Program-made: the position numbers and the translations under genes
DNA from: Haloarcula sp. CBA1127
GTDB lineage: Archaea > Halobacteriota > Halobacteria > Halobacteriales > Haloarculaceae
Direction of reading: 5' to 3'
NCBI RefSeq assembly: GCF_001485575.1
Contig: NZ_BCNB01000006.1
Location: forward strand, 620,001 to 684,000
DNA: 64,000 nt
Notes under the pieces: generated by a model
The model's database searches: none
The model's input: only the letters and a program-made list of their open reading frames with translations
What the model was told of the DNA's origin: nothing
Shown: positions 1 to 64,000 of the stretch, piece by piece
How positions within the stretch are numbered: the first letter of the stretch is position 1
How the letters are laid out: each line of letters opens with the position of its first letter

Positions 1-1
1 C

Positions 2-793
2 TGGGGCCGCGGCAGCGTCGACGCGAAAGGGCCGCTGTGTGCGATGGCCGTCGCCGCCGTCCGCACCGGCGCTTCGTTCGTCGGCGTCGTCGGCGAGGAA
101 GTCGATTCGAAAGGCGCTCGATTCCTCGTCAAGGACCGCGAGTCGACACCCGGCACCGTCATTAACGGCGAACCCTCCGGCTGGGAGGGCATCACGCTGG
201 GCTATCGTGGCCTGCTGGCCGGGACCTACGTCGCCACCAGCGAGTCCGGCCACTCTTCGCGCCCGGAGAACAACGCCATTCAGGACGCTATCGACTGGTG
301 GTCGTCGGTTGACGACGAGTTCGCCACCGATGAGTGGCACCCCGTCTTCGAGCGCGTCACCTGCAAGCCGGTCGAGTTCAACGGCGGGACATCGAGCGAC
401 GGGCTGAGCGTCGAAGCGACGATGGACGTCCAGCTGCGCGTCCCGCCGGAGTACAGCACCGGCGAAATCCGCGAAATCGCCGACGGGTTTCTGGAGAACG
501 GCACGGTCAACTGGGACGACAAGGTCGAACCGGTGATGCAGAGCCCCCGAACCAGCGCCGCCCGGGCGTTCCGGGCCGCCATCCGGCAGCAGGGTGGCGA
601 GCCCACGCTGCTTCGCAAGACCGGCACCAGCGACATGAACGTCTACGCGAAGACGTGGGACTGCCCCATGGTGACATACGGGCCTGGCGATTCGGACCTC
701 GACCACGCACCGAACGAGCACCTCCCGCTCGACGAATACGACCGCTCTGTCGCGGTGCTCGAAACCGCGACCGAACGCCTGCTGGAGGACTGA
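2..793 (+). CDS. argE: N-acetyl- or LysW-ornithine/lysine deacetylase (M20 peptidase family), 5' truncated
   Basis: The reading frame is open from base 2, so the N-terminus lies outside the window. The visible part begins with the M20 metal-binding stretch RGSVDAKGPL and continues with GEEVDSKG, which holds the catalytic Glu pair of zinc-dependent aminoacyl hydrolases. The family removes the acetyl or LysW carrier group from ornithine or lysine precursors. The stop codon lies 1 nt before argF, so the two are co-transcribed and ornithine release is the probable job. Whether the carrier is acetyl or LysW (argE versus lysK) cannot be decided here, because the upstream genes are not in view. Confidence 0.85.
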   Translation, partial: WGRGSVDAKGPLCAMAVAAVRTGASFVGVVGEEVDSKGARFLVKDRESTPGTVINGEPSGWEGITLGYRGLLAGTYVATSESGHSSRPENNAIQDAIDWWSSVDDEFATDEWHPVFERVTCKPVEFNGGTSSDGLSVEATMDVQLRVPPEYSTGEIREIADGFLENGTVNWDDKVEPVMQSPRTSAARAFRAAIRQQGGEPTLLRKTGTSDMNVYAKTWDCPMVTYGPGDSDLDHAPNEHLPLDEYDRSVAVLETATERLLED

Positions 794-794
794 G

Positions 795-1691
795 ATGGAT
801 ATACTCGACGTCGACGACCTCACGACCGACGAACTGACGACCGTCCTCGACCGCGCCGCGGCCATCAAGGCCGACCACGGCGAGGGGAGTACGAGCGACC
901 TGCTCGACCAGCAGACGCTCGGCATGATATTCGAGAAGCCGTCGACGCGGACCCGAGTGTCCTTCGAGACGGGGATGACGCAACTGGGCGGCCACGCCGT
1001 CTTTCTCGGCCCCGACGACATCCATCTGGGCCATGGCGAACCGGTGAAAGACACCGCCCGTGCGCTCGGGCGCTACGTCGATTTCATCATGGCCCGCGTG
1101 TTCGACCATGCGGACGCGGAGGGACTGGCCGAGTACGCCGAAGTTCCGGTCATCAACGGCTTGACCGACGACGCCCACCCTTGCCAGACGCTCGCCGACC
1201 TGCTGACCATCCGAGAGCGGTTCGGCGACTTCGAGGACGTTTCCGTGGCGTGGGTCGGCGACGGTAACAACGTCTGCCAGTCCTTCGTCATCGGCGCGGC
1301 GATGGTCGGCCTCGACCTCACTGTCGCCACGCCCGATGGCTACGGCATCTCTGATGATGTGGCCGACCGTGCCGCCGGCTTCGGTAACGCGCCTGAGACG
1401 ACCCATGACCCAGAGGCCGCCGTGGCTGGCGCGGACGTGGTGTACTCCGATGTGTGGGTCAGCATGGGACAGGAGGACCAGCGCGGCCAGAAACTCGAAG
1501 ACTTCGAGGGGTTCCAGATCACGACGGACCTGCTCGGGGACCGGCCGTTCATGCACTGCCTGCCCGCCCACCGCGGCGAGGAGGTCACCGACGACGCCAT
1601 CGAGTCGGACAACGCTGTCGTCTGGGACCAGGCGGAGAACCGCCTACACGCTCAGAAGGGGCTGCTCGCGTGGTTAGCTGAGCAGGCGTAG
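795..1691 (+). CDS. argF: ornithine carbamoyltransferase
   Basis: Converts ornithine plus carbamoyl phosphate to citrulline in arginine synthesis, in the cytoplasm. The 298-residue product is near the usual family length. The carbamoyl-phosphate loop STRTR is at about residue 50, HPCQTLADL at about 130, and the ornithine-binding HCLPAHRGEE near 255. It starts 1 nt after the argE stop, indicating an operon. The last ~65 nt of the gene plus the downstream terminator-like stretch are repeated 164 bp further on, so the gene's end has been involved in a tandem duplication. The gene itself is intact. Confidence 0.96.
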   Translation: MDILDVDDLTTDELTTVLDRAAAIKADHGEGSTSDLLDQQTLGMIFEKPSTRTRVSFETGMTQLGGHAVFLGPDDIHLGHGEPVKDTARALGRYVDFIMARVFDHADAEGLAEYAEVPVINGLTDDAHPCQTLADLLTIRERFGDFEDVSVAWVGDGNNVCQSFVIGAAMVGLDLTVATPDGYGISDDVADRAAGFGNAPETTHDPEAAVAGADVVYSDVWVSMGQEDQRGQKLEDFEGFQITTDLLGDRPFMHCLPAHRGEEVTDDAIESDNAVVWDQAENRLHAQKGLLAWLAEQA

Positions 1692-1747
1692 ATCGTCCCG
1701 AGCGAAGCGAGGGACGGCTTTTTCCCCACGTTTTTGCGCGAGTGGTC
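1625..1747 (+). repeat. tandem repeat unit 1: argF 3' end plus downstream flank
   Basis: These 123 bp cover the last codons of argF, its TAG stop, a short hairpin, the box GGCTTTTTCCCCACGTTTTT and a few bases more. They recur at 1789-1911 with an exact 164-bp offset and four mismatches counted by eye. This unit is the functional argF end because it is continuous with the gene. Confidence 0.9.
1694..1735 (+). terminator. putative argF terminator (hairpin with two T5 runs)
   Basis: CGTCCC at 1694-1699 can pair with GGGACG at 1711-1716, and runs of five T follow at 1719-1723 and 1731-1735. Archaeal termination mainly needs T-rich tracts, so this suits the end of the argE-argF transcript. The same arrangement is copied in repeat unit 2 at 1858-1899. 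Confidence 0.5.
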
Positions 1748-1788
1748 GTGAACGCAGTGAACGACCCGACGCGGAAAAAGTGGCTGCC

Positions 1789-1911
1789 GGACCAGGCGGA
1801 GAACCGCCGACACGCTCAGAAGGGGCTGCTCGTGTGGTTAGCTGAGCAGGCGTAGATCGTCCCGAGCGGAGCGAGGGACGGCTTTTTCCCCACGTTTTTG
1901 CGCGAATGGTC
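1789..1911 (+). repeat. tandem repeat unit 2: orphan copy of the argF 3' end
   Basis: Near-identical copy of 1625-1747, including the argF terminal codons and stop, but joined on its left to a non-argF spacer (1748-1788). The spacer ends in ACCCGACG-CG-GAAAAAG-TGGCTGCCG, a box that recurs before the duplicated ileS end at 34220-34246. No start codon or upstream coding part accompanies this copy, so it is a dead gene fragment. Confidence 0.9.
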
Positions 1912-2140
1912 CCGTAGCGAGACTGAGGTGTAACTCTTCGTGCTAGCTTTTCTGCTAGGTCCCGCAGCGAACGATGCGTGCTAGGAAACCTGATAAAAAG
2001 CGGCTGCCGCGGCAGGCGAATATCAGGGTGCACGAGGAAAAGCTGCTACCCTGATTGGCGACCGTACCGTCCTGCTGTGACTGCTTTCCCATAACAAAAA
2101 TCCCGTTGTGGTTCTGCTTGGAACTGTTTCCCGCTGTCTG
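1912..2140. other. spacer between the argF duplication and the PRTase-HAD genes
   Basis: No coding frame is convincing. The stretch contains a partial further copy of the right-hand box (AAAAAGCGGCTGCCG, 1995-2009), so it looks like the end of a second tandem unit that has degenerated. Base composition falls from here into the PRTase-HAD genes. Confidence 0.5.
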
Positions 2141-3115
2141 CTACAAAAAGTTTGAGAGTACTCGTTTGGAAAATTCGACCGGGTTCGATCTGAATCTGTT
2201 GGCGTAGTAGAGGGGGTCTGACTGCGCGGTTGCTATTGAGGTACGGGCACCTCTGGCCACTCGGCTCAAATAGCCTTGCCGAAGCATTACGTTCCGCTCT
2301 TTGCTGTACACTGGCTTACTCGTCTTCCGAGCGATTGTCAGCGCCTGCACGTATGAGTCCGCAATGAACAGCCTTGCATCACTTGAGTGATACACGCTAG
2401 CTTTGTATTCTCCGCGGTTTCCCGCAGCGATATGGCTATTCCTGTCGGGGTGGCCCATCATGATGAGGTCGCCGTACTCAATTCCATGTGCATCAAGCCA
2501 GGTTTCGGTTTCCTCGCGGTACTGTTCTGGCTGGGAGGTCACAATCCATCCGATCTTTACCGACGGCACAGACTTTGGTTCGGCTGTCCTGAGGACCGCT
2601 TGATAGTTCGGTTCGTCGTCGTTGTCCAGCGACGCTGATGGCTCACAGAGTATGCTTAGATCGACACAGGATTCGGCGAGATACCCGTGATGCATCATGT
2701 TCCACTCGAAGACGCGTGGTGTGGTGAGTACTTCGGCGTAGGTGTCGACGAAATGTTCGGAACCAAGATCGACGTATACCGCGCCGTAGTACGTCTCAGC
2801 CGAGATGTCAAGCGACTCAACAGTCTCTTGGATCTCAGTCATCGTGCCCCCGCTGGCGACTGTGTCATCAACAACCAGTATTTTCGAGAAGTTTGCGACA
2901 TTGAACTCACGGACGTTATCGTCCCTCGCTGGGAGAAGCCGCCCTTCTTTGAGTCCCTCAACGTCGGTCATTGGTACGTTGAGATAGAGCGACAACAGAT
3001 TCGAGACGAGCATCCCACTTCTCGGGACCCCGACGATCAGGTCCAGATCACTTGGTAAGTCGACAACCCATTCACGTGTATCGGAACTGAGATGACCGAA
3101 GCTTCTGTAGTTCAT
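2141..3115 (-). CDS. PRTase-HAD fusion protein, paralog A (HAD motif I altered)
   Basis: Product is 324 residues. The N-terminal half is a type I phosphoribosyltransferase fold: IVGVPRSG near 27-34, then the PRPP-binding VVDDTVASGG at 81-90. The C-terminal half matches the HAD-like part of its neighbour at 3387-4364, but motif I reads DLS-ILC instead of DLDGILC, so the second Asp of DxD is missing. Later HAD-like segments remain (IVTS, then a conserved LFIADS region). GC is visibly lower than in surrounding core genes, suggesting transfer or relaxed selection. It lies 271 bp downstream of paralog B on the same strand. Substrate unknown; a base- or sugar-phosphate-related role is possible, and the phosphatase half may be inactive here. 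Confidence 0.75.
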   Translation of the reverse strand: MNYRSFGHLSSDTREWVVDLPSDLDLIVGVPRSGMLVSNLLSLYLNVPMTDVEGLKEGRLLPARDDNVREFNVANFSKILVVDDTVASGGTMTEIQETVESLDISAETYYGAVYVDLGSEHFVDTYAEVLTTPRVFEWNMMHHGYLAESCVDLSILCEPSASLDNDDEPNYQAVLRTAEPKSVPSVKIGWIVTSQPEQYREETETWLDAHGIEYGDLIMMGHPDRNSHIAAGNRGEYKASVYHSSDARLFIADSYVQALTIARKTSKPVYSKERNVMLRQGYLSRVARGARTSIATAQSDPLYYANRFRSNPVEFSKRVLSNFL

Positions 3116-3386
3116 TGTCTTACACCGTGGCGACCAGCAGGCCCCTCACCACAATTCATCCTCTTGAAAGGCCTTAATATACTTGTCAATAGAGAAATGT
3201 CTACTCTCCGGTAATAAAAAATTCGGTTAGTTGAAACTTCCTGTTTTAACCATATACTCCTACCTTCTGGTAAAACAGCATCAAGCCCCCTTAATCCGCC
3301 CCTGTGAGTCGAAATGAGCGTTCTTGCTTTGTCCGTCCGAAGCGATGTGTTTATGATCTATTTAGGATACTCTCGCGCCCAGATCG

Positions 3387-4364
3387 TCACAGAAACACCG
3401 ACGAGGCCCGCTTGACGAAGTCCACTGGGTCTGACCTGAGCTGATCGACGTACCTGAGCGGGTCGGATTTGACGGCCTCGATGGACATCCGGCCGTTTCT
3501 GGCGACGCGGGTCAGATACCCCTGCTGGAGCATTCGGTTTTGCTCCTTGCTGTAGACGGGTTTGTTGGTCTGCATAGCGATTGTTCGGGCCTGGGAGTGT
3601 GAGCTTTCGATGAACAGCTTGGCGTCCGAAGACCCGTACACCTCGGCCTTGTACTCGCCGTGGTTGCCCGCGGCGACCCGTGTGGCCTTGTCCGGGTACT
3701 GCATCATCACCAGTTCGTCGTACTCGATTCCGTGCTCGTCGAGCCAGGCGGCGGTCTCGCTGCGATACTTCTCCAGTCGGCAGGTGACGATCTGCCCGAT
3801 TTTCACCGAGGGGACACAGATCGGATCGACAGTGGAAATAAACTCCCGGTATTTCGGCCCGTCGTCGTTCTCTTCGGGCGTCGGGTCACGACAGAGGATA
3901 CCGTCAAGGTCGACACAGGAGTCCACGAGGAAGTCGTGGTGCATCATGTTCCACTCGAATACTCTCGGGAACGGCAGGGTCTGGGCGTACGTATCGACGA
4001 ACCGCTCGGAGCCCTCGTCAACGTACACAGCGCCGTAGTACACGTCCGCGGACAGATCCAGGCCGTCGATCGTCGACTGCGCGGCGGTCATTTCGCTGCC
4101 GGTGTAGACGGTGTCGTCGACGACGAGTATCGTCGAGAACTCCGAGAGGTCGAACTTACCGTCGTACCGTTCCCCCGTCTGTAGGAGCCTGCCCTCCCGC
4201 AACCCGTCGATATCTGTCAGCGGGAGATTGAGATGCAGCGAAAGTAAGTTCGACACTAGCATCCCGCTTCTCGGTATTCCGACGATCAGATCCAGGTCGT
4301 CTGGTAGATCGACGATCCACTCCTGCGTGTCAGCACTGAGATGGTCGAAACTCCTGTAATTCAT
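3387..4364 (-). CDS. PRTase-HAD fusion protein, paralog B
   Basis: 325 residues, collinear with paralog A. PRTase part: IVGIPRSG near 27-34 and PRPP loop VVDDTVYTGS at 81-90. HAD-like part: motif I DLDGILCRD (Asp152, Asp154), motif II Thr in IVTCR near 194, and a C-terminal LFIESS segment in the place of motif IV. PRTases transfer a base to or from PRPP, and HAD enzymes hydrolyse phosphate, so the fusion could make and then dephosphorylate a nucleotide or sugar phosphate. That is inference. The two genes are tandem and alone, with no known pathway gene beside them, and follow the argF 3'-end duplication. Confidence 0.78.
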   Translation of the reverse strand: MNYRSFDHLSADTQEWIVDLPDDLDLIVGIPRSGMLVSNLLSLHLNLPLTDIDGLREGRLLQTGERYDGKFDLSEFSTILVVDDTVYTGSEMTAAQSTIDGLDLSADVYYGAVYVDEGSERFVDTYAQTLPFPRVFEWNMMHHDFLVDSCVDLDGILCRDPTPEENDDGPKYREFISTVDPICVPSVKIGQIVTCRLEKYRSETAAWLDEHGIEYDELVMMQYPDKATRVAAGNHGEYKAEVYGSSDAKLFIESSHSQARTIAMQTNKPVYSKEQNRMLQQGYLTRVARNGRMSIEAVKSDPLRYVDQLRSDPVDFVKRASSVFL

Positions 4365-4805
4365 TGGTTTCTGGGATCGGGAAGTATTAGCATCCTCATC
4401 GTAGCTCGGACACTACGAGGAGAAATGCGCTTACTTCTTTTTAAAGTGACATTAGCCAGCGAGTCTTAATGCTTTTGATATGTACTCCGAGGCGACATTC
4501 TCATGACGCTAAAGGTGATCTGTGGAAGCTCTGGTTCGTCTTAGGATAATCTCCACCCGAAGCAGCACCTTTTTCGATGGGTTTGACATTATCTCACACA
4601 GTGCTATTTGCTGCGGGAATCCTGCTAGCTGCTCTCTAGCTGAACCAGTAACCGGCCCTATATATTTGATAACTGTTAACAGGGGTATGTTTCCTGAGCC
4701 GCTGCCGACAGCTCGGAACCGGATGAAATCGGACAGAACCGACGCCGTAGGGGTGAGGTTGAGGTAACGGCCCAGTTTATCCGGGTCGGAAGTATACAGG
4801 TGGGT
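4365..4805. other. AT-richer intergenic region
   Basis: Divergent promoter space between paralog B (minus strand) and the HTH regulator (plus strand). It includes CTATATATTTGATA at about 4657 and other AT-rich stretches. I see no supported gene; an antisense frame over 4509-4907 runs into the HTH gene and has no recognisable motif. Confidence 0.4.
4776..4780 (+). promoter_or_regulatory. TATA-like box for the HTH regulator
   Basis: TTTAT lies about 26-30 nt before the ATG at 4806, the spacing expected for a leaderless haloarchaeal transcript. This favours ATG 4806 over the upstream in-frame GTG at 4800. Confidence 0.4.
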
Positions 4806-5195
4806 ATGTCTGTCAACCCCTCTCCGGACCAGTTCCACGAGCTGATGGTCGACGACGAACCAAACCTCTCGGATGTGATGGCCTGTGTGTTCGGCGTTCA
4901 GGAACACGAGGTACGGACGTATCAGACATTGCTTGAGACACCAGCCAGTACTGTCGAGGAACTCGCTGACGAACTCGGCCGGGACCGCTCGAACGTCAAC
5001 CGGTCGCTGTCGACGCTTCGCGAGAAGGGGCTTGCGACGCGGAAACGGCGGTTACTCGACGGTGGCGGCCACGTGTACCAGTACACCGCGACACCGCTGT
5101 CGGAGGCACGCGAACTGATGCACGAGACCCTCGACGAGTGGACTGCCGCAGTGCATCACCGTATCGACGAATTCGACGCTAGCCCCAACGAGTGA
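4806..5195 (+). CDS. winged-HTH transcriptional regulator (TrmB/MarR-like)
   Basis: 129 residues from ATG 4806. A helix-turn-helix lies in the middle: VEELADELGRDRSNVNRSLSTL, followed by a wing containing KRRLLDGGGHVYQY. This resembles TrmB/MarR-type archaeal regulators. The C-terminal helix (ARELMHETLDEW) could dimerise. No ligand-binding domain is present. It stands alone, 77 bp ahead of thrC on the same strand; the target genes are unknown, though the neighbouring PRTase-HAD genes or thrC are candidates by position only. Confidence 0.8.
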   Translation: MSVNPSPDQFHELMVDDEPNLSDVMACVFGVQEHEVRTYQTLLETPASTVEELADELGRDRSNVNRSLSTLREKGLATRKRRLLDGGGHVYQYTATPLSEARELMHETLDEWTAAVHHRIDEFDASPNE

Positions 5196-5272
5196 TAGCT
5201 GCCACACCGTGAGCGCCGGCAGTATAGCCGACAACCGTCCGACTTTTGCCCACTGGGAGCATGGTCCCGACA

Positions 5273-6652
5273 ATGGCTGACCTGCAACTCACCGACGACG
5301 TGCCGCCGGCTGCCGATGACGGCGTCTGGCTGGCCTGCATCGAGTGTGGTGAGACGTTTGCTCCCTTCGACGAGATTCGCTACACCTGCGACCACTGCGA
5401 CGGCCTGCTTGAGGTCCGCTACGACGACCTGCCGACCTTCGACGAGTTCGAGGGGTCGGGCGTCTGGCGGTACAATGCCGCCCTGCCCTTCGAGGAGGGC
5501 GTCACGCTCCCCGAGGGTGACACGCCGCTACACGAGATGCCTCGCCTGAAAGACGACATCGGTGTCGACGCGCTCCGCGTGAAACACGAGGGGATGAACC
5601 CCACCGGCTCGTTCAAGGACCGCGGCATGACCGTCGGTGTCCGGGTCGCTCAGGAAGTCGGCGTCGACCGACTGGCCTGTGCCTCGACGGGCAACACGTC
5701 CGCGGCGCTTGCAGCCTACGGCGCTCGCGGCGGAATGGAGACGCTCGTTCTCCTGCCCGCCGGGAAGGTCGCGGCTGGCAAAATCGCACAGGCAAGCCTC
5801 CACCGGGCCCGGATTCTGGAGGTTGACGGCAACTTCGACCAGTGTCTCGACATCGTGCAGGACCTCGCCGCCCGCGGCGAGGCCTACCTGCTGAACTCGC
5901 TGAACCCTTTCCGTCTGGAGGGCCAGAAGACTATCGGGCTGGAGATCATGGAGGAGTTCTACGCCGACAACGGCGAGTATCCGGACCGCATCGTCCTGCC
6001 GGTCGGCAACGCTGGCAACACCGCGGCGCTGTACAAGTGCTTCCGCGAACTCGTCAAGGCCGGCGCGATAACCGAGGAGCAGGTGCCCAAACTCACCGGT
6101 GTGCAGGCCGAGGGGGCCGCCCCGATGGTCGAAGCCATCGAGAACGGATACGAGGACACCCGCCGCTGGGAGGAGGTCGAGACCCGCGCGACCGCCATCC
6201 GCATCGGCAATCCGGTCAACGCGCCGAAGGCGCTGCCGGGCATCCGGGAGACCGGCGGCACCGCCGTTGCCGTCTCGGACGAGGAAATCACCGAGGCACA
6301 GCGCGACGTCGCCGGGGAAGGCGTCGGCGTCGAACCGGCATCCGCCGCCTCCGTCGCCGGCCTCCGGAAACTCCGGCGCGAAGGCGAAATCGATAGCGAC
6401 GAGTCGGTCGTCTGCCTGACCACGGGCCACCTGCTCAAAGACCCCGAAGCAGCCGCTGAGGCCGGGAACGAACCGGAGCCGGTCGCAAACAGCACCGAGG
6501 CCGTGCTGGACCTCATCGAGGAGCCATCGTCGGTCGCTCAGACGGTTCGGCGACAGGTATCGAAGGCCGCCGACGCGCCGCTGGTCCCGGCGCTGGTCGC
6601 CAGCGGTCTCGGTGTCGCGTATCTCTACCGCAAACTCCGCTCGAAGGAGTAA
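5273..6652 (+). CDS. thrC: threonine synthase
   Basis: PLP enzyme that converts O-phosphohomoserine to threonine. The N-terminal zinc-ribbon-like CIEC...CDHC precedes the PLP-lysine motif NPTGSFKDRGM, and the GNTSAALAAYGAR and GNAGN glycine loops follow. From ATG 5273 the product has 459 residues; ATG 5261 and TTG 5246 are also in frame, but MADLQL is the simplest start. The last ~45 residues form an unusual tail ending in a hydrophobic stretch (LVPALVASGLGVAYLYRKL) that is not part of the catalytic fold and might touch the membrane. Aspartate kinase of the same pathway lies 2.5 kb downstream. Confidence 0.95.
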   Translation: MADLQLTDDVPPAADDGVWLACIECGETFAPFDEIRYTCDHCDGLLEVRYDDLPTFDEFEGSGVWRYNAALPFEEGVTLPEGDTPLHEMPRLKDDIGVDALRVKHEGMNPTGSFKDRGMTVGVRVAQEVGVDRLACASTGNTSAALAAYGARGGMETLVLLPAGKVAAGKIAQASLHRARILEVDGNFDQCLDIVQDLAARGEAYLLNSLNPFRLEGQKTIGLEIMEEFYADNGEYPDRIVLPVGNAGNTAALYKCFRELVKAGAITEEQVPKLTGVQAEGAAPMVEAIENGYEDTRRWEEVETRATAIRIGNPVNAPKALPGIRETGGTAVAVSDEEITEAQRDVAGEGVGVEPASAASVAGLRKLRREGEIDSDESVVCLTTGHLLKDPEAAAEAGNEPEPVANSTEAVLDLIEEPSSVAQTVRRQVSKAADAPLVPALVASGLGVAYLYRKLRSKE

Positions 6653-6787
6653 CGGTAGCGAACGGGCCGCCAACAGCGAGGCCCTGTCCGACTTTCTGGT
6701 CGAAAATGGACTGCGCTGGTTCTTTGCTCAGTATTTTCCGTCTTCTACCCAGTAGAAATATCCATCTCCCCCGGGAACAGCTAACCA

Positions 6788-6889
6788 ATGGACGCACAGA
6801 CGCGGGGCGCGTCGGGAGTGCCGTGCCGGAACACTGCTGTCGAGACGCCGCTTGCGTTGCGGATGCCACCAGCGCGGGTGGTGCTGTGA
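6788..6889 (+). CDS. possible 33-residue leader peptide before the DUF4166 gene
   Basis: ATG 6788 opens a 33-codon frame whose stop TGA overlaps the GTG start of the next gene (GTGA at 6886-6889). An AT-rich box (AGAAATATCC, about 6745) lies about 40 nt upstream. The overlap suits translational coupling, or a degraded N-terminal piece of the next gene in another frame. The peptide has no recognisable domain. Confidence 0.25.
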   Translation: MDAQTRGASGVPCRNTAVETPLALRMPPARVVL

Positions 6890-7560
6890 CGGGCGTCTAC
6901 GAGCGGGCGCTGGGTGAGGCCGCGGCTGACCTCCATCCGAAGGTCCGCGACCGGTACAGCCTCGCTCCGGACGACGGGACGGTCTGTGTCGGCCGTGGCG
7001 AGATGGATATTACCCGTGGAACGCTGGTCCTGCCGGCGCTGTACGCGATGACGACCCAGAATATGCTGTTCCCCGAAGCCGGCGAGGACGTGCCGTTCTC
7101 GGTGACGACGGTGGCCTACACGACGGACGGCGGGCACGAGGCGATGACGACCCGCCGCGCGTTCGACTTCGGCGACACCACCCGTCTGTTCGATTCGCTG
7201 ACCGTCTGGGACGCCGAGGCCGAGCGATTGCTCGATTTTCTGGGGACACACGGCCGGGTCGCCAGCGAACTCCACCCACGGGTCGAGGACGGCGCGCTCG
7301 TCGTCGCCGGCGGCCGACAGTGGGCTCGGCTCGGGGACCGCTATGTGCCCTTGCCGGGGCCGCTGGCCGCCGACGTTGAGGTGCGTGACCGCTACGACGT
7401 AGACGACGAACGCTACCACGTCACTGCCACCGTCGAGAACGACCTCGTGGGCCACATGCTCGGCTACCGCGGGACGTTCACGCAGGACCAGACTGCCAGC
7501 GACGGGACGCCTGATGACCTTCGAATCGTCCGCGGACTCGACCGACTCCCCCCGCGATGA
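6886..7560 (+). CDS. DUF4166 domain protein
   Basis: 224 residues from GTG 6886 (MTGVYERALGEAAADLHPKV), the position where similarity to the family's usual start (VYERALG...LHPRVRDRY) begins. The frame extends further upstream but loses sense there. The conserved DUF4166 pattern of short beta-rich segments runs to the end (GHMLGYRGTF near the C-terminus). No catalytic motif is known to me. The stop overlaps the start of the next gene (ATGA), and DUF4166 is known to accompany or be fused to YndJ-like membrane proteins, which fits this pair. Confidence 0.7.
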   Translation: MTGVYERALGEAAADLHPKVRDRYSLAPDDGTVCVGRGEMDITRGTLVLPALYAMTTQNMLFPEAGEDVPFSVTTVAYTTDGGHEAMTTRRAFDFGDTTRLFDSLTVWDAEAERLLDFLGTHGRVASELHPRVEDGALVVAGGRQWARLGDRYVPLPGPLAADVEVRDRYDVDDERYHVTATVENDLVGHMLGYRGTFTQDQTASDGTPDDLRIVRGLDRLPPR

Positions 7561-8531
7561 GCGACCGCGCCGCTGGGTCTCGGAAGCCAGCACTCGACAG
7601 CGTCGCCCAGCCGTCTCTCGGCAGCATCGCCGTTGCAGACCTGAGCGCGGTGCTTGGAGCGGTGGTCTGGCTGGCGATGACGGCCACTGGCGAACTGGAC
7701 GCTATCGAACGGGCGCTCGCCCTCGCGCCGCTCGTGCTGGTCCCGCTCGCCCTCCGCACGGCGGTGACCGGGGCGTTCGAGGCACCTGTCAGTCGGCTCA
7801 CGACCGCTGCCATCTGGCTCCAGCCGGTCGGTGCGCTCCTACTCGCGGTCTCGCTGGTCGTTCCGTCACCAGCACCGCTGGCCGTCGCGCTCGCAACGCC
7901 GTGGCTGGCTGTCACCGGTCTCCTCGGACTCGCGGCGTTCGTTCGGACCCGGGCTCGGGGCGGCCTAGTGTTCCCAGAGACCGCTATCGACGCTGGCTTC
8001 GCCTACGTCTCGGTTGGCGCGGTCGCGCTCCTGCTGGCCCATCTCGACCTGACGCTCTGGTTTGACCGCGTCATCATCCGACTGACAGCGGTCCACTTCC
8101 ACTACGCCGGGTTCGTCCTCCCGGTCGCAGCAGGACTGACCGGCCGACACCTCGGTGACCACTCGCGGGGATTCCACACCGTTGTCAGTGTCATCCTCGT
8201 CGGCCCGGCGCTCATCGCGGTCGGTATCGCCTTCTCGCCGCTGGTGGAGGTCGTCGCAGTGAGCCTCTTTACCGTCGCCGTCGCGGGCTTCGGCGTTGTC
8301 GTCTTGCGCCGTGTCGTCCCCTCTTGTCCTCGACCACAGGGAGCCCTGCTCGGCATCGCGGCGGTCGCACTGCCGGTTTCAATGACGCTCGCGCTCGGCT
8401 ACGGCGTATCGACGTTCACCGGCCGGTCGCTGGGGCTGACGATTTCGACGATGGTTGCGCTCCACGGCTCGCTCAACGCCTTCGGGTTCGGGCTGTGTGC
8501 GACGCTTGGCTGGCGGCTCTCGGTCCCCTGA
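7557..8531 (+). CDS. YndJ-like multi-pass membrane protein
   Basis: 324 residues, mostly hydrophobic, with roughly eight to nine predicted membrane segments. It contains the FHYAGFVLPVAAGL region and an end region with LHGSLNAFGFGLCATLGW, which I associate with the YndJ family. Function is unknown; the family is sometimes annotated as transporter. It starts inside the DUF4166 stop codon, so the two are translationally coupled and probably act together at the membrane. Confidence 0.7.
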   Translation: MSDRAAGSRKPALDSVAQPSLGSIAVADLSAVLGAVVWLAMTATGELDAIERALALAPLVLVPLALRTAVTGAFEAPVSRLTTAAIWLQPVGALLLAVSLVVPSPAPLAVALATPWLAVTGLLGLAAFVRTRARGGLVFPETAIDAGFAYVSVGAVALLLAHLDLTLWFDRVIIRLTAVHFHYAGFVLPVAAGLTGRHLGDHSRGFHTVVSVILVGPALIAVGIAFSPLVEVVAVSLFTVAVAGFGVVVLRRVVPSCPRPQGALLGIAAVALPVSMTLALGYGVSTFTGRSLGLTISTMVALHGSLNAFGFGLCATLGWRLSVP

Positions 8532-8537
8532 CGCCGG

Positions 8538-8936
8538 TCAGTGTTCCGCTCGCTCCGGCTCTAACCGGTAGCGCGTTGTCTCCTGCCCGTCGAACCGGGG
8601 GCCGTTTCCGGTGGAGGTGAACCCGACCGCCTCGACAGCGTCGCGGACCTGCGATTCGTCTTCCGGGAGCAGTAGCTCGACCGTCATGTGTTCCCGGCGC
8701 GCGAACTCGATCGGGTCGGTCAGGAGTTCCTCGCAGGCGTCGCTCGACCCGGCCAGTTGGGTCACGTGGACGGTCCCACGTTCGGCGTCGAAGCTCACGA
8801 ACCCGACAATGCTGTCGTCTTCCTCGGCCACGCGGACGGTCCGGTCGTGGACGAGGTTTCGCATCACGTCCGGCGGCCCGTCAGCGAGGGCAGCCAGTCG
8901 TTCGGCGTCGTCCTCGATAGCGTCGCGGATATCCAT
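8538..8936 (-). CDS. GNAT-family N-acetyltransferase
   Basis: 132 residues from ATG 8936 (MDIRDAIEDDAERLAAL), the usual GNAT opening. The acceptor-side strand VRVAEEDDSIVGFVSFD and a core strand with GTVHVTQLAG follow, and the end has VRDAVEAVGFTSTGNGPRF, matching the family's beta6-beta7 region. The usual Q/RxxGxG/A acetyl-CoA loop is poorly preserved (SSDACEELLTD), so activity is uncertain. The gene converges on the YndJ gene with 6 nt between stops. The longer frame upstream to 9008 lacks the family pattern and is not used. Confidence 0.7.
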   Translation of the reverse strand: MDIRDAIEDDAERLAALADGPPDVMRNLVHDRTVRVAEEDDSIVGFVSFDAERGTVHVTQLAGSSDACEELLTDPIEFARREHMTVELLLPEDESQVRDAVEAVGFTSTGNGPRFDGQETTRYRLEPERAEH

Positions 8937-9137
8937 ACATGTGCGTGGGAACCCCACGCAAATAAACGGTGTGTCGGACGCTCCGGACTGCGTCCGCCTC
9001 CGCGGCAACAGGTCTTCAAACGACGGAATCTGCCGGTCGCTGTCGACAGTGAGACGCAGTCACAGATGAACACAGTTATCCCGAGCGACGGATAACGCGA
9101 GGGCAATGGTTCACGTACACACGGACACGGTGGTAGC

Positions 9138-10313
9138 ATGCGCGTAGTCGCTAAGTTCGGTGGGACGAGCCTCGGTAGCGGCGACCGCATCAACCGGGCC
9201 GCGGACTCGATTGCCGCGGCCGTCCAGCAGGGCCACGAGGTCGCAGTCGTCGCCTCGGCGATGGGCAACACGACCGACGAACTGCTCGACGAGATCAACT
9301 ACGACGCCGACTCTGCGGACCGCGCCGAAATCGTCTCGATGGGCGAACGGACCTCTGTCCGGATGCTCAAAGGAGCACTCGCCGCCCGCGGTATCGATGC
9401 GGTCTTCCTTGAACCCGGCAGCGAGGACTGGCCGATCATCACCGACGAGTACGGCGAGGTCGACGTCGAGGAGACACAGAAGCGCGCCCACGCGCTGGCC
9501 GGCCAGCTCAAGGACGTCGTCCCGGTCATCACCGGCTTCCTCGCGGAGGACTACCAAGGCAACGTGACGACGCTTGGCCGTGGCGGCTCCGACACGAGCG
9601 CCGTGATGATGGGTGACTACATGGACGCCGACGAAGTCGTCATCGTCACCGACGTCGAAGGCGTCATGACTGGGGATCCGCGCGTCGTCGAAGGCGCTCG
9701 GAACGTCGGCAAAATCTCCGTCGACGAGCTTCGCTCGCTGTCGTTCCGCGGGGCCGAGGTGGTCGCGCCGTCGGCGCTGTCGTACAAGAGCGACGACCTC
9801 GGTGTCCGCGTCGTCCACTACCAGCACGGCGACTTGCTCGCCGGTGGCACGTCCATCGAAGGTGAGTTCCAGAACCTCATCGACCTGCAGGAACAGCCAA
9901 TCGCCTGCGTGACCGTCGCCGGCCGCGCTATCCGGAACAGCCCGGGCATTCTCGCGGACCTGTCAGGCGCTATCGCTGACGAGGAGATCAACATCGAGGC
10001 CAACTCCTCGGGAATGGACTCGCTGACGTTCTACGTCGACGAAGACGACGCCGAGGAGGCCGAGGCGCTGCTTCACGCCCGTATCGTTGACGACGAGACC
10101 CTCTCGTCGGTCACCGTCGAAGACGAGATCGCCGTTATCCGCGTCACCGGCGGCGACCCGAGCCAGTCGGCGCTCGCCCATCAGGTCGTTGCACCGCTGG
10201 CCGACGCCCATATCCATCTCTACGACGTGATTACGTCCGCGACATCGGTCTCCGTGTTCGTCCCGTGGGAGGACCGCGAACAGGCCCTCTCACTCGTTCA
10301 GGACGTGTTCTAA
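9138..10313 (+). CDS. lysC: aspartate kinase
   Basis: Catalyses ATP-dependent phosphorylation of aspartate, the first step to Thr, Met and Lys. KFGGTS at residues 6-11 is the kinase signature, and the Thr/Ser-rich TTLGRGGSDTSA region near 150 contacts ATP and substrate. Two ACT domains occupy about 260-391 (VTVAGRAIRNSPGILADLSGA and IAVIRVTGGD), so feedback inhibition by threonine or lysine is likely. The 391 residues are shorter than enteric enzymes and typical for archaea. It shares its pathway with thrC at 5273-6652. ATG 9138 begins directly with the family's first strand. Confidence 0.95.
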   Translation: MRVVAKFGGTSLGSGDRINRAADSIAAAVQQGHEVAVVASAMGNTTDELLDEINYDADSADRAEIVSMGERTSVRMLKGALAARGIDAVFLEPGSEDWPIITDEYGEVDVEETQKRAHALAGQLKDVVPVITGFLAEDYQGNVTTLGRGGSDTSAVMMGDYMDADEVVIVTDVEGVMTGDPRVVEGARNVGKISVDELRSLSFRGAEVVAPSALSYKSDDLGVRVVHYQHGDLLAGGTSIEGEFQNLIDLQEQPIACVTVAGRAIRNSPGILADLSGAIADEEINIEANSSGMDSLTFYVDEDDAEEAEALLHARIVDDETLSSVTVEDEIAVIRVTGGDPSQSALAHQVVAPLADAHIHLYDVITSATSVSVFVPWEDREQALSLVQDVF

Positions 10314-10327
10314 CGGCCGGGCACTTG

Positions 10328-10996
10328 TTAATCGGTTGAGGAGGCCTGCTCGAACCGGCTCGCAGGCAGCAGTAATTCGCTGACTTCGGGGAGGTGTTTC
10401 AGGTTGTAGACGATCTTCGCGTCGTCAGACACCGGTGCGGCGATACACGACAGACGAATGCCCTTCTCGGTGAGTTCGGGCGGGAGGATGTGGCTCGCCG
10501 GCGACGGCATCTCGCCGTCGACGACTGCCACCGCACAGTTCGTACACGCGCCGCCGCGGCAGGCAAAGGGCCACGCAAAGCCGTTTTTCTCCGCCGCTTC
10601 CAGCAGCGTGTCGTTCGGGTCGACGTAGAACCGTCCGAAATCAGTCGATTGCAGGTTTGCGTCGGCGGCTTTCGCGAACAGATCCTCGTCTTCGAGCGCC
10701 CAACCGTGGTCCTCCAGCACCTCGAAGTTGAGAAACTCCACCAGCGGATCGTCCGGTTCTGGCGGGGCTTCCTCGGTCTCGGACCCGGATTCGGCCGTCG
10801 GTGACTCGTCCGGCAGCGGGTCTCCGGGCTCGTAGCCGTTCTGTAGTCGCTCGTAGGCGTCTTTGACCGTCTGGAACTCGGCCGTCGAGCCGCCCTGATC
10901 CGGGTGGGCTTCCTTCACCCGCTCGCGGTACGCGTCGACGATCTCCCCGTCGTCCGCGTCCGGCGTAATTCCGAGGACCTCAAATGGGGACTCCAC
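10328..10996 (-). CDS. J-domain and [2Fe-2S] ferredoxin fusion protein
   Basis: 222 residues. Positions 3-52 form a J-domain with the HPD tripeptide at 31-33, which normally stimulates the ATPase of DnaK. A Pro/Glu/Ser-rich linker follows, then a plant-type ferredoxin domain with Cys146, Cys151, Cys154 and Cys184 (CRGGACTNC plus a distal Cys) for one [2Fe-2S] cluster. Such fusions are known in haloarchaea. The combination suggests either chaperone-assisted cluster handling or a ferredoxin docked on DnaK clients. It converges with aspartate kinase, and no dnaK is nearby. Confidence 0.88.
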   Translation of the reverse strand: MESPFEVLGITPDADDGEIVDAYRERVKEAHPDQGGSTAEFQTVKDAYERLQNGYEPGDPLPDESPTAESGSETEEAPPEPDDPLVEFLNFEVLEDHGWALEDEDLFAKAADANLQSTDFGRFYVDPNDTLLEAAEKNGFAWPFACRGGACTNCAVAVVDGEMPSPASHILPPELTEKGIRLSCIAAPVSDDAKIVYNLKHLPEVSELLLPASRFEQASSTD

Positions 10997-11085
10997 GCCA
11001 CACAGTAGCGGTCACGGACATAAATTCTCTCGTCCCGCTGCAGTATCTGCAGGCTGCCGGCGACGGGCGACGCGCAGTCCCTGAG

Positions 11086-11784
<699 letters not shown>

Positions 11785-11866
11785 TGTTCGTGTCTATCCC
11801 CTGTAGGGTCTTGAGTGTCGGTCCTAGCTCAGTATCTGTGTCCGTGGTGCGTTCGCGGTCATCCGT

Positions 11867-12475
11867 TCACTCCCCGTTGTACACTGCCACGTCGAACTCG
11901 CCCGCAGACCCCGCGACGCCGGCCGAACAGACGGCGTGCTCGTACTCGTGGTCGTACATCTCGCGGGCCACCTCGCTGGCGTCGGTCGCGGCCAGATCGA
12001 ACGCTGTTGGACTGTTCTCCTCGTAGGTCGCCACCAGCGTCGGCTCGGTCACTTCCTTGACGAGCAGCGCGTCCCGACGGACGGTCCCGATGACTGCGCC
12101 CGGCCCGTCGGCGGTCGTCGTCGGGTCCGCCGAGTCGACACCGACGATACCGGCGACCCGCGGCGTGTCGTAGTCGTCCTTCTCGAAGTCGAGCGAGAGG
12201 AGCGGCTCCGCGATGGCGTCCCGCGCCGGATAGCCCAGTTCGAGCTTTTCGGCGATGGGGTCGACGTGGGAGCCGTTGCCGACGACTGCGCCGTGCTCGG
12301 TGACCCGGACCCCGTTGTAGGAGATGTATGGGTTGTCCGTCTCTGGCGCGTCTGGCGTCGGTTCGACGGTCACTGTCCCGTCGCGCTTGACTGCCTGGCG
12401 GTTGGGGAACGAGCGCGAGGAGACGCGGTACGCGCCGACCTCGGGACTGACGACGACGAATCGTCCAACGTACAT
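11867..12475 (-). CDS. purO: archaeal IMP cyclohydrolase
   Basis: Closes the ring of FAICAR to give IMP, the last step of archaeal purine synthesis. The product is 202 residues, the family's usual size, starting [20 protein letters not shown]. The conserved SSRSFPNR and [19 protein letters not shown] regions typical of PurO are present. It begins 169 bp before the tRNA-Gln gene, divergently. The downstream phosphoesterase may share its transcript. Confidence 0.93.
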
Positions 12476-12609
12476 ACGCGAGTGTGCACAGCACCCCGAA
12501 AAAGCGCTGTCGATGTTTCGCCGTCTGGCGTAGCCATGACGCTATTGTTCTCCTGGCGGTGTTGTGTGGGCTGCTGACACGCTTCATGTCCGATCGAATC
12601 GCGCAACGC

Positions 12610-12616
12610 TTACAAA
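12610..12616 (+). promoter_or_regulatory. TATA-like box for tRNA-Gln
   Basis: TTACAAA centred about 32 nt before the mature 5' end of the tRNA, in the normal position for an archaeal tRNA promoter. Confidence 0.45.
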
Positions 12617-12644
12617 GGGGCACCCGATACTGTAGAGTGCGCAC

Positions 12645-12717
12645 AGTCCATTGGGGTAGAGGCCAATCCTGAAGCCTTCTGGGGGCTTCGACCCTGGTTC
12701 GAATCCAGGATGGACTA
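12645..12717 (+). tRNA. tRNA-Gln (anticodon CTG)
   Basis: A complete cloverleaf can be folded. The acceptor stem pairs AGTCCAT (12645-12651) with ATGGACT (12710-12716), with discriminator A12717. The D-loop contains TTGGGGTAGA. The anticodon arm AAGCC-TTCTGGG-GGCTT puts CTG at positions 34-36, reading CAG (Gln). The T-arm has CTGG-TTCGAAT-CCAG. No intron is seen and the CCA end is not encoded. Confidence 0.93.
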
Positions 12718-12760
12718 CTCTTGTCGCGAACAATTCGTGAGCGACAGCGTCGTAATTACT

Positions 12761-12819
12761 GATTCGAACCCTGCCAGTCGCGCACAGCGAAGCGAGCACG
12801 TCTGGCTTCGGTTCGAATC
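12761..12819. repeat. inverted T-arm-like sequences downstream of tRNA-Gln
   Basis: GATTCGAACC at 12761-12770 is the exact reverse complement of GGTTCGAATC at 12810-12819, with a partly matching CTGCCAG/CTGGC extension. The right arm, together with GGCTTCG before it, resembles the 3' half of the adjacent tRNA-Gln with a 7-nt deletion. This may be debris from integrations at the tRNA 3' end or simply a stable hairpin. Confidence 0.45.
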
Positions 12820-12899
12820 CATGCGGAACAAGTGTGACACACGTCTGGCAAGCACCGGCTTGCCCCTGGCTACTTGTAGCTACCTCCCAGAGAAAACAC

Positions 12900-13331
12900 A
12901 TGACACCGACACACGTCCTCGTCCCGCTGGACGGGTCACCGCTGGCTGACGAGGCGCTGACGTACGCGCTGGAGACGTTTGACTGCCGGATTACGGTCCT
13001 GAACGTCGTTGCGCCGCTCGATACGGGGATGAGCGAAGGCGGCTTACTCGAACCGGACGCGGAGCGCCAAGCGGCCGCCGACGAGCAGGCCAAGAAACTC
13101 GTCGACCGGGCGTCACAGCAGGCCAGCGAAGCCGGCCAACAGGTCGAAACAGCCGTCGAGACCGGTGACCCGGCCGAGACGATTCTGGACTACGTCGAGG
13201 CGGTCGACGTGGATCAGGTGGTGATGGGAGGCCACGGCGGGACGCGAAACGAGATTGCCCGGCGGTTGCTAGGGACCGTGGCGACAGCGGTCGTTAGCGA
13301 AGCGCCGGTGACGGTGACGGTCGTCCGGTAG
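12900..13331 (+). CDS. universal stress protein (UspA family)
   Basis: 143 residues from ATG 12900 (MTPTHVLVPLDGSPLADEAL), the classical Usp opening. The ATP-binding pattern near the C-terminus reads GGHGGTRNEIARRLLGTVAT, close to the usual G-x2-G-x9-G-S/T. A central alanine/glutamine-rich segment (ERQAAADEQAKKLVDRASQQ) is a long helix. Usp proteins bind nucleotides and act in stress survival; the specific role here is unknown. A longer frame upstream from 12834 runs into tRNA-like debris and is not used. Confidence 0.85.
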   Translation: MTPTHVLVPLDGSPLADEALTYALETFDCRITVLNVVAPLDTGMSEGGLLEPDAERQAAADEQAKKLVDRASQQASEAGQQVETAVETGDPAETILDYVEAVDVDQVVMGGHGGTRNEIARRLLGTVATAVVSEAPVTVTVVR

Positions 13332-13356
13332 CACGTGGCCGTCGACCACACCCTTC

Positions 13357-14550
13357 TCAGACTTGGCTTCCGAGCGCCGCTTCCAGCACCTGATACACGC
13401 CGAAGCCGATCACGACGCTGGTGACGAGCGTGATGAGCCAGAACCCGACAGTCACGCCTATTTTCCGGCGAGAGACGCCGGCGGAGCCGCCGGCCAGGCC
13501 GCCGCCGATGACTCCGGAGATGATGATGTTGTTGAACGAGATGGGGATGCCAAGCGCGATGGCGGCCTGCGCGATGATGAAGCCGGGGACCAGCGCCGCG
13601 ATGGAGCGGCGGACGCCGAGTTGCGCGTACTCGCGGGAGGTCGCCTGTAGCAGGCGGGGTGCGCCCATCCACGCGCCGCCGAGGATACCCGCTGCACCGA
13701 GCGCCAGCAATACGAACCCGGGCAGGCCGAGTTCGGCGCGGTAGAGGTTCTCCAGCGGGCCGGTTGCGAGGCCGACCTGACTCCCGCCGCTGGAGAAGGC
13801 GACGACGCTGCCGAGCACAACGAGAAAGGTCTTGATACCTTTATCGACGGAGGCCTGTGTCTGCAGGCGGATGTAGTAGAAGCTCCCGGCCGCGATCAGT
13901 AGCGTCGCGGCGACGGCGGCGATATCCGTGCCGGCGACCATCGCGGCAAAGCCGGCCAGCGAGCCCTGGTCTGTGCCGGCGGGCGAGGGGATGATGCTCA
14001 ACTGGACGTTGGCGACGATGCCACCGACGACGCTGGCGAGCAGCGGGACGCCGACTGTCTCGGGGATATCGTCCCGGCGCAACACTGTCGCGGTGAGATA
14101 GGCTAGGCTCCCCGAGACAGGCGGGACGAGCAGCCAGAATATGGCGATTCGGCGGTAGGTGTCGAACACCGGTTGCCCGCCGAGCGAGAGGCCGACGCCG
14201 ACCATCGCGCCTGTGGTCGCGAACGCCGCCGGCACGGGGTAGCCCGAGTAGATGCCAAACGCCATGAATCCGGTCGCGGTCAACAGCCCGGCGACGGCTG
14301 CGAGCGATGTGATCGTGGCGCCGTCGATAAGGCCGGCACCGACCGTTTCCGAAATGCTCCCGCCCTGGGTCAGTGCCCCCATCGCGGCGAGGATGCCGAT
14401 CAGGAAGGCGGCGCGCATCGTCGAAATGGCGTTCGCACCGATAGCCGGGGCGAATGGGGGTGAGTTGCTGTTCGCACCGAGCGTCCAGGCTGTCACCAGA
14501 CCGGTAATCGTCGCGAGGGCGACCAGCGCCCAGAAGACGACGGTCGTCAC
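13357..14550 (-). CDS. PiT-family anion (phosphate) permease, divergent subfamily
   Basis: 397 residues with about ten membrane segments and the internal duplication of PiT carriers. The usual signature GANDVANA is replaced by GANSNSPPFAPAIGANA in the first half, and the second-half equivalent is GIPISFNNIIISGVIGGG. Assignment to PiT is therefore by overall architecture, and phosphate as substrate is inferred. It converges with uspA and is followed by no regulatory phoU-like gene in view. The start MTTVVFWALVALATITGL enters a membrane helix directly. Confidence 0.8.
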   Translation of the reverse strand: MTTVVFWALVALATITGLVTAWTLGANSNSPPFAPAIGANAISTMRAAFLIGILAAMGALTQGGSISETVGAGLIDGATITSLAAVAGLLTATGFMAFGIYSGYPVPAAFATTGAMVGVGLSLGGQPVFDTYRRIAIFWLLVPPVSGSLAYLTATVLRRDDIPETVGVPLLASVVGGIVANVQLSIIPSPAGTDQGSLAGFAAMVAGTDIAAVAATLLIAAGSFYYIRLQTQASVDKGIKTFLVVLGSVVAFSSGGSQVGLATGPLENLYRAELGLPGFVLLALGAAGILGGAWMGAPRLLQATSREYAQLGVRRSIAALVPGFIIAQAAIALGIPISFNNIIISGVIGGGLAGGSAGVSRRKIGVTVGFWLITLVTSVVIGFGVYQVLEAALGSQV

Positions 14551-14755
14551 CGCCTGCTGAGCCCCGCTGGTGTCTGCCAGTTATTGCTGTGTGAACGCGA
14601 CCAGACTGTCATTGCCAGCCGTTCACACCCTGTACATAAAATGTCCGCGGCGTCGGCGTCGAACTGTGATCGGTCCGCCTTGCCATGATTTGTCGCCGAT
14701 GTGGCTAATGTGCGACACCGAAGTCTTTAACGCCTATCGACACCGCTGGTGGGAC

Positions 14756-15880
14756 ATGTCACAGCGAAGGCGCACGTTCATCAGTAGTGTTGGTACCGCA
14801 ACTGCAATCGGGTTAGCCGGATGCCTCGGTGGCGATGGCGGCGATGGCAGCGGCGGCGACGGCGGGGACACCGACAGCGACGGCGGGGACGGCGGCGACG
14901 GCGACAGCGGCCCGGCCGCTCGCGTCGGCATGGTGTACGCGACGGGTGGGCTCGGTGACGGGTCGTTCAACGACCAGGCCCAGACCGGCGCAATCCGTGC
15001 AGCAGACGAGCTAAACATCGAATACGACGAGTCTCAACCGGAAGCGGTACAGGACTTCGGCAGCCTCCAGCAGCAGTACGCGCAGTCCTCGAACCCGAAC
15101 TACGACCTCGTCTGCTGTATCGGCTTCCTGCAGGCGGACGCCCTCACGGAGACCGCCAGCCAATACCCCGAGCAGAACTTCATGATCGTCGACTCCGTCG
15201 TCGAGGCGGACAACGTCGGCTCGTACGTGTTCGGTGAGCATCAGGGCTCGTTCCTGATTGGGCTGATGGCCGCGAAGCTGACCAGTCAGGACTTCTCGGC
15301 CGGAGCGGGCTCCACGCAGAGTGACTCCGCGAGCGTCGGCTTCGTCGGCGGTGTCGAGGGTGACCTCATCGGTCGCTTCGAAGCCGGCTACAAAGCCGGC
15401 GTCAAGCACGCAGAAGAGGATGTCGACCTCCAGTCAGCCTACGTCGGCGACTTCAACGATCCCTCCGGCGGGCAGGAGGCGGCCCTCTCGATGTACGAAT
15501 CCGGCGCAGACATTGTCTACCACGCGGCCGGTAACACCGGGACTGGCGTATTCCGGGCGGCTCAGGAGGCTGGACGCTTCGCAGTCGGCGTCGACCGTGA
15601 CCAGTCGGTCACGAAAGAGAACTTCAGCGACGTCATCCTCGCGAGCATGGTCAAGCGCGTCGACAACGCGGTGTACACGTCGGTCGAATCGGTCGTCAAC
15701 GGTAACTTCGATGGCGGCGCTGTGAACACCCTCGGCCTCGAACAGAACGGCGTTGAAGCGGTGTACGGTCAGCAGCTCGGTTCGGAGATCCCACAGGACA
15801 TCAAAGACGAGGTGTCCGAGGTCCGCCAGAGCATCATCGACGGCGACATCAGCGTGCCGACTGATCCCGACAACGCCTGA
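14756..15880 (+). CDS. BmpA-type nucleoside-binding lipoprotein of an ABC importer
   Basis: 374 residues from ATG 14756. A Tat-type lipoprotein signal opens the protein (RRR at 4-6, then LAGC lipobox), followed by a Gly/Asp-rich linker typical of haloarchaeal surface proteins. The BMP/PnrA-like domain then runs to the end (RVGMVYATGGLGDGSFNDQA, later YVFGEHQGSFLIGLMAA). The family captures purine nucleosides or related ligands. A TTTAA box about 30 nt upstream supports a leaderless start here rather than the upstream in-frame starts. It heads the importer genes at 16055-19945. Confidence 0.92.
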   Translation: MSQRRRTFISSVGTATAIGLAGCLGGDGGDGSGGDGGDTDSDGGDGGDGDSGPAARVGMVYATGGLGDGSFNDQAQTGAIRAADELNIEYDESQPEAVQDFGSLQQQYAQSSNPNYDLVCCIGFLQADALTETASQYPEQNFMIVDSVVEADNVGSYVFGEHQGSFLIGLMAAKLTSQDFSAGAGSTQSDSASVGFVGGVEGDLIGRFEAGYKAGVKHAEEDVDLQSAYVGDFNDPSGGQEAALSMYESGADIVYHAAGNTGTGVFRAAQEAGRFAVGVDRDQSVTKENFSDVILASMVKRVDNAVYTSVESVVNGNFDGGAVNTLGLEQNGVEAVYGQQLGSEIPQDIKDEVSEVRQSIIDGDISVPTDPDNA

Positions 15881-16054
15881 GACGGATTGCTGGATCGATT
15901 TACCGGCACATTCCGGATTTGCGGTCGGAACGATCCGAAAATAATATACAACAATCCGACTGAGTCACCGCGGCCACACACGCAGTTGCCGCATATTTTT
16001 GGCAGACATGTGGAACCGTGAAGTTAAAACAACGGGAAGGTAACGGCTCAGAGT

Positions 16055-17611
16055 ATGGAACAGGCCGTCCACCTCGATGGTATTACAAAGCGGTTTCCGG
16101 GGGTAGTCGCGAATGACGATGTCGATCTGGCGGTCGAGAAGGGGACGGTTCACGCACTGCTCGGCGAGAACGGTGCGGGAAAAACCACCCTGATGAACGT
16201 CCTCTACGGGCTCTACCAGCCCACCGAGGGGACGGTCAACGTGCACGGCGAGACACAGCAGTTCGATTCGCCGCGCGACGCCATCGACGAAGGTGTCGGC
16301 ATGATCCACCAGCACTTCATGCTGGTCGATCCGATGACCGTCACCGAGAACATCACGCTTGGGAACGAGCCCCGCAAGTGGCTTGGACTCACGGTTGACA
16401 GCGAACAGTCCCGAAAACAGGTCCGTGAACTGTCCGAGCGGTACGGGTTCGACGTGGACCCCGACGCCAGAATCGAAGATGTCGGTGTCGGTGTCCAGCA
16501 GCGCGTCGAAATCCTCAAAGCGCTCTACCGCGGCGCGGATGTCCTGATTCTGGACGAACCGACGGCAGTACTCACGCCACAGGAAGTCGAGGACCTCTTT
16601 CGCGTGCTCGAAGAGCTGACCGACCAGGGCAAGACGATTATCTTCATCACGCACAAGCTCGGCGAGGCGATGGAGGCTGCTGACGAAATCACTGTCCTGC
16701 GCGAGGGCAAAAACGTCGGGACGGTGCCAGCCGACGACATCACTCGGGAAGAACTGGCCGAGATGATGGTCGGTCGGGAGGTCCTGCTGGATCTCGACCG
16801 GGACCCCGCCGAGCCAGGTCGGTCTATCCTTGAGGTTTCGGACCTCGTCGTGGAGGACGACCGGGGCGTCCGCGCGGTCGACGGTATCTCGCTTGAGGTC
16901 CGGGCCGGTGAGGTGCTCGGTATCGCCGGCGTCGATGGAAACGGCCAGTCGGAACTGGTCGAGGCGATTACCGGGCTTCAGATGCCCGACGAGGGAACGA
17001 TCATGTACGACGACGTTGACCGGACCACCGACAGCCGCCGGGAGCGAATCGAGTCCGGGCTGGCCTACATCCCGGAAGACCGACAGGAGCGTGGACTGGT
17101 GATGGACTTTAATCTCGTCGAGAACGGCCTGCTGGGGAGCCAGCACGCGGCCGAATACACCTCGAAGGGGCGTATCGACTGGAACCACACGCGCGACCAC
17201 GCGGAGGAGATTATCGAAGAGTACGACGTTCGGCCACCGGATGCCAACGCCCACGCGAAGTCCCTCTCCGGCGGGAACCAGCAGAAGTTCGTCGTCGGTC
17301 GGGAGTTCGCCCGGGACCCGCGTCTCGTCGTTGCCTCTCACCCCACTCGCGGTGTGGACGTGGGGTCGATGGAGTTCATCCACGACCAGATCAACGCGCT
17401 TCGAGAAGCGGGCCGAGCCGTGTTGCTCATTTCCTCGAACCTTGATGAGGTCCAGTCGCTTTCGGACCGCCTCGCTGTCGTCTACGAGGGCGATATCGTC
17501 GACATCGTCGACCCCGAGCGCGTGACCGAGGAACAGCTTGGGCTGTTGATGGCCGGGCAGCAACCTGACGCCGTCCCGACCATCGCGGCGAACGGGGAGG
17601 GCGATCAATGA
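16055..17611 (+). CDS. nucleoside ABC transporter ATP-binding protein, tandem NBDs
   Basis: 518 residues with two fused nucleotide-binding domains, the RbsA/NupA layout. NBD1 has Walker A GENGAGKTT near 36, a weakened signature GVGVQQRVEIL and Walker B LILDEPTAVL. NBD2 has a degenerate Walker A (GVDGNGQSE), a full LSGGNQQK signature and VVASHPTRGVD. Asymmetric ATP sites are normal in this family. The 3' end overlaps the next gene by 4 nt (ATGA), so translation is coupled to the permeases. Confidence 0.93.
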   Translation: MEQAVHLDGITKRFPGVVANDDVDLAVEKGTVHALLGENGAGKTTLMNVLYGLYQPTEGTVNVHGETQQFDSPRDAIDEGVGMIHQHFMLVDPMTVTENITLGNEPRKWLGLTVDSEQSRKQVRELSERYGFDVDPDARIEDVGVGVQQRVEILKALYRGADVLILDEPTAVLTPQEVEDLFRVLEELTDQGKTIIFITHKLGEAMEAADEITVLREGKNVGTVPADDITREELAEMMVGREVLLDLDRDPAEPGRSILEVSDLVVEDDRGVRAVDGISLEVRAGEVLGIAGVDGNGQSELVEAITGLQMPDEGTIMYDDVDRTTDSRRERIESGLAYIPEDRQERGLVMDFNLVENGLLGSQHAAEYTSKGRIDWNHTRDHAEEIIEEYDVRPPDANAHAKSLSGGNQQKFVVGREFARDPRLVVASHPTRGVDVGSMEFIHDQINALREAGRAVLLISSNLDEVQSLSDRLAVVYEGDIVDIVDPERVTEEQLGLLMAGQQPDAVPTIAANGEGDQ

Positions 17612-18888
17612 GCGATAGCGGCCCGTCGCGGAACGGCGACGACCCGCCGACATCGGACTCAAACGACCGGTGGTCACAGTACCGGCAGCGACTCATCAGG
17701 CTGGGCCAGACCTCAGTCGGCGAGCGGATTCTCATCGCCGTCTCGGCGCTGTTGCTCTCTCTCGTCGTTGGGACGGTTATCGTCACTGCCGCGGGACTGC
17801 TGGCGACGTGTCGGTCGCCGGTCCTCACGTTCGGTTCCACAACGCTGTGTTACGACCCGTTCTACGTGTTCAACCGACTGTTCCTCGGCGCACTGGGCGA
17901 CCCCTTCACGGGTGGCTGGTCGCCGCTGAACGCACAGTTCGCGGCGACGCTTCGAGAGACGACGATCCTGGTGTTCACCGGGCTCTCGGTAGCCCTAGCC
18001 TTCCGTGCGGGCATCTTCAACATCGGGACGCAAGGCCAGCTCATCATCGGCGCGCTGGCGGCCGCACTGACAGTGCTGTGGGCCGGCTCGCTGGTCTCCG
18101 GAACAATCGCGCTCGTTCTGTTCATCCCGCTCGGGCTGCTCGCTGGCGCAATCGGCGGCGGCCTCTACGGTGCGATACCCGGTGCGTTGAAAGCCTACGC
18201 CGATGCGAACGAGGTCATTACCACTATCATGCTCAACTTCGTCGCTGTCCGGGTCTCGCTGTATCTCGTCCGGAACCACTTCGCCGACCCGACGAGCCAG
18301 GCGACACAGACGCGGACCTTGCCCGTTGAGGGACAGTTCCCCTCGATCCTGTTCGACCCGCGGACGGACTTCTCCTTGCTCGCGCTCCTGATTGCGCTCG
18401 TGTTCGTCGGCGGCGTCTACTACCTGCTCGAACACACGGCCTTCGGCTACGACCTGCGGACCGCCGGCATCCAGCCCGCGGCCGCGGAGTACGGCGGTGT
18501 CGACTCCGCCCGGACCATCCTCACGTCGCTGACGCTGTCGGGCGCGCTCGGCGGTATCGGCGGGGCCGTGTTCGTGATGATGACGCTCGGGAAGTTCCAG
18601 ACTGGCATTCCGAGCTACGGCTTCGACGGGATCACCGTCTCCATCCTCGCCGGCAACAACCCCATCGGGGCCGTCTTCGCCGCGCTACTCTTTGGCGTCC
18701 TCAAGTCCGGCTCGAACGTGGTGGCGTTCGCGACCAATGTGCCGCCACAGCTGGTCGGCGTCCTCCGGGGACTTATCATCCTGTTCGTCGCGATGCCAGA
18801 GTTCTTCCGTATCATCGGCCGGCGGCTCGCAGCACGCGAGCCGGACAGTCCGGCCGCCGCGACCGCAGGGGGTGGTGCTGATGACTGA
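17608..18888 (+). CDS. nucleoside ABC transporter permease 1
   Basis: 426 residues. After a hydrophilic N-terminus of about 35 residues there are around ten membrane helices with the BPD-transport-2 core, including FRAGIFNIGTQGQLIIGAL and AYADANEVITTIMLNF, motifs of the NupP/YufP-type permease. It pairs with the permease encoded next, which it overlaps by 8 nt, to form the channel of the BmpA-type importer. Confidence 0.92.
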   Translation: MSDSGPSRNGDDPPTSDSNDRWSQYRQRLIRLGQTSVGERILIAVSALLLSLVVGTVIVTAAGLLATCRSPVLTFGSTTLCYDPFYVFNRLFLGALGDPFTGGWSPLNAQFAATLRETTILVFTGLSVALAFRAGIFNIGTQGQLIIGALAAALTVLWAGSLVSGTIALVLFIPLGLLAGAIGGGLYGAIPGALKAYADANEVITTIMLNFVAVRVSLYLVRNHFADPTSQATQTRTLPVEGQFPSILFDPRTDFSLLALLIALVFVGGVYYLLEHTAFGYDLRTAGIQPAAAEYGGVDSARTILTSLTLSGALGGIGGAVFVMMTLGKFQTGIPSYGFDGITVSILAGNNPIGAVFAALLFGVLKSGSNVVAFATNVPPQLVGVLRGLIILFVAMPEFFRIIGRRLAAREPDSPAAATAGGGADD

Positions 18889-19945
18889 CGACAGCGCCAT
18901 GGATCGACTCCGCTCGGCTTCGAGTCGAGTCCTTATCGCCGCCGCAGCGTTCCTCACACTGGCTGTACTTGCTGGATTCGGACTCTTCGCGCCGGCGTCG
19001 ACGCCCGGTCAGATATTCTGGGTCCTAGCCTCGAAATCGACGCTGTCCTCGACATTGCGACTCTCGGTTCCGATCGTGCTGGCCGCGCTGGGCGGCATCT
19101 TCGCCGAGAAAAGCGGTATCATCAACATCGGGCTTGAGGGGCTGCTCATCATCTCGGCCTTCGCAGCTATCTTCGGAGCCGACGCCACCGGTTCGCTGTG
19201 GCTCGGGTTCCTCATCGGCATCGTCGCCTCGACGCTGCTCGCTGCCGTGTTCGCCGTCGTCTGTATCGAGTTCCGCGCCGACCAGATCATCGCCGGCTTG
19301 GCTGTCTGGCTCATCGCACTCGGACTCGCGCCGTTCGCCTCACAGGTGTTCTACGGCGGGCCAAACACCAGCAGCGTCGGGACTTTCGACACGATAACGG
19401 TCCCGACGCTGGCCGAGATTCCGTTCTTCGGCGCACTGTTCGACGCCTCGCCCGCCGTCTACATCATGTTCCTCGCCGTGGCGGCGTCGTGGTACGTGCT
19501 GAACCGAACCACGTTCGGCCGCTGGGTCCGGGCCGCCGGCGAGAACCCGAAGGCGCTTGACACCGCCGGTGTCGACGTGTCTCGCGTCCGCTACGCCGCC
19601 GTGCTCCTCTCCGGCGTCCTTTCGGGGATGGGCGGGGCCGCGCTGGCGATCAATATCGGCCAGTTCACCGGGAACGGCCCGACGATGGTCAACGGCAAGG
19701 GATTCATCGCCATCGTCGCGTATCTGTTCGGCAACTACAACCCGGTCGGCGCGCTGCTGTCGACCACGCTGTTTGCCGGCCTTGACGCCGTCCAGTTGCG
19801 TCTCCAGACGGCCGATGTCATCGCCGTCCCCGATTCACTGGTCCAGACGATTCCGTTCGTCGCCGTCATCGTCGTGCTCGCTCTGGTGGGCAAGACCCGC
19901 CTGCCAGAAGCCGCCGGTGACCACTACGAATCCGGCGAGGAATGA
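18881..19945 (+). CDS. nucleoside ABC transporter permease 2
   Basis: 354 residues from ATG 18881, which overlaps the end of permease 1. Membrane helices start at about residue 17. The signature FAEKSGIINIGLEGLLIISAF matches the second BPD-transport-2 permease (YufQ-like). The frame continues upstream to 18692, but that part only duplicates the other permease's coding sequence in another frame. No nucleoside-catabolic enzyme follows, unlike in many bacteria; the structured element at 20002 comes next. Confidence 0.92.
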   Translation: MTDDSAMDRLRSASSRVLIAAAAFLTLAVLAGFGLFAPASTPGQIFWVLASKSTLSSTLRLSVPIVLAALGGIFAEKSGIINIGLEGLLIISAFAAIFGADATGSLWLGFLIGIVASTLLAAVFAVVCIEFRADQIIAGLAVWLIALGLAPFASQVFYGGPNTSSVGTFDTITVPTLAEIPFFGALFDASPAVYIMFLAVAASWYVLNRTTFGRWVRAAGENPKALDTAGVDVSRVRYAAVLLSGVLSGMGGAALAINIGQFTGNGPTMVNGKGFIAIVAYLFGNYNPVGALLSTTLFAGLDAVQLRLQTADVIAVPDSLVQTIPFVAVIVVLALVGKTRLPEAAGDHYESGEE

Positions 19946-20001
19946 ACTAGGAACAATCTTTTCCGGGCTTGTTTCTGCCCGCAGCACTTTATCGAATGCG
20001 A

Positions 20002-20305
20002 ACAGCCAGAAAGCCCCTGCCGTCTCGGCTCCCGCGACTCGCTGCGCTCCGGTCGGTGCTTGCGTCGTCGGGATTCGCCGAGACGGCAGCCCCTTTCAGT
20101 CCCACCTGTAGATGGTTGCCCAAGCTATGCTGGGTGGGACTGAAAGGGGTGGCTGGCTGAACGACGGCGGACGAAGCAAGGACCGCAACGCAGTGAGTAG
20201 CGAGGGACCGAAGGTCCCTCGGACCATGCGAACGGGCGTGAAGCGCCCGTGAGCAGAGACCGCAGCGAGGCCCCCGAGTTCAGCCAACCGGGGCTTTCTG
20301 GCTGT
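20002..20305. repeat. 304-bp hairpin-rich element with perfect 16-bp terminal inverted repeats (four-way junction)
   Basis: The ends ACAGCCAGAAAGCCCC (20002-20017) and GGGGCTTTCTGGCTGT (20290-20305) are exact reverse complements. Inside, three stems follow each other with 0-2 nt between them: TGCCGTCTCGG 20018-20028 with 20078-20088 (11 bp); CCCCTTTCAGTCCCACC 20090-20106 with 20133-20149 (17 bp, perfect); and 20151-20162 with 20278-20289 (12 bp, one mismatch). The third arm carries two smaller hairpins at 20201-20221 and 20232-20250. No ORF is present. It sits between the nucleoside importer and leuS. A non-autonomous mobile element or a structured RNA are both possible. Confidence 0.85.
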
Positions 20306-20387
20306 ACACAGGAGCAGTCCAGTCGGGACCAGCTGCCTTCCCTAGCCGAACACTCATGTGCGCGGCAGGCACAGGACGAGATAGCAA

Positions 20388-23066
20388 ATGTCGCGCCGAT
20401 ATGACCACGCTCGGGTTCAGGAGTACTGGCAGCAGGCCTGGGAGCGGGAGGGCGTTTTCGAGTGCCCGACCGACGCTACGGACCCGACGTACGTGCTGGG
20501 AATGTTTCCCTACACCTCCGGCTCGTTGCATATGGGGCACATCAGAAACTACGCCATTACCGACGCGTACGCCCGGTATCGGCGGATGGCTGGCGACGAC
20601 GTGCTTCACCCGATGGGGTGGGACGCCTTCGGCCTGCCGGCGGAGAACGCGGCCTACAAACGGGACACTGACCCCGAATCCTGGACCCGGACGTGTATCG
20701 ACCAGATGAAAGACGACCTCCGGGAGATGGGCTTTGGTTACGACTGGTCCCGGGAAACCACCACCTGCGACCCCGACTACTACCAGTGGAACCAGTGGCT
20801 GTTCACCCAGTTCTACGACGAGGGGCTGGTGGACTACGGCGCGGCGACGGTGAACTGGTGTCCGGACTGTGAGACAGTGCTTGCTGACGCGCAGGTCGAA
20901 ACGCCGCCGGAAGCCCATGAGGGCGAGACGACTGCCGGCACCGGAAACAGCCACACCCACGGTGGCGGCGTCTGCTGGCGCTGTGGAACGGACGTCGAAC
21001 AGCGCGACCTCGACCAGTGGTTCTTCGCCATCACCGACTACGCCGAGGAGCTGTATCACGGGCTTGACGACCTGGAAGGATGGCCTGACGGCGTTCGAGA
21101 CAGTCAACGTAACTGGATCGGCCGACAAGAAGGCGCGCGCGTCTCGTTTACCGTCAGCCACGACGATCACGACACCGTCGAGGCATTCACGACCCGACTC
21201 GACACGGTGTACGGCGCGACGTATCTGGCGCTGTCGCCGGGCCATGACCTCGCGCGAGCGCTGGCCGAGACGGATGACGCCGTTGCCGAGTACGTGGAGT
21301 CGGTGGCGAACACGGACGACGCCGGGATGAGCGGCGTCGAGACGGACCTCACCGCGACTCACCCGTACACCGGCGAGGAACTGCCGGTGTACGTCGCGGC
21401 GTACGTGCTGGACGACGTTGGAACGGGTGCGGTCATGGGCGTGCCGGCCCACAACGAACAGGACCACGCCTTCGCCGACGAACACGACCTGCCCGTCGAG
21501 CAGGCCGTCGAACCGGTCGACGGCAGCGGGACGGACCTGCCACATGCGCCCTACACCGGCGACGGGATGCTCACGGACAGTGGCGAGTACGACGGCCTCG
21601 CCAGCTCCGCCGCTCGGGAGCGCCTGCGCGAACACGAGGCCGCCGAGTCCGCGGTGACCTACCGCCTGCGGGACTGGCTCATCTCCCGCCAGCGCTACTG
21701 GGGGACACCGATTCCCATCGTCCACTGCGACGACTGCGGCCACGTCCCGGTTCCGGAAGACGACCTCCCGGTGGAACTGCCCGACTACGTCCAGACCACG
21801 GGGAACCCACTCGACGCGGCCGACGAGTGGAAGCAGACGACCTGTCCCGACTGCGGGGCCGACGCGGTGCGGGAGACGGATACGATGGACACGTTTGTCG
21901 ACTCCTCGTGGTACTTCCTCAGGTATCTGTCGCCGCACTTCGCGGACGCGCCCTTCGACCAGAAAACCGCCGACGAGTGGCTCCCGGTCGACGTGTACGT
22001 CGGCGGCGAGGAACACGCAGTGTTGCACCTCCTCTATATACGCTTTTTTGCCCGGGCGCTCTCGGACATCGGTCTGCTTGACCGCGAAGAACCGGTTGAG
22101 CGGCTCATCAATCAGGGCACAGTGCTTCACAGCGGCGAGAAGATGTCCAAATCGAAGGGCAACGACATCGCGCCCCATGAGTACGGGGCCGAGACGACGC
22201 GGCTGTTTGTCCTCTCGGCGGCCCACCCCTCGCAGGACTTCGAGTGGACCGTGAAGGACGTCTCGACAGCCTACGACTTCCAGCAGACGCTGTACCGCCT
22301 TGTCACGGAATACACCGACCGAACGGAGACACGGACCGAGAGCACCGACCACGACGCGTACTTAGAGCGGGAAATCGACCGGACTATCGCGGCCGTTACC
22401 GAGGAGTACGACCGCTTTCGCTTCCATCGCGTTATCGGCGAGATACAGCGCTTCGCCCGCCTACTGGGGCGCTACGCGGGCTACGACCGGCCGTACCAGT
22501 TCGCCTATAGCCGCGGCTTGCGTGTGCTCGCTGGCCTAGTTGCCCCGATTGCGCCGTTCCTCGCCGAAGAGATGTGGCAGCTGCTCGACGAGGACGGCCT
22601 CGTCGCCGAGAGCCGGTGGCCGGAACCGCTCCGTGACGTGGACGACTACCGCATCGAGCGGCAGGTCGTTCGGCGAACGCTCGACGACGTGCGCGAGATC
22701 ACGGAGGTCGTCGACATCGACGAACCGAACGAGATCGAACTCGTCGTCGCCGCCGACTGGAAGTACCGGGCCTACGAGATCGCCCGCGAGTCCGACCCCG
22801 ACGACGCTATCGTCGGTGAAATCATGGCTGACGAAGCGATCAAACAGCACGGCGACACAGCCGCCGATTTCGCCGACCGGTTGGCCGACCGCGGGGCGGG
22901 ACTCGAACCAATTATCGACGGCGAGCGCGAACTCGACACGCTCCAGCAGGCCGCGTGGCTGTTCGAAGACGAGTTCGCCTGTGACGTCGTCGTCCGGCGG
23001 GCCACGCCCGACGACGACCTCGCGGCCAAAGCGCGACCGAACAAGCCCGCGATTCACATCTCCTGA
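20388..23066 (+). CDS. leuS: leucyl-tRNA synthetase (bacterial-type architecture)
   Basis: 892 residues. Class I signatures: HMGH at about 48-51 and KMSKS at about 585. The strings GWDAFGLPAENAA and VGGEEHAVLHLLY resemble bacterial-type LeuRS rather than the archaeal/eukaryal form, suggesting an ancient acquisition; some haloarchaea are known to carry such an enzyme. An editing (CP1) domain is present between the signatures, with a zinc-like CDDCGHVP segment and a second CPDCG. The anticodon-binding region and a C-terminal tail follow. The structured element at 20002-20305 lies 82 bp before the ATG. Confidence 0.95.
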   Translation: MSRRYDHARVQEYWQQAWEREGVFECPTDATDPTYVLGMFPYTSGSLHMGHIRNYAITDAYARYRRMAGDDVLHPMGWDAFGLPAENAAYKRDTDPESWTRTCIDQMKDDLREMGFGYDWSRETTTCDPDYYQWNQWLFTQFYDEGLVDYGAATVNWCPDCETVLADAQVETPPEAHEGETTAGTGNSHTHGGGVCWRCGTDVEQRDLDQWFFAITDYAEELYHGLDDLEGWPDGVRDSQRNWIGRQEGARVSFTVSHDDHDTVEAFTTRLDTVYGATYLALSPGHDLARALAETDDAVAEYVESVANTDDAGMSGVETDLTATHPYTGEELPVYVAAYVLDDVGTGAVMGVPAHNEQDHAFADEHDLPVEQAVEPVDGSGTDLPHAPYTGDGMLTDSGEYDGLASSAARERLREHEAAESAVTYRLRDWLISRQRYWGTPIPIVHCDDCGHVPVPEDDLPVELPDYVQTTGNPLDAADEWKQTTCPDCGADAVRETDTMDTFVDSSWYFLRYLSPHFADAPFDQKTADEWLPVDVYVGGEEHAVLHLLYIRFFARALSDIGLLDREEPVERLINQGTVLHSGEKMSKSKGNDIAPHEYGAETTRLFVLSAAHPSQDFEWTVKDVSTAYDFQQTLYRLVTEYTDRTETRTESTDHDAYLEREIDRTIAAVTEEYDRFRFHRVIGEIQRFARLLGRYAGYDRPYQFAYSRGLRVLAGLVAPIAPFLAEEMWQLLDEDGLVAESRWPEPLRDVDDYRIERQVVRRTLDDVREITEVVDIDEPNEIELVVAADWKYRAYEIARESDPDDAIVGEIMADEAIKQHGDTAADFADRLADRGAGLEPIIDGERELDTLQQAAWLFEDEFACDVVVRRATPDDDLAAKARPNKPAIHIS

Positions 23067-23516
23067 CTACTCGGTCGCGGCTCCTGTCTCCTCTCGGGCG
23101 TCCTTGTGGGCATCAGTCACCGCGTCGACCAGTTTCTCCCGCTGCTCGTGGTGTATCAGGTGCGAACGACAGTCACAATCAGAACAGCCGAAGGCGTCGA
23201 CGCGGTCGAACCCCACCGCTGTCGGCCCGTCAATCTGCTTGGCGACGGCGCATTCGATATCGGCCTCGGTTGTGACGACCCGGTCGACGGTCGTCGCCGC
23301 GTCACCGAGCAGGTAGTCGATGTGCCAGTGCCGGGTGTCGTTGTCGCCGGCAGCGACTGCGCGGTGGCGGTCGATGCGGCCGAAGCCGCCGCTACCCAGC
23401 GCGCTCCCGGTGTAGGCGTACCAGCCTGCCGGGAACGTGATTTCGCCCAGCGCGCCGACCTCGATTGGTCTGCTGGTGTCCCGTTCGAGAACCAGCGTGT
23501 AGGTTCCGCCAGGCAT
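23067..23516 (-). CDS. GIY-YIG-like DUF123 protein
   Basis: 149 residues. The opening GGTYTLVLERD and the segment WYAYTGSALGSGGFGRIDRH correspond to the GIY-YIG-like core of DUF123, with Tyr and Arg in the expected spacing; RHWHIDYLL follows. A Cys/His cluster (CSDCDCRSHLIHH) near the C-terminus may bind metal. DUF123 proteins occur alone or fused to endonuclease III, which suggests a DNA-repair link, but the activity is not settled. It converges with leuS at its end with no spacer. Confidence 0.85.
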   Translation of the reverse strand: MPGGTYTLVLERDTSRPIEVGALGEITFPAGWYAYTGSALGSGGFGRIDRHRAVAAGDNDTRHWHIDYLLGDAATTVDRVVTTEADIECAVAKQIDGPTAVGFDRVDAFGCSDCDCRSHLIHHEQREKLVDAVTDAHKDAREETGAATE

Positions 23517-23524
23517 GCGCCCCC

Positions 23525-23815
23525 TCAGGTCCCGATATCGGGATCAGCGGCGAGTTCGCCGAACCCGTCGATACGGAACGTCCGGGAGTCGGTGCAGTCC
23601 TCGTTTTCAGCGGCGAGTTCGCCGACGATCCAGTTGAACCGGCGCTGAAATCCGTCGTAGGGCGCGGCCGCGAGTAGGTCGGTGACGCGGTCGCTCGTCA
23701 GGTCCTCGTCGTACTCCTCGGCGAAGTCGGCGATGTTCTCGGCGGCCGTCTGTGCGATTTCGTCGTCGGTCTCGTCTGCGAACGCCGCGGTGAGGGCGTC
23801 GGTCAGTTCGGACAT
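23525..23815 (-). CDS. small acidic protein of unknown function
   Basis: 96 residues from ATG 23815 (MSELTDALTAAFADETDDEIAQ). It is very acidic and predicted helical (AAENIADFAEEYDEDLTSDRVTDLLAAAPYDGFQRRFNWIVGELA). I do not recognise a family. It lies 8 nt upstream of the DUF123 gene on the same strand, so the two are probably one transcript and may work together. Confidence 0.65.
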   Translation of the reverse strand: MSELTDALTAAFADETDDEIAQTAAENIADFAEEYDEDLTSDRVTDLLAAAPYDGFQRRFNWIVGELAAENEDCTDSRTFRIDGFGELAADPDIGT

Positions 23816-23905
23816 ACACGACATAACGCGACGATGCCACGTATGCGTTCTGAAACGGGGGGCTGTCCGAGCGTTTCTTGTGTCGAGAGCGACAATATCG
23901 GTACA

Positions 23906-24538
23906 ATGAAGCCGCTGCGACAAAGCCCAACCGTGGTCACGCTGGCGGTCATCGTTGCTGTGTTCCTCGCACAGCAAGCCGTCGGCGTGGTGACCGCCCC
24001 GCGGAGCCTGTTCGCCCTCTCGCCCCCGCTGTTCAGTCGTCCCTGGACGCTTGTCACCAGTGTGTACGCACATGCTGGCCTGTCGCATCTCATCGCAAAC
24101 GCCGTCGGATTGGCGCTCGCCGGTGTCGTCCTCGAACGTCGGACGTCGCCGCTCCGGTTCCACGCTTTCTTCGTCTCGACCGGTGCACTCGCCGGGGTTT
24201 CGCAGGTCTCGATAACCAGCCTTGTCGGCCCGCTCGTTCCCGGGATGGTCAGCCACGTCTCCGTCCTCGGGGCCAGTGGCGCTGTGTTTGCGCTCTTTGG
24301 ATATCTGCTTGCCGCCAACCGCCTGACCGACACTGTCATCGGCGGGTTCGAACTCGCGCCGCGCGTCCAGTTGGTGCTGGCTGGCGTCGTCGCCGCTGCG
24401 ATCACGCTCGCCACTGCGAACCCCGGCGTCGCGCTCATCGCACACTTCACCGGCCTTTTGTTGGGGTTTCTCGCCGGGCGCGTCCACCTGCTGCGGCCGA
24501 CAGACTCGCCACAGACGCCCGAAGCCGCGAACTACTGA
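23906..24538 (+). CDS. rhomboid-family intramembrane serine protease
   Basis: 210 residues from ATG 23906 with six membrane segments. The catalytic serine is in GASG (Ser124) and the partner histidine is His180 in IAHFTGLLLGF, one helix later as required. The HAGLSHLIANAVGL segment corresponds to the conserved HxxxN region of helix 2. The substrate is unknown; haloarchaeal rhomboids have been linked to cell-surface glycoprotein processing. An upstream extension of the frame to 23834 is not conserved in character and is left out. Confidence 0.88.
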   Translation: MKPLRQSPTVVTLAVIVAVFLAQQAVGVVTAPRSLFALSPPLFSRPWTLVTSVYAHAGLSHLIANAVGLALAGVVLERRTSPLRFHAFFVSTGALAGVSQVSITSLVGPLVPGMVSHVSVLGASGAVFALFGYLLAANRLTDTVIGGFELAPRVQLVLAGVVAAAITLATANPGVALIAHFTGLLLGFLAGRVHLLRPTDSPQTPEAANY

Positions 24539-24636
24539 CCGGTATGCCGTCGTTCTGGGATAGCTGCGACACGCCCTTTCTCGTGGCACGTAATTGGCAA
24601 GTGCTACCAAATAACTCGGGCACGTAGATAGACGGA

Positions 24637-26070
24637 ATGGTACGGAGTCACGGGGCTACGTCTCTACTCGTCGCAGTACTGCTGGTGCTTGCCGGCTGTG
24701 GCGGATTCGTGGCAAACGGCACGGACGGCGGTGCGAATCCGCCAACTACGACAGAGACGGCGACACCGGGCACGCCCTCACCGGCGGCGAACGGGACGCT
24801 AGAGGTCCACTTCATCAACGTCGGCCAGTCGGTGGCGACCGTGCTGGTTAGTCCCGACAACGAAACGATGCTCATCGACTCCGGGGACTTCACCGACGAC
24901 GGCGAATACGTCCTGCAGTATCTCGACCGACAGGGCATCGACCGCATCGACCACTTCGTCGTCTCGCACAACGACGCCGACCACATCGGCGGTAACGCGG
25001 CCGTCATCAGGCACTACGAGACCGAGAAAAACGGCGTCGGTGCGGTGTACGACCCCGGCATCGCCGCGAGCACGCAGACCTACGAGCGATACCTCGACGC
25101 CGTCGAAGCCCACAACGTGACGCTGTACGAGACGCGCGAGGGCGACCGGATTCCGTTTTCCGGCGTCGAGACGACCGTGCTCGGCCCACCGGAGCCGTAT
25201 CTGGAAAACGCGGCGCGAAACGAGAACAGCATCGTCCTTCGAATCGAGCACGGTGAGACGAGCTTTCTCTTTACCGGCGACGCGGAGGACGACCAGGAGG
25301 CGTATCTCGTCGATACCTACGGAGCGGCGCTCAGGGCCACCGTACTGAAAGCCGGCCACCACGGCAGCGCGTCAAGCACCAGCGGGCCGCTGCTTGACGC
25401 CGCTGCCCCCCGGGCCGTCGTGGTTTCGAGTGCCTACGATTCGCAGTACGGCCATCCCAGCAACGAGACACTCCAGCGCCTTGCGGCGCGTTCGGTTCCG
25501 GCGTACTGGACCGCAACCCACGGGGACACCGTCTTGACTAGCGACGGGACCGCTGTGACCGTCAGCACGCAGCGGGCAGCGCCGACCGACCCGCTGTCAC
25601 TCCGTACCGGGGACCCGATTGCGCCGAGCGCGACCGAACCGGTTACGCCGCGAGCGACCTACCTGCCCCACCCGTCCCCGCGGACTGATACACCGGTCCC
25701 AACCGCAACCGACGGCGGAACGCCCATCGGGAACACGAGCGGCGACTTAGTCATCGACCGCGTTCGCGCCGATGCGGCGGGCGACGACCGGGACAACCTC
25801 AACGACGAGTACGTCGTGTTCCGGAACGCGGGCGCGGAGCCGCTGGAAATGGGCGGCTGGACGGTCAGCGACGAAGCCGACCACAGCTACACCGTCCCCG
25901 ACGGATTCACGCTCGACCCGGACGAAACCGTGACCCTTCACACCGGCAGCGGCACCGACACGGACACCGATCTTTACTGGGGGTCGGGGCGTCCGATATG
26001 GAACAACGGCGGTGACACAGTCACTGTGACCGACGCCGACAACGAGACCATACTGGAACGGAGTTACTAA
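24637..26070 (+). CDS. secreted ComEC-like metallo-beta-lactamase lipoprotein with lamin-tail domain
   Basis: 477 residues. A Sec-type lipoprotein signal ends at Cys21 (LVLAGC). After a Thr/Pro linker, residues about 50-290 form a metallo-beta-lactamase fold: SHNDADH near 110, LFTGDAED, then KAGHHGSASST and SSAYDSQYGHPS, the set found in the C-terminal hydrolase domain of ComEC. A Pro/Thr linker leads to a lamin-tail domain (about 370-477: NDEYVVFRNAG, GWTVSDEADHSYTVP). Both parts are typical of secreted nucleases, so extracellular DNA degradation is likely but unproven. It overlaps the DUF3006 gene by 1 nt. Confidence 0.88.
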   Translation: MVRSHGATSLLVAVLLVLAGCGGFVANGTDGGANPPTTTETATPGTPSPAANGTLEVHFINVGQSVATVLVSPDNETMLIDSGDFTDDGEYVLQYLDRQGIDRIDHFVVSHNDADHIGGNAAVIRHYETEKNGVGAVYDPGIAASTQTYERYLDAVEAHNVTLYETREGDRIPFSGVETTVLGPPEPYLENAARNENSIVLRIEHGETSFLFTGDAEDDQEAYLVDTYGAALRATVLKAGHHGSASSTSGPLLDAAAPRAVVVSSAYDSQYGHPSNETLQRLAARSVPAYWTATHGDTVLTSDGTAVTVSTQRAAPTDPLSLRTGDPIAPSATEPVTPRATYLPHPSPRTDTPVPTATDGGTPIGNTSGDLVIDRVRADAAGDDRDNLNDEYVVFRNAGAEPLEMGGWTVSDEADHSYTVPDGFTLDPDETVTLHTGSGTDTDTDLYWGSGRPIWNNGGDTVTVTDADNETILERSY

Positions 26071-26354
26071 TGCTACCTGACGGAACCTACACCGCCGTCG
26101 TCGACCGGATCGAAGACGGGATTGCCACGCTGGAAATGGACACCAAGAATGGACTGTCCGCTCTCGACATTGCGGCCGCCGAACTGCCGGCAGAGGCACG
26201 GACGGCCGACGTGGTTCTGGAGATAACCGTTGCGGACTCGGCGCTCGTGGATGTAACGCGTGAACCCGAGGAAACCACCGACCGGGCGAGCGAGGCCCAG
26301 AGTCGGTTCGACCGGTTATCGAAGCGGCCGCCGCAGGACGGCGACGACGCGTAA
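26070..26354 (+). CDS. DUF3006 domain protein
   Basis: 94 residues. The pattern YTAVVDRIEDGIATLEM at the start followed by two short strands (VVLEITVADSALVDV) is DUF3006. Start and stop overlap with the previous gene as TAATG, a coupled arrangement. DUF3006 genes commonly sit beside ComEC-like hydrolases, as here, and may encode a small partner or inhibitor; the role is unknown. Confidence 0.85.
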   Translation: MLPDGTYTAVVDRIEDGIATLEMDTKNGLSALDIAAAELPAEARTADVVLEITVADSALVDVTREPEETTDRASEAQSRFDRLSKRPPQDGDDA

Positions 26355-26415
26355 AACTGCCCGCACACTCCGTAGGAGCTTGGTAACAATATGTACTGAG
26401 CGCGTAGCGCAGTGT

Positions 26416-26583
26416 ATGTGGGACAGTGACATAGAAACGGCCGACCCACCGCTGGGGAGGTGTCCGGCCTGTGACGTGAGGATTCCCGCGGCGAATCTCG
26501 TCATCGCGTACGACACGGCTGGCGACTGGCCGCGGATGCTCGCGACGTGCCCGGATTGTGAGGGCGCGGTGAATCCAGTGTGA
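26416..26583 (+). CDS. small zinc-ribbon protein
   Basis: 55 residues from ATG 26416. Two CPxC knuckles (CPACDVRI and CPDCEG) are separated by 28 residues, a four-Cys zinc site. Acidic, with codon usage like the chromosome. Haloarchaea encode many such microproteins, a few of which regulate adaptation. It is the third gene after the ComEC-like lipoprotein on the same strand, but 61 bp separate it from DUF3006. Confidence 0.72.
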   Translation: MWDSDIETADPPLGRCPACDVRIPAANLVIAYDTAGDWPRMLATCPDCEGAVNPV

Positions 26584-26726
26584 TTCCTGCTGAAACAGAC
26601 ATGACAGAAACCGTTGACGTGAATACACATAGACACGCCGAAGCGGCCGCCTATATGTGTAGCAACCACCGATTAGGTGCGGTATACTGTTGTTTCGACC
26701 AATGATACCGAGGCCAGACAGGGTGA

Positions 26727-27038
26727 GTGACGGTGGGGTCATCGAGCAGCGATAGCCCACCGCTGCCCCACCAGAGCGACACCGATAGATTACGACCGAC
26801 GGATGCCGGCCGATACCTCAACACGCTCGTGTTTGCGGTCCGCGGGCTCTGGACTGTGACGCTCCTCAGTGTCCGACCGGTCGCGTTCTGGGGAGCCGTA
26901 TTACTGCCGCTGTTGTATCTCCCGTCGCTCTACGGCGTCGGCACCGGACAGGATACGGCGCTGTTCCTCGAACTCGTTGCCTGGCACGTCGCTTCTATCG
27001 TTCTCGGACACGGGCATACGCCATTCTGGGGTCGATAA
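26727..27038 (+). CDS. small membrane protein of unknown function
   Basis: 103 residues from GTG 26727. A hydrophilic Ser/Pro/Asp-rich start of about 30 residues is followed by two or three hydrophobic segments (LVFAVRGLWTVTLLSV, FWGAVLLPLLYLPSLYG, ELVAWHVASIVLGHG). No family recognised. No ATG is available in frame, so the start is uncertain. Confidence 0.5.
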   Translation: MTVGSSSSDSPPLPHQSDTDRLRPTDAGRYLNTLVFAVRGLWTVTLLSVRPVAFWGAVLLPLLYLPSLYGVGTGQDTALFLELVAWHVASIVLGHGHTPFWGR

Positions 27039-27138
27039 CTCGACACACTCGGCCTCATTAGGGCGCTACGGCACACTGTCACACTTTCCCACTCCACTCG
27101 AAACAAAGGGGGTGTGGTGACAGTTCTCGTCCCTGAAA

Positions 27139-27876
27139 TCAGACAACGAAAATGCGCTCGTCAAGCCGCTCGGTGGCGGTTTCGGCCAGCGTCTTGAGAT
27201 TCACCGTATCCTCACGGTTGTACGACACCAGTGTTTCGAGTGCACCGTCTCGGCCCTGTTCGTGTTCCCGCCAGAGCCGTACCGCGTCCCGACCGGAAAT
27301 ATCCGGTCGGTCCCGCTCGATACCGATATCTTGCTCGACCTGTTTGAGTCCGCCGGAGAGGCCGATCTTCTTGCAGGTGTACATCAGGTCTAGATGCGGG
27401 CGGTCGAGGTTGACATCGAAGTTCGCTTCGAGGAAGGGCACGTCGAAGCGCTTGCCGTTGAACGTCACCAGCAGGTCCGCGCCGTCGAACGCGGCCCGAA
27501 GGTTCTCCGCAGTCAGGTCGTCACCGGCGATGAGCGTCTGTGTGTCCCCGTCCTGATGGAGGCTCACCGTCGTCACCTGGTTGCGGTCCTGGTCGAGTCC
27601 GGTCGTCTCGATGTCGAAGAAGCAGGCCCGCTCGCGGAAGGTCTCGTACAGCCGCCAGCGCTCGCTGCTGGGAAACGCATGGTCGAAGTAGGTAACGTCG
27701 GTCTCGGCGATCCGGTCCCGCCCCTCGTCGATGAACTGCTGGATCCGGTCGCCGCGCTGGCCGCCGACGACGGACGGTTCGAATTCGTCCCAGTGGGTGA
27801 CGCCCTGTTCCCAGATGGACTGCTCGGTCTTCTCCCCGACGCCGTCGGTACCGATGAAACTGTTCTCGACGCGCAC
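27139..27876 (-). CDS. RNase H-like 3'-5' exonuclease domain protein (YprB-like)
   Basis: 245 residues. The DEDD-type catalytic pattern is complete: FDIETTG (Asp and Glu) near 90, FNGKRFDVPFL near 140, and YNREDTVNL near 220. The N-terminal 80 residues carry an HhH-like or linker region (GVGEKTEQSIWEQGVTHWDEF), as in related proteins that bind DNA. Likely a single-strand nuclease in repair or RNA processing; the exact substrate is unknown. A zinc-ribbon microprotein lies 79 bp upstream on the same strand. Confidence 0.85.
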   Translation of the reverse strand: MRVENSFIGTDGVGEKTEQSIWEQGVTHWDEFEPSVVGGQRGDRIQQFIDEGRDRIAETDVTYFDHAFPSSERWRLYETFRERACFFDIETTGLDQDRNQVTTVSLHQDGDTQTLIAGDDLTAENLRAAFDGADLLVTFNGKRFDVPFLEANFDVNLDRPHLDLMYTCKKIGLSGGLKQVEQDIGIERDRPDISGRDAVRLWREHEQGRDGALETLVSYNREDTVNLKTLAETATERLDERIFVV

Positions 27877-27955
27877 GCTCTCGGGTACAGGTTGGGCTGT
27901 ATGTAAGCCCGTCGGTGCGCGTGACAGACGACCGGTACGTCATGTCCCACCCGTC

Positions 27956-28120
27956 CTAATGTCCACACATCGGAAGGATGCTGTCGTACACTGATTGACT
28001 TTCCACGGAGACGACGACTGTGCTATCGCAGCTATCACACACTGATTGGGGCCGGTCGAACGTCCGCTCACAGAACGGACAGACGAACCGTATCGGGTCC
28101 GGGGTTTCGGATAGGGTCAT
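27956..28120 (-). CDS. zinc-ribbon microprotein, 54 residues
   Basis: Found by reading the minus strand. ATG at 28120 and TAG at 27956-27958 bound 54 residues. The sequence has CPFC at 14-17 and CDSC at 28-31, the paired knuckles of a rubredoxin-like zinc ribbon, followed by an acidic tail and MCGH at the end. It precedes the RNase H-like exonuclease gene on the same strand. No function can be named; the Cys spacing is strong evidence that the frame is real. The rest of the 386-bp gap (28121-28262) shows nothing else. Confidence 0.72.
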   Translation of the reverse strand: MTLSETPDPIRFVCPFCERTFDRPQSVCDSCDSTVVVSVESQSVYDSILPMCGH

Positions 28121-28262
28121 GGCTTCGCAAGGAGTCCCGTATATGAGTAGCCACTCACTATGTGTATGCTACGCCCGCGATTCTGTTGCTACCTGTATAG
28201 TTGTCCTTGGTGCGTTGCTGACGAACGAAAGCCCAAAGCCGAGCGACGCCGCAGAGTCGTCC

Positions 28263-28637
28263 ATGACGACGTTTCTGCTCGCCACAAGCTCGGTTCACGT
28301 CACTGCGGCCGCCGCTGACTACCTCCAGCACCGGCTCGACCCGGCAGGTGATGACGATATCGTCGTGGTCGCGGTCCGCGACCCCGATGCCCCATCCCGC
28401 GATGCCGGTGATGCTGTCAATGTTGCCCGCTCGCGCCTCGCCGAATTCATGCCCGCAACGGAGACACGGGAAGGCGAGCCCGTGACCGAAATACTGGCGG
28501 CTGTCGACGAGCACGACCCGGACGAACTCCTCATCGGCCCACATCGCGGTTCCGACGACAGCGACGGTGTCGGGTCGACGCCCCGAAACCTCCTCGCCCG
28601 TGTTGACCGCCCTGTCATCGTCCTCCCGCTTCCCTAG
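28263..28637 (+). CDS. UspA-like nucleotide-binding protein
   Basis: 124 residues from ATG 28263 (MTTFLLATSSVHVTAAAADYL). The Rossmann-like alternation of strands (IVVVAVRDPD, ELLIGPHRGS, RPVIVLPLP) fits a universal stress protein, with a reduced ATP loop (GPHRGSDDSDGVGSTPRNLLARV). The frame is open upstream to 28020, but those residues are Cys/Ser-rich and atypical. The 3' end overlaps the convergent ParA-like gene by 4 nt. Confidence 0.65.
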   Translation: MTTFLLATSSVHVTAAAADYLQHRLDPAGDDDIVVVAVRDPDAPSRDAGDAVNVARSRLAEFMPATETREGEPVTEILAAVDEHDPDELLIGPHRGSDDSDGVGSTPRNLLARVDRPVIVLPLP

Positions 28638-29362
28638 CGGGAAAACAGGCTGTCGTCCTCGAAGGTCAGACCGAGGTCGATATCGAGCAGGTCCTCAGTC
28701 ATCGCGGCGACAGTCGGGGCGACATCCGATTCGGGGTCCGTCGCAAGTGGTCTGGGCGCGCCCGGTTCGATGTGTGGAACGGTGTGTGCCGCGTCTTCGA
28801 CGGATTCACCGCTATCGCCGTGCACGCGGGTGGCGACAATGGCCGATGCCGGCGCGCCGATGTCACGGAGTCGGCCTCGTTGCCTCGGAAACAGGTCGCT
28901 GCCGCGCTGGCTGGCCGGCACTATGAGCGCCCGCCGCTGTGCGGTCGTGGCAGCGGCGACGGCCTGATTCGACGCGATTGGTGGCACATCGAGCAGGACG
29001 TGGTCGAACCGGCCGGCCAACTCCTCGATAGCCTGTTCGAGCGTCTGTGCGCTCTCGGCTGACTTCGCGCGAGCGAGGCGCTCAAACGGCGCGTGGGCCG
29101 GACAGAGCGCGACCCGCCCATCGGCGTCGATATCCCACTCGAACAGCGCGTCGTCGACCGACACGTCGCCGACGGCTACCGCGGTCACGTCGGCATCGAG
29201 CCGCCCGTCGACGTACGTTGCCAGCCCCTGCGTGCCGAAGGCTGCGTCGACGACAGCGACGGACCGCCCACCCCGGGCCAGCGTCGCTGCTGTCTCGACT
29301 GTCAGCCTGGTTGTTCCAGCCCCACCAGTACACCCGACGAACGCGAGCGTCGAAACCCCCAT
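28634..29362 (-). CDS. ParA/MinD-like ATPase lacking the Walker A lysines
   Basis: 242 residues. The start LAFVGCTGGAGTTRLTVETA aligns with the deviant Walker A KGGxGKT of ParA/MinD, but both lysines are replaced (residues 10-18 read GCTGGAGTT). The switch Asp region VVDAAFGTQGLATY and the Walker B-like HVLLDVPP are retained. ATP binding may persist, but hydrolysis and the sandwich-dimer lysine contact are probably lost or altered. Alone, with no ParB partner nearby. A scaffold or positioning role is possible. Confidence 0.75.
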   Translation of the reverse strand: MGVSTLAFVGCTGGAGTTRLTVETAATLARGGRSVAVVDAAFGTQGLATYVDGRLDADVTAVAVGDVSVDDALFEWDIDADGRVALCPAHAPFERLARAKSAESAQTLEQAIEELAGRFDHVLLDVPPIASNQAVAAATTAQRRALIVPASQRGSDLFPRQRGRLRDIGAPASAIVATRVHGDSGESVEDAAHTVPHIEPGAPRPLATDPESDVAPTVAAMTEDLLDIDLGLTFEDDSLFSR

Positions 29363-29404
29363 GCGTCGCTGTTGGCGTATCTTTCGATAAAAGGATACGG
29401 AATG

Positions 29405-29833
29405 TTACGCCTGTTCGGCCACGATGTCCGACTCGATGGCGTCCAGTTCGTCGTCAGAGAGGTCGGGGCGGTCGTTGACCAGCACGTGAACCGGTCGGCC
29501 GCCGTCGTCCTCGAACCGCGGGATAATGTGGCCATGGACGTGGGGGACCTCCTGACCGGCCACCTCGCCGTTGTTGAACGCGACCGTGCTGGCGGGGGCG
29601 TCGACAGCAGACTCGACGGCGGGGACGAGTTCGTGCAGGGTCGACATGACCGCACTCGCCACGTCGGCGGGCGTGTCGTTCAGCCGCTCGTGGTGGTCCT
29701 TCGGGATAACGAGCGTATGGCCTGGCGAGAGGGGATTGGCGTCCAGAAACGCCAGCACGGTGTCGTCCTCGTAGACGGTGCGGCCGGGGATGTCGCCGGC
29801 GACGATCTGACAGAAGATGCAGTCCTCGCTCAT
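29405..29833 (-). CDS. HIT-family nucleotide hydrolase
   Basis: 142 residues. CIFCQIVAGDIPG opens the protein (the CxxC zinc pair), and the histidine triad HVHGHIIPR is near 98-106. Members hydrolyse AMP-NH2-type adenylates or dinucleoside polyphosphates. The next gene upstream on the same strand, a uracil-DNA glycosylase, starts 35 bp before, suggesting co-transcription. Confidence 0.93.
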   Translation of the reverse strand: MSEDCIFCQIVAGDIPGRTVYEDDTVLAFLDANPLSPGHTLVIPKDHHERLNDTPADVASAVMSTLHELVPAVESAVDAPASTVAFNNGEVAGQEVPHVHGHIIPRFEDDGGRPVHVLVNDRPDLSDDELDAIESDIVAEQA

Positions 29834-29867
29834 AGTCCTCCCTGTGTCCGGCGGTCACAAGAAGGTT

Positions 29868-30491
29868 CTAGGTGTCGCCGACGCCAGCGACCGCGTCCGT
29901 GATAGCATCGACGTACGTCTCGCGGTCGTAGCCCAGCCGCGAGAGCCAGACTTCCTGATACGATGGGTGGAGCAGCGGGACCACGGGCACGCCCAGCGCC
30001 TCGCTTCGGCGGGGGTCGAGCACGCTATCGAGGAAGCCGTCGAGGGCTGCGTCGTCCAGCGCCAGCACTGTCTTCGTCGCGTGTTTCCCGGTCGTCACGA
30101 CCGCTGTCGGCTCGATTGCTTCGACTTCCTCGACGAGGAAGGGCCGGCAGTTCGCCAGTTCCGCATCGGTCGGGTCGCGGTTCTCCGGCGGGTGGCACTT
30201 TACGGCGTTTGTGTAGTAGCAGTCGCCGTGGCCGAACCCGGCGTCGGCGAGCACCTGCCGGATTTTCCGGCCGGAACGCCGCGAGGTATATGCCATTCCG
30301 GTCAGGTTGCCGCCCTGCCAGTGCTCGGCCTCGGGGTCACCCTCGGCGGGGGCTTCCCCGACGACGACGAGGTCAGCGTCCAGCGGACCGTTGCCCCACG
30401 AGATACAGGTCCGGCTCTCAGCGAGTGCGGGGCAGCGCCGGCAGTCCTCAGCGAGGGCGTTTCGCTCCGCCTCGTCCGGGAACGTTGGCAC
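29868..30491 (-). CDS. uracil-DNA glycosylase, family 4/5-like with [4Fe-4S] cysteines
   Basis: 207 residues from GTG 30491; the frame extends to ATG 30587 but the added part lacks family features. Cluster cysteines are CRRC near the start and C-x15-C later (KCHPPENRDPTDAELANC), as in family 4. Motif 1 reads GEAPAEGD and is followed by WQGGNLTGMAYTSRRSG, which resembles family 5 (GGNRTG...SG) more than family 4. The second catalytic region is LLHPSY. It removes uracil from DNA; the mixed motifs leave the subclass open. Paired with the HIT gene. Confidence 0.85.
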   Translation of the reverse strand: MPTFPDEAERNALAEDCRRCPALAESRTCISWGNGPLDADLVVVGEAPAEGDPEAEHWQGGNLTGMAYTSRRSGRKIRQVLADAGFGHGDCYYTNAVKCHPPENRDPTDAELANCRPFLVEEVEAIEPTAVVTTGKHATKTVLALDDAALDGFLDSVLDPRRSEALGVPVVPLLHPSYQEVWLSRLGYDRETYVDAITDAVAGVGDT

Positions 30492-30591
30492 ATGCGATGT
30501 GAGGGCTGTGCGTGGCAAATCGGTGGCGGTACCGACGTACTGTCTGGGCCACCACAAGACGTTTATCGCCGGTGGCCGCTCCAGCATCTGT

Positions 30592-30783
30592 ATGCCCTCC
30601 TACGAGTACCGCACTATCGAGGTCGACAGTGATGTCATGATCGCCGGACTTGGCGGCGAGGTCACGCCGCCGGTCGAGCAACTGAACGAACTCGGAGCCG
30701 AGGGGTGGCATGTCGCCGCTCCGCTCACGGACAAGACCGGCGAGACGGTCAGCTTGCTCCTCCAGCGTGAGCGCGAGCGCTGA
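30592..30783 (+). CDS. DUF4177 domain protein
   Basis: 63 residues from ATG 30592 (YEYRTIEVDSD...LNELGAEGWHVAAPL), the characteristic DUF4177 layout with a conserved E-GW motif and a final strand (VSLLLQRER). No biochemical role is established. It lies 52 bp upstream of ileS on the same strand and may be read through into it. Confidence 0.82.
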   Translation: MPSYEYRTIEVDSDVMIAGLGGEVTPPVEQLNELGAEGWHVAAPLTDKTGETVSLLLQRERER

Positions 30784-30835
30784 ACGGCACACATACAACC
30801 GATTGTCCTTTATTGGAGGCGGCGAATGTGCCGGT

Positions 30836-33800
30836 ATGGAACGTTTCGCCGCTGTCGATGACCAGTACGACCCCGACGCCGTCGAGGACGGCGTCTTCGA
30901 GTACTGGGACGATGTCGACGCCTACGAGCAGACGAAGGCCCACCGGGCCGACGGCGAGGACTACTTCTTCGTTGACGGGCCGCCCTACACCTCCGGCGCG
31001 GCCCACATGGGGACGACGTGGAACAAGACCCTGAAGGACTGTTACATCCGCTACCTGCGGATGCAGGGCTACAACGTCACCGACCGGCCGGGCTATGACA
31101 TGCACGGCCTCCCCATCGAGACGAAAGTCGAGGAGCGCCTCGACTTCGAGAACAAGAAAGACATCGAGCAGTTCGGTGAGGAGAACTTCATCGAGGAGTG
31201 CAAAGACTTCGCCGAGGAGCAACTCGAAGGCCTCCAGACGGACTTTCAGGACTTCGGCGTCTGGATGGACTGGGATGACCCATACAAGACGGTCAACCCG
31301 GAGTATATGGAGGCCGCCTGGTGGGGCTTCCAGCAGGCCCACGAGCGCGACCTCGTCGAACAGGGCCAGCGCTCCATCAACCAGTGCCCGCGCTGTGAGA
31401 CCGGCATTGCCAACAACGAGGTTGAGTACCACGATGTCGGCAAGCCGTCGATTTACGTGAAATTCCCCCTGGCAGAACAGGAGGGTAGTCTGGTCATCTG
31501 GACGACGACCCCGTGGACTATCGTCGCCAACACCTTCGTCGCCGCCGACGGCGACCTCGAATACGTGGGCGTCGACGCCGTGAAAGACAGCGCGGACTCG
31601 TCCGCGAAGCGGAGCGGCGAAGCCGCGGAGCGCGACACCGAACGCCTCTATCTCGCCGAGGCCTGCGTCGAGGACGTGCTGAAGGCCGGCCGGTACGACG
31701 ACTACGAGGTCGTCGAGACGCTGTCCGGCGAGGAGATGGTCGGCTGGGAGTACGACCACCCGCTGGCCGAGGAAGTGCCAGACCACGCCCAGGGCGAGGG
31801 CTCCGGGCAGGTGTACACCGCCGACTACGTCGAGGCCGACCGAACTGGGCTCGTCCACTCCGCGCCCGGCCACGGTGAGGAGGACTTCGAGCGCGGACAG
31901 GAACTTGATCTCGAAATCTTCTGTCCGGTCGGGAGCGACGGCGTTTACACCGACGCCGCGGGCAAGTACGCCGGCACCTTCGTCCGTGACGCCAACGACG
32001 AGGTTATCGACGACCTCGACGACAACGGCGTCCTGCTCTCCAGTGAATCTGGCCACACCGTCCGCGAGGGGCAGTGCTGGCGCTGTGACACCGACATCGT
32101 TCGCATCGTCACGGACCAGTGGTTCATCACGGTCACCGACATCAAGGACGAACTGCTGGCGAACATCGAGGACAGCGAGTGGTATCCGCAGTGGGCGCGG
32201 GACAACCGCTTCCGTGACTTCGTCGAGGACGCGCCGGACTGGAACGTCTCGCGGCAGCGCTACTGGGGCATCCCCATCCCGATTTGGCTTCCTGAAGACT
32301 GGAGCGGTGACATGGACGACGCCATCGTCGTCGGCGACCGCGAGGAACTCGCCGAGCGAGTCGACCAAGACATCGACCCAGAGAGCGTCGACCTACACAA
32401 AGGCACGGTCGACGACCTCACCATCACTGAGGACGGCACGACCTACAGCCGCGTCGGCGACGTGTTCGACGTGTGGCTCGACTCCTCCGTCGCGACATGG
32501 GGGACCGTCAACTACCCCGAGCAGACCGAGGACTTCGATGACCTGTGGCCCGCCGACCTCATCATGGAGGCCCACGACCAGACCCGCGGCTGGTTCTGGT
32601 CTCAGCTGGGTATGAGCACCGCCGCGACCGGCGAAATCCCGTACAAGCAGGTGCTGATGCACGGCTACGCCAATATGCCCGATGGCCGCGGGATGTCCAA
32701 GTCCAAGGGCGTCCTCATCGACCCCCACGAGGTCATCGAGAAGCACGGCCGCGACCCGATGCGGCTGTTCCTGTTGTCGGTGACCGCGCAGGGCGAGGAC
32801 ATGAACTTCTCGTGGGAGGAGACCGCCGAGATGCAGCGCCGGCTGAACATCCTCTGGAACGTCGCCCGGTTCCCGCTGCCGTATATGCGCGCCGACGACT
32901 TCGACCCCGAGGAAACAACCGTCGAGGACCTCCGCGACGACCTCGAACTCGTCGACGAGTGGGTGCTCTCCCGACTCCAGAGCGTGACCGAGGCGATGAC
33001 CGACTCGATGGAGGACTTCGAGAACGACAAGGCGGTCGACGAACTGCTTGAGTTCGTCGTCGAGGACGTCTCCCGGTTCTACATTCAGGTCGTCCGCGAG
33101 CGGATGTGGGAGGAAGAGGATAGCGCCTCGAAGCAGGCGGCATACGCCACGCTCTACCGCGTGCTCGAATCCGTGGCCGCGCTGTTTGCTCCATTCACGC
33201 CGTTCGTCGCGGAGCAGGTGTACGGCGCGCTCACCGGCGACGCCGGCCACCCGACGGTCCACATGTGTGACTGGCCCGAGGTCGACGCCGACCTGCACGA
33301 CCCGGCGCTCGAACGCGAAATCGAAGTCGTCCGCGAAGTCGAGGAAGCGGGCTCGAACGCCCGCCAGCAGGCCGAACGCAAGCTCCGCTGGCCCGTCACC
33401 CGCGTCGTCGTCGACGTGGACAGCGACGACGTGGCCGACGCCGTTCGCGCTCAGGAGGCTATCATCGCCGACCGGCTTAACGCCCGCGCCGTCGAGGTTG
33501 TTGGCGCTGACGACGAGTGGGGAGAACTCCAGTACTCCGCCGAGGCCGACATGAGCGAACTCGGCCCGGCCTTCGGTGACGACGCCGGAAGGGTAATGAA
33601 CGCGCTCAATGAGGCGCGCGTCACCGAGCAGTCGCTCGATACCCTCCAAGGCACAGTGAGCGACGCGCTCGGCGAGAACGTTGACCTCACCGAGGAGATG
33701 GTCGAGTTCCGCCGCGAGACGCCCGAGGGCGTTACCGGAACGGAGTTCACGGCACTCGACGGCGGCGGCGTCGTCTACGTCGACACCACGCTCACTGAGG

Positions 33801-34081
33801 ACATCGAGAGCGAGGGGTACGCCCGCGAGGTCATCCGCCGGGTTCAGGAGATGCGCAAGGACCTCGAACTAGACATCGAGGCCCGCATTGTCGTAGACCT
33901 CGACATAGATGATGAGGGGGTCTCCGAACTAGTGCGACGACATGAAGACCTCATCAAAGAGGAGGTGCGTGCTGACGAGTTAGATGGCGTCGAAGATGGC
34001 CATCGCAAAACCTGGGAGGTTGAGGGTGTAGAGATGGATATTGCGATTGCACCGGTGGCTGCTGCCGAAGCGTCTGATTAG
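30836..34081 (+). CDS. ileS: isoleucyl-tRNA synthetase (archaeal/eukaryal type), 3' end mosaic
   Basis: 1081 residues from ATG 30836. The HIGH motif is HMGT (after PPYTSGAA), and the KMSKS motif is GMSKSKG. The editing domain lies between them and the long anticodon-binding region follows. The last ~75 residues (from about 33850) show a visible drop in GC3 compared with the rest. The segment 33851-34053 is repeated at 34249-34451, so the 3' end has probably been replaced by recombination. The duplicated product is 82 percent identical over 68 residues (counted by eye). The gene remains in frame to TAG. Confidence 0.96.
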   Translation: MERFAAVDDQYDPDAVEDGVFEYWDDVDAYEQTKAHRADGEDYFFVDGPPYTSGAAHMGTTWNKTLKDCYIRYLRMQGYNVTDRPGYDMHGLPIETKVEERLDFENKKDIEQFGEENFIEECKDFAEEQLEGLQTDFQDFGVWMDWDDPYKTVNPEYMEAAWWGFQQAHERDLVEQGQRSINQCPRCETGIANNEVEYHDVGKPSIYVKFPLAEQEGSLVIWTTTPWTIVANTFVAADGDLEYVGVDAVKDSADSSAKRSGEAAERDTERLYLAEACVEDVLKAGRYDDYEVVETLSGEEMVGWEYDHPLAEEVPDHAQGEGSGQVYTADYVEADRTGLVHSAPGHGEEDFERGQELDLEIFCPVGSDGVYTDAAGKYAGTFVRDANDEVIDDLDDNGVLLSSESGHTVREGQCWRCDTDIVRIVTDQWFITVTDIKDELLANIEDSEWYPQWARDNRFRDFVEDAPDWNVSRQRYWGIPIPIWLPEDWSGDMDDAIVVGDREELAERVDQDIDPESVDLHKGTVDDLTITEDGTTYSRVGDVFDVWLDSSVATWGTVNYPEQTEDFDDLWPADLIMEAHDQTRGWFWSQLGMSTAATGEIPYKQVLMHGYANMPDGRGMSKSKGVLIDPHEVIEKHGRDPMRLFLLSVTAQGEDMNFSWEETAEMQRRLNILWNVARFPLPYMRADDFDPEETTVEDLRDDLELVDEWVLSRLQSVTEAMTDSMEDFENDKAVDELLEFVVEDVSRFYIQVVRERMWEEEDSASKQAAYATLYRVLESVAALFAPFTPFVAEQVYGALTGDAGHPTVHMCDWPEVDADLHDPALEREIEVVREVEEAGSNARQQAERKLRWPVTRVVVDVDSDDVADAVRAQEAIIADRLNARAVEVVGADDEWGELQYSAEADMSELGPAFGDDAGRVMNALNEARVTEQSLDTLQGTVSDALGENVDLTEEMVEFRRETPEGVTGTEFTALDGGGVVYVDTTLTEDIESEGYAREVIRRVQEMRKDLELDIEARIVVDLDIDDEGVSELVRRHEDLIKEEVRADELDGVEDGHRKTWEVEGVEMDIAIAPVAAAEASD

Positions 34082-34139
34082 GACAGCACGCGACCAACGG
34101 GAGCGTGCTGCTTTTTCGCCCACGTTTTTCGAGTCGACC

Positions 34140-34195
34140 GGGACCGAAGGTCCCGCTGACCATGCGAACGGGCGCTTTGCGCCCGTGAGCAGAGA
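34140..34195 (+). repeat. two-hairpin repeat module shared with the element before leuS
   Basis: GGGACCGAAGGTCCC and ACGGGCG...CGCCCGT hairpins, with the string ACCATGCGAACGGGCG between them and GTGAGCAGAGA after. The same order occurs at 20204-20259, inside the third arm of the 304-bp element. Only the hairpin loops and a few linker bases differ. Confidence 0.85.
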
Positions 34196-34227
34196 GTGGT
34201 TCGCGAGTATCGCGAGCGGACCCGACG

Positions 34228-34500
34228 ATGAAAAAGGTGGCAGCCGAGATGCGCAAGGACCTCGAACTGGACATCGAGGCGCGCATTGTCGTGGATCTGG
34301 CAATCGATGACAAGCGCGTGGATTCGCTTGTCAGAGAGCACGAAGCACTGATTAAAGAGGAGGTCCGGGCTGATGAACTCAGCGGCGTTGAGGACGGCCA
34401 CCGCAAGACGTGGGACGTCGAAGGAACTGATATGGAGATTGCGATTGCGCCGTGCGAGGCCGACCAGCGGGAGGCCTCGGAACAAGCGGGCGGCGACTAA
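34228..34500 (+). pseudogene. duplicated, diverged ileS 3' fragment
   Basis: An open frame of 90 codons from ATG 34228 whose residues from about 8 onward align with the IleRS C-terminus (RKDLELDIEARIVVDL, KEEVRADEL, VEDGHRKTW). At the DNA level 34249-34451 matches 33851-34053 with a fixed 398-bp offset. No catalytic part is present, so it is an orphan gene end. The left junction carries the box ACCCGACG-AT-GAAAAAG-GTGGCAGCCG, shared with the argF duplication. The intact frame means it could still be translated. Confidence 0.85.
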
Positions 34501-34572
34501 AAGGAACCGCGAGCCGTGGCGGCTGCCGAAGCGTCGGAGTCCCTCCCTCGCTAGAGGGGAAGAAAGTAGCAA

Positions 34573-35427
34573 CTACAACTGGTCTGCGACGACGGGTGCG
34601 GCGCTGACCTCGCTGACGGCGCGTTCGAGTGTGTCCGTCCCGTAGACGGCTTCGACGCCGGCGCTGTTGAGCTTCGTCAGGGCATTGCTAGCGAGCATCG
34701 GGTGGACGCAACTGACGAACACACGCTGGGCATCGCGGTCACCGAGGACGCTGACGGATTTGCTCATTGTCGACCCAGTGGCGATGATGTCATCGACAAG
34801 GACCACGTCCCGGCCCTCGACCGGCGCGTCGCTGGGGCTGATCTCGATGTCGCCGGTGTCGTAGTCTCGGTCCTTCTCGAAGAAGTCCGTCTCACCCTCG
34901 CCGTATGCATCCCGGACCGTCGTTGCAAGGGCGATTGCGCCTTCGTCGGGCGAGAGAAAGAGCGGGTCCCGCAGGTCCGCAGGCAGTGGGTCGGAGAGAA
35001 CACTCGCGGCGTCGACGTTGGTAGCTGGCACGTCGAAGAAGTCACAGACGGCCGGCTCGTGGGGGTTCACCGTCAGCACGCGGTCGGTTCCCGTCGAGAT
35101 GGCGCGGGCCATCGCCCGCGAGGACACCGGCTCACCGGGCTTGAACGCCTCGTCCTGGCGGGCGTAACCCATGTACGGAATGACGGTGATGACCTCGCTC
35201 GCGCCGCTTTCGCGGGCCGCGTCCTGCAACTGGAGCAATTGTAGGTGCGCGTCGCTGTCGACGGTCGACGCGACAACGACCGCCCGCTCGTCGGCGACCG
35301 CGTCTGGGACCCGGACGACGTGCTCACCGTCGGGGAACCGTTCGTACTCGACCCGTCCCAGCCGCTCGCCAGTCGCCTCGGCGAGGGTCGCCGCGAACGC
35401 CTGCGTGTCCGCCCCGGGGATAATCAT
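34573..35427 (-). CDS. prs: ribose-phosphate pyrophosphokinase
   Basis: Makes PRPP from ribose 5-phosphate and ATP for purine, pyrimidine, His and Trp synthesis. 284 residues, the short archaeal form. The PRPP-binding loop is VVLVDDIIATGSTMSKS near 205-220. Other conserved blocks are FPDGEHVVRVPD near 31 and PYMGYARQDEAFKPGEP near 85. Its 3' end faces the duplicated ileS fragment. Single gene with its own AT-rich upstream region (35428-35663). Confidence 0.94.
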   Translation of the reverse strand: MIIPGADTQAFAATLAEATGERLGRVEYERFPDGEHVVRVPDAVADERAVVVASTVDSDAHLQLLQLQDAARESGASEVITVIPYMGYARQDEAFKPGEPVSSRAMARAISTGTDRVLTVNPHEPAVCDFFDVPATNVDAASVLSDPLPADLRDPLFLSPDEGAIALATTVRDAYGEGETDFFEKDRDYDTGDIEISPSDAPVEGRDVVLVDDIIATGSTMSKSVSVLGDRDAQRVFVSCVHPMLASNALTKLNSAGVEAVYGTDTLERAVSEVSAAPVVADQL

Positions 35428-35663
35428 GTGCGGTGGGTGGCTGTCCGGGCTAAACCTCTTTTCGATTCCCCGACACCGTGGCTGACTCTCCTCTTAGACA
35501 AATATATTGTAATTGACACACATCGCTACAACACTGATGTAGCTTGTGTGATCATGCCAATTCCGGGACACAACGACATATTTGTATAATATTATTTATA
35601 ACTAGATGAGGTATTTATCTCCGTCCGATTCCAAAGTACGAACAGAGTAGTCCCTCCAAAATA

Positions 35664-36773
35664 ATGAAGGTATTACATCTGGATGACGAGCCTGATTTTG
35701 CGGATTTGACTGCCCAGTTTCTTGAACAAGAAGACGAACGGTTCGAAGTTCAAACGGCAACGAGCGGGACCGATGGTCTTGCGATTCTTCGGGCGGAGGA
35801 CATCGATTGTATCGTCTCGGACTATGATATGCCAGTAATGGACGGACTGGAGTTCTTGGCTGCAGTCCGCGAAGAGTATCCTGACCTGCCGTTCATCCTT
35901 TTTACTGGCAAAGGGAGCGAAGAGATTGCGAGTGAAGCCATTACCGCTGGCGTGACGGAATACATCCAGAAAGAGCACGGTACCGACCAGTACGCGGTTC
36001 TGGCCAATCGAATCACGAACCTTGTCGAACGCTACCGTGCCGTCCGTACAATCGACCGTAGCTACAGGGCGATGAAGACTGCCAGCGAAGGGATCAGCCT
36101 CATCGACCCGGACGGGACGTTTTCGTATGTGAACCCCGCCTTTGCGGACCTATTTGGATACGAGCAGGATGAACTGGCCGGCAAGCACTGGACAATTCTG
36201 TACCACGACGATGAAGCGGACCGGCTAGAGAACGACATCATCCCAGCGGTCAAAGAGAACGAGTACTGGTCGGGCGAAACAGTTCGACTGATGAAAGGCG
36301 GAGACAGGCTCGTTACGAACCATCGTCTGGCTCACGCTGACGACGGGGTAATCGTGTGTACAGCGCGGGACATCACCCCTGAACGGACGCAGTTGATGGG
36401 ACAGAGCACTCAGTTCGACGTTCTTATCGATGCCATGGACGACCACGCCTTCTTCACCCTTGACCACGAGGGCTACGTCACTCGTTGGAACGACGGTGCC
36501 CGACGATTCACGGGCTACGATGTGGACGAGATCCTGGGAGCGCACGTTTCGACGTTCTTCGAGGAGTCTGATCTGGCGAACAGCCTTCCCGAGCGACTCC
36601 TCGATACCGCGAAAACAGACGGGACCGTCTCCCACGAAGGGTTCCAGATCCGTCAGGACGGCACGCGCTGCTGGACGGACATGACGCTCTCTGCGAGCTT
36701 TGACGAGTCCGGAGCACTCCGGGGCTACGGGATCATCTTGAAAGAAGCCGACAGACAGCAAATACCGCAGTAA
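35664..36773 (+). CDS. response regulator with REC and two PAS domains, no kinase domain
   Basis: 369 residues. Receiver domain 1-120: acidic DDEP near 7, phospho-acceptor Asp in SDYDMP near 53, and Thr...Lys in FTGKGSEE near 83. Two PAS domains follow (about 130-245, SLIDPDGTFSYVNPAFADLFGY; and 255-365, FTLDHEGYVTRWNDGARRFTGY). No histidine-kinase or DNA-binding domain follows, so output must be through partners. Upstream (35428-35663) is AT-rich promoter sequence. Confidence 0.9.
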   Translation: MKVLHLDDEPDFADLTAQFLEQEDERFEVQTATSGTDGLAILRAEDIDCIVSDYDMPVMDGLEFLAAVREEYPDLPFILFTGKGSEEIASEAITAGVTEYIQKEHGTDQYAVLANRITNLVERYRAVRTIDRSYRAMKTASEGISLIDPDGTFSYVNPAFADLFGYEQDELAGKHWTILYHDDEADRLENDIIPAVKENEYWSGETVRLMKGGDRLVTNHRLAHADDGVIVCTARDITPERTQLMGQSTQFDVLIDAMDDHAFFTLDHEGYVTRWNDGARRFTGYDVDEILGAHVSTFFEESDLANSLPERLLDTAKTDGTVSHEGFQIRQDGTRCWTDMTLSASFDESGALRGYGIILKEADRQQIPQ

Positions 36774-36847
36774 GCGGGCATGGACGCCGGTCGATACTGT
36801 GAAGGCCGGATAGAACTGCGAATCCCACTTAGATACTACTGATCGAC

Positions 36848-37651
36848 TCAGGCTACAGCGACGCCGACGACATCGGGGACGCCCAGCGAGCGCTGTCGCC
36901 AGCCCCCCTGTCCGTCGGCGGTCGCCTCGGCGGCGGTCGCGACGAGGAAGGTCCCGTTCTCGGTGATGGCGTAGGTGTCGTCGCCGTACGTCACGTCGAC
37001 GACGCGTTCGGTGGCCGGCAACGAACAGGGCTCCCACGCACCGTTTGCCAGTTCGTACAAGCCGTCCGCCGCGGCAGCGTGGACGCGTTCGCCGTCGCTT
37101 GCAACCGCCAGATGGTGGCCCGATCGGACCTCGGTCCACTCGCCGTTCTCGCCTTCGTAGCGGTACAGCCCGCTCTCGGTCGCGGCGTAGTCGCCCGCCA
37201 CGTCGGCCACGTCCACGAGGCCGAGTCGGTCGAGTGACGGGAGGGCGTACACGCCCTCGGCCGCAGCGAGGCGGTCGCCGTCGATGGCACGGACGTCTGC
37301 GACCGCGCCGATATCCCGCCACCCACCGTCGTACCGAGCGACCCGGCTGTCGCCGGCTGCGAGCAGTCCGTCGCCGTCGTAGCCGACAGCGGTGGCCGGT
37401 CCGAACCCGGTCGGGACGAAACCGTCGTCGGTCAACACGAGCACGTCCTCGTCGGTGGCGACCGCGACTTCGCCGCTCGCGCCGGCCACGTCACGGGCAT
37501 TGCACCGCTCGCTCAGACTGAACCGCCCGATCTGGCCACCGGCCGTCTCGACCCGGGTGACGCCCAGACCCGACGCGACGTACGCGTGGGTTTCCGGGCG
37601 TTTCGCCCCGTACATCCGCTTCTCCGAGAGTGCGATGTCGTCGTCGCTCAC
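36848..37651 (-). CDS. HVO_0234-type beta-propeller protein
   Basis: 267 residues from GTG 37651 (VSDDDIALSEKRMYG). Short repeated blades appear throughout (VAVATDEDVLVLTDDG, YAATESGLYRYEG, VHAAAADGLYELANG), giving a beta-propeller. It follows hemL with 1 nt between stop and start, an arrangement I recall as conserved in haloarchaea. The function is unknown. A role in haem or porphyrin synthesis is inferred only from position. Confidence 0.75.
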   Translation of the reverse strand: MSDDDIALSEKRMYGAKRPETHAYVASGLGVTRVETAGGQIGRFSLSERCNARDVAGASGEVAVATDEDVLVLTDDGFVPTGFGPATAVGYDGDGLLAAGDSRVARYDGGWRDIGAVADVRAIDGDRLAAAEGVYALPSLDRLGLVDVADVAGDYAATESGLYRYEGENGEWTEVRSGHHLAVASDGERVHAAAADGLYELANGAWEPCSLPATERVVDVTYGDDTYAITENGTFLVATAAEATADGQGGWRQRSLGVPDVVGVAVA

Positions 37652-37652
37652 C

Positions 37653-38990
37653 TCATATCGCCTCTTTGTATGCTTCGAGCGCATTCTCTATGTCTTCACC
37701 TGTGTGGGCATCACAGATGAACTGTGACTCGAACTGGTTCGCCGTGAGGAACACGCCCTGGTCCTTCATCGCGGGCCAGAACAGCCGCTCCCATCGCTCG
37801 GTCTCGGCCTGTGTCACGTCGTGGCCGGTCTTCGGACAGTACTCGAAGCGCGGACAGGACTCCTGTTGCTGGCAGCCAGCCTCGCATTGCCCCTCAAGCG
37901 AATCTGGGCCATCACGGGTGAAGATGACCTTGAACATCGAATCTCGACCGACGACGGTGTACTCGGGCGCCTGGTCTGCGAGGATGTCCTGCAAGCCTGC
38001 CCGGAGTCGTTCGCCGAGGTCGTTGACATGGTCGTATACGTCGTGTTCAGCCGCATACCGCAACGTCTCCAAGCCGGCCGCCATCGTCACGGGGTGGCCG
38101 GAGAAGGTCCCGGACTGGAACACGTCGCCCGCGGGGGTGAACTGCTCGATGATCTCGCTTTTGCCGCCGATTGCCCCGACCGGGAAGCCGCCGCCGACGA
38201 TCTTCCCGAAGGTGGTGATGTCGGGGTCGATGTCTAATGCGCCCTGAGCACACTGGAGGCCGCCGACCCGGAAGCCGGTGATGACCTCGTCGAAGATGAG
38301 CAGGGAGCCATGGTCGTCACACAGCTGCCGGAGCGTGTCGTGGTAGCCCTCGACCGGGTGGACGATACCGTAGTTCCCGAGGATTGGTTCGGTGAGGACA
38401 GCCGCGATGTCGTCGCCGTGTTCCTCGAACACCTCGTGAGCAGCCTCCTCGTCGTTGAACGGGACTGTCAGCGTGTGTTCGGCGAAGCTTTCGGGGATAC
38501 CGGGGCTGGACGGGGCGGTGTGATCGCCTTCGCCCTCGACCAGCGTGGACTCTTGTGCGCCGTGGTAGCCGCTTTGCATCACGACGATTTTGTCCCGTCC
38601 CGTGTAGCCACGAGCCAGTCGGACCGCCGAGACGGTTGCTTCAGTCCCGCTGTTGACGAACCGCAGCATCTCGACGCTGGGGACGTGCCGGGTGACGAAC
38701 TCAGCCAGTTCGACCTCGACTTCGGTGGGTGCGCCGTACATCGGCCCTTCGGCGGCGTGTTGCTGGATGGCCGACTGCACCTGTTCGGGCAGGCTGTGGC
38801 CCAACAGGAGCGGGCCATAGCCCATGACGAAGTCGATGTAGCGGTTGCCGTCGGCGTCGATGACGTGCCCGCCGTCCCCCTTCTCAACGAAGAACGGATA
38901 GGGCCGCGTCGCTCGCACGGAGGAGTTGACGCCGCCCGACAGCACCGACAGGGCGCGGTCGTACAGCGCTCGTGACTGCTCGTGGTTCAT
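37653..38990 (-). CDS. hemL: glutamate-1-semialdehyde 2,1-aminomutase
   Basis: 445 residues. PLP enzyme turning glutamate-1-semialdehyde into 5-aminolevulinate. The PLP lysine lies in [13 protein letters not shown] near 258, and [14 protein letters not shown] binds the cofactor phosphate. A Cys-rich insertion ([17 protein letters not shown]) near 370-390 is unusual for the family and could bind metal. Next enzyme in the pathway, hemB, is at 57909-58889, in the same window but a separate operon. Confidence 0.95.
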
Positions 38991-39092
38991 ACGCTGCCGT
39001 TTGGCCGCTGTCAGAAAGAAACTGTTGTTACTTCGCGGTGCCTCCGATCTAGTGGACAGATGTCACGCACTCACTACTAAAATAAGCATTTC

Positions 39093-39110
39093 GTAAAGAG
39101 TTACTGTTAT
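39093..39110 (+). promoter_or_regulatory. nas promoter box upstream of nasA
   Basis: GTAAAGAGTTACTGTTAT. A copy with one difference lies at 41452-41469 before the nitrate transporter. The first 12 bases form an inverted repeat GTAA-N4-TTAC, a plausible regulator site, and the TTAT end may overlap the TATA element. It lies about 100 nt before the nasA start. Confidence 0.7.
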
Positions 39111-39212
39111 ACAGTGTGTGTTCTTCTATGCAAACACGATAATGGCATCTGAACGTACTGTAATATCATGCCAAACTGGACAAATGGGCGTCGGAACGGC
39201 GCGTGAGGGGCT

Positions 39213-41273
39213 GTGAGCGACTGGGTGCCGACGACGTGTATGCGGTGTGCCGTGGGCTGTGGCCACATGCATCAGGGAGCTGACGAAGGGTACGGTATCG
39301 ACGCTGTTCGCGGCGACGCCGCGCATCCAGTCAGCCAGGGTCTCGTCTGTGCACGTGGCCTCCGGGAGAGCAAAGACCCCGACGGGGAGTGGCTCACCCG
39401 GCCGATGGTCCGCAGTGGCGGCGAACTCCGCCAGACCCAGTGGGACGTGGCGCTGGCTCGCGCCGTCGAGGGCCTCCAAGCCGCCCACCAGCAGGACCCT
39501 GACTCCGTCGCGGTACTGGGTAGCGGCCAGCAGACAAACGAAGCGGCATACGCGCTGGGGAAGGTCGCCCGCGGCGGCTTCGGCACAACGAACTATGATG
39601 CCAACACGACGCTGTGCATGGCGAGTGCCGTCACCGCCTACTATCAGGCCTTCGGCAGCGACGCGCCGCCGTGTACCTACGCCGACATCAGCGATGCCGA
39701 CCGACACGTCGTCTGGGGGGCGAACCCGGCAGTCGCCCACCCCGTGCTGTTCCGCTGGATTCAGCAGTCCGCCGACGAGGACGGCGTCGAAATCATCGTC
39801 GTCGACCCCGTCCGCTCCGAGACGGCGGAGAACTCCGAACACCACGTCGCGCCTGCTCCGGGCAAGGACCTCGCGCTGGCCCGAGCCGTGCTCGCAAGAA
39901 TCGTCGAGACGGGTCGGGTCGACCGCGAGTTCGTCGACGAGGCGACCGACGGGTTCGAGGATCTGCTCGCGACGCTGCCCGACGCCACGGACGCGGCCGC
40001 CGAGGCCGGCGTCGAGATGGCCCAGGTGGACCTGCTGGCCGACGCGATGGACCAGCAGGCGCTCATCTACTGGGGCATGGGCATCAATCAGCACGTTCAG
40101 GGGACCGAGACCGCCCGGGCGCTCATCGACCTGACGCTGGCGACGGGGAACCTCCGGCCCGGCGGCGGTCCGTTCTCGCTGACCGGCCAGGCCAATTCGA
40201 TGGGGACCCGCATCTGCTCCTCGAAGGGCTCCTGGCCCGGCCAGCGGGCTTTCGAGGACCCGGACCACCGCCGCCTCGTCGCCGACCACTGGGATGTGCC
40301 GGTGGACCGCCTCCCCGACGACACCGGCCCCGGTCCGGTTGGGATGCTCGAAGCCGAGCCAGACGCCGTCTGGGCCGTTGCCACGAACCCCGTCGCCGGG
40401 ATGCCCGAGGCTGACTCGGTCCGCGAGGCACTCGAAGACGCTTTCGTCGTCGTACAGGACGCCTTCCACACCGAAACGACGGAGATTGCCGACGTGGTCT
40501 TGCCGGCCGCGACGTGGGGCGAAAGCGACGGGACGACGACGAACATGGAGCGGACTATCTCCCGCGTCCGGTCGGCCACCGACCTACCAAGCGGTGTCAG
40601 GCCGGATCTGGACATCATCGCCACCATCGGCTCGCGACTGTTTCCCGGCCTGTTCAAGAGCACGTCCCCGGACCCGTCGGCCGTGTTCGACGAATTCACT
40701 GCCCTCACCGAGGGGACAGTTGCTGACTGCTCGGGCATCACCTACGAGCGCCTCGACGACAGCCACGCCGTGCGGTGGCCCGCGCCCGACGACGACAGCG
40801 CCGGTGGCTACCGCTACCACGACGACGAGTCGTGGTCGTTCCCGACCCCGTCCGGCCGCGCACAGTTCTCGACCGGCCGCCAAGGGTCGCTCCCGGAACC
40901 GACCGACGAGGACTACCCGCTGACCCTGACGACCGCCCGCGAGGCCGACGGGTACAACACCGGCGTCCGATCCCGCGGCGGCGAGGCCGGGCCGCTGGTG
41001 GCCCGAATCCACCCCGAAACGGTCGCGGAACACAGCGAACTCGTCACCGACGAGACACTGACCGTCGAGACCCGTCGCGGCTCTGCGACAGTCGACATCG
41101 ACCGCGATGAGGGCGTCCCCCGCGGGATGGTGTGGCTCCCGATTCACCATCCGGCGACGAACCGGCTGACGCTTTCGGACCGGGACCCCCAGTCTGACGA
41201 GCCGAACTTCAAGCAGTGTGCTGCTCGCCTCGTCGCCCCAGAGGCCGAACTGCCGCCGGCCACGGCCGACTGA
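39213..41273 (+). CDS. nasA: assimilatory nitrate reductase, molybdopterin subunit
   Basis: 686 residues from GTG 39213. The N-terminal cluster ligands are Cys9, Cys12, Cys16 and Cys46 (C-x2-C-x3-C-x29-C) for a [4Fe-4S]. The molybdopterin oxidoreductase domain follows (GANPAVAHPV, VVDPVRSETAE, GQANSMG), and a dinucleotide-binding domain ends the protein (GRAQFSTGR, PLTLTTAREADGYNTG). It reduces nitrate to nitrite with electrons from ferredoxin. No Tat signal is present, so the enzyme is cytoplasmic, consistent with assimilation. A short upstream frame (39184-39216) overlaps its GTG start. Confidence 0.92.
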   Translation: MSDWVPTTCMRCAVGCGHMHQGADEGYGIDAVRGDAAHPVSQGLVCARGLRESKDPDGEWLTRPMVRSGGELRQTQWDVALARAVEGLQAAHQQDPDSVAVLGSGQQTNEAAYALGKVARGGFGTTNYDANTTLCMASAVTAYYQAFGSDAPPCTYADISDADRHVVWGANPAVAHPVLFRWIQQSADEDGVEIIVVDPVRSETAENSEHHVAPAPGKDLALARAVLARIVETGRVDREFVDEATDGFEDLLATLPDATDAAAEAGVEMAQVDLLADAMDQQALIYWGMGINQHVQGTETARALIDLTLATGNLRPGGGPFSLTGQANSMGTRICSSKGSWPGQRAFEDPDHRRLVADHWDVPVDRLPDDTGPGPVGMLEAEPDAVWAVATNPVAGMPEADSVREALEDAFVVVQDAFHTETTEIADVVLPAATWGESDGTTTNMERTISRVRSATDLPSGVRPDLDIIATIGSRLFPGLFKSTSPDPSAVFDEFTALTEGTVADCSGITYERLDDSHAVRWPAPDDDSAGGYRYHDDESWSFPTPSGRAQFSTGRQGSLPEPTDEDYPLTLTTAREADGYNTGVRSRGGEAGPLVARIHPETVAEHSELVTDETLTVETRRGSATVDIDRDEGVPRGMVWLPIHHPATNRLTLSDRDPQSDEPNFKQCAARLVAPEAELPPATAD

Positions 41274-41451
41274 GCGTCTGTCGGGCGCAGCCCCGACGGG
41301 AAACCAACACACGGCTCTCGGAACTCGCTCGAGTCACTCCAAATATGTCCAGTTATTCCCGCATCCGCTGGGCGTTCAATGTCCTTAAACAGGGGATATC
41401 CGATGATATATTTGCGGTCTATCCACTCAGGCGGACTGGAATAGCCGTTCT

Positions 41452-41469
41452 GTAAAGGGTTACTGTTAT
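41452..41469 (+). promoter_or_regulatory. nas promoter box upstream of the nitrate transporter
   Basis: GTAAAGGGTTACTGTTAT, differing from the nasA copy at one position. It lies in the 320-bp gap 41274-41593, about 125 nt before the transporter start, and implies that nasA and the transporter are controlled by the same regulator from separate promoters. The rest of this gap shows AT-rich sequence and no supported gene. Confidence 0.7.
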
Positions 41470-41593
41470 TAAATGGTGGGACTTTCGGACTCTATGTACT
41501 GATGTGGGCACACATCCAAAATAAAATCGAATTGGTGGACAAAATCTCGCTAATAATCGTGAATGATGGTCAGTCCGTAACCGAGGTGTCGGC

Positions 41594-42916
41594 ATGGGAC
41601 TGATCAAGATGACGAAGTACCGGACGCTGCTGCTGGCGACCATTGGCTTCAATTTCTCGTTTCTCATCTGGTTCTCCTTTGCGCCGTTTACCGGCCCGAT
41701 GGCCGAGGAGTTCGGACTGTCGACGGCGGAAATCGGTATCCTTGCGAGTTCGGCCATCTGGATGGCACCGTTCGGCCGGATGCTCACCGGGTGGCTCTCA
41801 GATAAGTTCGGCGCGCCGGCCATCTTCGCCATCGTGCTGGCGTACGTCGGCGTGTTCTCGATCGGGAGCGCCTTCGCACAGGACTACTCCGTGTTCTTCG
41901 TGTTGCGACTCATCGTGGCGACGGCCGGCATCACGTTCGTCATCGGCATCCAGCACGTCGCCGAGTGGTTCGAGGAGGAGAACCTCGGGCTGGCAGAGGG
42001 TATCTACGCCGGCGTCGGGAACGCCGGTGCCGCCGGCGGCGCGCTGATTCTCCCTCGCGTGTTCGGGTCCGGGTGGAACGGGCCGCTGTTCTCGACGAAC
42101 TGGCGAGCCGCGTTCTTCTACACCGGCATCGTCTCCATCCTCCTCGCAATCGCCTACTACACGCTCGGCGAGGCCGCGAAGACCGAGGCGAAACGCCAGG
42201 CGACCAAGGAGGATACCAACTTCAAAGGCTGGCTGCACACGGCCACGCGATACGGCACTGTTGTCCTCGCCGCCGCGTACATCATGTCCTTCGGCCTCGA
42301 ACTGTCGATGAACGGGTGGCTCGCCACCTACTACCGCGAGGCGTTCAACCAGGACAACCTCGTCATCGCGAGTACTTTCGCCGCGACGTTCTCGATTGCA
42401 GCGGGACTGCTCCGGCCGTTCGGTGGCTACGGCAGCGACCTGCTGGCCCGCAAGGAGAAGAACATCCTGCCCTTTTTCGAGGGCCAGTACCGCGAACAGT
42501 GGACGTTCCTCGGACTCTGTTTCATCGTGGTGATGATGTTCGCTATGACGCTGGCCGGCCTCTCTGGGGTGCTGCTGAACGCTGTCGTCATCGGCTTCCT
42601 CGTGGGCACGGGCTGTGCCTGGGCTGAGGGCGCTATCTTCGCGCAGGTGCCTGCGATGTTCCCGAACGACTCGGGCTCTGTTGCGGGTGTCGTCGGCGGC
42701 GTCGGCACTGTCGGTGGGATTGTCTACCCGCTGTTTTACTCCGCGCCGTGGCTGGCGAACCTCCACCTGGGGTATTCCGTGGCCGCTGTCACGATGATAC
42801 CCATCGTCGCCCTGTCGGCGTGGGTGTTCCGACCGGAGATTGCGAAAATCGCTAACGCGGCCGGCTTCGTCGGAAGCACGCAGGAAGGCACCACCGTCGC
42901 CTCCGGCGACGACTGA
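41594..42916 (+). CDS. nitrate/nitrite MFS transporter (NarK/NasB-type)
   Basis: 440 residues, about twelve membrane helices. The NNP-family pattern is visible: [13 protein letters not shown] between helices 2 and 3, and glycine-rich helices [11 protein letters not shown] (helix 5) and [14 protein letters not shown] (helix 11), which are the nitrate signature segments. It lies between nasA and nasD and brings nitrate into the cell. Start ATG 41594 ([23 protein letters not shown] in part) leads into helix 1. Confidence 0.92.
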
Positions 42917-43336
42917 CCCCCTACGGTCTCTCGTTTACTTCACGCGCGTTCACTGCTACAGCCGCTGCGTTACGTGTCGCGTCCGTCCGGTCTGGTTTGG
43001 CGCACGCGCGACTGACACCTCAGTTCTACGGGTCCACCCCGGTTGGGCGACCTATCCTCAGGTCGCGTCTCTGAAATCGAGTTCCAGCGCTCGGCCGGCC
43101 AATCGCCTGCAGTACTGCGGTTTTATCCCTTTCGACGGTGTGGTGTATAACTTCTTTAAATACCTCCCAGACGGTATAATTCTGGACAGCTGTTTCCGAA
43201 CCCACTCATACTCTTTACTTCTTTAACGATTAGGGTTATAAGACAGCAAGCTGAGTAATTAGACGTGAATTAGCGGACATTCAGATACCTATGGGAGATA
43301 AAAAACCACATCTATCAAGAGCGAGGGGGCGCGAAG
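42917..43336. other. intergenic region upstream of nasD
   Basis: 420 bp with no supported gene. AT-rich stretches (TTTAAATACC near 43158, TTTAACGATTAGGG near 43222, GGAGATAAAAAACC near 43295) are candidate promoter elements for nasD. The 18-bp nas box found twice nearby is not present here. Confidence 0.45.
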
Positions 43337-45103
43337 ATGGCACATAAAAAAGAGGAGTACAAGGCGGAGCTGTACGGTGATGAAGTACGGGAGAAACTAG
43401 AGGAGTTCGCCGAGAAAGGCTGGGACTCTATTCCCGAGGACGAACGCGAGAAGTGGTTCTCGCGGTTCAAGTTCTGGGGTGTCTTCCACCACCGCGGCGG
43501 ACAAGAGTCGTACTTCATGATGCGGCTGACAAATTGCGGCGGCGTTTTGGAGCCCGACCAGCTCCGGGCTATCGGCGAAGTTGCCCGCGACTACGCGAAG
43601 GGGCCGGCGGAGAACCCCGAGTTCGGGAACGGCTGGATTGATTTCACGACGCGACAGTCCATCCAACTGCACTGGCTCAAGCTAGAGGACATCCCGGAGA
43701 TCTGGGAGAAACTCGAAGCTGTCGGTGTCTCCTCGCGCTCGGCGGGTGGGGATACAATGCGAAATATCTCCGGCTGTCCGGTCGCCGGCAAGGCCGAGGA
43801 GTACGTCGCATCCCGCCCGATTCTGGACGAGATTCAGGAAACCATCCGCGACGATAACGACCTGGCCAACATGCCCCGGAAGTTCAACATCTCGGTGACG
43901 GGGTGCAAGCAGGGGTGTGCACAGGACAGCATCAACGACATCGGGCTGGAGCCGGCCCACAAATTCATTGACGGCGAGGAAGTCGAGGGGTTCAACGTCC
44001 GCGTCGGCGGCGGCCTCGGCGGTCGCGAACCCCGCGAGGCCCGTCCGCTCGACCTGTTCATCCGGCCCGAACACGCCGTCGAGACAGTCCGGGCCTTCGT
44101 CGAGTACTACCACGAGGCTGGCAACCGTCAGAACCGCTCGAAGAACCGCGCCCGGTTTTTCGTCGACGAACACGGGACCGACGCTATCCGCGCGGAACTC
44201 GACGAGCGGCTGGAGTTCGAGTTCGAAACCGCCGGCACCGACTTCCGCGGGGAATACACGTACAACGCCGGCAAATCGGCCGAACACGGCGCCCACGACC
44301 ACGTCGGCGTCTACGACCAGCAAGACGGGAAGAACTACGTCGGGCTCTCGGTGCCCGTGGGTCGACTCGCCGCCGAGGACGCCATCGAACTCGCGGACCT
44401 CGCTGACGCCTACGGCTCCGGCGAAGTGCGCTTGTCCCGCCGACAGAACCCGCTCATCATGGACGTACCCGACGGGAACCTCTCGAATCTCCTCAACGAG
44501 CCGCTACTGGACAAACACTCGCCCGAGCCGAACCCGTTTGTTCAGGGGGCGATGGCCTGTACCGGAACGGAGTTCTGCTCGCTCGCGCTCACGGAGACGA
44601 AGGCGCGCATGGCCCGCCTGCTCCGCTGGCTCGGCGACAACGTCGACGTGCCCGATGATGTGGACCGCATCAAGATGCACTTCTCGGGCTGTACGGCTGA
44701 CTGCGGCCAGGCGATGACAGCCGACATCGGCTTACAGGGGATGCGCGCCCGCAAGGACGGCCAGATGGTCGAAGCCGTCGATATCGGTGTCGGCGGCGGT
44801 ATCGGCGCGGAGCCGACGTTCATCGAGTGGGTCCGCCAGCGCGTCCCCGCAGACGAAGTCCCGGGGATGATCGCCAACATCGTCGAGGCCTACGCCGCGC
44901 TCCGCTCGGAGGGCCAGACGTTCCGGGAGTGGGTCGATGCCACCGGCCACGAGACAATCGTCGAACTGGCCGAACCCCACGAGGTCGAGGGGTACACCGA
45001 CCCGTGTCTGGCCGACGGCAAGCAATCGTGGTACCCCTTCGACGACGGCGACAGCCCGGCCCCGACCGACGCCGAGGGCCAGCCGATTTCGGCGGACGAC
45101 TAA
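43337..45103 (+). CDS. nasD: ferredoxin-dependent nitrite reductase
   Basis: 588 residues. Two nitrite/sulfite reductase ferredoxin-like halves are present, and the four cysteines for the sirohaem-coupled [4Fe-4S] are in ACTGTEFC near 408-414 and SGCTADCGQ near 451-456. The arginine-rich MRNISGCPVAGKAEEY region and SVTGCKQGC bind sirohaem. It reduces nitrite to ammonium in six electrons, completing nitrate assimilation. Nitrite reductases of this class can be hard to tell from sulfite reductase, but the nas context decides it. Confidence 0.93.
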   Translation: MAHKKEEYKAELYGDEVREKLEEFAEKGWDSIPEDEREKWFSRFKFWGVFHHRGGQESYFMMRLTNCGGVLEPDQLRAIGEVARDYAKGPAENPEFGNGWIDFTTRQSIQLHWLKLEDIPEIWEKLEAVGVSSRSAGGDTMRNISGCPVAGKAEEYVASRPILDEIQETIRDDNDLANMPRKFNISVTGCKQGCAQDSINDIGLEPAHKFIDGEEVEGFNVRVGGGLGGREPREARPLDLFIRPEHAVETVRAFVEYYHEAGNRQNRSKNRARFFVDEHGTDAIRAELDERLEFEFETAGTDFRGEYTYNAGKSAEHGAHDHVGVYDQQDGKNYVGLSVPVGRLAAEDAIELADLADAYGSGEVRLSRRQNPLIMDVPDGNLSNLLNEPLLDKHSPEPNPFVQGAMACTGTEFCSLALTETKARMARLLRWLGDNVDVPDDVDRIKMHFSGCTADCGQAMTADIGLQGMRARKDGQMVEAVDIGVGGGIGAEPTFIEWVRQRVPADEVPGMIANIVEAYAALRSEGQTFREWVDATGHETIVELAEPHEVEGYTDPCLADGKQSWYPFDDGDSPAPTDAEGQPISADD

Positions 45104-45105
45104 CC

Positions 45106-45207
45106 ATGGCTGAGACAGACTGTCCGACCGACCACGACGGTGACGACCCGTCGGAATCCGCGGTCAAGGGGGTGGCATACGACGCAGCACCGGAGCTACT
45201 GGAGTAA
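45106..45207 (+). CDS. 33-residue acidic protein after nasD
   Basis: Starts 2 nt after the nasD stop (TAACCATGG) and encodes a short acidic peptide (MAETDCPTDHDGDDP...KGVAYDAAPELLE). No motif beyond one Cys. Its tight spacing and halophile-like composition suggest it is translated with nasD, but nothing else supports a function. Confidence 0.5.
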   Translation: MAETDCPTDHDGDDPSESAVKGVAYDAAPELLE

Positions 45208-45366
45208 CGCGGCCCCGGCTCCGAACAGCTGGATACGCCGACGTGACGTGCCCGTTTCAGGGCGCGTCCGTCTGCCTCTGACAGTTGGGGACTGCTTGTG
45301 TCCAGTCCCCGCTCGGTTCTCCGTTTTCCGTATTTTCCGTTGTACAGTCGTCGCTGTGCGCTGGCT

Positions 45367-46722
45367 CTAGTCCCCGTAGTCTCCGAGTTCGCACTCGGCG
45401 GCCGGGCCGCCGTCACAGTCGTATCCGACCGCTTTTGTAACCCTGAGCAGGTCATAAAACCGGCCGAGGGACTGCTCGGACTCGGGAAGCCCTTCGACCA
45501 CTGGTACGCCACGCTGGGCCTGATGGTCACAGCTCCGCATCGTCTGGCTGCCCAGCCCGACCGAGTATTCGTGGTCTTCCAGTTCACGGATAACCGCTGG
45601 CGGGTAGAACGTGCCAGCCCGCTCGACGGCCGCGGCGTACTGGAGCGTCTGTGCGTAGGCCAGATGGGCCACGCCGGAGGGTCGCTGTGCGTTCCCGTGC
45701 TCCGCGGTGAAGGCGTTCTTGAACGTATTGGAAAGGTCTGACGAGATGCTGGTATCCCACGCAACTGTCCCGACGACGCCGTCGAGTGCTTTCGAGGCGT
45801 TCTGCGCCACGATACGGTTGTACAGCGGCACCACAATCCCCACCTCGTCAGGGAGAATTTCCTGTGCCTTTGTCAGTGAGTTTGCGGCGTCAAGTCCGTA
45901 GTGGTCGAGGAAGACGACCTCCGCACCGGCGTCCCGGGCCTGTTTGAGCGGTTCCTCGTAGTTCGTCGTCCCGAGTCGCGTCGGGATGCTCGTGAGTTCG
46001 ACCCAGCCACTCGACGTGAAGAAATCACGGATTGACGACTCCATCGTTTGCCCCCAGTTGTAGTCCGCGTAGATCTGGACGTACTGGGCGTCCCGGCCGA
46101 ACCGTTCCTTGAGTACCGGAAGCAGCGCTTGTGCGGTCATGTACGCGTTGAACATCTCCCGGAAGCTGTAGCGGACACAGTCTGTCCCCGTCGTGTCGTT
46201 CGAGTGTGTCAGACAGCACATATACGGGACCTTCTGGGCCTGTGCGACCTCCTGTTGAGCGATGGCGACTGAACTGGATGAGCCGCCGGAAAACATGACG
46301 ACGTCGTCCTGCTCGATCATCTCCTTTGCATTGGCCGTCGCGACATCCGGCTTTGTCTCCGTGTCTGCAGTGACGTACTCGACAGTCTTTCCGAGCACGC
46401 CATCGCCGCTGAGTACGTCAAAGGAACCCTGTCCGACCCAGCCGCCGCCCTCGTTGAGGTGCGTGACAGCGAGCTCATACCCTCGAAGTTCGTCGCGCCC
46501 TTCGGCGGCGTAGGTCCCGGACTGTGGCACGTTGAAGCCGAGCGTGACCGCGTCGCCCTCGACCGGATAGTTCCCCAGCGGTGGGTGCTCCGGTGTGTTT
46601 TCGGCTCTCGATCCCCCGCCCTGGCACCCCGCCAGCCCAGCAAGCCCCGCGCTACCGACTCCACCGGCAATCTGTAGTACGGACCGCCTGTCAACTGCCT
46701 CTCCCCCTCTTTCCAATCCCAT
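45367..46722 (-). CDS. orphan ABC-type substrate-binding lipoprotein 1 (branched-chain amino acid/urea family)
   Basis: 451 residues. Tat lipoprotein signal: Arg12-Arg13 and lipobox with Cys33 (GLAGC). The periplasmic-binding type 1 domain follows (VTLGFNVPQSGTYAAEGRDELRG, GYELAVTHLNEGGG) of the LivJ/UrtA group. No permease or ATPase gene is nearby, which is unusual. A paralog is at 47580-48938 and a cheC-like gene lies between them, so a role as chemosensory binding protein (like BasB/CosB of Halobacterium) is plausible but inferred. Confidence 0.85.
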   Translation of the reverse strand: MGLERGGEAVDRRSVLQIAGGVGSAGLAGLAGCQGGGSRAENTPEHPPLGNYPVEGDAVTLGFNVPQSGTYAAEGRDELRGYELAVTHLNEGGGWVGQGSFDVLSGDGVLGKTVEYVTADTETKPDVATANAKEMIEQDDVVMFSGGSSSSVAIAQQEVAQAQKVPYMCCLTHSNDTTGTDCVRYSFREMFNAYMTAQALLPVLKERFGRDAQYVQIYADYNWGQTMESSIRDFFTSSGWVELTSIPTRLGTTNYEEPLKQARDAGAEVVFLDHYGLDAANSLTKAQEILPDEVGIVVPLYNRIVAQNASKALDGVVGTVAWDTSISSDLSNTFKNAFTAEHGNAQRPSGVAHLAYAQTLQYAAAVERAGTFYPPAVIRELEDHEYSVGLGSQTMRSCDHQAQRGVPVVEGLPESEQSLGRFYDLLRVTKAVGYDCDGGPAAECELGDYGD

Positions 46723-46894
46723 ACCAGCTGTTTTGATGATAAATATATATAATACTTATTTCAATAGAAATGGGTAACCAATTAGCATCGGCGGAGCTGG
46801 TATCGGGTGTCGACGGACTGCAGACTGTCCGATCGGCGATTAGATCTACTCTGGCCACGCGGTGAACAGGGTGTGCAGAGATAGCGTGCCGCTG

Positions 46895-47539
46895 TCAGTC
46901 AAGAATATCGCTGGCTTCGGTGTCTACCGCCACGTCGGTGTCGAGGTCGATATCCTGAATCAGCGCGACGAGGTCCTCCAGTTCGGGGAACGTGTACACG
47001 GTCATCCCGAGGTCGCCGTCGTCGACGGTGATACGCGAGTCAACGACGAACACCAGGTCGGAGTCCGGCCAGCCGCCCATCTCGTCGATGATGCCGTCGG
47101 CCGGCCCGAACACGAAGTTCGGTGTCCCCATGTCGATGGTCGTCTCCAGCACGTTGGCCCACCCGTCGATGAACGCGGAGGTCATGATGTTGCCGATCTC
47201 CTGCATCGCCGACCGTTCCATGTCGGAGAACCCTTCACCCTCGCTCGGTTCACCCATCCCGCCCATCATCGCGCTGGCCATCTGCTTGCTGTCCTCTGGT
47301 TCGAGCAGGAACAGGACGTAGCCGTAGGGCGGTTCGTTCAGTTCGACGTAGATGCCGACGCCCTTGTCGTCGCCGATGTGTGTTTTGACGTCTTCGATGT
47401 CGAGAAAATTGATCTGTGAGGTCCGAACTGTCGCGTCGAGCCCGGTCAACTGACCGAGGTTCTCCGCGACTGTCCCAGACCCCTCTTTTGCCATCTGATT
47501 GAAAAGGTCCAGCTTCCGCACGTCCACTTTCAAGCCCAT
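46895..47539 (-). CDS. CheC-like protein with one preserved phosphatase motif
   Basis: 214 residues. CheC family members dephosphorylate CheY and carry two E-x2-N motifs. The second is present here (QEIGNIMTSAFI, Glu114 and Asn117), while the first region (KEGSGTVAENLGQL, residues 18-30) lacks the Asn. The N-terminus MGLKVDVRKLDLFNQMA resembles archaeal CheC proteins. It lies between two binding-protein genes on the same strand, and no cheY, cheA or cheD is in the window. Confidence 0.82.
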   Translation of the reverse strand: MGLKVDVRKLDLFNQMAKEGSGTVAENLGQLTGLDATVRTSQINFLDIEDVKTHIGDDKGVGIYVELNEPPYGYVLFLLEPEDSKQMASAMMGGMGEPSEGEGFSDMERSAMQEIGNIMTSAFIDGWANVLETTIDMGTPNFVFGPADGIIDEMGGWPDSDLVFVVDSRITVDDGDLGMTVYTFPELEDLVALIQDIDLDTDVAVDTEASDILD

Positions 47540-47579
47540 ATCTTCTGGAACGTCGCAAGCGGCTTAACGCCACCGCCCG

Positions 47580-48938
47580 TCAGCTGCCGGCTGTCTCGGG
47601 TTCGTACGGCCCCAGGTCAGTACACTCGCTTGCCGGATACTCCTCACAGCCGTACCCGACGTCAGTCGAAATCTCGATGACGTCGAGTACTTCGGGACCC
47701 TGACTGGAGCCTTCGATGACGGGAACGGGCCCCATAGACTGGTGATCGCACGCCCGTAGCGTCGCCTCGCCGCGTCCGGCCTGGTACGTGGTGTCTTCGA
47801 GTTCACGGATGACGGCCGGCGGTTCGAACGTCCCGGCCCGCTCGACGGCCGCGGCGTACTGGAGCGTCTGCGCGTAGGCCAGTCGGGCCTGGTCCGACGG
47901 GACCCGGACCTCGTCGGCGGCATACGCCGCATCGAACGCTTCGGTAAACGCCGTTGAAAGCGGCGTATCGATACTGTAATCCCACGAAATGGTGCCGACG
48001 ATACCGGCCATGTCGGCGCCGACATCGCGGGCCAGTTGCCGACTCACGATCGGCATGACGATGTCCATTTCTTCCGGGACTATGTCCGTCGCTTGGTTCA
48101 GCGCGGTGACTGCGTCACGCCCACGGTAGGACAACACGATGGCGTCGACGTCAGCGTCCACGGCCTCCCGCAACTGCGGCCTAAAGTTCTCCGTTCCGAC
48201 CCGGGTCTTCGTCGCGCCCATCTCGCTCCAGTTCTCCGACTGGAACCGGCGCTTGAACTGCTCGGACTGTGTGAAGCCGAAATCGGAGCTGGCGTACAAC
48301 TGGTAGAACTCCGTTCGCCCGTCGAACCGCTCGGTCAATACCGGAACCAGCGCATTGGCGGCCATCCGACCGTTGTGCATTTCCTGAAATCCGTATCGAG
48401 AGCAGTCGATCCCCGTGACGTTCGTCCCCGGAGCGAACCCGAGCATGTGGATCACGCCGCGGGTCGGACAGTACTTGAGCAACTCCCGGGCTGTGTTCGT
48501 CGACCCGCCCCCGGCGACCATCACGGCACCGTCCTGCTCGACCAGCGTCTCCGCCACGTCCCGGGCCGTTTTCGAACTGGACTCCGTGTCGGCTATGACG
48601 CTCTCGACCGTCCGGCCGAGAATGCCGTCCCCGGACAGCGCCTGCCACGCGTCGGTGTCGACCCAGCCGCCGCCCTCGTTGAGGTGGTCGATGGCCAGCT
48701 CGAAGCCGCGCTGCTGGCCGGACCCAACCGGCGAGAACGATCCCGATTGCGGGACTGTGAGACCAATCGTCACTTGGTCGTCGTCGACCGGCTGGTTCGC
48801 GTACGCTGTGGCACTGCTTGTCGGCGTCGTGGCACGGCTGCCCCCGCCACAGCCGGCAAGTCCGGCGAGCGAACTCGCTCCGACGGCTGCGAGTAGCTCC
48901 CGTCGCGTCACTGTCGACCCCCGAGCATCCCAATCCAT
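47580..48938 (-). CDS. orphan ABC-type substrate-binding lipoprotein 2
   Basis: 452 residues from ATG 48938. Tat lipoprotein signal (TRREL, then LAGLAGC), Thr/Ala linker, and a LivJ/UrtA-type binding domain (VTIGLTVPQSGSFSPVGSGQ, FELAIDHLNEGGGW). The sequence is collinear with lipoprotein 1 (both have NEGGGW, DTE(T/S), and the same C-terminal YAQTLQYAAAVERAGTF), so they arose by duplication. No transporter partner. The frame upstream to 49043 is not part of the signal peptide and is excluded. Confidence 0.85.
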   Translation of the reverse strand: MDWDARGSTVTRRELLAAVGASSLAGLAGCGGGSRATTPTSSATAYANQPVDDDQVTIGLTVPQSGSFSPVGSGQQRGFELAIDHLNEGGGWVDTDAWQALSGDGILGRTVESVIADTESSSKTARDVAETLVEQDGAVMVAGGGSTNTARELLKYCPTRGVIHMLGFAPGTNVTGIDCSRYGFQEMHNGRMAANALVPVLTERFDGRTEFYQLYASSDFGFTQSEQFKRRFQSENWSEMGATKTRVGTENFRPQLREAVDADVDAIVLSYRGRDAVTALNQATDIVPEEMDIVMPIVSRQLARDVGADMAGIVGTISWDYSIDTPLSTAFTEAFDAAYAADEVRVPSDQARLAYAQTLQYAAAVERAGTFEPPAVIRELEDTTYQAGRGEATLRACDHQSMGPVPVIEGSSQGPEVLDVIEISTDVGYGCEEYPASECTDLGPYEPETAGS

Positions 48939-49058
48939 GGTGAAAAATATATTACTACTGCTGTAATTAAACCTTGCTTCATCGCTCAATAGGTCTCCAA
49001 ACCGATACGGGACGCTACTCACTGCTGTGATTGCCAGTCGCAAAAACAGACGCCGCCC

Positions 49059-49517
49059 TCAGGCGTCAGTTCCGTCGACCGGAAACTGCTCGTGTTCGCA
49101 CACCGTATTCAGCACGACTGACGTCGAGGCAGATCGGATGTCCTCGTCGGTCAGCAGCGTCTTTATCCGCTCGTTCATCGACTGCGTGTCGGTGAACTTC
49201 CCGACGGCCACGATGTCGTGGTCGCCGGTCACTTCGTAGACCGCGATCATCTCGCGTCGATCCCGTAACTGATCCACCACCCGTCCGAGCCCGTCGCCCT
49301 CGACGGAGAGCTGGAACACGGCGGTCACGTCGTAGCCCAGCGCCCCGTAATCGATGTCGACGGTGTATTCGTCGATCACACCGGTCGCCTCCAGGTCGTC
49401 TATCCGGCGCGACACCGTGGTCGCCGCGATGCCGGTCGCGGCGGCGACGTCACGGGCGCTGGCCCGGCCGTCCTGGAGCAGTGCGTTCACTACCTGCCTG
49501 TCGGTATCATCGACCAT
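49059..49517 (-). CDS. lrp: Lrp/AsnC-family transcriptional regulator
   Basis: 152 residues. N-terminal HTH (ASARDVAAATGIAATTVSRRIDDLE) and C-terminal RAM domain (VTAVFQLSVEGDG, VYEVTGDHDIVAVGKF) that binds amino acids. In haloarchaea Lrp-type regulators control glutamine synthetase and nitrogen genes. It lies 9 nt downstream of glnK in the same direction, so it probably is expressed with amtB-glnK and reads nitrogen status. Confidence 0.9.
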   Translation of the reverse strand: MVDDTDRQVVNALLQDGRASARDVAAATGIAATTVSRRIDDLEATGVIDEYTVDIDYGALGYDVTAVFQLSVEGDGLGRVVDQLRDRREMIAVYEVTGDHDIVAVGKFTDTQSMNERIKTLLTDEDIRSASTSVVLNTVCEHEQFPVDGTDA

Positions 49518-49526
49518 TTCGTCCGC

Positions 49527-49892
49527 TCAGACTGCCTCTGGGCCTTCTTTGCCGGTTCGGACCTGGTAGGCGTTGTCCACGGGGAGGACGAATATCTTGC
49601 CGTCACCTTTCTCGCCGGTGTGGGCACCGTCGGCGATGGCATCGACGACATCCTTTGCGGGGATGTCGGCGACCACTGTCTCGACTTTGACCTTCTGGTG
49701 CAGGTCGACGACGTACTCCTCGCCGCGCCACTGCCCCTTCTTTGCGGGCTGTGAGCCGCGGCCGGAGACGTTCGTCACTGTCAGCGAGGGCGCGCCGACC
49801 TCCGCCAGCGCCTTCTTCACATCGCCGAGTTTGTCCGGTCGAACCATTGCCACTACCATCTTGATTTCGGAGTCGTCGGTTTCGTCAGTCAT
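49527..49892 (-). CDS. glnK: PII nitrogen regulatory protein
   Basis: 121 residues. PII fold with T-loop [20 protein letters not shown] (Tyr of EEY at the usual modification position) and the B/C-loop [22 protein letters not shown]. It binds ATP/ADP and 2-oxoglutarate and blocks AmtB when nitrogen is ample. It overlaps amtB by 8 nt, the standard coupling. The N-terminal acidic extension MTDETDDSE is typical of halophiles. Confidence 0.95.
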
Positions 49893-51213
49893 CTTGGGAA
49901 CCTCCGTCAGTACGCATGCTCGGGCTCACTTTACCACCATCGGCGACGACGCTCTCGCCACCACCGAACTCGGGGTAGGTCTCGACGCCGTGTTCGCTGA
50001 CGTCCAGCCCTTCCTGCTCGTGCTCGGGCGTAACCCGGGCCTGACCGGCCAGTTTGAGTGCGTACCAGACGACCCCGGTTGCGACAATCGTCCAGCCCGC
50101 GATAGCGGCGACGCCGATAAGCTGTGCGATGAAGGCGTTGACGACCGACCCGACCGTGCCGGGCGTGGCGACGAACGGGAACAGCAGCGTGCCGAGCACA
50201 CCGGCGCTACCGTGGACCGGGAAGACAGCACAGACATCGTCGATTTTCATCCGGTTCTCGATGAAGCTGAACACGACCGGCAGCTGTCCGCCTGCGAGGG
50301 CACCGACGATGATTGCGCCCCACCACGTCGTGGTGTCGGGGATCGCCGTGATGCCGACCAGTCCGGCGAGCAGTCCGTTTGCCACGTACAGGGTGTCGAC
50401 CTTGCCGGTCTTCAGCCACGCGACCAGTCCGGCACCCATCGCACCACAGGCCATCGCGATAGTCGTCGTCATCGCGACACGGCCGACCGTCGCGAACGCG
50501 CCGAGGGCAAGCGATCCGTCCTCAACGACGAAGACAGTCGCCGCCGTCCCGACGTTGAAGCCGTACCAGCCGAACGCGAGGATGAGCGTTCCCAGAACGG
50601 CGAAGGTCAGGGAGTGGCCCGGAATGACGTTCGCGGAGCCGTCCTCGTTGTACCGACCCATGCGTGGGCCGAGGACGTACGCCGCCGTGAGGCCCGCGAT
50701 GCCGCCCATGCCGTGGACGATCATCCCGCCGGCGAAGTCGTGGAACGCCTCGCCGCCGAAGCTGATGTACGCGCCGGCCCACGTGATGCCGGTGACGACG
50801 GGGTAGATGACCGCCGCCAGCAGGAACGTGTACGTGATGTACGCGCGGAGCTTGGCTCGTCCGGCGACCGCACCGGAGACGATGGTCGCTGCCGTCATCG
50901 CGAAGACGGCACCGAACAGCCAGCCGACGTAGTCGTTTGCGGCCCCGGCACCGAAGGCGGGCGAGAAGCCGCTGCCGCCGACCAGCGCACTGATTCCTGA
51001 GCCGATCAGGAAGAACACCGTCACACCGACCGACCAGGTCAGGAGGTTCTTCGTTAGCTGGTTCGCGACGTTCTTCGAGCGCACCTGGCCCGCCTCAAGC
51101 ATGGCGAAGCCCGCGTGCATGAAGAAGATCAGGAACGATACCACCAGCACCCACAGCAGGTTAACCCCCTCTGCGAGTACGGTCGGATCTACTTGTAGTG
51201 CAGTGTAGCTCAT
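49885..51213 (-). CDS. amtB: ammonium transporter
   Basis: 442 residues with eleven membrane helices. The Amt signature segment is present ([25 protein letters not shown]), with the conserved histidine pair of the pore in helices 5 and 10 (HGMGG and VHGSAGVLG). GlnK plugs the cytoplasmic face. AmtB precedes glnK and lrp in this operon. An acidic Glu/His-rich tail ([15 protein letters not shown]) may contact GlnK. Confidence 0.95.
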
Positions 51214-51677
51214 TTCTAGTTCACCTGTTTCGTTTTGTTATCGGCTGCCGTCTGCATGTCCAACTTTGACCCACTTTGGCTCAACTTCTTCAACTCTTTC
51301 ACGAGAAAGGGTCTGGTAACAGCACTACATAAGGTTTGCCTTTATGAATACGGAAATTAGAGGGGATGTGGTAGACGACCGTCCAGATTATGGTATGATA
51401 TTATGGATATAAGGTTGTTCTCCGTAAAGAAAGTCCGTATATGCACACTGGAATTTTGGACGTTTGTCGACCCCGGTTCCGGCCGCAGGGGGCCAAATAG
51501 GCCGTTTTTGCTTGCGCGCGCTCTCGGCTGGCGGGTGTTGCCAGCGACAACAGGGTTATACCTCGCGACCACAGATTCGGATTTAGTATAAATGTCCGGA
51601 AAACAGTGGGGAGACGTGGCACAATGTGCCGATAAACTGTACAAGTCAATTATGCTTCGGAGGGTTCATAGCTGATT
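51214..51677. other. divergent promoter region between amtB and the transducer gene
   Basis: 464 bp with no supported gene. AT-rich stretches near 51390 and a GC-rich segment near 51480 (CCGCAGGGGGCC) are visible, plus ATTTAGTATAAATG near 51582 as a candidate TATA box for the transducer. I see no clear regulator repeat. A frame at 51403-51591 lacks any motif. Confidence 0.45.
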
Positions 51678-53288
51678 ATGGCTTCGGACCACTATCCCTC
51701 CGTTCCGGACCAGTCGACGGCCGTGACAGAGGAACGCGCAGTCGCGAACGCACAGGGCGCACTCGATGTCGTTCAGGCGGCGTCGGTGACTGTTGGCGAG
51801 CAGCTCGCGGCAATTGACGACCGTGCAACGGCACAGGCAACCGACGCACAGTGGATCGCCGACGAGGTGTCGTCGCTTTCAGCCACAATCGAGGAGATCG
51901 CTGCGACCGCAACCGAGGTCAGCGAGCAGAGCCAGCGGGCAACGGACGCGGCAAACGACGGGCGGGAAGCGGCGGCTGACGCCATCGAGTCGATGGACGA
52001 GGTCCGCGAACTGGGCCAGGCGGTCGCCACAGAGGTGGCCGCCCTGCAGGATCAGGTCGACCGTATCGCCGATGCACTGGCCGGCATCGACCGCATCGCC
52101 GACCAGACGAACATGCTCGCACTGAACGCCTCGATAGAGGCGGCGCGAGCGAGCGACACCACCGATACGGACGGGTTCGCTGTCGTTGCAGACGAAATCA
52201 AGGGGCTCGCTGAGGAATCACAGCAGCAGGCTGAAGAAATCGATACGACGCTGACGGCGGTTCGGGAAGCGACAGACGACACCGTTGCACAACTCGATGA
52301 CGCTATCGACGGCATCGACACCGGGGCCGAGCAGGTCACCACGGCGATGGCTCGGCTTGACGACGTAGCCGACACTGTTGCGGAAACGGCCGACGGCATC
52401 GCCTCCGTCTCGGCGGCGACCGACGAACAGGCGACGACAAGCGAAGCGGTCGCCCAGCGGTGTGAAACGGTGTCTGACCGCGCCGCTGCTATTGAAGACG
52501 ACCTCTCTGAGATACGTGCCGCCCGCTCCGAGCAGACCGCGATGCTCGACGAGATTGACGACGTACTCGCCGCTGCAGAGGCCGACCGGCAGGACCGGCT
52601 GGCGGACGCGCCGACAGTCCCGACCGGTATCGACGGCCTCGACGACCTCTGTGGCGGCGGCCTCGTCATGGGCGGTCAGGCAGTGATCCGGTCCACCGAC
52701 GAAACGCAGGTCGACGGTGCCGTTGCCCAACTGTGTGCGACGGCCGTCGCCGCCGGCCGGGCGGTCTCGCTGACGCCACCACCATCCCTCGACCGGTCGA
52801 CGCTTGCCGCCGCGTTCGCAGCAACCGACTACTCGCTCGAAGACGCGCTTGATGACGACGTCCTGTTTATTCTCGATATGTTCGGACACTGGGACGCGCG
52901 GTACAACGTGTTCGGCCTCGACCGGACTTCGCTCGGTGCTGCCAACGAGACGACGGCGACCAGACGGGACACCCCGCTGGTTATCGTCGGGAACATTCAA
53001 GGAGAAATACAGTTGATGGGCGAACAGGCTGCAAGAGAGGCCCGGTACGAGAACGACGACGGCGTCTTCAAACCCCACGACACAGTGGTCAACGTCATCG
53101 ACGACGACGCGGTCCCGGCCACGCTTGCGGCGTTCTACTCGGGCGCTGCCGATCAGGAACTCACGCTAACACAGACTGACGGCCGCGAGTACCTGACGCT
53201 TACGGCCTCGCCGCGTGGCACCGTGGGCGAGAAACAGCCAGTATCACAACTTTCGGGCCCACCCTTCCTCCGAATCAGAGACAACTGA
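51678..53288 (+). CDS. soluble methyl-accepting transducer fused to a KaiC/RecA-like domain
   Basis: 536 residues with no membrane segment. Residues about 1-300 are an MCP signalling coiled coil, with the hairpin tip IDRIADQTNMLALNASIEAARA and GFAVVADEIKGLAEES near 135-175; the turn between EAARA and GFAVVA is two residues longer than usual (SDTTDTD). Residues about 312-536 begin VPTGIDGLDDLCGGGL, the opening of KaiC/RecA-like ATPases, but the Walker A that should follow is absent (GGQAVIRSTDETQ). The C-terminal half thus probably senses rather than hydrolyses. It overlaps the histidine kinase gene by 1 nt. Confidence 0.85.
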   Translation: MASDHYPSVPDQSTAVTEERAVANAQGALDVVQAASVTVGEQLAAIDDRATAQATDAQWIADEVSSLSATIEEIAATATEVSEQSQRATDAANDGREAAADAIESMDEVRELGQAVATEVAALQDQVDRIADALAGIDRIADQTNMLALNASIEAARASDTTDTDGFAVVADEIKGLAEESQQQAEEIDTTLTAVREATDDTVAQLDDAIDGIDTGAEQVTTAMARLDDVADTVAETADGIASVSAATDEQATTSEAVAQRCETVSDRAAAIEDDLSEIRAARSEQTAMLDEIDDVLAAAEADRQDRLADAPTVPTGIDGLDDLCGGGLVMGGQAVIRSTDETQVDGAVAQLCATAVAAGRAVSLTPPPSLDRSTLAAAFAATDYSLEDALDDDVLFILDMFGHWDARYNVFGLDRTSLGAANETTATRRDTPLVIVGNIQGEIQLMGEQAAREARYENDDGVFKPHDTVVNVIDDDAVPATLAAFYSGAADQELTLTQTDGREYLTLTASPRGTVGEKQPVSQLSGPPFLRIRDN

Positions 53289-54637
53289 TGTTCGGTCTCG
53301 ATGACACTGGTCGGCTCACGTTTGCGACGAACGAGTTCGCTGCACTGCTCGACCGAACACCTGCCGAACTTGTCGGCACACCCGTCGAAGCGCTGGTCAC
53401 AGCCGAGGACCGCGAGACACTGACCGCGGCCAGACAGGCCGTCAGCAGTGCCTCGGACCGGATGACACGGACCTGCCAGGTCACACTCCCGCAAAGCGAC
53501 CGCTCTCGTCCGGTTACGCTCGAGCTCACGGCCACAGACGACGGCTCCGTCGTCGGCTCGCTCTGCCGAACGACCGAGATGGCCGACCCGTTCCAGTACC
53601 TGTTCGACCTCATCCAGGATGCGGTCGTCGGCTTCGAAATCGTCAATTTCGTCCCGGTTGTGCGAACGGTCAACCCCGCGTTCGTCGAGACCTTCGGGTA
53701 CGACCGCGAGGAAATCGTCGGTGAACCCCTCAACGAGCACATTGTTCCCGGCGACCGCGTCGAAGAGGCGGTCAACTACGACCAGCGGACGGCCGCTGGG
53801 GAAGTCAACTACGCCGTCGTTTCCCGGAAAACAGCCGACGGCTGCCGCGAGTTCATCTATCGCGGCGTCCCGTACGACACGGCCGACGGCCGCCGCTGTG
53901 GCTTCGCGATGTACACGGATGTGACGGACAGCCGGCGGCAAAAGCGACGGCTCCGTGTTCTCCATCGCGTCCTGCGACACAATCTCCGGAACGAGCTTTC
54001 TGTCATGTTCGGGACGTCCGAATACGTTCGTGCCAACGCAGCCGACTCGTCCGTCTCGTTGGCCGCGTCCCGCGCACTCGACGCGGCTGACCGCCTCGCC
54101 GCCGTCAGCGAGAAGGCACGGAGCGTCGAAACTGCGCTCGACGGGGACGCCGACCAGTCGGTCGACGCAGCGGCACTGGCCCGGTCTGTCGCTGATAGCT
54201 ATCGCCCCGGTACGCCGGTCGAAACGGCACTCCCGAGCACACTCCCTGTCACTGGTGGGACGGCCGTCTACGACGCCATTGACAATCTCGTCGAGAACTC
54301 GGTCGAACACACACCGCCGGGTACGGCCGTCCGAATCATAGCCGAACAGGCCAACGGCGACGCGTTCGTCCGTGTTCTCGATGACGGCCCCGGTATTCCC
54401 GCCATCGAGCGGGCCGTCGTGTTCGATGACGAGGACATCACGAACCTCCAGCACGGGAGCGGCCTCGGTATCTGGCTCGCCCGATGGGTCGCCGAGACGG
54501 CCGGCGGTGGCATCGAGTACGACCGAGCCGACGGGTGGACGACCGTCTCACTCCGGTTCCCACTGTCCGACGCCGATACCGAGGACGTGCTTACGGTGGT
54601 CGATGCCCCAGAATCAGCGGCTGAGCCGACGCGGTAG
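53288..54637 (+). CDS. PAS-PAS sensor histidine kinase
   Basis: 449 residues. An N-terminal PAS-like domain (DTGRLTFATNEFAALLDRTPAEL), a second PAS (about 100-220, VVRTVNPAFVETFGYDREEIVG), then the HisKA-type helix with the phosphoacceptor in LRHNLRNELS near 231 and the ATPase boxes: N-box DNLVENSVEHTPP, G1 DDGPGIP and G2 GSGLGIWLA. No membrane segments, so it is cytoplasmic. The start codon overlaps the transducer stop (TGATG), which links it to the soluble transducer. No response regulator adjoins. Confidence 0.9.
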   Translation: MFGLDDTGRLTFATNEFAALLDRTPAELVGTPVEALVTAEDRETLTAARQAVSSASDRMTRTCQVTLPQSDRSRPVTLELTATDDGSVVGSLCRTTEMADPFQYLFDLIQDAVVGFEIVNFVPVVRTVNPAFVETFGYDREEIVGEPLNEHIVPGDRVEEAVNYDQRTAAGEVNYAVVSRKTADGCREFIYRGVPYDTADGRRCGFAMYTDVTDSRRQKRRLRVLHRVLRHNLRNELSVMFGTSEYVRANAADSSVSLAASRALDAADRLAAVSEKARSVETALDGDADQSVDAAALARSVADSYRPGTPVETALPSTLPVTGGTAVYDAIDNLVENSVEHTPPGTAVRIIAEQANGDAFVRVLDDGPGIPAIERAVVFDDEDITNLQHGSGLGIWLARWVAETAGGGIEYDRADGWTTVSLRFPLSDADTEDVLTVVDAPESAAEPTR

Positions 54638-54711
54638 TCCCCCGCTGCGACGTTCTCCAAAGTCTCCTGCCCAGTAGCCACAGCCGGCCGTGACCGAAAC
54701 AGCCTCGGCCG

Positions 54712-55194
54712 CTATCGCCTGAGCGCCGCGGTCAGTGCAATCGCGCCCAGCACGACGCTTGCCAGCGCCAGCGGCGACAGCGGCGGCACGTCGAGCTGAA
54801 AGAGCAGCGTCGTCACCACGACGCTTCCTCCGACCAGCCCTGTCGTCCCCGCGACGTGGGTGAGTTCGACGGGTGTCCCGGGCGCTGTCCCGAGGTCCGC
54901 ATAGAGGTCGATAGCTGCATGGGCAAACGTCCAGGCAAGCACCGTTGCGCCGCCGGCGGCCAGCACCGTGGTTGTCGTTGCCCCCTGAAGGGCGGCCACC
55001 AGCAGCGCCAGAAACAGCGACGCGCTGGCGAGGTCGACCAGCCGCCCGGACTGAATCAGTTGCCCGCCGGCGAGCAGCACGACGCCGACGAGAGCGGCGG
55101 CAGTCGAGACGGCGCTGATACCGGCGACGAACAGCGTCACAACGCCTGCCGCCAGCGCCGCACCGCCGCAGACGGCTCCAGTTCGCGTAATCAT
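54712..55194 (-). CDS. membrane protein of the DUF58 operon (DUF7519-like)
   Basis: 160 residues of almost continuous membrane segments (about five), rich in Ala/Val/Leu/Gly. It ends the operon 57681-54712 and overlaps the DUF58 gene by 4 nt. Similar short membrane proteins sit at this place in haloarchaeal MoxR/DUF58 operons. No activity can be assigned. Confidence 0.6.
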   Translation of the reverse strand: MITRTGAVCGGAALAAGVVTLFVAGISAVSTAAALVGVVLLAGGQLIQSGRLVDLASASLFLALLVAALQGATTTTVLAAGGATVLAWTFAHAAIDLYADLGTAPGTPVELTHVAGTTGLVGGSVVVTTLLFQLDVPPLSPLALASVVLGAIALTAALRR

Positions 55195-56447
55195 TGGCCA
55201 CCCCGCTGGACCCGTTCGGTGACTCGTTCCAGCGGCTCTGCCGCGGGCCAGTCGTGGACGGCAATGCCAGCGGCTCGCAGTCGACGGAGGCGTTCGCGGC
55301 GTTCGAGCCGCGCCAGCCGGTGGCCCGCCGTGTCCGTCGCGGTCGGGTCGGGACTCAGGACGGTCACCGGATGGCCGCTGGCGGCGAGTCGGCGGACCAG
55401 CGCCTCGCTATCGTCGTCACACAGCGGGCCGAGAAAGACAATGTTCGCCGCCGTCGGCAACTGTGCGATGAGCTTCGTTGTGTCCGGCGTTCGGGTGACC
55501 GATGTCGCGGCGAACGCGCGGTCGGTCCTGAGCAGGTCCCGGGCCTGTTGCTGGTGTGCGGCGCTCGTGCCCGGTGCGAGCCACGCGTCATGTGGCGAGT
55601 ACGCCGCGACGCCGACCTCGTGGCCGTCCTCGGGGAGCCCCTCGACGAGCGCGACGGCGGCCATCGTCGACCGCTCGATTGCCGTCTCGGCGTCCGGACG
55701 CGGCGCGAGCGCGGCGGCTGCTCGGGCGTCGACGACCACGACGACCGTCGCCGACTGTTCGCGGCGGAACTCGACGGTCCGCAGGTCGCCGGTCCGGGCG
55801 TACTGATTCCAGTCAACGCGGGAGAGCGGGTCGTTCGACCGGTGTTCCCTGACCGCGTAGAATGAGACTCCTTCGCCGCCTTCGTCGACGGGCACCGTCC
55901 CGGGCCGGCGGGCCACCGCCGGGACCAGCGGCAACAGGGCTGAACTGGCCGGCTGCTCCCAGGTGACGGTATCAGGTTCTGCCGTGACGGACGTTCGTCG
56001 GGCGACGACGCCGACCACGTCCCTGACGACGACCGTCGCCGGGTCGAACACGCAGCGGTCGGTTCCCCCGGTAATCTCGTAGGTGATCGTCGTCGACGCG
56101 CCGGGGCGCAGCGCTGTCCCCAGCGACGCCGACCCTTCCACGACGCGGACAGAATCCGGCACGCCGTCGGCGAGCCGGAGATCCGGAATCGTTCGCGACC
56201 CGTCGTTGCGGACCGTGAGCGCGACAGTCACTCGCTCACCTAGCGCTGGCTCGGTTGGTGTGATGGACCGCTGTATCGACACGTTCACCGCCGGCGGGAC
56301 GGCGACCCGGTCGTACGCGCTCAGCGTGACGCCAAGCCCGCCCAGCAACACGAGCGCGGGGACCTGGCCCACGAGCCCGACGCCGACGGCGACCAGCGCG
56401 GCCCCGGCCAGTCCGAACCAGCGGCCGGTGCGATGGACCTCGCTCAT
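55191..56447 (-). CDS. DUF58 protein
   Basis: 418 residues from ATG 56447. Two N-terminal membrane segments and a beta-rich domain (VNVSIQRSITPTEPALGERV) precede the DUF58 motif near 220 (YAVREHRSNDPLSRVDWNQYARTG in part) and a von Willebrand A-like region (VVVVVDARAAAAL). DUF58 proteins usually work with MoxR AAA ATPases in assembly of surface complexes. No moxR is found in this operon. It overlaps both neighbours by 4 nt. Confidence 0.85.
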   Translation of the reverse strand: MSEVHRTGRWFGLAGAALVAVGVGLVGQVPALVLLGGLGVTLSAYDRVAVPPAVNVSIQRSITPTEPALGERVTVALTVRNDGSRTIPDLRLADGVPDSVRVVEGSASLGTALRPGASTTITYEITGGTDRCVFDPATVVVRDVVGVVARRTSVTAEPDTVTWEQPASSALLPLVPAVARRPGTVPVDEGGEGVSFYAVREHRSNDPLSRVDWNQYARTGDLRTVEFRREQSATVVVVVDARAAAALAPRPDAETAIERSTMAAVALVEGLPEDGHEVGVAAYSPHDAWLAPGTSAAHQQQARDLLRTDRAFAATSVTRTPDTTKLIAQLPTAANIVFLGPLCDDDSEALVRRLAASGHPVTVLSPDPTATDTAGHRLARLERRERLRRLRAAGIAVHDWPAAEPLERVTERVQRGGQ

Positions 56448-56971
56448 CGCTCCTCGTCGCGCTGCCGGAGTTCGGCCGTCGCGTGGGCGACACGCTGCTG
56501 GAACGGGCGGACGCCCGAGAGCCACCCGGACAGCCGCGCACGGAGGGAAATCGGTGTGCCGTCGAACAGCTCCCGGGCCGGTTCTCTGTCCGTCCACGCG
56601 CCGGACCGGAGCGCGTCCGTAGCCTCGTCGGGCGAGAGCCCATTGCGCTGGAGGACGGTGACCGCGACCCCCTCGACACGCTGCCGGATAGCCTCCTGTC
56701 CAGCCCCAGCAGCAAGCGCTTCGTCGATGTCGTCGCCGGGGACGGTGACGTACTGGCTGTCAGTGTCCGGCAGCGCCATCCCGCGGTCGCTGTCGAGGGA
56801 GCGAACGAGGAGCGCCAGGAGCGCGACACCGCCAGCGAAGACGGCGGCGGCGAGTATCGGGAGGTCCGAGACAGCGCCGGCGGGCAACAGCGGCGAACCG
56901 AGAGCGGCGAGGCCGACGCCGACGGCTGTCGCGACGAGGCCGAGCGCCAGCGGAACCCGGCGCAGTGTCAC
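56444..56971 (-). CDS. membrane protein of the DUF58 operon (DUF7269-like)
   Basis: 175 residues. Two membrane helices at the N-terminus (LALGLVATAVGVGLAALG and ILAAAVFAGGVALLALLV) and a soluble helical domain with LPDTDSQYVTVPGDDIDEAL. It overlaps the DUF4129 and DUF58 genes by 4 nt each, so all four genes are translated in series. Homologues recur in the same operon of other haloarchaea; function unknown. Confidence 0.6.
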   Translation of the reverse strand: MTLRRVPLALGLVATAVGVGLAALGSPLLPAGAVSDLPILAAAVFAGGVALLALLVRSLDSDRGMALPDTDSQYVTVPGDDIDEALAAGAGQEAIRQRVEGVAVTVLQRNGLSPDEATDALRSGAWTDREPARELFDGTPISLRARLSGWLSGVRPFQQRVAHATAELRQRDEER

Positions 56972-57681
56972 GTGCCGGCCTCCCCTGCGGGCTCGTCGGC
57001 GTCCTTGTTCTCAGAAGCCACGTCGTCGGGATTCGACACGATGTCGTTCGTGTCGTCGGTCGCTCGTTCCAGCGCCTCGCGGGCCTGCGATTCCAGATCT
57101 GCGTCCGGCTGGTCTCGGCCGTAGCGAACCCGCTCGAACACCGACCGTAGCGAGGCGACGGCGTCGGGGTCGGCACCGGCAGCCGTCGCGTCCGCTTCGA
57201 TGTCCTGTGGCGTTGAGGAACTGCGTTCCGGGGCCACCGCGTTTTCGAGGGCAGCCCACGCGCGGTACACGTCGTTTGTGAGCGGGATATCGATCTCGGC
57301 AGCGCTATGCGACGGGCTCCTCGCGGACTCCGCCGTTGCGACGGCCGGCGTCTCGCCGCCCGCCTCGTCGATTGTCCGGCTCTGGCCGGCCAGTCGCCAC
57401 AGAACCGCGAGCCCGACCGCGAGGCCGACGGCGAGCGCACCGACCGCCGGCGCGGGGACACTCGGCAGCAGCGCGCGAGCGCCGTTCTCGCTTTCTGGCG
57501 GGTCGATGCTACCTGGCGGGTCGCTGAGGCCCTGTCCGTCGGGGTTGTCGATTTCGCTGTCGTCACGGGTCATTTCCGCTTGATCGGACCCGGTAGCAGC
57601 GTCGAGGCTCGCGGCGCCGACACTGAACGACAGCAGCGCAATCGCGGCGACAACCGCCACGAGGAGGGACTGTCGCTGCAT
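56968..57681 (-). CDS. DUF4129-containing membrane protein
   Basis: 237 residues from ATG 57681. A signal-like first helix (SLLVAVVAAIALLSFSVGA), an acidic spacer, a second helix (VGALAVGLAVGLAVLWRLAG) and a C-terminal DUF4129 domain (VYRAWAALENAV...ADPDAVASLRSVFERVRYG). First gene of the DUF58 operon. In related operons a moxR gene would lie at one end; upstream here is only the repeat remnant at 57758. DUF4129 often accompanies transglutaminase-like proteins. Confidence 0.78.
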   Translation of the reverse strand: MQRQSLLVAVVAAIALLSFSVGAASLDAATGSDQAEMTRDDSEIDNPDGQGLSDPPGSIDPPESENGARALLPSVPAPAVGALAVGLAVGLAVLWRLAGQSRTIDEAGGETPAVATAESARSPSHSAAEIDIPLTNDVYRAWAALENAVAPERSSSTPQDIEADATAAGADPDAVASLRSVFERVRYGRDQPDADLESQAREALERATDDTNDIVSNPDDVASENKDADEPAGEAGT

Positions 57682-57757
57682 ACAGCCACTCCGCCCCTGG
57701 CATATGAATAGGTTAGGGACCTGCCGCTTGTCACGGGTCGTGATAACGCCGACTCGA

Positions 57758-57883
57758 ACAGCCAGAAAGCCCCCTCGCGGAGGGCGAGGGCTCACTGTGT
57801 TCGCCCTCGTAGCGCTCGGTCCCTTTCAGTCCAACCCATCCCAGATTGATCGGCCTGCGTCAGATGGGCTTTCCGGGTGTACA
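57758..57883. repeat. degenerate copy of the 304-bp hairpin element
   Basis: The left end ACAGCCAGAAAGCCCC (57758-57773) is identical to the left terminus at 20002-20017. CCCTTTCAGTCCAACCC at about 57822 matches the first arm of stem B, and GGGCTTTCCGGGTGTACA at 57866-57883 resembles the right end (GGGCTTTCTGGCTGTACA) with three changes. Most of the centre is missing. It lies between the DUF4129 operon and hemB. Confidence 0.75.
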
Positions 57884-57908
57884 GCGTACTAACTGGAAAG
57901 TCACCGAT

Positions 57909-58889
57909 CTAGAGTTCGTCCGCGAGGTCCTCGGCGAAGTAGGTCAGAATCAGGTCCGCACCGGCTCGCTTGATCGACAGCAGCGACTCGTAAGCGACCG
58001 CTTCGAGATCGAGCCAGCCCTTCTCGGCAGCGGCGTGTAACATCGCGTACTCACCGGAAACGTTGTAGGCGGCGACGGGGTGGTCGTAGGACTCTCGGAC
58101 CTCCTTGACGATGTCCAGATACGGCAGGGCGGGCTTGATCATCAGCACGTCCGCGCCCTGCTCGACATCGAGGGCGACCTCGCGGCGGGCCTCGCGTGCG
58201 TTCGCGGGGTCCATCTGGTAGTGACGCCGGTCACCGAAGGCCGGCGCGCCGTCGGCGGCGTCCCGGAACGGGCCGTAGAAAGCCGACTCGTACTTGGCGG
58301 CGTAGCTCATGATAGCCACGTCGTCAAACCCATCGGCATCGAGGGCCGTCCGAATCGCGCCGACCATGCCGTCGATCATGCCCGAGGGCGCGACCATGTC
58401 GGCTCCGGCCGCGGCGTGGCTCGCGGCGATTTTCCCCAGCAGGTCGAGTGTCTCGTCGTTGCGAATCGTCAGCCGGGGGTCCTCGGCCGCGTCGTCTTCG
58501 AGAACGCCACAGTGGCCGTGGTCGGTGTACTCACAGAGGCACACGTCCGTGATGACGTAGGCGTCGGTTTCACCGGAAATCCGGCGGGTCGCTTCCTGTA
58601 CGACGCCGTCCTCGGCCCAGGCGCGGCTCCCGCGCTCGTCTTTTGACTCCGGGATACCGAACAGCATCACCGCTTCGACGCCGGTTTCGAGGACCTCCTC
58701 GACGCGGTCGACCGCCTCCTCGATGGGGACGCGCTCGTGGCCCGGCATCGTCTCGATGGGGACGCGCTCGTCGGTCGTCGCGTCGACGAACACCGGCGCG
58801 ATGAGGTCCGACGCTGTGAGTTCCGTTTCACGCACCAGCGGTCGCACGCCGTCGGTTCGCAGGCGACGCGGGCGCTGTGTCAGGTTCAT
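57909..58889 (-). CDS. hemB: delta-aminolevulinic acid dehydratase
   Basis: 326 residues. Condenses two 5-aminolevulinates to porphobilinogen. The zinc-binding cysteines are DVCLCEYTDHGHCG near 117-130. The Schiff-base lysines are in AAKYESAFYGPFR near 195 and VLMIKPALPYLD near 249. It supplies haem and the sirohaem needed by nasD, and complements hemL at 37653-38990. It starts 46 bp from the stop of the cinA-like gene, on the same strand. Confidence 0.96.
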   Translation of the reverse strand: MNLTQRPRRLRTDGVRPLVRETELTASDLIAPVFVDATTDERVPIETMPGHERVPIEEAVDRVEEVLETGVEAVMLFGIPESKDERGSRAWAEDGVVQEATRRISGETDAYVITDVCLCEYTDHGHCGVLEDDAAEDPRLTIRNDETLDLLGKIAASHAAAGADMVAPSGMIDGMVGAIRTALDADGFDDVAIMSYAAKYESAFYGPFRDAADGAPAFGDRRHYQMDPANAREARREVALDVEQGADVLMIKPALPYLDIVKEVRESYDHPVAAYNVSGEYAMLHAAAEKGWLDLEAVAYESLLSIKRAGADLILTYFAEDLADEL

Positions 58890-58935
58890 ACTGCCAGTTC
58901 AGTCCGTGGCCGGCATGAACCCACCGCTTACCGAC

Positions 58936-59664
58936 CTACTCCGTCTCGATTCGCTCGCGGAGCCAGGCCGCCGCGTCGGCGACGGTCGCCGGGTCGTCGC
59001 CGGTAATCTTCACCCGTCCCGGCGCGTCGTCCTTTCGCGGATAGCTTCCGACAGCCACCTCGAACTGCTCGCGGGCCGCCGTGATGTGGGTGACCAGCGC
59101 GCCTTCGGGTGCAGGCGTGTGAATTGTCTCCGTCGTCCGGTCGCCGTCGAACTCGTCGGCGACGGTCTCGTACATCGCTTTCAGTTCCTCAGGAATGCCC
59201 GGCAGGACGTACACGCGGTCGATGACACAGCCGGCGGCGAAGCTCTCGTCGGTCAGCAGCGCCTGCCCGCCTTCGGGAACCGACGCCCACGCGTCGAGGT
59301 CAAGGTCCATGTCGTAGCGGTCAACCATCTCGGGGTTGTCGTCGGCAAAGCGCTCTGCCTTCGCTTCGAGATGTGCCCGCACGTCGTCGGGAACAACGAG
59401 GTCGCGGCCGAACGCCCGCGCCACAGCGGCCTTCGTGATATCGTCGGGTGTCCCGCCGATGCCGCCGGTGACGATGACCGCGTCGAAGGCGTCGTGGAAC
59501 CGCGAAACGGCATCGGCGATGACCGCCTCGTCATCGGGCACAGTCAGAACGCGGGTGACGCTCGCACCGGCCTCGGTAAGCTGACGGCCCAGCCACGACG
59601 CGTTCGTGTTCTCCGTGTCGCCAGCGAGCAGTTCGTCACCGACGGTGAGCAGTGCGACCTCCAT
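58936..59664 (-). CDS. CinA/MoaB-like molybdopterin-binding domain protein
   Basis: 242 residues from ATG 59664 (MEVALLTVGDELLAGDTENTN), the CinA N-terminal opening; a second ATG lies directly before it. The MoCF-fold signature GGIGGTPDDITKAAVA near 67 and VYVLPGIPEELKAMYE near 155 are intact. In bacteria the fold acts on NMN or ADP-ribose, or binds molybdopterin. A molybdopterin role would suit nasA, but this is inference. Confidence 0.85.
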   Translation of the reverse strand: MEVALLTVGDELLAGDTENTNASWLGRQLTEAGASVTRVLTVPDDEAVIADAVSRFHDAFDAVIVTGGIGGTPDDITKAAVARAFGRDLVVPDDVRAHLEAKAERFADDNPEMVDRYDMDLDLDAWASVPEGGQALLTDESFAAGCVIDRVYVLPGIPEELKAMYETVADEFDGDRTTETIHTPAPEGALVTHITAAREQFEVAVGSYPRKDDAPGRVKITGDDPATVADAAAWLRERIETE

Positions 59665-59843
59665 CATCTCGCTGTGAGAGTCTGGTAGCGTTAAGGGTTT
59701 GGCTGGAGCGCGCACGTGGACACAGACTCAAATGTCGCCAGCCTGCTGTGAGCTGGCTGTCTGGCAGTACTGTATAATGTCATTATATTTCGTTTAGCCA
59801 TATTCTGGTAACATACATATACCCGGTCCGGCAAACGAAAAGC

Positions 59844-59981
59844 ATGGTACTTGTCACCAATTGTGCTGATTGCGTCAAACGGGTGTACCCGAACCGAAGC
59901 CGTGTGTCGGACACGGACCGCGACAACGCTGCACCGGTCGATGAAGCGCCCACAACACCCACTGAAACGCTGACGGATTAA
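59844..59981 (+). CDS. 45-residue protein with one CxxC pair
   Basis: ATG 59844 to TAA 59981. The peptide starts MVLVTNCADCVKRVYPN and ends in an acidic Thr/Pro-rich tail. An ACATATAC box about 25-30 nt upstream supports a leaderless transcript. Codon third positions are GC-biased as in neighbouring genes. No family recognised; a single CADC pair could bind metal as a dimer. Confidence 0.5.
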   Translation: MVLVTNCADCVKRVYPNRSRVSDTDRDNAAPVDEAPTTPTETLTD

Positions 59982-60078
59982 CGCCAGTGGCGGCAAACTG
60001 TGCCGGCCCATCACAGGCGATCAGTCTGACGTTCCATCTGTAGCAGGGCGTCGGCAAACTAAGATACCGGGGCAGTCG

Positions 60079-60279
60079 TTACTCCTCGGATAGCTCGGAT
60101 TCGAGCGCTTCGACCTGACGTTCGAGTTCGGAAATGCGCTTTTCGTAGCCGCGTTTGCCGTCGAGAAAGTTGTAGATGAGTATCATGCCGGCGGCTGGCA
60201 GTCCGACGTACATCGCTAGTACCATCACCATGACGATGAGTTCCGTTGCGCCGGGTAATCCGACGAGGAGGAGGGCCAT
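60079..60279 (-). CDS. small membrane protein with coiled-coil tail
   Basis: 66 residues from ATG 60279. The first half is one or two membrane helices (ELIVMVMVLAMYVGLPAAGMILIYNF); the second half is a charged heptad-like helix (YEKRISELERQVEALESELSEE) that probably dimerises. It lies upstream of no obvious partner, 46 bp downstream of the Fe-S oxidoreductase on the same strand. Such proteins are common in haloarchaea; function unknown. Confidence 0.62.
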   Translation of the reverse strand: MALLLVGLPGATELIVMVMVLAMYVGLPAAGMILIYNFLDGKRGYEKRISELERQVEALESELSEE

Positions 60280-60325
60280 AGTGGCCCTTTTCGTTTTAGT
60301 TACTTGGTAATTTATACCCGGGCGA

Positions 60326-62413
60326 TCAGACTCTCTCTTCGCTGACCGCTTCAGCAAGTAATTCGGTGACACCGACAATCTCCAGATCGTCCTCGTAGCC
60401 GCCGGTTTTCCGGCCGTCCTCGTACATCGTCATGCACATCGGGCAGGCGACGACGAACTTCTCGACGGCCGCGCCCGCGTCGGTGTCTTCGAGGGCCTCG
60501 CGCAGGCGTTCCTCGCTGGGTTTACTCTCCTCTTCGAGGTCCATCCAGAGGCCACCGCCGCCACCGCCACAGCAGAAGGAGTCGTCCCTGTTGCGGGGCA
60601 TCTCGTGGAGGTCTGCGCCGGTGGCTTGGATGAGGTCCCGCGGGGCCTCGAACTCGCCGTTGTACCGTCCGAGGTGGCAGGGGTCGTGGTACGTGACCGT
60701 GTAGTCAAGTTCGGTCCCGGAGAGGCCGAGCGCGCCGCCACTGGCGAGATCGGCGACGACCTGCGTGTAGTGGAACACGTCGTCTTCGCCCCACTCGCAG
60801 GCCTCGAACTCGGGGTACTCGTTCATGAACGTGTTGTAGGCGTGGGGGTCCGTCGTGACGATGGAGTCGAACTCACAGTCCAGAATTGCCTCGGCGTTGT
60901 CCTCAACGAGCATCTCGTAGAGGCCTTCCTCGCCGACGCGGCGCACGTCGTTACCGTCGGTCTGTTCGGCCTCGTAGAGGATGCCGTAATCGACATCGGC
61001 GGCCTCGAAGACGCGAGCCAGCGCGCGTGCTATCTTCTGATTACGTTCATCGTAGCTGGGGTAGTCGCCGACGTACCAGAGGTATTCGACCGGTTCGTCG
61101 CGGGCGTCCGGCACCTCGAAGTCGAGGTCCTCGGTCCAGTCCGGGCGGGCGCGCTCGGGGTCGCCGAAGGTGTTGCCGTGCTGGAACACGTTCATCATCG
61201 CGTCCTGCACGTGTTCGTCCATCTCGCCGGCCTCGGTGAGTCGGCGGTTCATCTCTGTGAACTGCGTGACGTGCTCGATGTCGACCGGGCAGGCGTCCAT
61301 GCAGGCCATACAGGACATGCAGGACTCCATTGTGTGGGCGTCGATGACCGAGGTGCCGCCGTCAGCGATGATGGGCACGTCTTCGCCGCCGGCGTCGCGC
61401 TCCTCACGGTAGCGTTTCAGGTCCAGAATGACGTTCCGTGGGTCCAGCGGCCGCCCGGAGGCTTTTGCCGGACAGACGGATGAACACCGGCCACACTTGG
61501 TGCAGGCGTCGTGGTCGAGTAACTGTTTCCACGAGAAGTCGTCGATGTCGCTGGGGCCGATCTCGTCGGGACTCGCGTCGCTTGGCACGCCGGGCAGTCG
61601 CACCCCGGCCTTCTCGTCACGGGCGATAAGGTTGGCAAACGACGAGAGCATATGGAACGGCTTCGCGTAAGGTATCCAGGCGACGAACCACAGCGCGACC
61701 AGCGAGTGGCTCCACCAGACGAAGGGGTATGCACCCGCTGCCATCTCTGGCGTCATCCCAGCCATAACGAGTATTTCCTTGACCGACCAGCCGACGAAGC
61801 TCACCGTCTCGAAGGAGACGTCCCGGACCGTCGAGGTGCCGAGAATCCGGATGCCTTCGGTGAGGTAGCCGCCGACGCCCAGCACGAACAGCGAGCCGAG
61901 AAACAGGTCATCCTCGCGGGACGTATGGCGATCGTGGAGGCGGTCTAGCTTGCGGCCGTAGCGTCGCCACAGCGCGACGCCGACGCCGACGACGAACAGC
62001 AGCCCCATCGCGTCCATGACGAACGAATAGGAGAGGTAGAACTGGCCGACGAAGAAGGACTCACCGGTCAGCGGCCGATAGAGGTCCATATCGATACCCA
62101 GAATCGTCGTCCCGATGAGCAGCGTCAGAAAGCCCCAGACGATGAATGCGTGCATCACGCCGGCGACGGTGTCGCGGTCCAACTGCTTCCGGTTTGACAG
62201 CGCCAATTGCGCCGCCGCAACCGTCCGCTGGGGAAGGTCGTCCAAGCGCTCGAAGGGGTCCTCGCCACCCTGCGCATAGCGGGTGACGCGATTGTACACA
62301 CCGTACAGAAAGACGATGATGGCGAGCGCTGCCAGATAGTAGAACAGCACTTTCCCCACGTCGCCGATACGCCAGAACGTCGGGCGCGTGGTCGTCTGGA
62401 GTATAGATGACAT
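60326..62413 (-). CDS. membrane-bound heterodisulfide reductase-like iron-sulfur oxidoreductase
   Basis: 695 residues. The N-terminus has five to six membrane helices resembling the haem b subunit NarI/HdrE (WRIGDVGKVLFYYLAALAII; WSHSLVALWFVAWIPYAKPFHM). Two [4Fe-4S] motifs follow: CTKCGRCSSVCPAKASG and CMSCMACMDACP. Two CCG-type domains end the protein (DPCHLGRYN...FCCGGGGGG and the final CPMC). HdrD/GlpC/LldE relatives pass electrons from soluble donors to menaquinone. The donor here is unknown. A fused HdrE-HdrD layout is common in haloarchaea. Confidence 0.9.
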   Translation of the reverse strand: MSSILQTTTRPTFWRIGDVGKVLFYYLAALAIIVFLYGVYNRVTRYAQGGEDPFERLDDLPQRTVAAAQLALSNRKQLDRDTVAGVMHAFIVWGFLTLLIGTTILGIDMDLYRPLTGESFFVGQFYLSYSFVMDAMGLLFVVGVGVALWRRYGRKLDRLHDRHTSREDDLFLGSLFVLGVGGYLTEGIRILGTSTVRDVSFETVSFVGWSVKEILVMAGMTPEMAAGAYPFVWWSHSLVALWFVAWIPYAKPFHMLSSFANLIARDEKAGVRLPGVPSDASPDEIGPSDIDDFSWKQLLDHDACTKCGRCSSVCPAKASGRPLDPRNVILDLKRYREERDAGGEDVPIIADGGTSVIDAHTMESCMSCMACMDACPVDIEHVTQFTEMNRRLTEAGEMDEHVQDAMMNVFQHGNTFGDPERARPDWTEDLDFEVPDARDEPVEYLWYVGDYPSYDERNQKIARALARVFEAADVDYGILYEAEQTDGNDVRRVGEEGLYEMLVEDNAEAILDCEFDSIVTTDPHAYNTFMNEYPEFEACEWGEDDVFHYTQVVADLASGGALGLSGTELDYTVTYHDPCHLGRYNGEFEAPRDLIQATGADLHEMPRNRDDSFCCGGGGGGLWMDLEEESKPSEERLREALEDTDAGAAVEKFVVACPMCMTMYEDGRKTGGYEDDLEIVGVTELLAEAVSEERV

Positions 62414-62556
62414 ACGCTAACACGTGCTGCGTGTCCGCTTAAATCTTGCCACGCCCCGTCGCAGTCTTGCGAGAATTTGGCGACTGTTGAAAGTTTCCTC
62501 ACGTCACGTTGCACATCCGACAGATATATGACTCCCGAGAAGTAGTTTCATGTTCG

Positions 62557-63177
62557 ATGGACGAGAAGACCGAAGAACTCCGTGACATCTTCATGGACGT
62601 CTCCGACGAGGAGGCTGTGACGGAGTCTCAGGAGGCGTCAAGAGGGTCCCTGGCCGATACTGACGAGGCCGGTGTCGCGGACCGACTCGGTGATGTCATC
62701 GCGCGGATGCGCGAGCGGTATGAGTTCCAAACCGACCTTGCCGACGAATCTCTAGTGACAGTGGTCCGACTGTTCTACGAGGGGAGCGACGACGGAACTA
62801 TCGCAGCCGAAATCGGCGTGGACGGGTCCAACGTGGTCGAGGGCCGACTGGACCTGCATCTCCTCCGCGACGAGGACACAGAGGCACCGTTCGACCTGGC
62901 CGAATTCCGCCGCCGCGTCGCCGACGCCGACCCGTCTGTCGCCGAACTCGCAGCCGAGTTCGATATCGACGAGCCCCGAGCCGCCCACTACCGCCGCGTC
63001 GTTGCCGCACAGGACGCCGCACGACGGGTCTCCCACCGATTCCAGAGCGAGTTCGAGGATGTGCTCACCGACGCCGGGCTGTCGACACAGCACGCCGCTG
63101 CCCTCCGTGAGGACGGCCTCGACGAGGCCACCGAGGACATCGATTCGCTTGATTCCGGCGCTGACGTGTCGATGTGA
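62557..63177 (+). CDS. conditioned medium-induced protein 4 (Cmi4)-like protein
   Basis: 206 residues from ATG 62557. The N-terminus MDEKTEELRDIFMDVSDEE resembles proteins annotated as conditioned medium-induced protein 4 in haloarchaea, a name given for density-linked expression. Two helical repeats with HTH-like character follow (DDGTIAAEIGVDGSNVVEGRLDL in part and VAELAAEFDIDEPRAAHYRRV). It could bind DNA, but no target is known. Recognised from memory, so the name is tentative. Confidence 0.65.
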   Translation: MDEKTEELRDIFMDVSDEEAVTESQEASRGSLADTDEAGVADRLGDVIARMRERYEFQTDLADESLVTVVRLFYEGSDDGTIAAEIGVDGSNVVEGRLDLHLLRDEDTEAPFDLAEFRRRVADADPSVAELAAEFDIDEPRAAHYRRVVAAQDAARRVSHRFQSEFEDVLTDAGLSTQHAAALREDGLDEATEDIDSLDSGADVSM

Positions 63178-63293
63178 CTCTCGGATACCTTTTCTAATCG
63201 TCTCCAGTCGCGGTAGGGGTAGCCAACTGTGCAGTTGTCTCAACAGCGGCGGCCGCCGAACCTTCTTGTAGTGGAACGCGACCACGCAGAGCC

Positions 63294-63956
63294 ATGCCGA
63301 CCCACACGTTCAGGGAACTGGAAACGGCCGCCTACTGCCCGCGGAAGCTCTACTACCGTCGCCGCGACGGGGCGAGCGAAATCCCCGACGAAATCGAGTC
63401 GGTCCGCCGGCTCGCCCGTGAGTACGAGCGGCTGCTGACCGATGATGCCGCCCTGCTGGCCGCCCCCATCGAAGTGGGACCGGACGAGTACCGCGACCGC
63501 CTCAGAGGGCTTCGAGAGCGCCTGGCCGACTGGGATGCGCTGGTCGCTCCGGCGGTGACCGACGCCTACCTCGAAGGGAAGGATGCCCGCGGTGTCGCAC
63601 ACAAGGTCGTCGCCGGGCAGGACGGCCCCGCGCCGTCGCTCGTGTTTGCCGGTCGGCCCCCGGAGGAGGGCGTCTGGGAGCCCCAAACCGTGCGGCTTGT
63701 CGCCGCCGCGAAGGCGCTCTCATGGGAGCGCAAGTGTGATATCGACATTGCCTACGCGGAGTATCCGGCGTACGGCGTGATCCGACGCATCGAGGTGAAC
63801 ACGCGGCGAGCCGGGATCTACCGTCGCGCGGTCAGAACTGCCGACAGCATCGACGGGCCGCCGGGGCGGGTGCGAAACGACGCCAAGTGCAAGCCCTGTG
63901 AGTTCAGCGATGACTGCGGGGTGAAAACGCGGTCGCTACGGTCAATGCTACGCTAA
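63294..63956 (+). CDS. stand-alone Cas4/Dna2-like PD-(D/E)XK nuclease
   Basis: 220 residues. The opening ETAAYCPRKLYYRRR carries the first cluster cysteine of Cas4 proteins; three further cysteines end the protein in CKPCEFSDDCG. The nuclease core lies between (DIDIAYAEYPAYGVIRRIEVN), though the E-x-K catalytic pair is not obvious to me. No CRISPR array or other cas gene is in the window, so it is a solo Cas4 that may act in DNA repair or mobile-element biology. The window ends 44 bp later with nothing visible. Confidence 0.78.
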   Translation: MPTHTFRELETAAYCPRKLYYRRRDGASEIPDEIESVRRLAREYERLLTDDAALLAAPIEVGPDEYRDRLRGLRERLADWDALVAPAVTDAYLEGKDARGVAHKVVAGQDGPAPSLVFAGRPPEEGVWEPQTVRLVAAAKALSWERKCDIDIAYAEYPAYGVIRRIEVNTRRAGIYRRAVRTADSIDGPPGRVRNDAKCKPCEFSDDCGVKTRSLRSMLR

Positions 63957-64000
63957 GGCGGACACCCACCCGGACAGTTCCGGGCGGGTATCAGCTCCGG

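What the first reader, a model, noticed from the sequence alone, without database searches (positions are those of the whole stretch)
20002..20305. 304-bp element folds as a perfect four-way junction with 16-bp terminal inverted repeats
Four stems (16, 11, 17 and 12 bp) meet with almost no unpaired bases, and the third internal arm carries two more hairpins. Such complete nesting does not arise by chance. It has no ORF. It might be a non-autonomous transposon (related in idea to palindrome-associated elements known in haloarchaea), or a structured RNA transcribed ahead of leuS.
Basis: seen in the sequence. Interest (0 to 1): 0.88.

Follow-up and report, generated by a model that had tools for sequence, protein, structure and literature searches.

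The report
Haloarchaeal hairpin repeats with variable stems
The window carries one copy of a dispersed, non-coding hairpin element found throughout the salt-loving archaea, whose stems differ in sequence from copy to copy yet stay paired; it is probably a mobile element handled as folded single-stranded DNA, but nothing that moves it was found.

Summary
Window 20002-20305 folds as a four-stem junction with perfect 16-bp terminal repeats (shuffle z -11.6 and -11.8). It is a dispersed family, not a one-off.

The unit is two ~105-nt hairpin modules, head to head, sharing a central stem. The third arm contains a separate double-hairpin repeat. A covariance model built from the module hits 124 of 145 Halobacteria genomes (50 of 58 genera; 33 or more copies in some) and none of 99 genomes of other classes in the phylum. 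Rfam has nothing like it.

The 12-bp stems vary at nearly every position but stay paired (96.9% of cells; covariation 0.694 against 0.183 shuffled). In modules of other genera, wobble mismatches lie almost only on one strand (30:1), so that strand probably acts folded and single-stranded.

In Haloarcula the unit extends to CTAG on both sides. The CTAG-to-repeat spacing is a multiple of 3 nt (115:11:2), without coding signal. Between species the same site can hold unrelated cassettes. No target duplication, linked transposase or association with Y1 transposases was found, and no orientation bias relative to genes.

Best reading: a non-autonomous repeat acting through folded single-stranded DNA, working like REP/PATE/attC sites but failing membership of each. 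RNA and template-switch maintenance remain open.

The parts
19947..20345 (.). Whole unit in this window: CTAG - left spacer - hairpin core - right spacer - CTAG
   Evidence: CTAG 25-75 nt outside the core repeat: 128 observed, 12.9 expected; exchange and presence/absence breakpoints at CTAG in orthologous sites
19947..19950 (.). left outer CTAG
   Evidence: read; position 56 outward from the core repeat, phase 2 mod 3 as in 115 of 128 cases
20342..20345 (.). right outer CTAG
   Evidence: read; position 41 outward, phase 2 mod 3
20002..20017 (+). left terminal inverted repeat ACAGCCAGAAAGCCCC
20290..20305 (+). right terminal inverted repeat GGGGCTTTCTGGCTGT
20009..20097 (-). hairpin module 1 (folded strand is -)
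   Evidence: covariance model R1, 97.5 bits, E 1.8e-20
20142..20298 (+). hairpin module 2 (folded strand is +), with nested double hairpin
   Evidence: covariance model R1, 71.6 bits, E 1.9e-14
20018..20029 (+). variable 12-bp stem of module 1, one side (other side 20077-20088)
20090..20149 (+). central arm: 17-bp stem (20090-20106 with 20133-20149), sequence-conserved
20151..20162 (+). variable 12-bp stem of module 2, one side (other side 20278-20289; one C.A mismatch)
20195..20262 (+). nested double-hairpin repeat (hairpins 20201-20221 and 20232-20250), a separate repeat family
   Evidence: stand-alone matches elsewhere in the genome
57758..57880 (.). second, decayed copy in the window
   Evidence: R1 hit 57765-57827, E 0.0053; terminal repeat and central motif read

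Best explanation
It is a non-autonomous, dispersed DNA element built from hairpin modules. Each module consists of GAAAGGGGC, a sequence-variable 12-bp stem, a conserved asymmetric internal loop and core loop, the returning stem, and GGGGCTTTC. In Haloarcula two modules face outward from a shared central stem, flanked by spacers ending in CTAG. Most likely one strand of each module (5'-GGGACTGAAAGGGGC-arm-GGGGCTTTC-3') folds when DNA becomes single-stranded and is recognised by shape and loop bases by an enzyme supplied in trans. That enzyme moves or replaces the CTAG-bounded cassette. Shown: dispersed copies, class-wide distribution, covarying stems, strand-biased wobble in other genera, CTAG boundary with 3-nt phasing, cassette exchange at fixed sites. 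Inferred: that the folded molecule is DNA rather than RNA, that an enzyme acts on it, and that CTAG is where it acts.
For: Model R1: 124/145 Halobacteria genomes, 50/58 genera; 19 of 21 Halobacteria and 0 of 99 other-class genomes in a phylum-wide draw. Covariation on 60 arms not chosen for pairing: 96.9% of cells paired, score 0.694 vs 0.183 +/- 0.012 shuffled and 0.06-0.13 slid; RNAalifold 29 pairs, 25 with double changes. Asymmetric T/CTT internal loop beside the stem kept in 71/80 and 88/90 arms. Wobble is strand-biased: on the C-strand A.C 30 vs G.T 1 in single modules of other genera, p 3e-8; 12 vs at most 1 without the two innermost positions. No orientation preference to genes: 17 same vs 14 opposite. 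Cassette replacement or absence at orthologous sites; element inverted in place in L078.
Against: No mobilising enzyme found: no recurrent gene within 1.5 kb across 77 loci. The obvious ssDNA transposase family (Y1_Tnp) shows no association: genomes G129, G038, G063, G065 and G069 have 27 or more modules and no Y1; G086, G034, G139 and G175 have Y1 and no module. No target-site duplication and no clean insertion allele; the G002 and G009 sites are mostly shared, so recent transposition was not caught. Wobble asymmetry is weak and not significant within Haloarcula (19:11 and 7:2). Strand-biased mutation could also produce the asymmetry.
Confidence: 0.48

Rival explanations
1. It is a structured RNA. 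The folded strand is transcribed and works as a non-coding RNA, with the repeats being dispersed RNA genes or retro-copied modules.
For: Strong covariation with a conserved asymmetric internal loop; G.U-type wobble almost only on one strand in other genera; class-wide conservation.
Against: Tens to over a hundred copies per genome; no orientation bias to neighbouring genes; in Haloarcula the two modules of one unit have their folded strands on opposite DNA strands; wobble pairs are rare overall (about 1.4% G.T plus A.C in Haloarcula arms); no Rfam family. No transcript data available.
Confidence: 0.2
2. It is inert palindromic repeat DNA. Pairing is kept by template-switch (quasipalindrome) correction, which rewrites one side of the stem from the other, not by selection.
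For: Stems change much faster than loops and almost always on both sides: 402 of 996 stem pairs changed on both sides, 20 on one side, in arm pairs with loops at least 80% identical. Few one-sided intermediates.
Against: The asymmetric internal loop next to the stem should have been corrected too, but is conserved; loop sequences are conserved across genera; the wobble asymmetry and the CTAG phasing need something more.
Confidence: 0.15
3. It is a conventional MITE: terminal inverted repeats cut by a DDE transposase of a classical insertion sequence, with CTAG as target duplication.
For: Perfect 16-bp terminal repeats; CTAG at both outer ends, like the 4-bp targets known for some IS families (own knowledge).
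Against: Terminal repeats lie 28-76 nt inside CTAG; absent alleles carry other sequence, and in L356 and L351 the right flank resumes exactly after CTAG with no CTAG at that end in the absent allele; no transposon with these ends seen; internal stems should not need pairing.
Confidence: 0.1
4. It is a regulatory or chromosome-organising intergenic site, bound by a host protein as a cruciform or by its loops, with no mobility of its own.
For: Intergenic, mostly upstream of at least one gene (65 of 71); stable at orthologous sites between G002 and G009.
Against: Contents of the same site differ completely between close species; copy number ranges from 1 to over 27 within Halobacteria, and some lack it.
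Confidence: 0.07

Closest known systems
PATEs of Haloquadratum walsbyi (PMC3119063)
   Same: Short, non-coding, many copies, near-terminal palindromes, no target duplication, heterogeneous terminal 20-50 bp next to a conserved short terminal oligonucleotide.
   Different: PATEs have no terminal inverted repeats and are related to IS605 transposon ends. This has perfect repeats, no IS605 link and no Y1 association.
Small mobile repeats SMR-A/B of Haloquadratum (PMC3119063)
   Same: Terminal inverted repeats not related to any transposon, no target duplication, unknown mobilisation.
   Different: SMRs are about 80-110 bp with high sequence conservation (commonly >95% within a type) and SMR-A target PATEs. 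Units here are mostly 250-400 bp with stems different in each copy. Sequences were not compared.
'SwitchRepeats' and deletion-coupled insertions of Haloquadratum (PMC3119063)
   Same: Unrelated sequences or inverted copies of a repeat at exactly the same position in two strains.
   Different: Reported there as a class of differences, not tied to this hairpin family.
REP/BIME sequences and TnpA-REP (PMC8266576)
   Same: High-copy intergenic palindromes; imperfect stem with a bulge; acted on as folded single-stranded DNA; a short conserved motif nearby.
   Different: REP partner is an HUH (Y1) transposase; here no association. REP hairpins are short; these are about 105 nt with covarying stems.
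attC sites of integrons (PMC3053210)
   Same: Recognised on one strand through folding and extrahelical bases.
   Different: No integrase or gene cassettes seen; whole-stem covariation and CTAG-bounded spacers have no attC counterpart known to me.
Repetitive or double hairpin elements of mitochondrial genomes (PMC2800124)
   Same: Invasive, structurally divergent hairpin repeats in intergenic DNA.
   Different: Different compartment and sequence; no strand-specific or phasing signal known to me.

Membership tests
PATE (PMC3119063) | no terminal inverted repeats | tested here: not met
   perfect 16-bp terminal repeats
PATE (PMC3119063) | no target duplication | tested here: met
   no duplication at absent alleles L356, L351, L352, L354, L137; L084/L088 ambiguous
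PATE (PMC3119063) | ends related to IS605-type transposons or Y1 transposase | tested here: not met
   no paired core repeats around Y1 loci L206-L214; no association across 145 genomes
SMR (PMC3119063) | terminal inverted repeats unrelated to known transposons | tested here: inconclusive
   no linked transposase found, but ISfinder not available
SMR (PMC3119063) | about 80-110 bp, >95% identical copies | tested here: not met
   full units mostly about 250-400 bp, stems differ in almost every copy
SMR (PMC3119063) | inserted in PATEs or IS605 palindromes | not tested
   -
MITE | terminal repeats shared with an autonomous transposon | tested here: not met
   no core-repeat pair enclosing a transposase in the regions read; core-repeat pairs listed for G002/G009 mostly under 700 bp; no recurrent gene
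MITE | target-site duplication | tested here: not met
REP/BIME | imperfect hairpin acted on as one folded strand | tested here: inconclusive
   structure and strand-biased wobble fit; activity on single strands not testable
REP/BIME | cognate HUH Y1 transposase in the genome | tested here: not met
   high-copy genomes without Y1_Tnp; window genome has none
attC (integron) | integron integrase in the genome | not tested
   -
structured non-coding RNA | covarying stems | tested here: met
structured non-coding RNA | match to a curated family | tested here: not met
   no gathering-level Rfam match; weak chance hits only
structured non-coding RNA | transcript | not testable with these tools
   no RNA-seq

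The most novel reading that the evidence does not exclude
The modules are the substrate of an undescribed halobacterial recombination system that recognises a folded single strand by shape. It lets or makes stem sequences be rewritten on both sides together, and measures its flanks in 3-nt steps out to CTAG, swapping whole cassettes at fixed intergenic sites.
Probability: 0.22. Interest if true: 0.87.

Novelty: new variant of a known kind. Interest (0 to 1): 0.62.

Why it matters
A covarying hairpin family this widespread in Halobacteria, absent from Rfam, gives those genomes a REP-like repeat of their own. It may help explain the 'unrelated sequence at the same position' differences reported between haloarchaeal strains. 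The copies are natural experiments: hundreds of different stems with the same loops. Which strand acts, whether as RNA or DNA, and what reads the 3-nt phasing are directly testable in cultured haloarchaea.

Tried and rejected
Protein coding in the flanks: spacer lengths are 3n and show an RNY pattern, but in-frame stops equal column-shuffled expectation (14 vs 14.8; 48 vs 47.2). Autonomous partner: none near Y1 loci and no recurrent neighbour. Phage origin: no phage match; plasmid matches are mostly single arms in Natrialbaceae, three of which sit near an OB-fold protein. Transcription terminator: convergent gene pairs are rare among hosts (6 of 71). Arms evolving by swap of whole hairpins only: does not explain where new stems come from. 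A first in-genome test of wobble strand by central-arm orientation gave no clear asymmetry (58 G.T vs 41 A.C over all stems), because arm types and centre orientation are not linked. One search was meant to use only orthologous arms, but its BLAST step also matched the elements themselves, so its pairs are mostly non-orthologous arms with similar loops. Literature searches for this repeat found only the Haloquadratum elements; subscription papers are not covered.

Full report
WHAT WAS CHECKED. The 304 bp at 20002-20305 have perfect 16-bp terminal repeats and fold into a four-stem junction on either strand; none of 100 shuffles folds as well (z -11.55 and -11.80). Stems are 16, 12, 17 and 12 bp, the last with one mismatch. 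No gene-like ORF lies inside. Rfam has no gathering-level match and only chance-level ones at E up to 5.

IT IS A FAMILY. BLAST finds 18 matches in the window's own genome, matches in 52 of 60 relatives, and over 100 in each of two Haloarcula genomes, G002 and G009. The 13-mer GCCAGAAAGCCCC occurs 132 and 135 times there against 0 for the reversed control, and 13 times in the window's genome.

ANATOMY. Reading 44 complete copies shows a core terminal repeat, an arm, a conserved central arm, a second arm in the opposite direction and the other terminal repeat. Shorter forms have one arm, only the centre, or just the two repeats back to back; longer ones carry nested hairpins. Some copies are flanked by arrays of the terminal repeat at 45-bp spacing. 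The extra hairpins in the window's third arm belong to a separate double-hairpin repeat that also stands alone at 34138-34196.

STEMS COVARY. Of 222 arms selected only by flanking motif, 144 have a perfect 12-bp stem and 45 more miss one pair; most positions show three or four Watson-Crick pair types. In a formal test on 60 arms chosen without regard to pairing, 96.9% of cells pair, 271 cells have both sides changed, and the covariation score is 0.694 against 0.183 +/- 0.012 for shuffles and 0.06-0.13 for slid controls. RNAalifold extends the structure to 29 pairs, 25 with double changes. Beside the stem an asymmetric internal loop (T against CTT) is kept in 71/80 and 88/90 arms. Among arm pairs with loops at least 80% identical, 402 of 996 stem pairs differ on both sides and only 20 on one side. 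These pairs are not all independent, because arms recur in several comparisons.

DISTRIBUTION. The 15-mer centre motif is found in named genomes of many genera: Halobaculum, Haloparvum, Haladaptatus, Halorussus, Natrinema, Natronococcus, Halopiger, Halovenus, Haloglomus and others, mostly as single modules. In a draw from the phylum it matches 19 of 21 Halobacteria and 0 of 99 genomes of other classes. In the window R1 hits both arms, on opposite strands pointing outward, and a decayed second copy. The adjacent pairs I noted in the printed tables of other genomes have the same outward arrangement.

WHICH STRAND. On the strand GAAAGCCCC-arm-GCCCCTTTCAGTCCC, stem mismatches in single modules of other genera are A.C 30 and G.T 1 (p 3e-8), in modules with a centre 11 and 2 (p 0.02), and in Haloarcula 19:11 and 7:2 (not significant). 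Of the 30, 18 fall on the two innermost positions; without them it is 12 against at most 1. On the complementary strand these are G.T wobbles, which a folded single strand tolerates. That strand therefore probably works as RNA or as single-stranded DNA; strand-biased mutation is the main alternative. Its direction has no relation to neighbouring genes (17 same, 14 opposite, 14 divergent, 6 convergent). In a Haloarcula unit the two folded strands lie on opposite DNA strands. Both points speak against a cis-acting or single RNA and for DNA, but do not settle it.

BOUNDARIES. Outside the core repeats CTAG is enriched tenfold at 25-75 nt (128 vs 12.9), and its phase to the repeat is 115:11:2. Spacings in the arrays are also multiples of 3 (33, 45, 48, 54, 57). 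The flank of the folded strand shows the same 3-nt periodicity in 91 independent modules of other genera (pyrimidine 0.52, 0.75, 0.39 by phase in the first 30 nt), fading after 33 nt. Stops in the periodic frame equal column-shuffled expectation, so this is not explained by coding. It remains unexplained.

TURNOVER AT FIXED SITES. Upstream of leuS, relatives hold the unit in many internal versions, inverted in L078, and two (L084, L088) lack it, with a 4-nt ACAG overlap at the junction that could be duplication or microhomology. The segment between repeat and CTAG is swapped there while the sequence beyond CTAG stays. Between G002 and G009 many sites are shared but spacers and arms are often unrelated. 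L112 and L130/L142 hold different cassettes between the same CTAGs. Where the unit is absent, other short sequence lies in its place and the right flank resumes exactly after CTAG (L155 vs L356, L107 vs L351). This resembles the deletion-coupled insertions and 'SwitchRepeats' of Haloquadratum (PMC3119063).

WHAT MOVES IT. Unknown. Y1 transposase loci are not enclosed by these repeats, the window's genome has none, and Y1 presence does not track module number. No gene family recurs beside the modules.

VERDICT. A class-wide family of dispersed, covarying hairpin modules, probably acting as folded single-stranded DNA in trans-mobilised cassettes. It works like REP, PATE or attC sites but is a tested member of none. 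The RNA reading and neutral template-switch upkeep keep real weight.

Noticed in passing
window 34138-34196 and 20195-20262: A separate double-hairpin repeat (two perfect variable hairpins joined by conserved linkers such as GACCATGCGAA and TGAGCAGAG) occurs alone and nested in arms; other double-hairpin types with a GTGATCACGA linker are nested in many copies.
   Followed up: partly
window 20342-20357, upstream of leuS (20388): GCCGAACACTCATGTG is conserved upstream of leuS in nearly all relatives read, with or without the element, and duplicated in L094; it looks like a leuS leader or promoter motif.
   Followed up: no
L334 2501-4023, L335 2501-4042, L336 2501-4007: On three Natrialbaceae plasmids a single module sits about 540 bp upstream of an OB-fold (RPA/Ssb-like) protein, with the intervening non-coding DNA also conserved; possibly a replication region.
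   Followed up: partly
L068 1411-1939, L108 1001-1181: Head-to-tail arrays of the core terminal repeat at 45-bp spacing flank some units on one or both sides.
   Followed up: partly
F-strand flanks of modules, Haloarcula and other genera: Non-coding 3-nt periodicity (RNY-like) of the first 30-50 nt after the hairpin, and 3n spacing to CTAG.
   Followed up: partly

Follow-up and report, generated by a model that had tools for sequence, protein, structure and literature searches.

A terminator-like palindromic cassette lies between an imported and a displaced 3′ end of ileS in a Haloarcula-type genome

Introduction

When mobile DNA integrates into the 3′ end of a gene, as prophages do at icd and at many tRNA genes, the incoming DNA supplies a substitute end and the gene remains functional (passages of PMC10111431). 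The ileS unit described here is alike in this respect and, as in gene-3′-end integration, the resident end stays at the far side. The units to which it belongs contain a palindromic, terminator-like cassette that we name E. They differ from gene-3′-end integration in that they span a few hundred bases, occur at dozens of target genes and have the terminator-like palindrome as their only constant part. Neither an integrase or other recombinase nor cargo is present in these units, which therefore fall outside gene-3′-end integration as it is defined.

E also resembles two other classes of sequence. In an H. volcanii reporter, a T5C tract ended 95% of transcripts, and E likewise has such tracts, of which two lie on the sense strand and a third on the opposite one (passages of PMC7237163). 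Unlike these terminators, E contains a long conserved hairpin that recurs at unrelated loci and is linked to duplicated gene ends; a cassette of this kind is not mentioned in those passages. REP and MITE elements are, like E, short, palindromic, dispersed and extragenic, but the repeats that accompany E are gene tails of variable length, and not target duplications that are short and uniform in size. The exchange that the model proposed below needs is supplied by gene conversion and recombination in polyploid haloarchaea (parts of PMC8223754 and PMC10085750). As far as these parts go, the studies followed introduced or heterozygous alleles, not natural tail-terminator units. No literature that joins duplicated gene ends to a haloarchaeal hairpin was found among open papers, most of them represented by title and abstract.

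Results

The 3′ end of ileS is present twice

The window is a stretch of 64,000 nt from contig C6 of a Haloarcula-type genome (G000). It contains an ileS ORF whose true start probably lies downstream of its first listed base (Table 1). A direct repeat with a constant offset of 398 nt joins 33848-34054 to 34246-34452, and 152 of the 207 bases are the same. The duplication had been recognized in the initial annotation, as had the identity of 56 of 68 residues between the two ends, a count that we also obtained. Identity begins exactly at GAGATGCGCAAG (33848 and 34246, respectively), and the mismatches number 9, 7 and 39 at codon positions 1, 2 and 3. The frame of the orphan end matches ileS at 1.0e-31. 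The two tails are separated by 164 nt that contain no gene. An assembly error was ruled out as the source of the repeat, since the arrangement recurs in a named Haloarcula sebkhae record (L004) and in other genomes.

Table 1. Positions of the features of the ileS and argF loci within the window
Feature	Position	Strand	Basis
argF end and hairpin, first copy	1625..1717	+	argF ORF 795-1691; family via the G005 homologue
Cassette E after argF	1718..1783	+	R1 53.0 bits
argF end and hairpin, second copy	1789..1882	+	base comparison
Second, interrupted E	1882..2003	+	R1 16.9 bits, E-value 0.58 (weak); also by eye
ileS ORF	30710..34081	+	ORF list; TIGR00392 831.6 bits, residues 50-910
In-gene foreign ileS 3′ end (B1)	33848..34081	+	tail tree, AU test, sliding identity, informative sites
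First hairpin, directly after the ileS stop codon	34082..34110	+	sequence; relatives with the same layout
Palindromic terminator-like cassette E	34111..34240	+	model R1 match 34175-34240, 32.4 bits; comparison with G024
Spacer of 5 nt between E and the displaced tail	34241..34245	+	junction table
Displaced resident ileS 3′ end (B′)	34246..34452	+	trees, sliding identity; mechanical ORF 34228-34500
Insert in the displaced tail (RASGD repeat)	34453..34515	+	ileS end comparison with relatives
Rest of the resident ileS end, after the RASGD insert	34516..34539	+	compared with other ileS ends
Ribose-phosphate diphosphokinase, convergent	34573..35427	-	NF002095 298.0 bits

At this locus, the T5C tracts of E occupy 34112-34117 and 34125-34130 on the + strand, and the − strand carries the tract CCACCTTTTTC. 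A 60-nt double hairpin (...GCTGACCATGCGAACGGGC...GCCCGTGAGCAGAG) lies inside E at 34134-34193 in G000 and is absent in G024; similar inserts occur downstream of the ileS stop codon in L052 and in L239. In G023 (L096), tandem copies of another hairpin repeat (CACGAGCCCGACCAGCGGGAGGGCTCGAACC...) directly follow the ileS stop codon.

The in-gene end of ileS is foreign and the orphan end is resident

We compared the phylogeny of the ileS body with that of its ends, using aligned sequences (body tree: 1500 columns, 30 genomes of the genus; tail tree: 210 nt, 33 rows). The body tree placed G000 beside G024, G003 and G029 (SH-aLRT 96), in a group nested in an 11-genome clade (99) that excluded G004 and G030. 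In the tail tree, the in-gene end of G000 grouped with those of G024, G004 and G030 (100/100); its orphan end fell beside G003 and G029 (95/93). A single clade for both G000 ends was rejected (p-AU 0.0005, lnL difference 79.65). The tree test of a foreign in-gene tail covers ileS alone.

The sliding identities are consistent with the trees. Identity to G029 was 0.97 in the block from 33788 and 0.65 in the block from 33878; identity to G024 reached 1.00 in the block from 33818 and stayed at 0.98-1.00 in later blocks. The fall in identity to the resident relatives occurs within 33848-33895, and the left breakpoint of B1 lies between 33848 and ~33895. From its nucleotide 42 onward, the orphan is of the resident type at nearly all informative sites; site 35, near its left edge, is donor-type. 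Compared position by position without gaps, G000 and G024 are 99% identical in their in-gene tails, ~93.5% in their aligned bodies and 85.7% in their orphans, the body value for G010 being unusable under this procedure.

The separate lineages in the trees, together with the shifts in identity, indicate that ileS acquired a foreign end in exchange for its resident one, which was displaced downstream. This is what the initial annotation had proposed, and the separate body and tail trees that it called for placed the in-gene end with another lineage and the orphan with the close relatives of the body. Another lineage is thus the source of the last 234 nt of G000 ileS and of the hairpin and E that follow, and the resident tail persists just downstream of E. 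The transfer at ileS is well supported; according to the trees and sliding identities, the incoming 3′ end has kept ileS intact. The two ileS tails of G010, by comparison, are sisters in the tail tree.

Base composition was less informative. The initial annotation had taken a drop in GC3 at the live end as a sign of foreign origin. The drop itself stands, at 0.54 in the block from 33860 against ~0.77-0.94 along ileS (0.70 in the first, partly upstream block) and 0.68 in the orphan. Most tails of the 30 related ileS genes read are also lower in GC3 than their bodies (tails 0.59-0.93, bodies 0.86-0.95), so part of the step is regional; a tail GC3 as extreme as that of G000 is common only to G024 (0.60) and G004 (0.63). 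We therefore no longer count the GC step as proof of foreign origin, and by itself it is weak evidence.

The RASGD insert of the G000 orphan is also present in the ileS remnant of G001 and is absent from the in-gene tails of both genomes. The intact ileS genes of G031, G014, G029 and G016 contain it at the corresponding position, as do those of L021, L032 and L050. This insert of ~63 nt ends the genes in ...EASEQASGD and a stop codon, with the old end left behind it. Its occurrence at one ileS position in several genera indicates that it is either old or strongly site-preferring. It is probably another small haloarchaeal repeat family.

E is a conserved, multi-copy element of Halobacteria

To define E, we derived the pattern TTTTTCG-CCCACGTTTTTC-GAGGAG-[inner hairpin]-CGACGA-GAAAAAGGTGG and a covariance model, R1, built from 22 copies. 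Of 32 genomes from the genus, R1 detects E in 31, with at least 10-45 copies in each of these; copy counts are minima, 150 or 32 candidates having been scored per genome. A class-wide search detected E in at least 129 of 155 Halobacteria genomes, representing 54 of 59 genera. In a phylum sample of 196 genomes, 26 carried E; all 26 belong to the order of the window, and no genome of the sample outside that order had it. No Rfam family matched 33500-34800 up to an E-value of 1.

The inner stem shows compensatory changes: in the alignment, which was fitted to the model, 8 of 12 predicted pairs are changed on both sides. Overall, E is a conserved, palindromic, multi-copy Halobacteria element that is often found between convergent genes; where it comes after a gene in sense orientation, a repeat of that gene's 3′ end frequently follows. 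Its conserved arms contain T5C tracts in both directions, and these tracts lie downstream of stop codons on both strands. Judged from its sequence, E is a putative bidirectional transcription terminator.

Within G000, the E copies at C6:137343 and 573185 (L119 and L115) have the same inner hairpin and lie between unrelated convergent gene pairs. The copy at 2326713 scores as the 137343 copy does and perhaps has the same inner hairpin too. A hairpin shared by unrelated loci looks as if E had been copied within one genome.

E is linked to duplicated gene ends

We examined the surroundings of E at 114 places, of which 20 are in G000, 25 in G005 (out of 38 copies) and 69 in other genomes. These were obtained from 151 aligned matches, of which 132 remained after removal of reverse-strand echoes and 114 once those whose flanks were short or whose context was identical had been dropped. 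Outside G000 and G005, the 69 places are best-scoring matches, and thus biased to high-scoring E and not a random sample. At 41 of the 114 places (7 in G000, 10 in G005, 24 in other genomes), a copy of the 3′ end of the upstream gene begins within 15 nt after E. The other 73 have no duplicated tail. In 37 of them, the distance to the stop codon of a convergent gene is −2 to 8 nt; the remaining 36 have neither feature, and several of these abut other-strand tRNA 3′ ends or promoter-like sequences. In controls, 210 gene ends lacking E yielded a single similar flanking repeat and 674 mismatched pairs none, which rules out a chance repeat.

The 61 duplication records come from 36 genomes and represent at least 34 sequence clusters, including Spt5, TiaS, ornithine carbamoyltransferase, GyrA-type and methionine synthase ends as well as those of PheT, ProS, phosphotransacetylase and thiolase. 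Because the same arrangement occurs at many genes, the exchange of ends is not a peculiarity of ileS or of essential genes, and at ileS it is tied to the conserved terminator cassette between the two ends.

The flanking repeats are ~21-273 nt long and are absent around E between convergent genes. The duplication ends within 3 nt of the stop codon in 13 of the 41 cases and reaches E in 9, as in arrays. The right edge of E is fixed, with GGTGG followed by a short spacer of 4-5 nt. The left edges of the duplications mostly start with G and have no evident common core; a fixed target motif was considered for them and dropped, the weak preference for G being all that was seen. For a given gene, the left edge is common to several genomes: 234 nt for ileS in G000, G024 and G010 (225 in G033), 96-101 nt for Spt5 in G004, G115 and G161, and 56 nt for TiaS in G011 and G151. 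This indicates that the units are inherited or passed on, not made anew each time.

Empty and filled sites could be compared at a gene that we take, from reading its protein, to encode a methyltransferase (L156). In G014, G020 and G030, which lack E there, the order is tail-stop-C; in G000 and its kin it is tail-stop-hairpin-E-spacer-tail-stop-C, and the second tail leads into the same C. At Spt5, the E state varies between close relatives and there are at least two left edges. In both genes, the second tail is continuous with the resident downstream DNA. The comparison shows that the extra piece is [tail-stop-hairpin-E], placed before the resident tail, and that losses are clean.

Arrays were also found. 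In G005, three units lie 186 nt apart and are identical at 121 of 121 bases; Halovenus rubra has three tails. In Haloarculaceae H-GB1-1 (L024), an opposite-strand stop codon comes immediately after two successive tail-E units. The window itself contains another case, at argF, where the gene ends at 1625-1718 and 1789-1882 share 91 of 94 bases.

Differences between tails are mostly synonymous

The tail pairs differ by 140 synonymous and 67 nonsynonymous changes (pN/pS 0.157). In 28 diverged pairs, pN/pS was 0.154 (bootstrap 0.11-0.21), and a comparison over 46 loci gave 0.18. Most of 40 second tails have a frame open to the stop codon; an in-frame start lies upstream in 26 of the 40 and is missing in 14. 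The low pN/pS indicates that the differences mostly arose in working gene ends or that gene conversion, which is described in part of PMC8223754 as very efficient in H. volcanii, keeps the copies alike. Tails of the methyltransferase gene were 0.89 alike within one genome, a mean lowered by the misaligned second tail of G008 (0.37), and 0.77-0.82 alike between genomes. The methyltransferase tails and the ileS tails of G010 are as compatible with local duplication or homogenisation as with import. Both import, as at ileS of G000, and homogenisation within a genome seem to happen.

Pieces of ileS on plasmids

Further ileS 3′ pieces occur on two Haloferax plasmids and on contig C4 of G000 (L003). 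The piece on plasmid pBNX82-3 of Haloferax alexandrinus (L122, 3450-4340) retains the hairpin and E; pHME132 of H. mediterranei also carries ileS 3′ pieces (L123/L124). The DNA around the plasmid and C4 pieces resembles that downstream of ileS in Halomicrobium katesii (L020), and they therefore look like pieces moved from the chromosome, which are probably not the source of the unit. A plasmid or virus as the source of the tails was accordingly set aside, phage records and viral contigs being without a match.

Discussion

The structure of the units, their distribution, their polymorphism between genomes and the foreign origin of the ileS end are observations from which a mechanism can be proposed. 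The reading that we favour, with a probability of roughly 0.6, is that gene tail, stop codon, hairpin and E form protein-less units, one per gene, that are born in tandem at E, spread by homologous recombination and are removed by recombination between tails. E would terminate the transcripts of the gene and of its convergent neighbour. Where a gene ends in E, the segment composed of tail (B), stop codon, hairpin and E would be tandemly duplicated, the right breakpoint falling at the right edge of E; the two full tail-E units of L024, before an opposite-strand stop codon, may represent this birth state. The unit would then enter genomes that lack E at that gene by homologous recombination within the gene tail, carried by an ordinary linear fragment or, in Campbell fashion, by a small circle. 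The predicted product is gene, incoming B1, stop codon, hairpin and E, followed by resident B′, its stop codon and the resident downstream DNA. Because the incoming B1 completes the gene, the host gene would stay intact. Recombination between B1 and B′ would lead to clean removal, to arrays or to homogenised tails, and no enzyme of the unit's own would be required. Homologous recombination on its own does not account for the 4-5 nt spacer or for a right edge located at E.

A rival account is local tandem duplication only, in which the palindrome provokes slippage or template switching, one copy decays and there is no general import. That account is helped by the identical or near-identical arrays of G005 and Halovenus rubra, by the sister tails of G010 ileS and by the within-genome likeness of the methyltransferase tails. 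We nonetheless consider it unlikely: the two ileS ends of G000 belong to different lineages, and many copies stop exactly at the stop codon, with hairpin and E not repeated after the copy. In addition, a decaying copy would be expected to gain nonsynonymous changes, at odds with a pN/pS of 0.15 and mostly open frames. The mixed ancestry of the G000 ileS tails also counts against the idea that E is a transposable palindrome of the MITE or REP kind, whose insertion after a stop codon would generate a long target duplication. Such an element would account for the near-identical copies dispersed over unrelated loci of G000, for the empty sites and for the fixed GGTGG edge with its short spacer; with flanking repeats that vary so widely in length and are absent at convergent sites, we regard it as quite improbable.

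The topology of the locus, with the gene intact through the incoming end and the resident end at the far side, is also what would be expected of an integrase-driven element directed at gene ends, present as a remnant or in non-autonomous form, its recombinase acting in trans or deleted. Identity blocks in such systems reach ~250 bp if attP has a gene-end replacement (passages of PMC10111431). Such an origin is nevertheless very doubtful in view of the short, gene-free interval between the tails of the window, the large number of gene clusters used and the left edges without an evident shared core. Moreover, a search of 32 genomes revealed no second ileS tail farther away except the plasmid-type pieces, and neither the tails nor E matched viral contigs or phage records. 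Lastly, the second tail could itself be functional, either by encoding a small protein or through antisense or decoy RNA transcribed from the convergent gene. The open frames, the upstream starts and, in the window, an ATG at 34228 would allow for a protein; the second tails that have no start, the clean losses in close relatives and the failure of the 90-aa frame to match NCBIfam make this extremely improbable. An antisense role is disfavoured by the concentration of differences at third codon positions.

A broader form of the favoured reading, spread of tail-E units by homology, is offered as a tentative extension that may well prove too strong. Halobacteria would carry mobile units without genes or recombinase, composed of a housekeeping 3′ end and a terminator palindrome, that leave as circles by recombination between the tails and enter the corresponding gene in other cells or species through homology. 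Such units would be harmless, gene-specific and self-perpetuating, and would swap the end of a host protein each time.

If spread by homology is correct, an archaeal class exchanges gene ends piecemeal between species in a form that is marked and countable, the terminator hairpin showing where. The loci would then be natural experiments on donor, breakpoint, rate of loss and the effect of a swapped tRNA synthetase, Spt5 or gyrase end, and they would illustrate how selfish or neutral DNA could spread by simple means, with no enzyme of its own. Some small ORFs annotated as 'hypothetical' would be displaced gene ends. The analysis also names a conserved, terminator-like haloarchaeal cassette that is not in Rfam.

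Sequences adjoining E

At L208, L209, L211 and L215, a BRE/TATA-promoter-like sequence of the next gene (e.g. CGTAAGCGTTTAA) adjoins the right edge of E. Such promoter-like sequence abutting E suggests that the cassette may also insulate neighbouring transcription units. At L196, L213 and L217, E is followed by a short fragment on the other strand that resembles the 3′ end of tRNA-Arg. According to ARAGORN, a full tRNA-Arg is present at the L196 and L213 loci and none at L217. These fragments look like att remnants of elements that had integrated in tRNA genes.

Follow-up and report, generated by a model that had tools for sequence, protein, structure and literature searches.

The window, a stretch of 64,000 nucleotides (positions 620001 to 684000 of contig C6) from a haloarchaeal genome assembly of 4.36 Mb in 9 contigs, the closest named matches being Haloarcula species (90 to 95% identity), carries on its forward strand two overlapping genes. 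The first, P0001 (51678 to 53288, + strand), codes for a protein of 536 amino acids consisting of an MCP signalling hairpin (residues 12-308; 51711 to 52601, + strand), supported by an AF2 model, Pfam and an alignment with Htrs, followed by an inactivated KaiC-like domain (residues 309-536; 52602 to 53285, + strand), supported by sequence and profile comparison. The second, P0002 (53288 to 54637, + strand), codes for a cytoplasmic PAS-PAS histidine kinase of 449 amino acids with PAS and HATPase_c matches. A sequence-only reading of this DNA had described a soluble MCP with its signalling domain first and a 1-nt overlap with the kinase gene, and both descriptions were borne out. Residues 83-266 of P0001 match MCPsignal (PF00015) with an E value of 9e-34 and 117 bits (cut-off 34.6), no transmembrane segment is apparent in the protein (highest 19-residue Kyte-Doolittle mean, 1.32), and P0002 starts at the last base of the P0001 stop codon (TGATG). 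The AF2 model of the whole of P0001, built with 8 close sequences (pTM 0.32), shows two helices (residues 12-158 and 164-308) and then an alpha/beta domain; pLDDT is mostly 60 to 85 over the hairpin and the C-terminal part is weak.

Alignment of the hairpin with two membrane Htrs of the same genome gave 40% identity and required 2 and 4 gap positions, respectively. Two gap positions fall at the tip of the hairpin (residues 144-173; 52107 to 52196, + strand), where P0001 carries a 2-residue insertion. The tip of an MCP hairpin is the expected contact region for CheA and CheW, and its pattern, written as a regular expression, was matched in 36 of 40 loci coding for the same fusion, the other 4 being without a match. 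Two candidate methylation sites, SATIEEIAAT (residues 68-77; 51879 to 51908, + strand) and AATDEQATTS (residues 246-255; 52413 to 52442, + strand), were picked up by a scan with the methylation consensus, and the MCP part of each of the 40 loci contains at least one match. CheW homologues are present in the genome. As a candidate role, P0001 would bind CheW and CheA and control CheA activity; that the hairpin aligns with so few gaps to membrane Htrs also fits with its mixing with other receptors. Conceivably, the MCP part could instead belong to an array without control over swimming, the output being gene regulation via the kinase only, since a soluble MCP is here encoded together with a kinase and no taxis gene lies directly beside it on the same strand. 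We find this very doubtful given the candidate methylation sites, the good alignment of the hairpin with other Htrs of the genome, and the presence of a cheA/cheB region in addition to the CheW homologues.

In an MCP hairpin, the N and C termini are found together at one end of the bundle, and an input domain at the C terminus is therefore geometrically equal to one at the N terminus. The haloarchaeal soluble transducers HemAT and Car are soluble Htrs that feed the Che system, as we propose for P0001. To our knowledge, neither the input domains of HemAT, where it is N-terminal, and Car, nor the C-terminal part of Helicobacter TlpD, are KaiC-like. The domain order of P0001, described beforehand as the reverse of that of common MCPs, is indeed unusual, though not unprecedented in view of cytoplasmic bacterial receptors such as TlpD: in this protein, likewise a soluble MCP, the region C-terminal to the hairpin is reported to be important for function (PMC13001251).

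The assignment of the second domain to the KaiC/RecA-like proteins also held. Directly, residues 309-536 match the KaiC chain 8zn7 (phmmer, E 1.3e-4), the Pfam KaiC model gives E 0.22 on P0001, short of the cut-off, and a profile of the domain (A2) matches KaiC with E 4.6e-6. When 34 fused domains were compared by hhalign with the second halves of 31 haloarchaeal two-domain (tandem) KaiCs, the probability was 100 and the E value 5.1e-45 over 227 columns, and the profile of these second halves matches KaiC in the PDB with E 7e-14. On this sequence evidence, residues 309-536 can be regarded as a confirmed KaiC-family homologue, the strong support running through the tandem-KaiC relatives, and the possibility that the domain is not KaiC-like was rejected on these profile comparisons (E 4.6e-6, 7e-14 and 5.1e-45). 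The AF2 model of the domain alone (pLDDT 51) shows an alternating beta-alpha order. A Foldseek search with this model returned a methyltransferase in the top row (E 0.013), followed by KaiC and RecA-family proteins, none of them below 0.001; after realignment, almost all of the structure matches listed belonged to the KaiC/RecA family, the best Z score for this low-confidence model being 7.1, in the middling, non-specific range. Membership of the receptor in the MEDS proteins (PF14417) was discarded, as 4 of 34 members gave weak matches (best E 0.0081) and the domain of the window itself gave none.

The loss of the ATP loop, also put forward from the sequence, was found throughout the family, as none of the 40 MCP-fused domains has a Walker A motif. 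At the position of the P-loop, opposite GGPGTGKS of the active halves, P0001 reads STDETQVD (residues 339-346; 52692 to 52715, + strand). The loss is not specific to the receptor, however: Walker A is present in all 35 first halves of the tandem KaiCs and in none of their 38 second halves, which indicates that the ATP site was lost before the fusion to the MCP and led us to reject the fusion as the cause of that loss. In the alignment-dependent column of the catalytic acidic residue after strand 2, the 35 first halves all carry E or D. Of the 40 fused domains, 39 have P, A, S, R or T in that column and the remaining one has E. Among 34 fused domains with 43 to 91% identity to the first sequence, 25 columns, many of them polar, are invariant. 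Part of these are, in P0001 numbering (domain position + 308), W405, N410, N423, R430, G438, E443, G448, E449, R453, N459, D460, D468, N472, F486 and Y487. At such levels of divergence, this number of invariant columns argues that the fused KaiC-like domain holds a site that stayed under constraint once it had been captured.

In order to place the fusion, we searched the class Halobacteria and found relatives of the C-terminal domain in 85 of 391 genomes. The matches were mainly of two kinds, namely MCP fusions and two-domain KaiCs, the latter mostly of about 460 to 570 residues with the active KaiC half first and the relative of the C-terminal domain second. The fused type, counted from matches with at least 39% identity across most of the domain, occurs in about 45 of the 391 genomes, and BLAST confirmed its MCP part in 40 loci, each from a different genome. 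In a midpoint-rooted tree of 113 domains, the 40 MCP-fused domains all fall into one clade (support 1.0) that lies among the second halves; a separate clade comprises the 35 first halves. The recovery of the same architecture in 40 loci of one clade rules out chance. The two-domain KaiCs resemble P0001 in that the homology of their second half with residues 309-536 spans its whole length, and differ from it in that their first half is an active-type ATPase rather than an MCP hairpin. As the fused domains form one clade and the domain is C-terminal in both kinds of protein, the simplest explanation would be a single swap, whereby the active KaiC half was most simply replaced once by an MCP hairpin. 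Outside the order, a phylum-wide profile search, run irrespective of MCP content, returned no more than short matches to the N-terminal motif of KaiC, and viral contigs contained no relative.

The kinase gene accompanies the receptor in part of this family. P0002 contains a HATPase_c domain (PF02518, E 1.5e-15) at residues 326-427 (54263 to 54568, + strand) and gave no HisKA match in Pfam; by eye, the segment HRVLRHNLRN is a candidate haloarchaeal H-box on the phosphoacceptor helix. The conservation of the gene pair, proposed as a check on the idea of a single receptor-kinase complex, was found in part: a related kinase follows in tandem in 23 of the 40 loci, is adjacent in another orientation in 3 (divergent in L047 and L048, convergent in L057), and is absent from 14. 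Whether the adjacent kinase is the true partner in the three rearranged loci is uncertain. The adjacent kinases (n = 27, of which 26 from the 40-locus set plus that of L053) all fall into one clade (support 0.99), apart from 19 paralogues of the P0001 genome and 2 other kinases. The tandem kinase was the best match to P0002 of its genome in all 7 genomes checked (G040, G161, G274, G268, G168, G117 and G089). In G035 a non-adjacent kinase surpasses the adjacent one as a match to P0002 (225.9 vs 190.3 bits); the second-best match is close behind in G067 and G099.

The kinase-less loci are concentrated in a sub-clade whose receptors are devoid of the conserved C-terminal tail: the kinase is missing from all 12 of its loci, which make up 12 of the 14. 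This co-occurrence hints that the tail of the C-terminal domain and the kinase belong together, although their absence may go back to one event. In G083 the receptor and the kinase are both missing between flanking proteins that are 89 to 99% identical, a joint loss indicating that the pair moves as a unit. In G367, an intact kinase (55% identity) directly follows a short in-frame remnant of the receptor. This remnant (L187, about 5836-6120; a frame of ~109 residues) comprises only the start and the end of the protein. The kinase of G367, together with the 14 loci where the receptor has no kinase, indicates that receptor and kinase can work apart. A single receptor-kinase complex, which had been considered likely from the gene overlap, thus need not be obligate.

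Links between KaiC proteins and the motility system were seen elsewhere in the P0001 genome, where an active single-domain KaiC is encoded directly behind cheW and beside cheB and cheA (L167:6415-7663). The same arrangement of cheW and KaiC occurs in G016. At L169:1259-4228 of the P0001 genome, a two-domain KaiC in which each half has an intact Walker A motif is directly followed by a PAS histidine kinase. In Haloferax, motility is reported to be affected by the KaiC homologue CirA (PMC13286277), and cirA is reported to be located among flagellar genes (PMC3941300). Taken with the joint absence of tail and kinase in one sub-clade, these four lines (cheW-KaiC, tandem KaiC-kinase, CirA and tail) would suit a receptor in which the dead KaiC domain serves chiefly for docking or assembly rather than for ligand sensing. 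It would bind the kinase or an active KaiC, such as the single-domain one encoded beside cheW, and the receptor would act as an adaptor between KaiC hubs and CheA. However, the adjacency of cheW and this KaiC was found in just 2 of its 17 loci examined with 1.5-kb flanks (in a third, a cheW-like frame lies on the opposite strand), and we regard this explanation as tentative and somewhat unlikely. A more speculative arrangement, which we consider highly improbable, starts from the six MCP chains of a trimer of dimers, a number equal to the stoichiometry of a KaiC hexamer; these chains might gather six dead KaiC domains into a KaiC-type ring within the arrays, docking on hubs and kinase. If true, KaiC timing or energy state would steer taxis and transcription together.

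The components of the receptor have known counterparts. KaiC proteins paired with a partner histidine kinase are known from the cyanobacterial KaiC-SasA system, and the Foldseek matches listed include 6x61, a complex with the N-terminal domain of SasA. In P0001, by contrast, the KaiC domain is joined to an MCP and has no motif for ATP binding, and the kinase has PAS domains. Inactivated KaiC (iKaiC) domains are known in archaeal signalling from the work of Galperin et al. 2018 (PMC5847659), and P0001 resembles the iKaiC proteins described in the available part of that paper in that a degenerate KaiC-family domain is fused to, or encoded with, two-component parts. The partners named there are REC, PAS and HalOD1 (in combinations such as iKaiC-REC, REC-DUF835 and MEDS), and no MCP-iKaiC protein appears in that part (PMC5847659); our comparison with the iKaiC set is limited to proteins outside the haloarchaeal arCOG02452 group. 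No paper describing an MCP-KaiC fusion was found in the literature searched, to which the main 2017 survey of KaiC hubs did not belong. Since iKaiC domains and cytoplasmic receptors are each already known, what would be new, judging from the sequences, is the combination of the former with an MCP, and we do not claim its absence from print.

Overall, the reading that we prefer, with a probability of about one half, is that P0001 is a cytoplasmic chemoreceptor which uses a dead KaiC domain to read an internal state and has two outputs, via CheA and via the coupled kinase. In this scheme, a methylatable MCP hairpin would have taken the position of the active half that comes first in haloarchaeal two-domain KaiCs, with the catalytically dead second half being retained as the C-terminal input domain. 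That domain would no longer hydrolyse ATP; rather, its constrained surface would bind a small ligand or a partner protein that reports the internal state, and binding would shift the hairpin. As regards taxis, we infer that the hairpin resides in CheA/CheW arrays alongside the membrane transducers and adapts via methylation. The translationally coupled, soluble PAS kinase may dock on the KaiC-like domain or share the input of the receptor, and would add a slower second output by way of a response regulator. In this way, as the overlap of the two genes suggests, a single cue from inside the cell could act on swimming as well as on gene regulation. KaiC-like proteins are proposed signalling hubs of archaea; in P0001, the second half of such a hub-type protein has been incorporated into a chemoreceptor, an architecture shared by a clade of at least 40 loci, many with a coupled kinase. 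Haloarcula offers a genetically accessible system for asking whether KaiC-type domains steer swimming, with natural controls in species without the kinase, with the kinase and a receptor remnant, or with neither gene.

In the Haloarcula lineage, the state sensed by such a chemoreceptor may be nitrogen status. As had been noted from the sequence, P0001 is divergent from an amtB-glnK operon, amtB (49885 to 51213, - strand) being the only amt gene of the genome and glnK (PII) lying at 49527 to 49892 (- strand). A gene for an Lrp/AsnC-type regulator (49059 to 49517, - strand) and one for a CheC-like protein (46895 to 47539, - strand; PF04509, E 3e-11) belong to the same neighbourhood, together with genes for two binding proteins and, further upstream of the receptor, for a member of the nitrite/sulphite reductase family. 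The amtB linkage is shared by 17 of the 40 loci, which span more than one genus and extend down to about 51% identity of the C-terminal domain. All this would agree with a nitrogen-taxis receptor whose C-terminal domain directly reads GlnK/PII, AmtB or the 2-oxoglutarate/ATP state. Nevertheless, the 17 loci are of one family, none of the loci from other families shows the linkage, and several loci of the same family are without it as well. Moreover, hemB and other neighbourhood genes are likewise conserved in the amtB-linked family, so that the linkage may be plain synteny, and G083 has kept the amt operon without receptor and kinase. We therefore consider direct nitrogen sensing of this kind unlikely. 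The limitation to one family means that PII or Amt, suggested earlier as possible inputs, is no general ligand, and GlnK/Amt was rejected as a general partner for the same reason; the nitrogen link is a lead for Haloarcula and not a property of the whole receptor family.

The region between amtB and the receptor contains a highly conserved block (51390-51440), with its core at 51393 to 51414 (no strand assigned). An exact match to the 22-base core occurs in 36 of 189 loci (many being copies of the same place), and 15 of the 25 genomes of the genus each have one match to a 20-base core; the intergenic region gave no Rfam match. The block persists in G083 after the loss of receptor and kinase; it is thus probably not part of the receptor unit, and we rejected it as a receptor element. 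It is a candidate regulatory element or small RNA on the amtB side. On that side, the CheC-like gene sits between two genes for periplasmic binding proteins (window 45367-49043).
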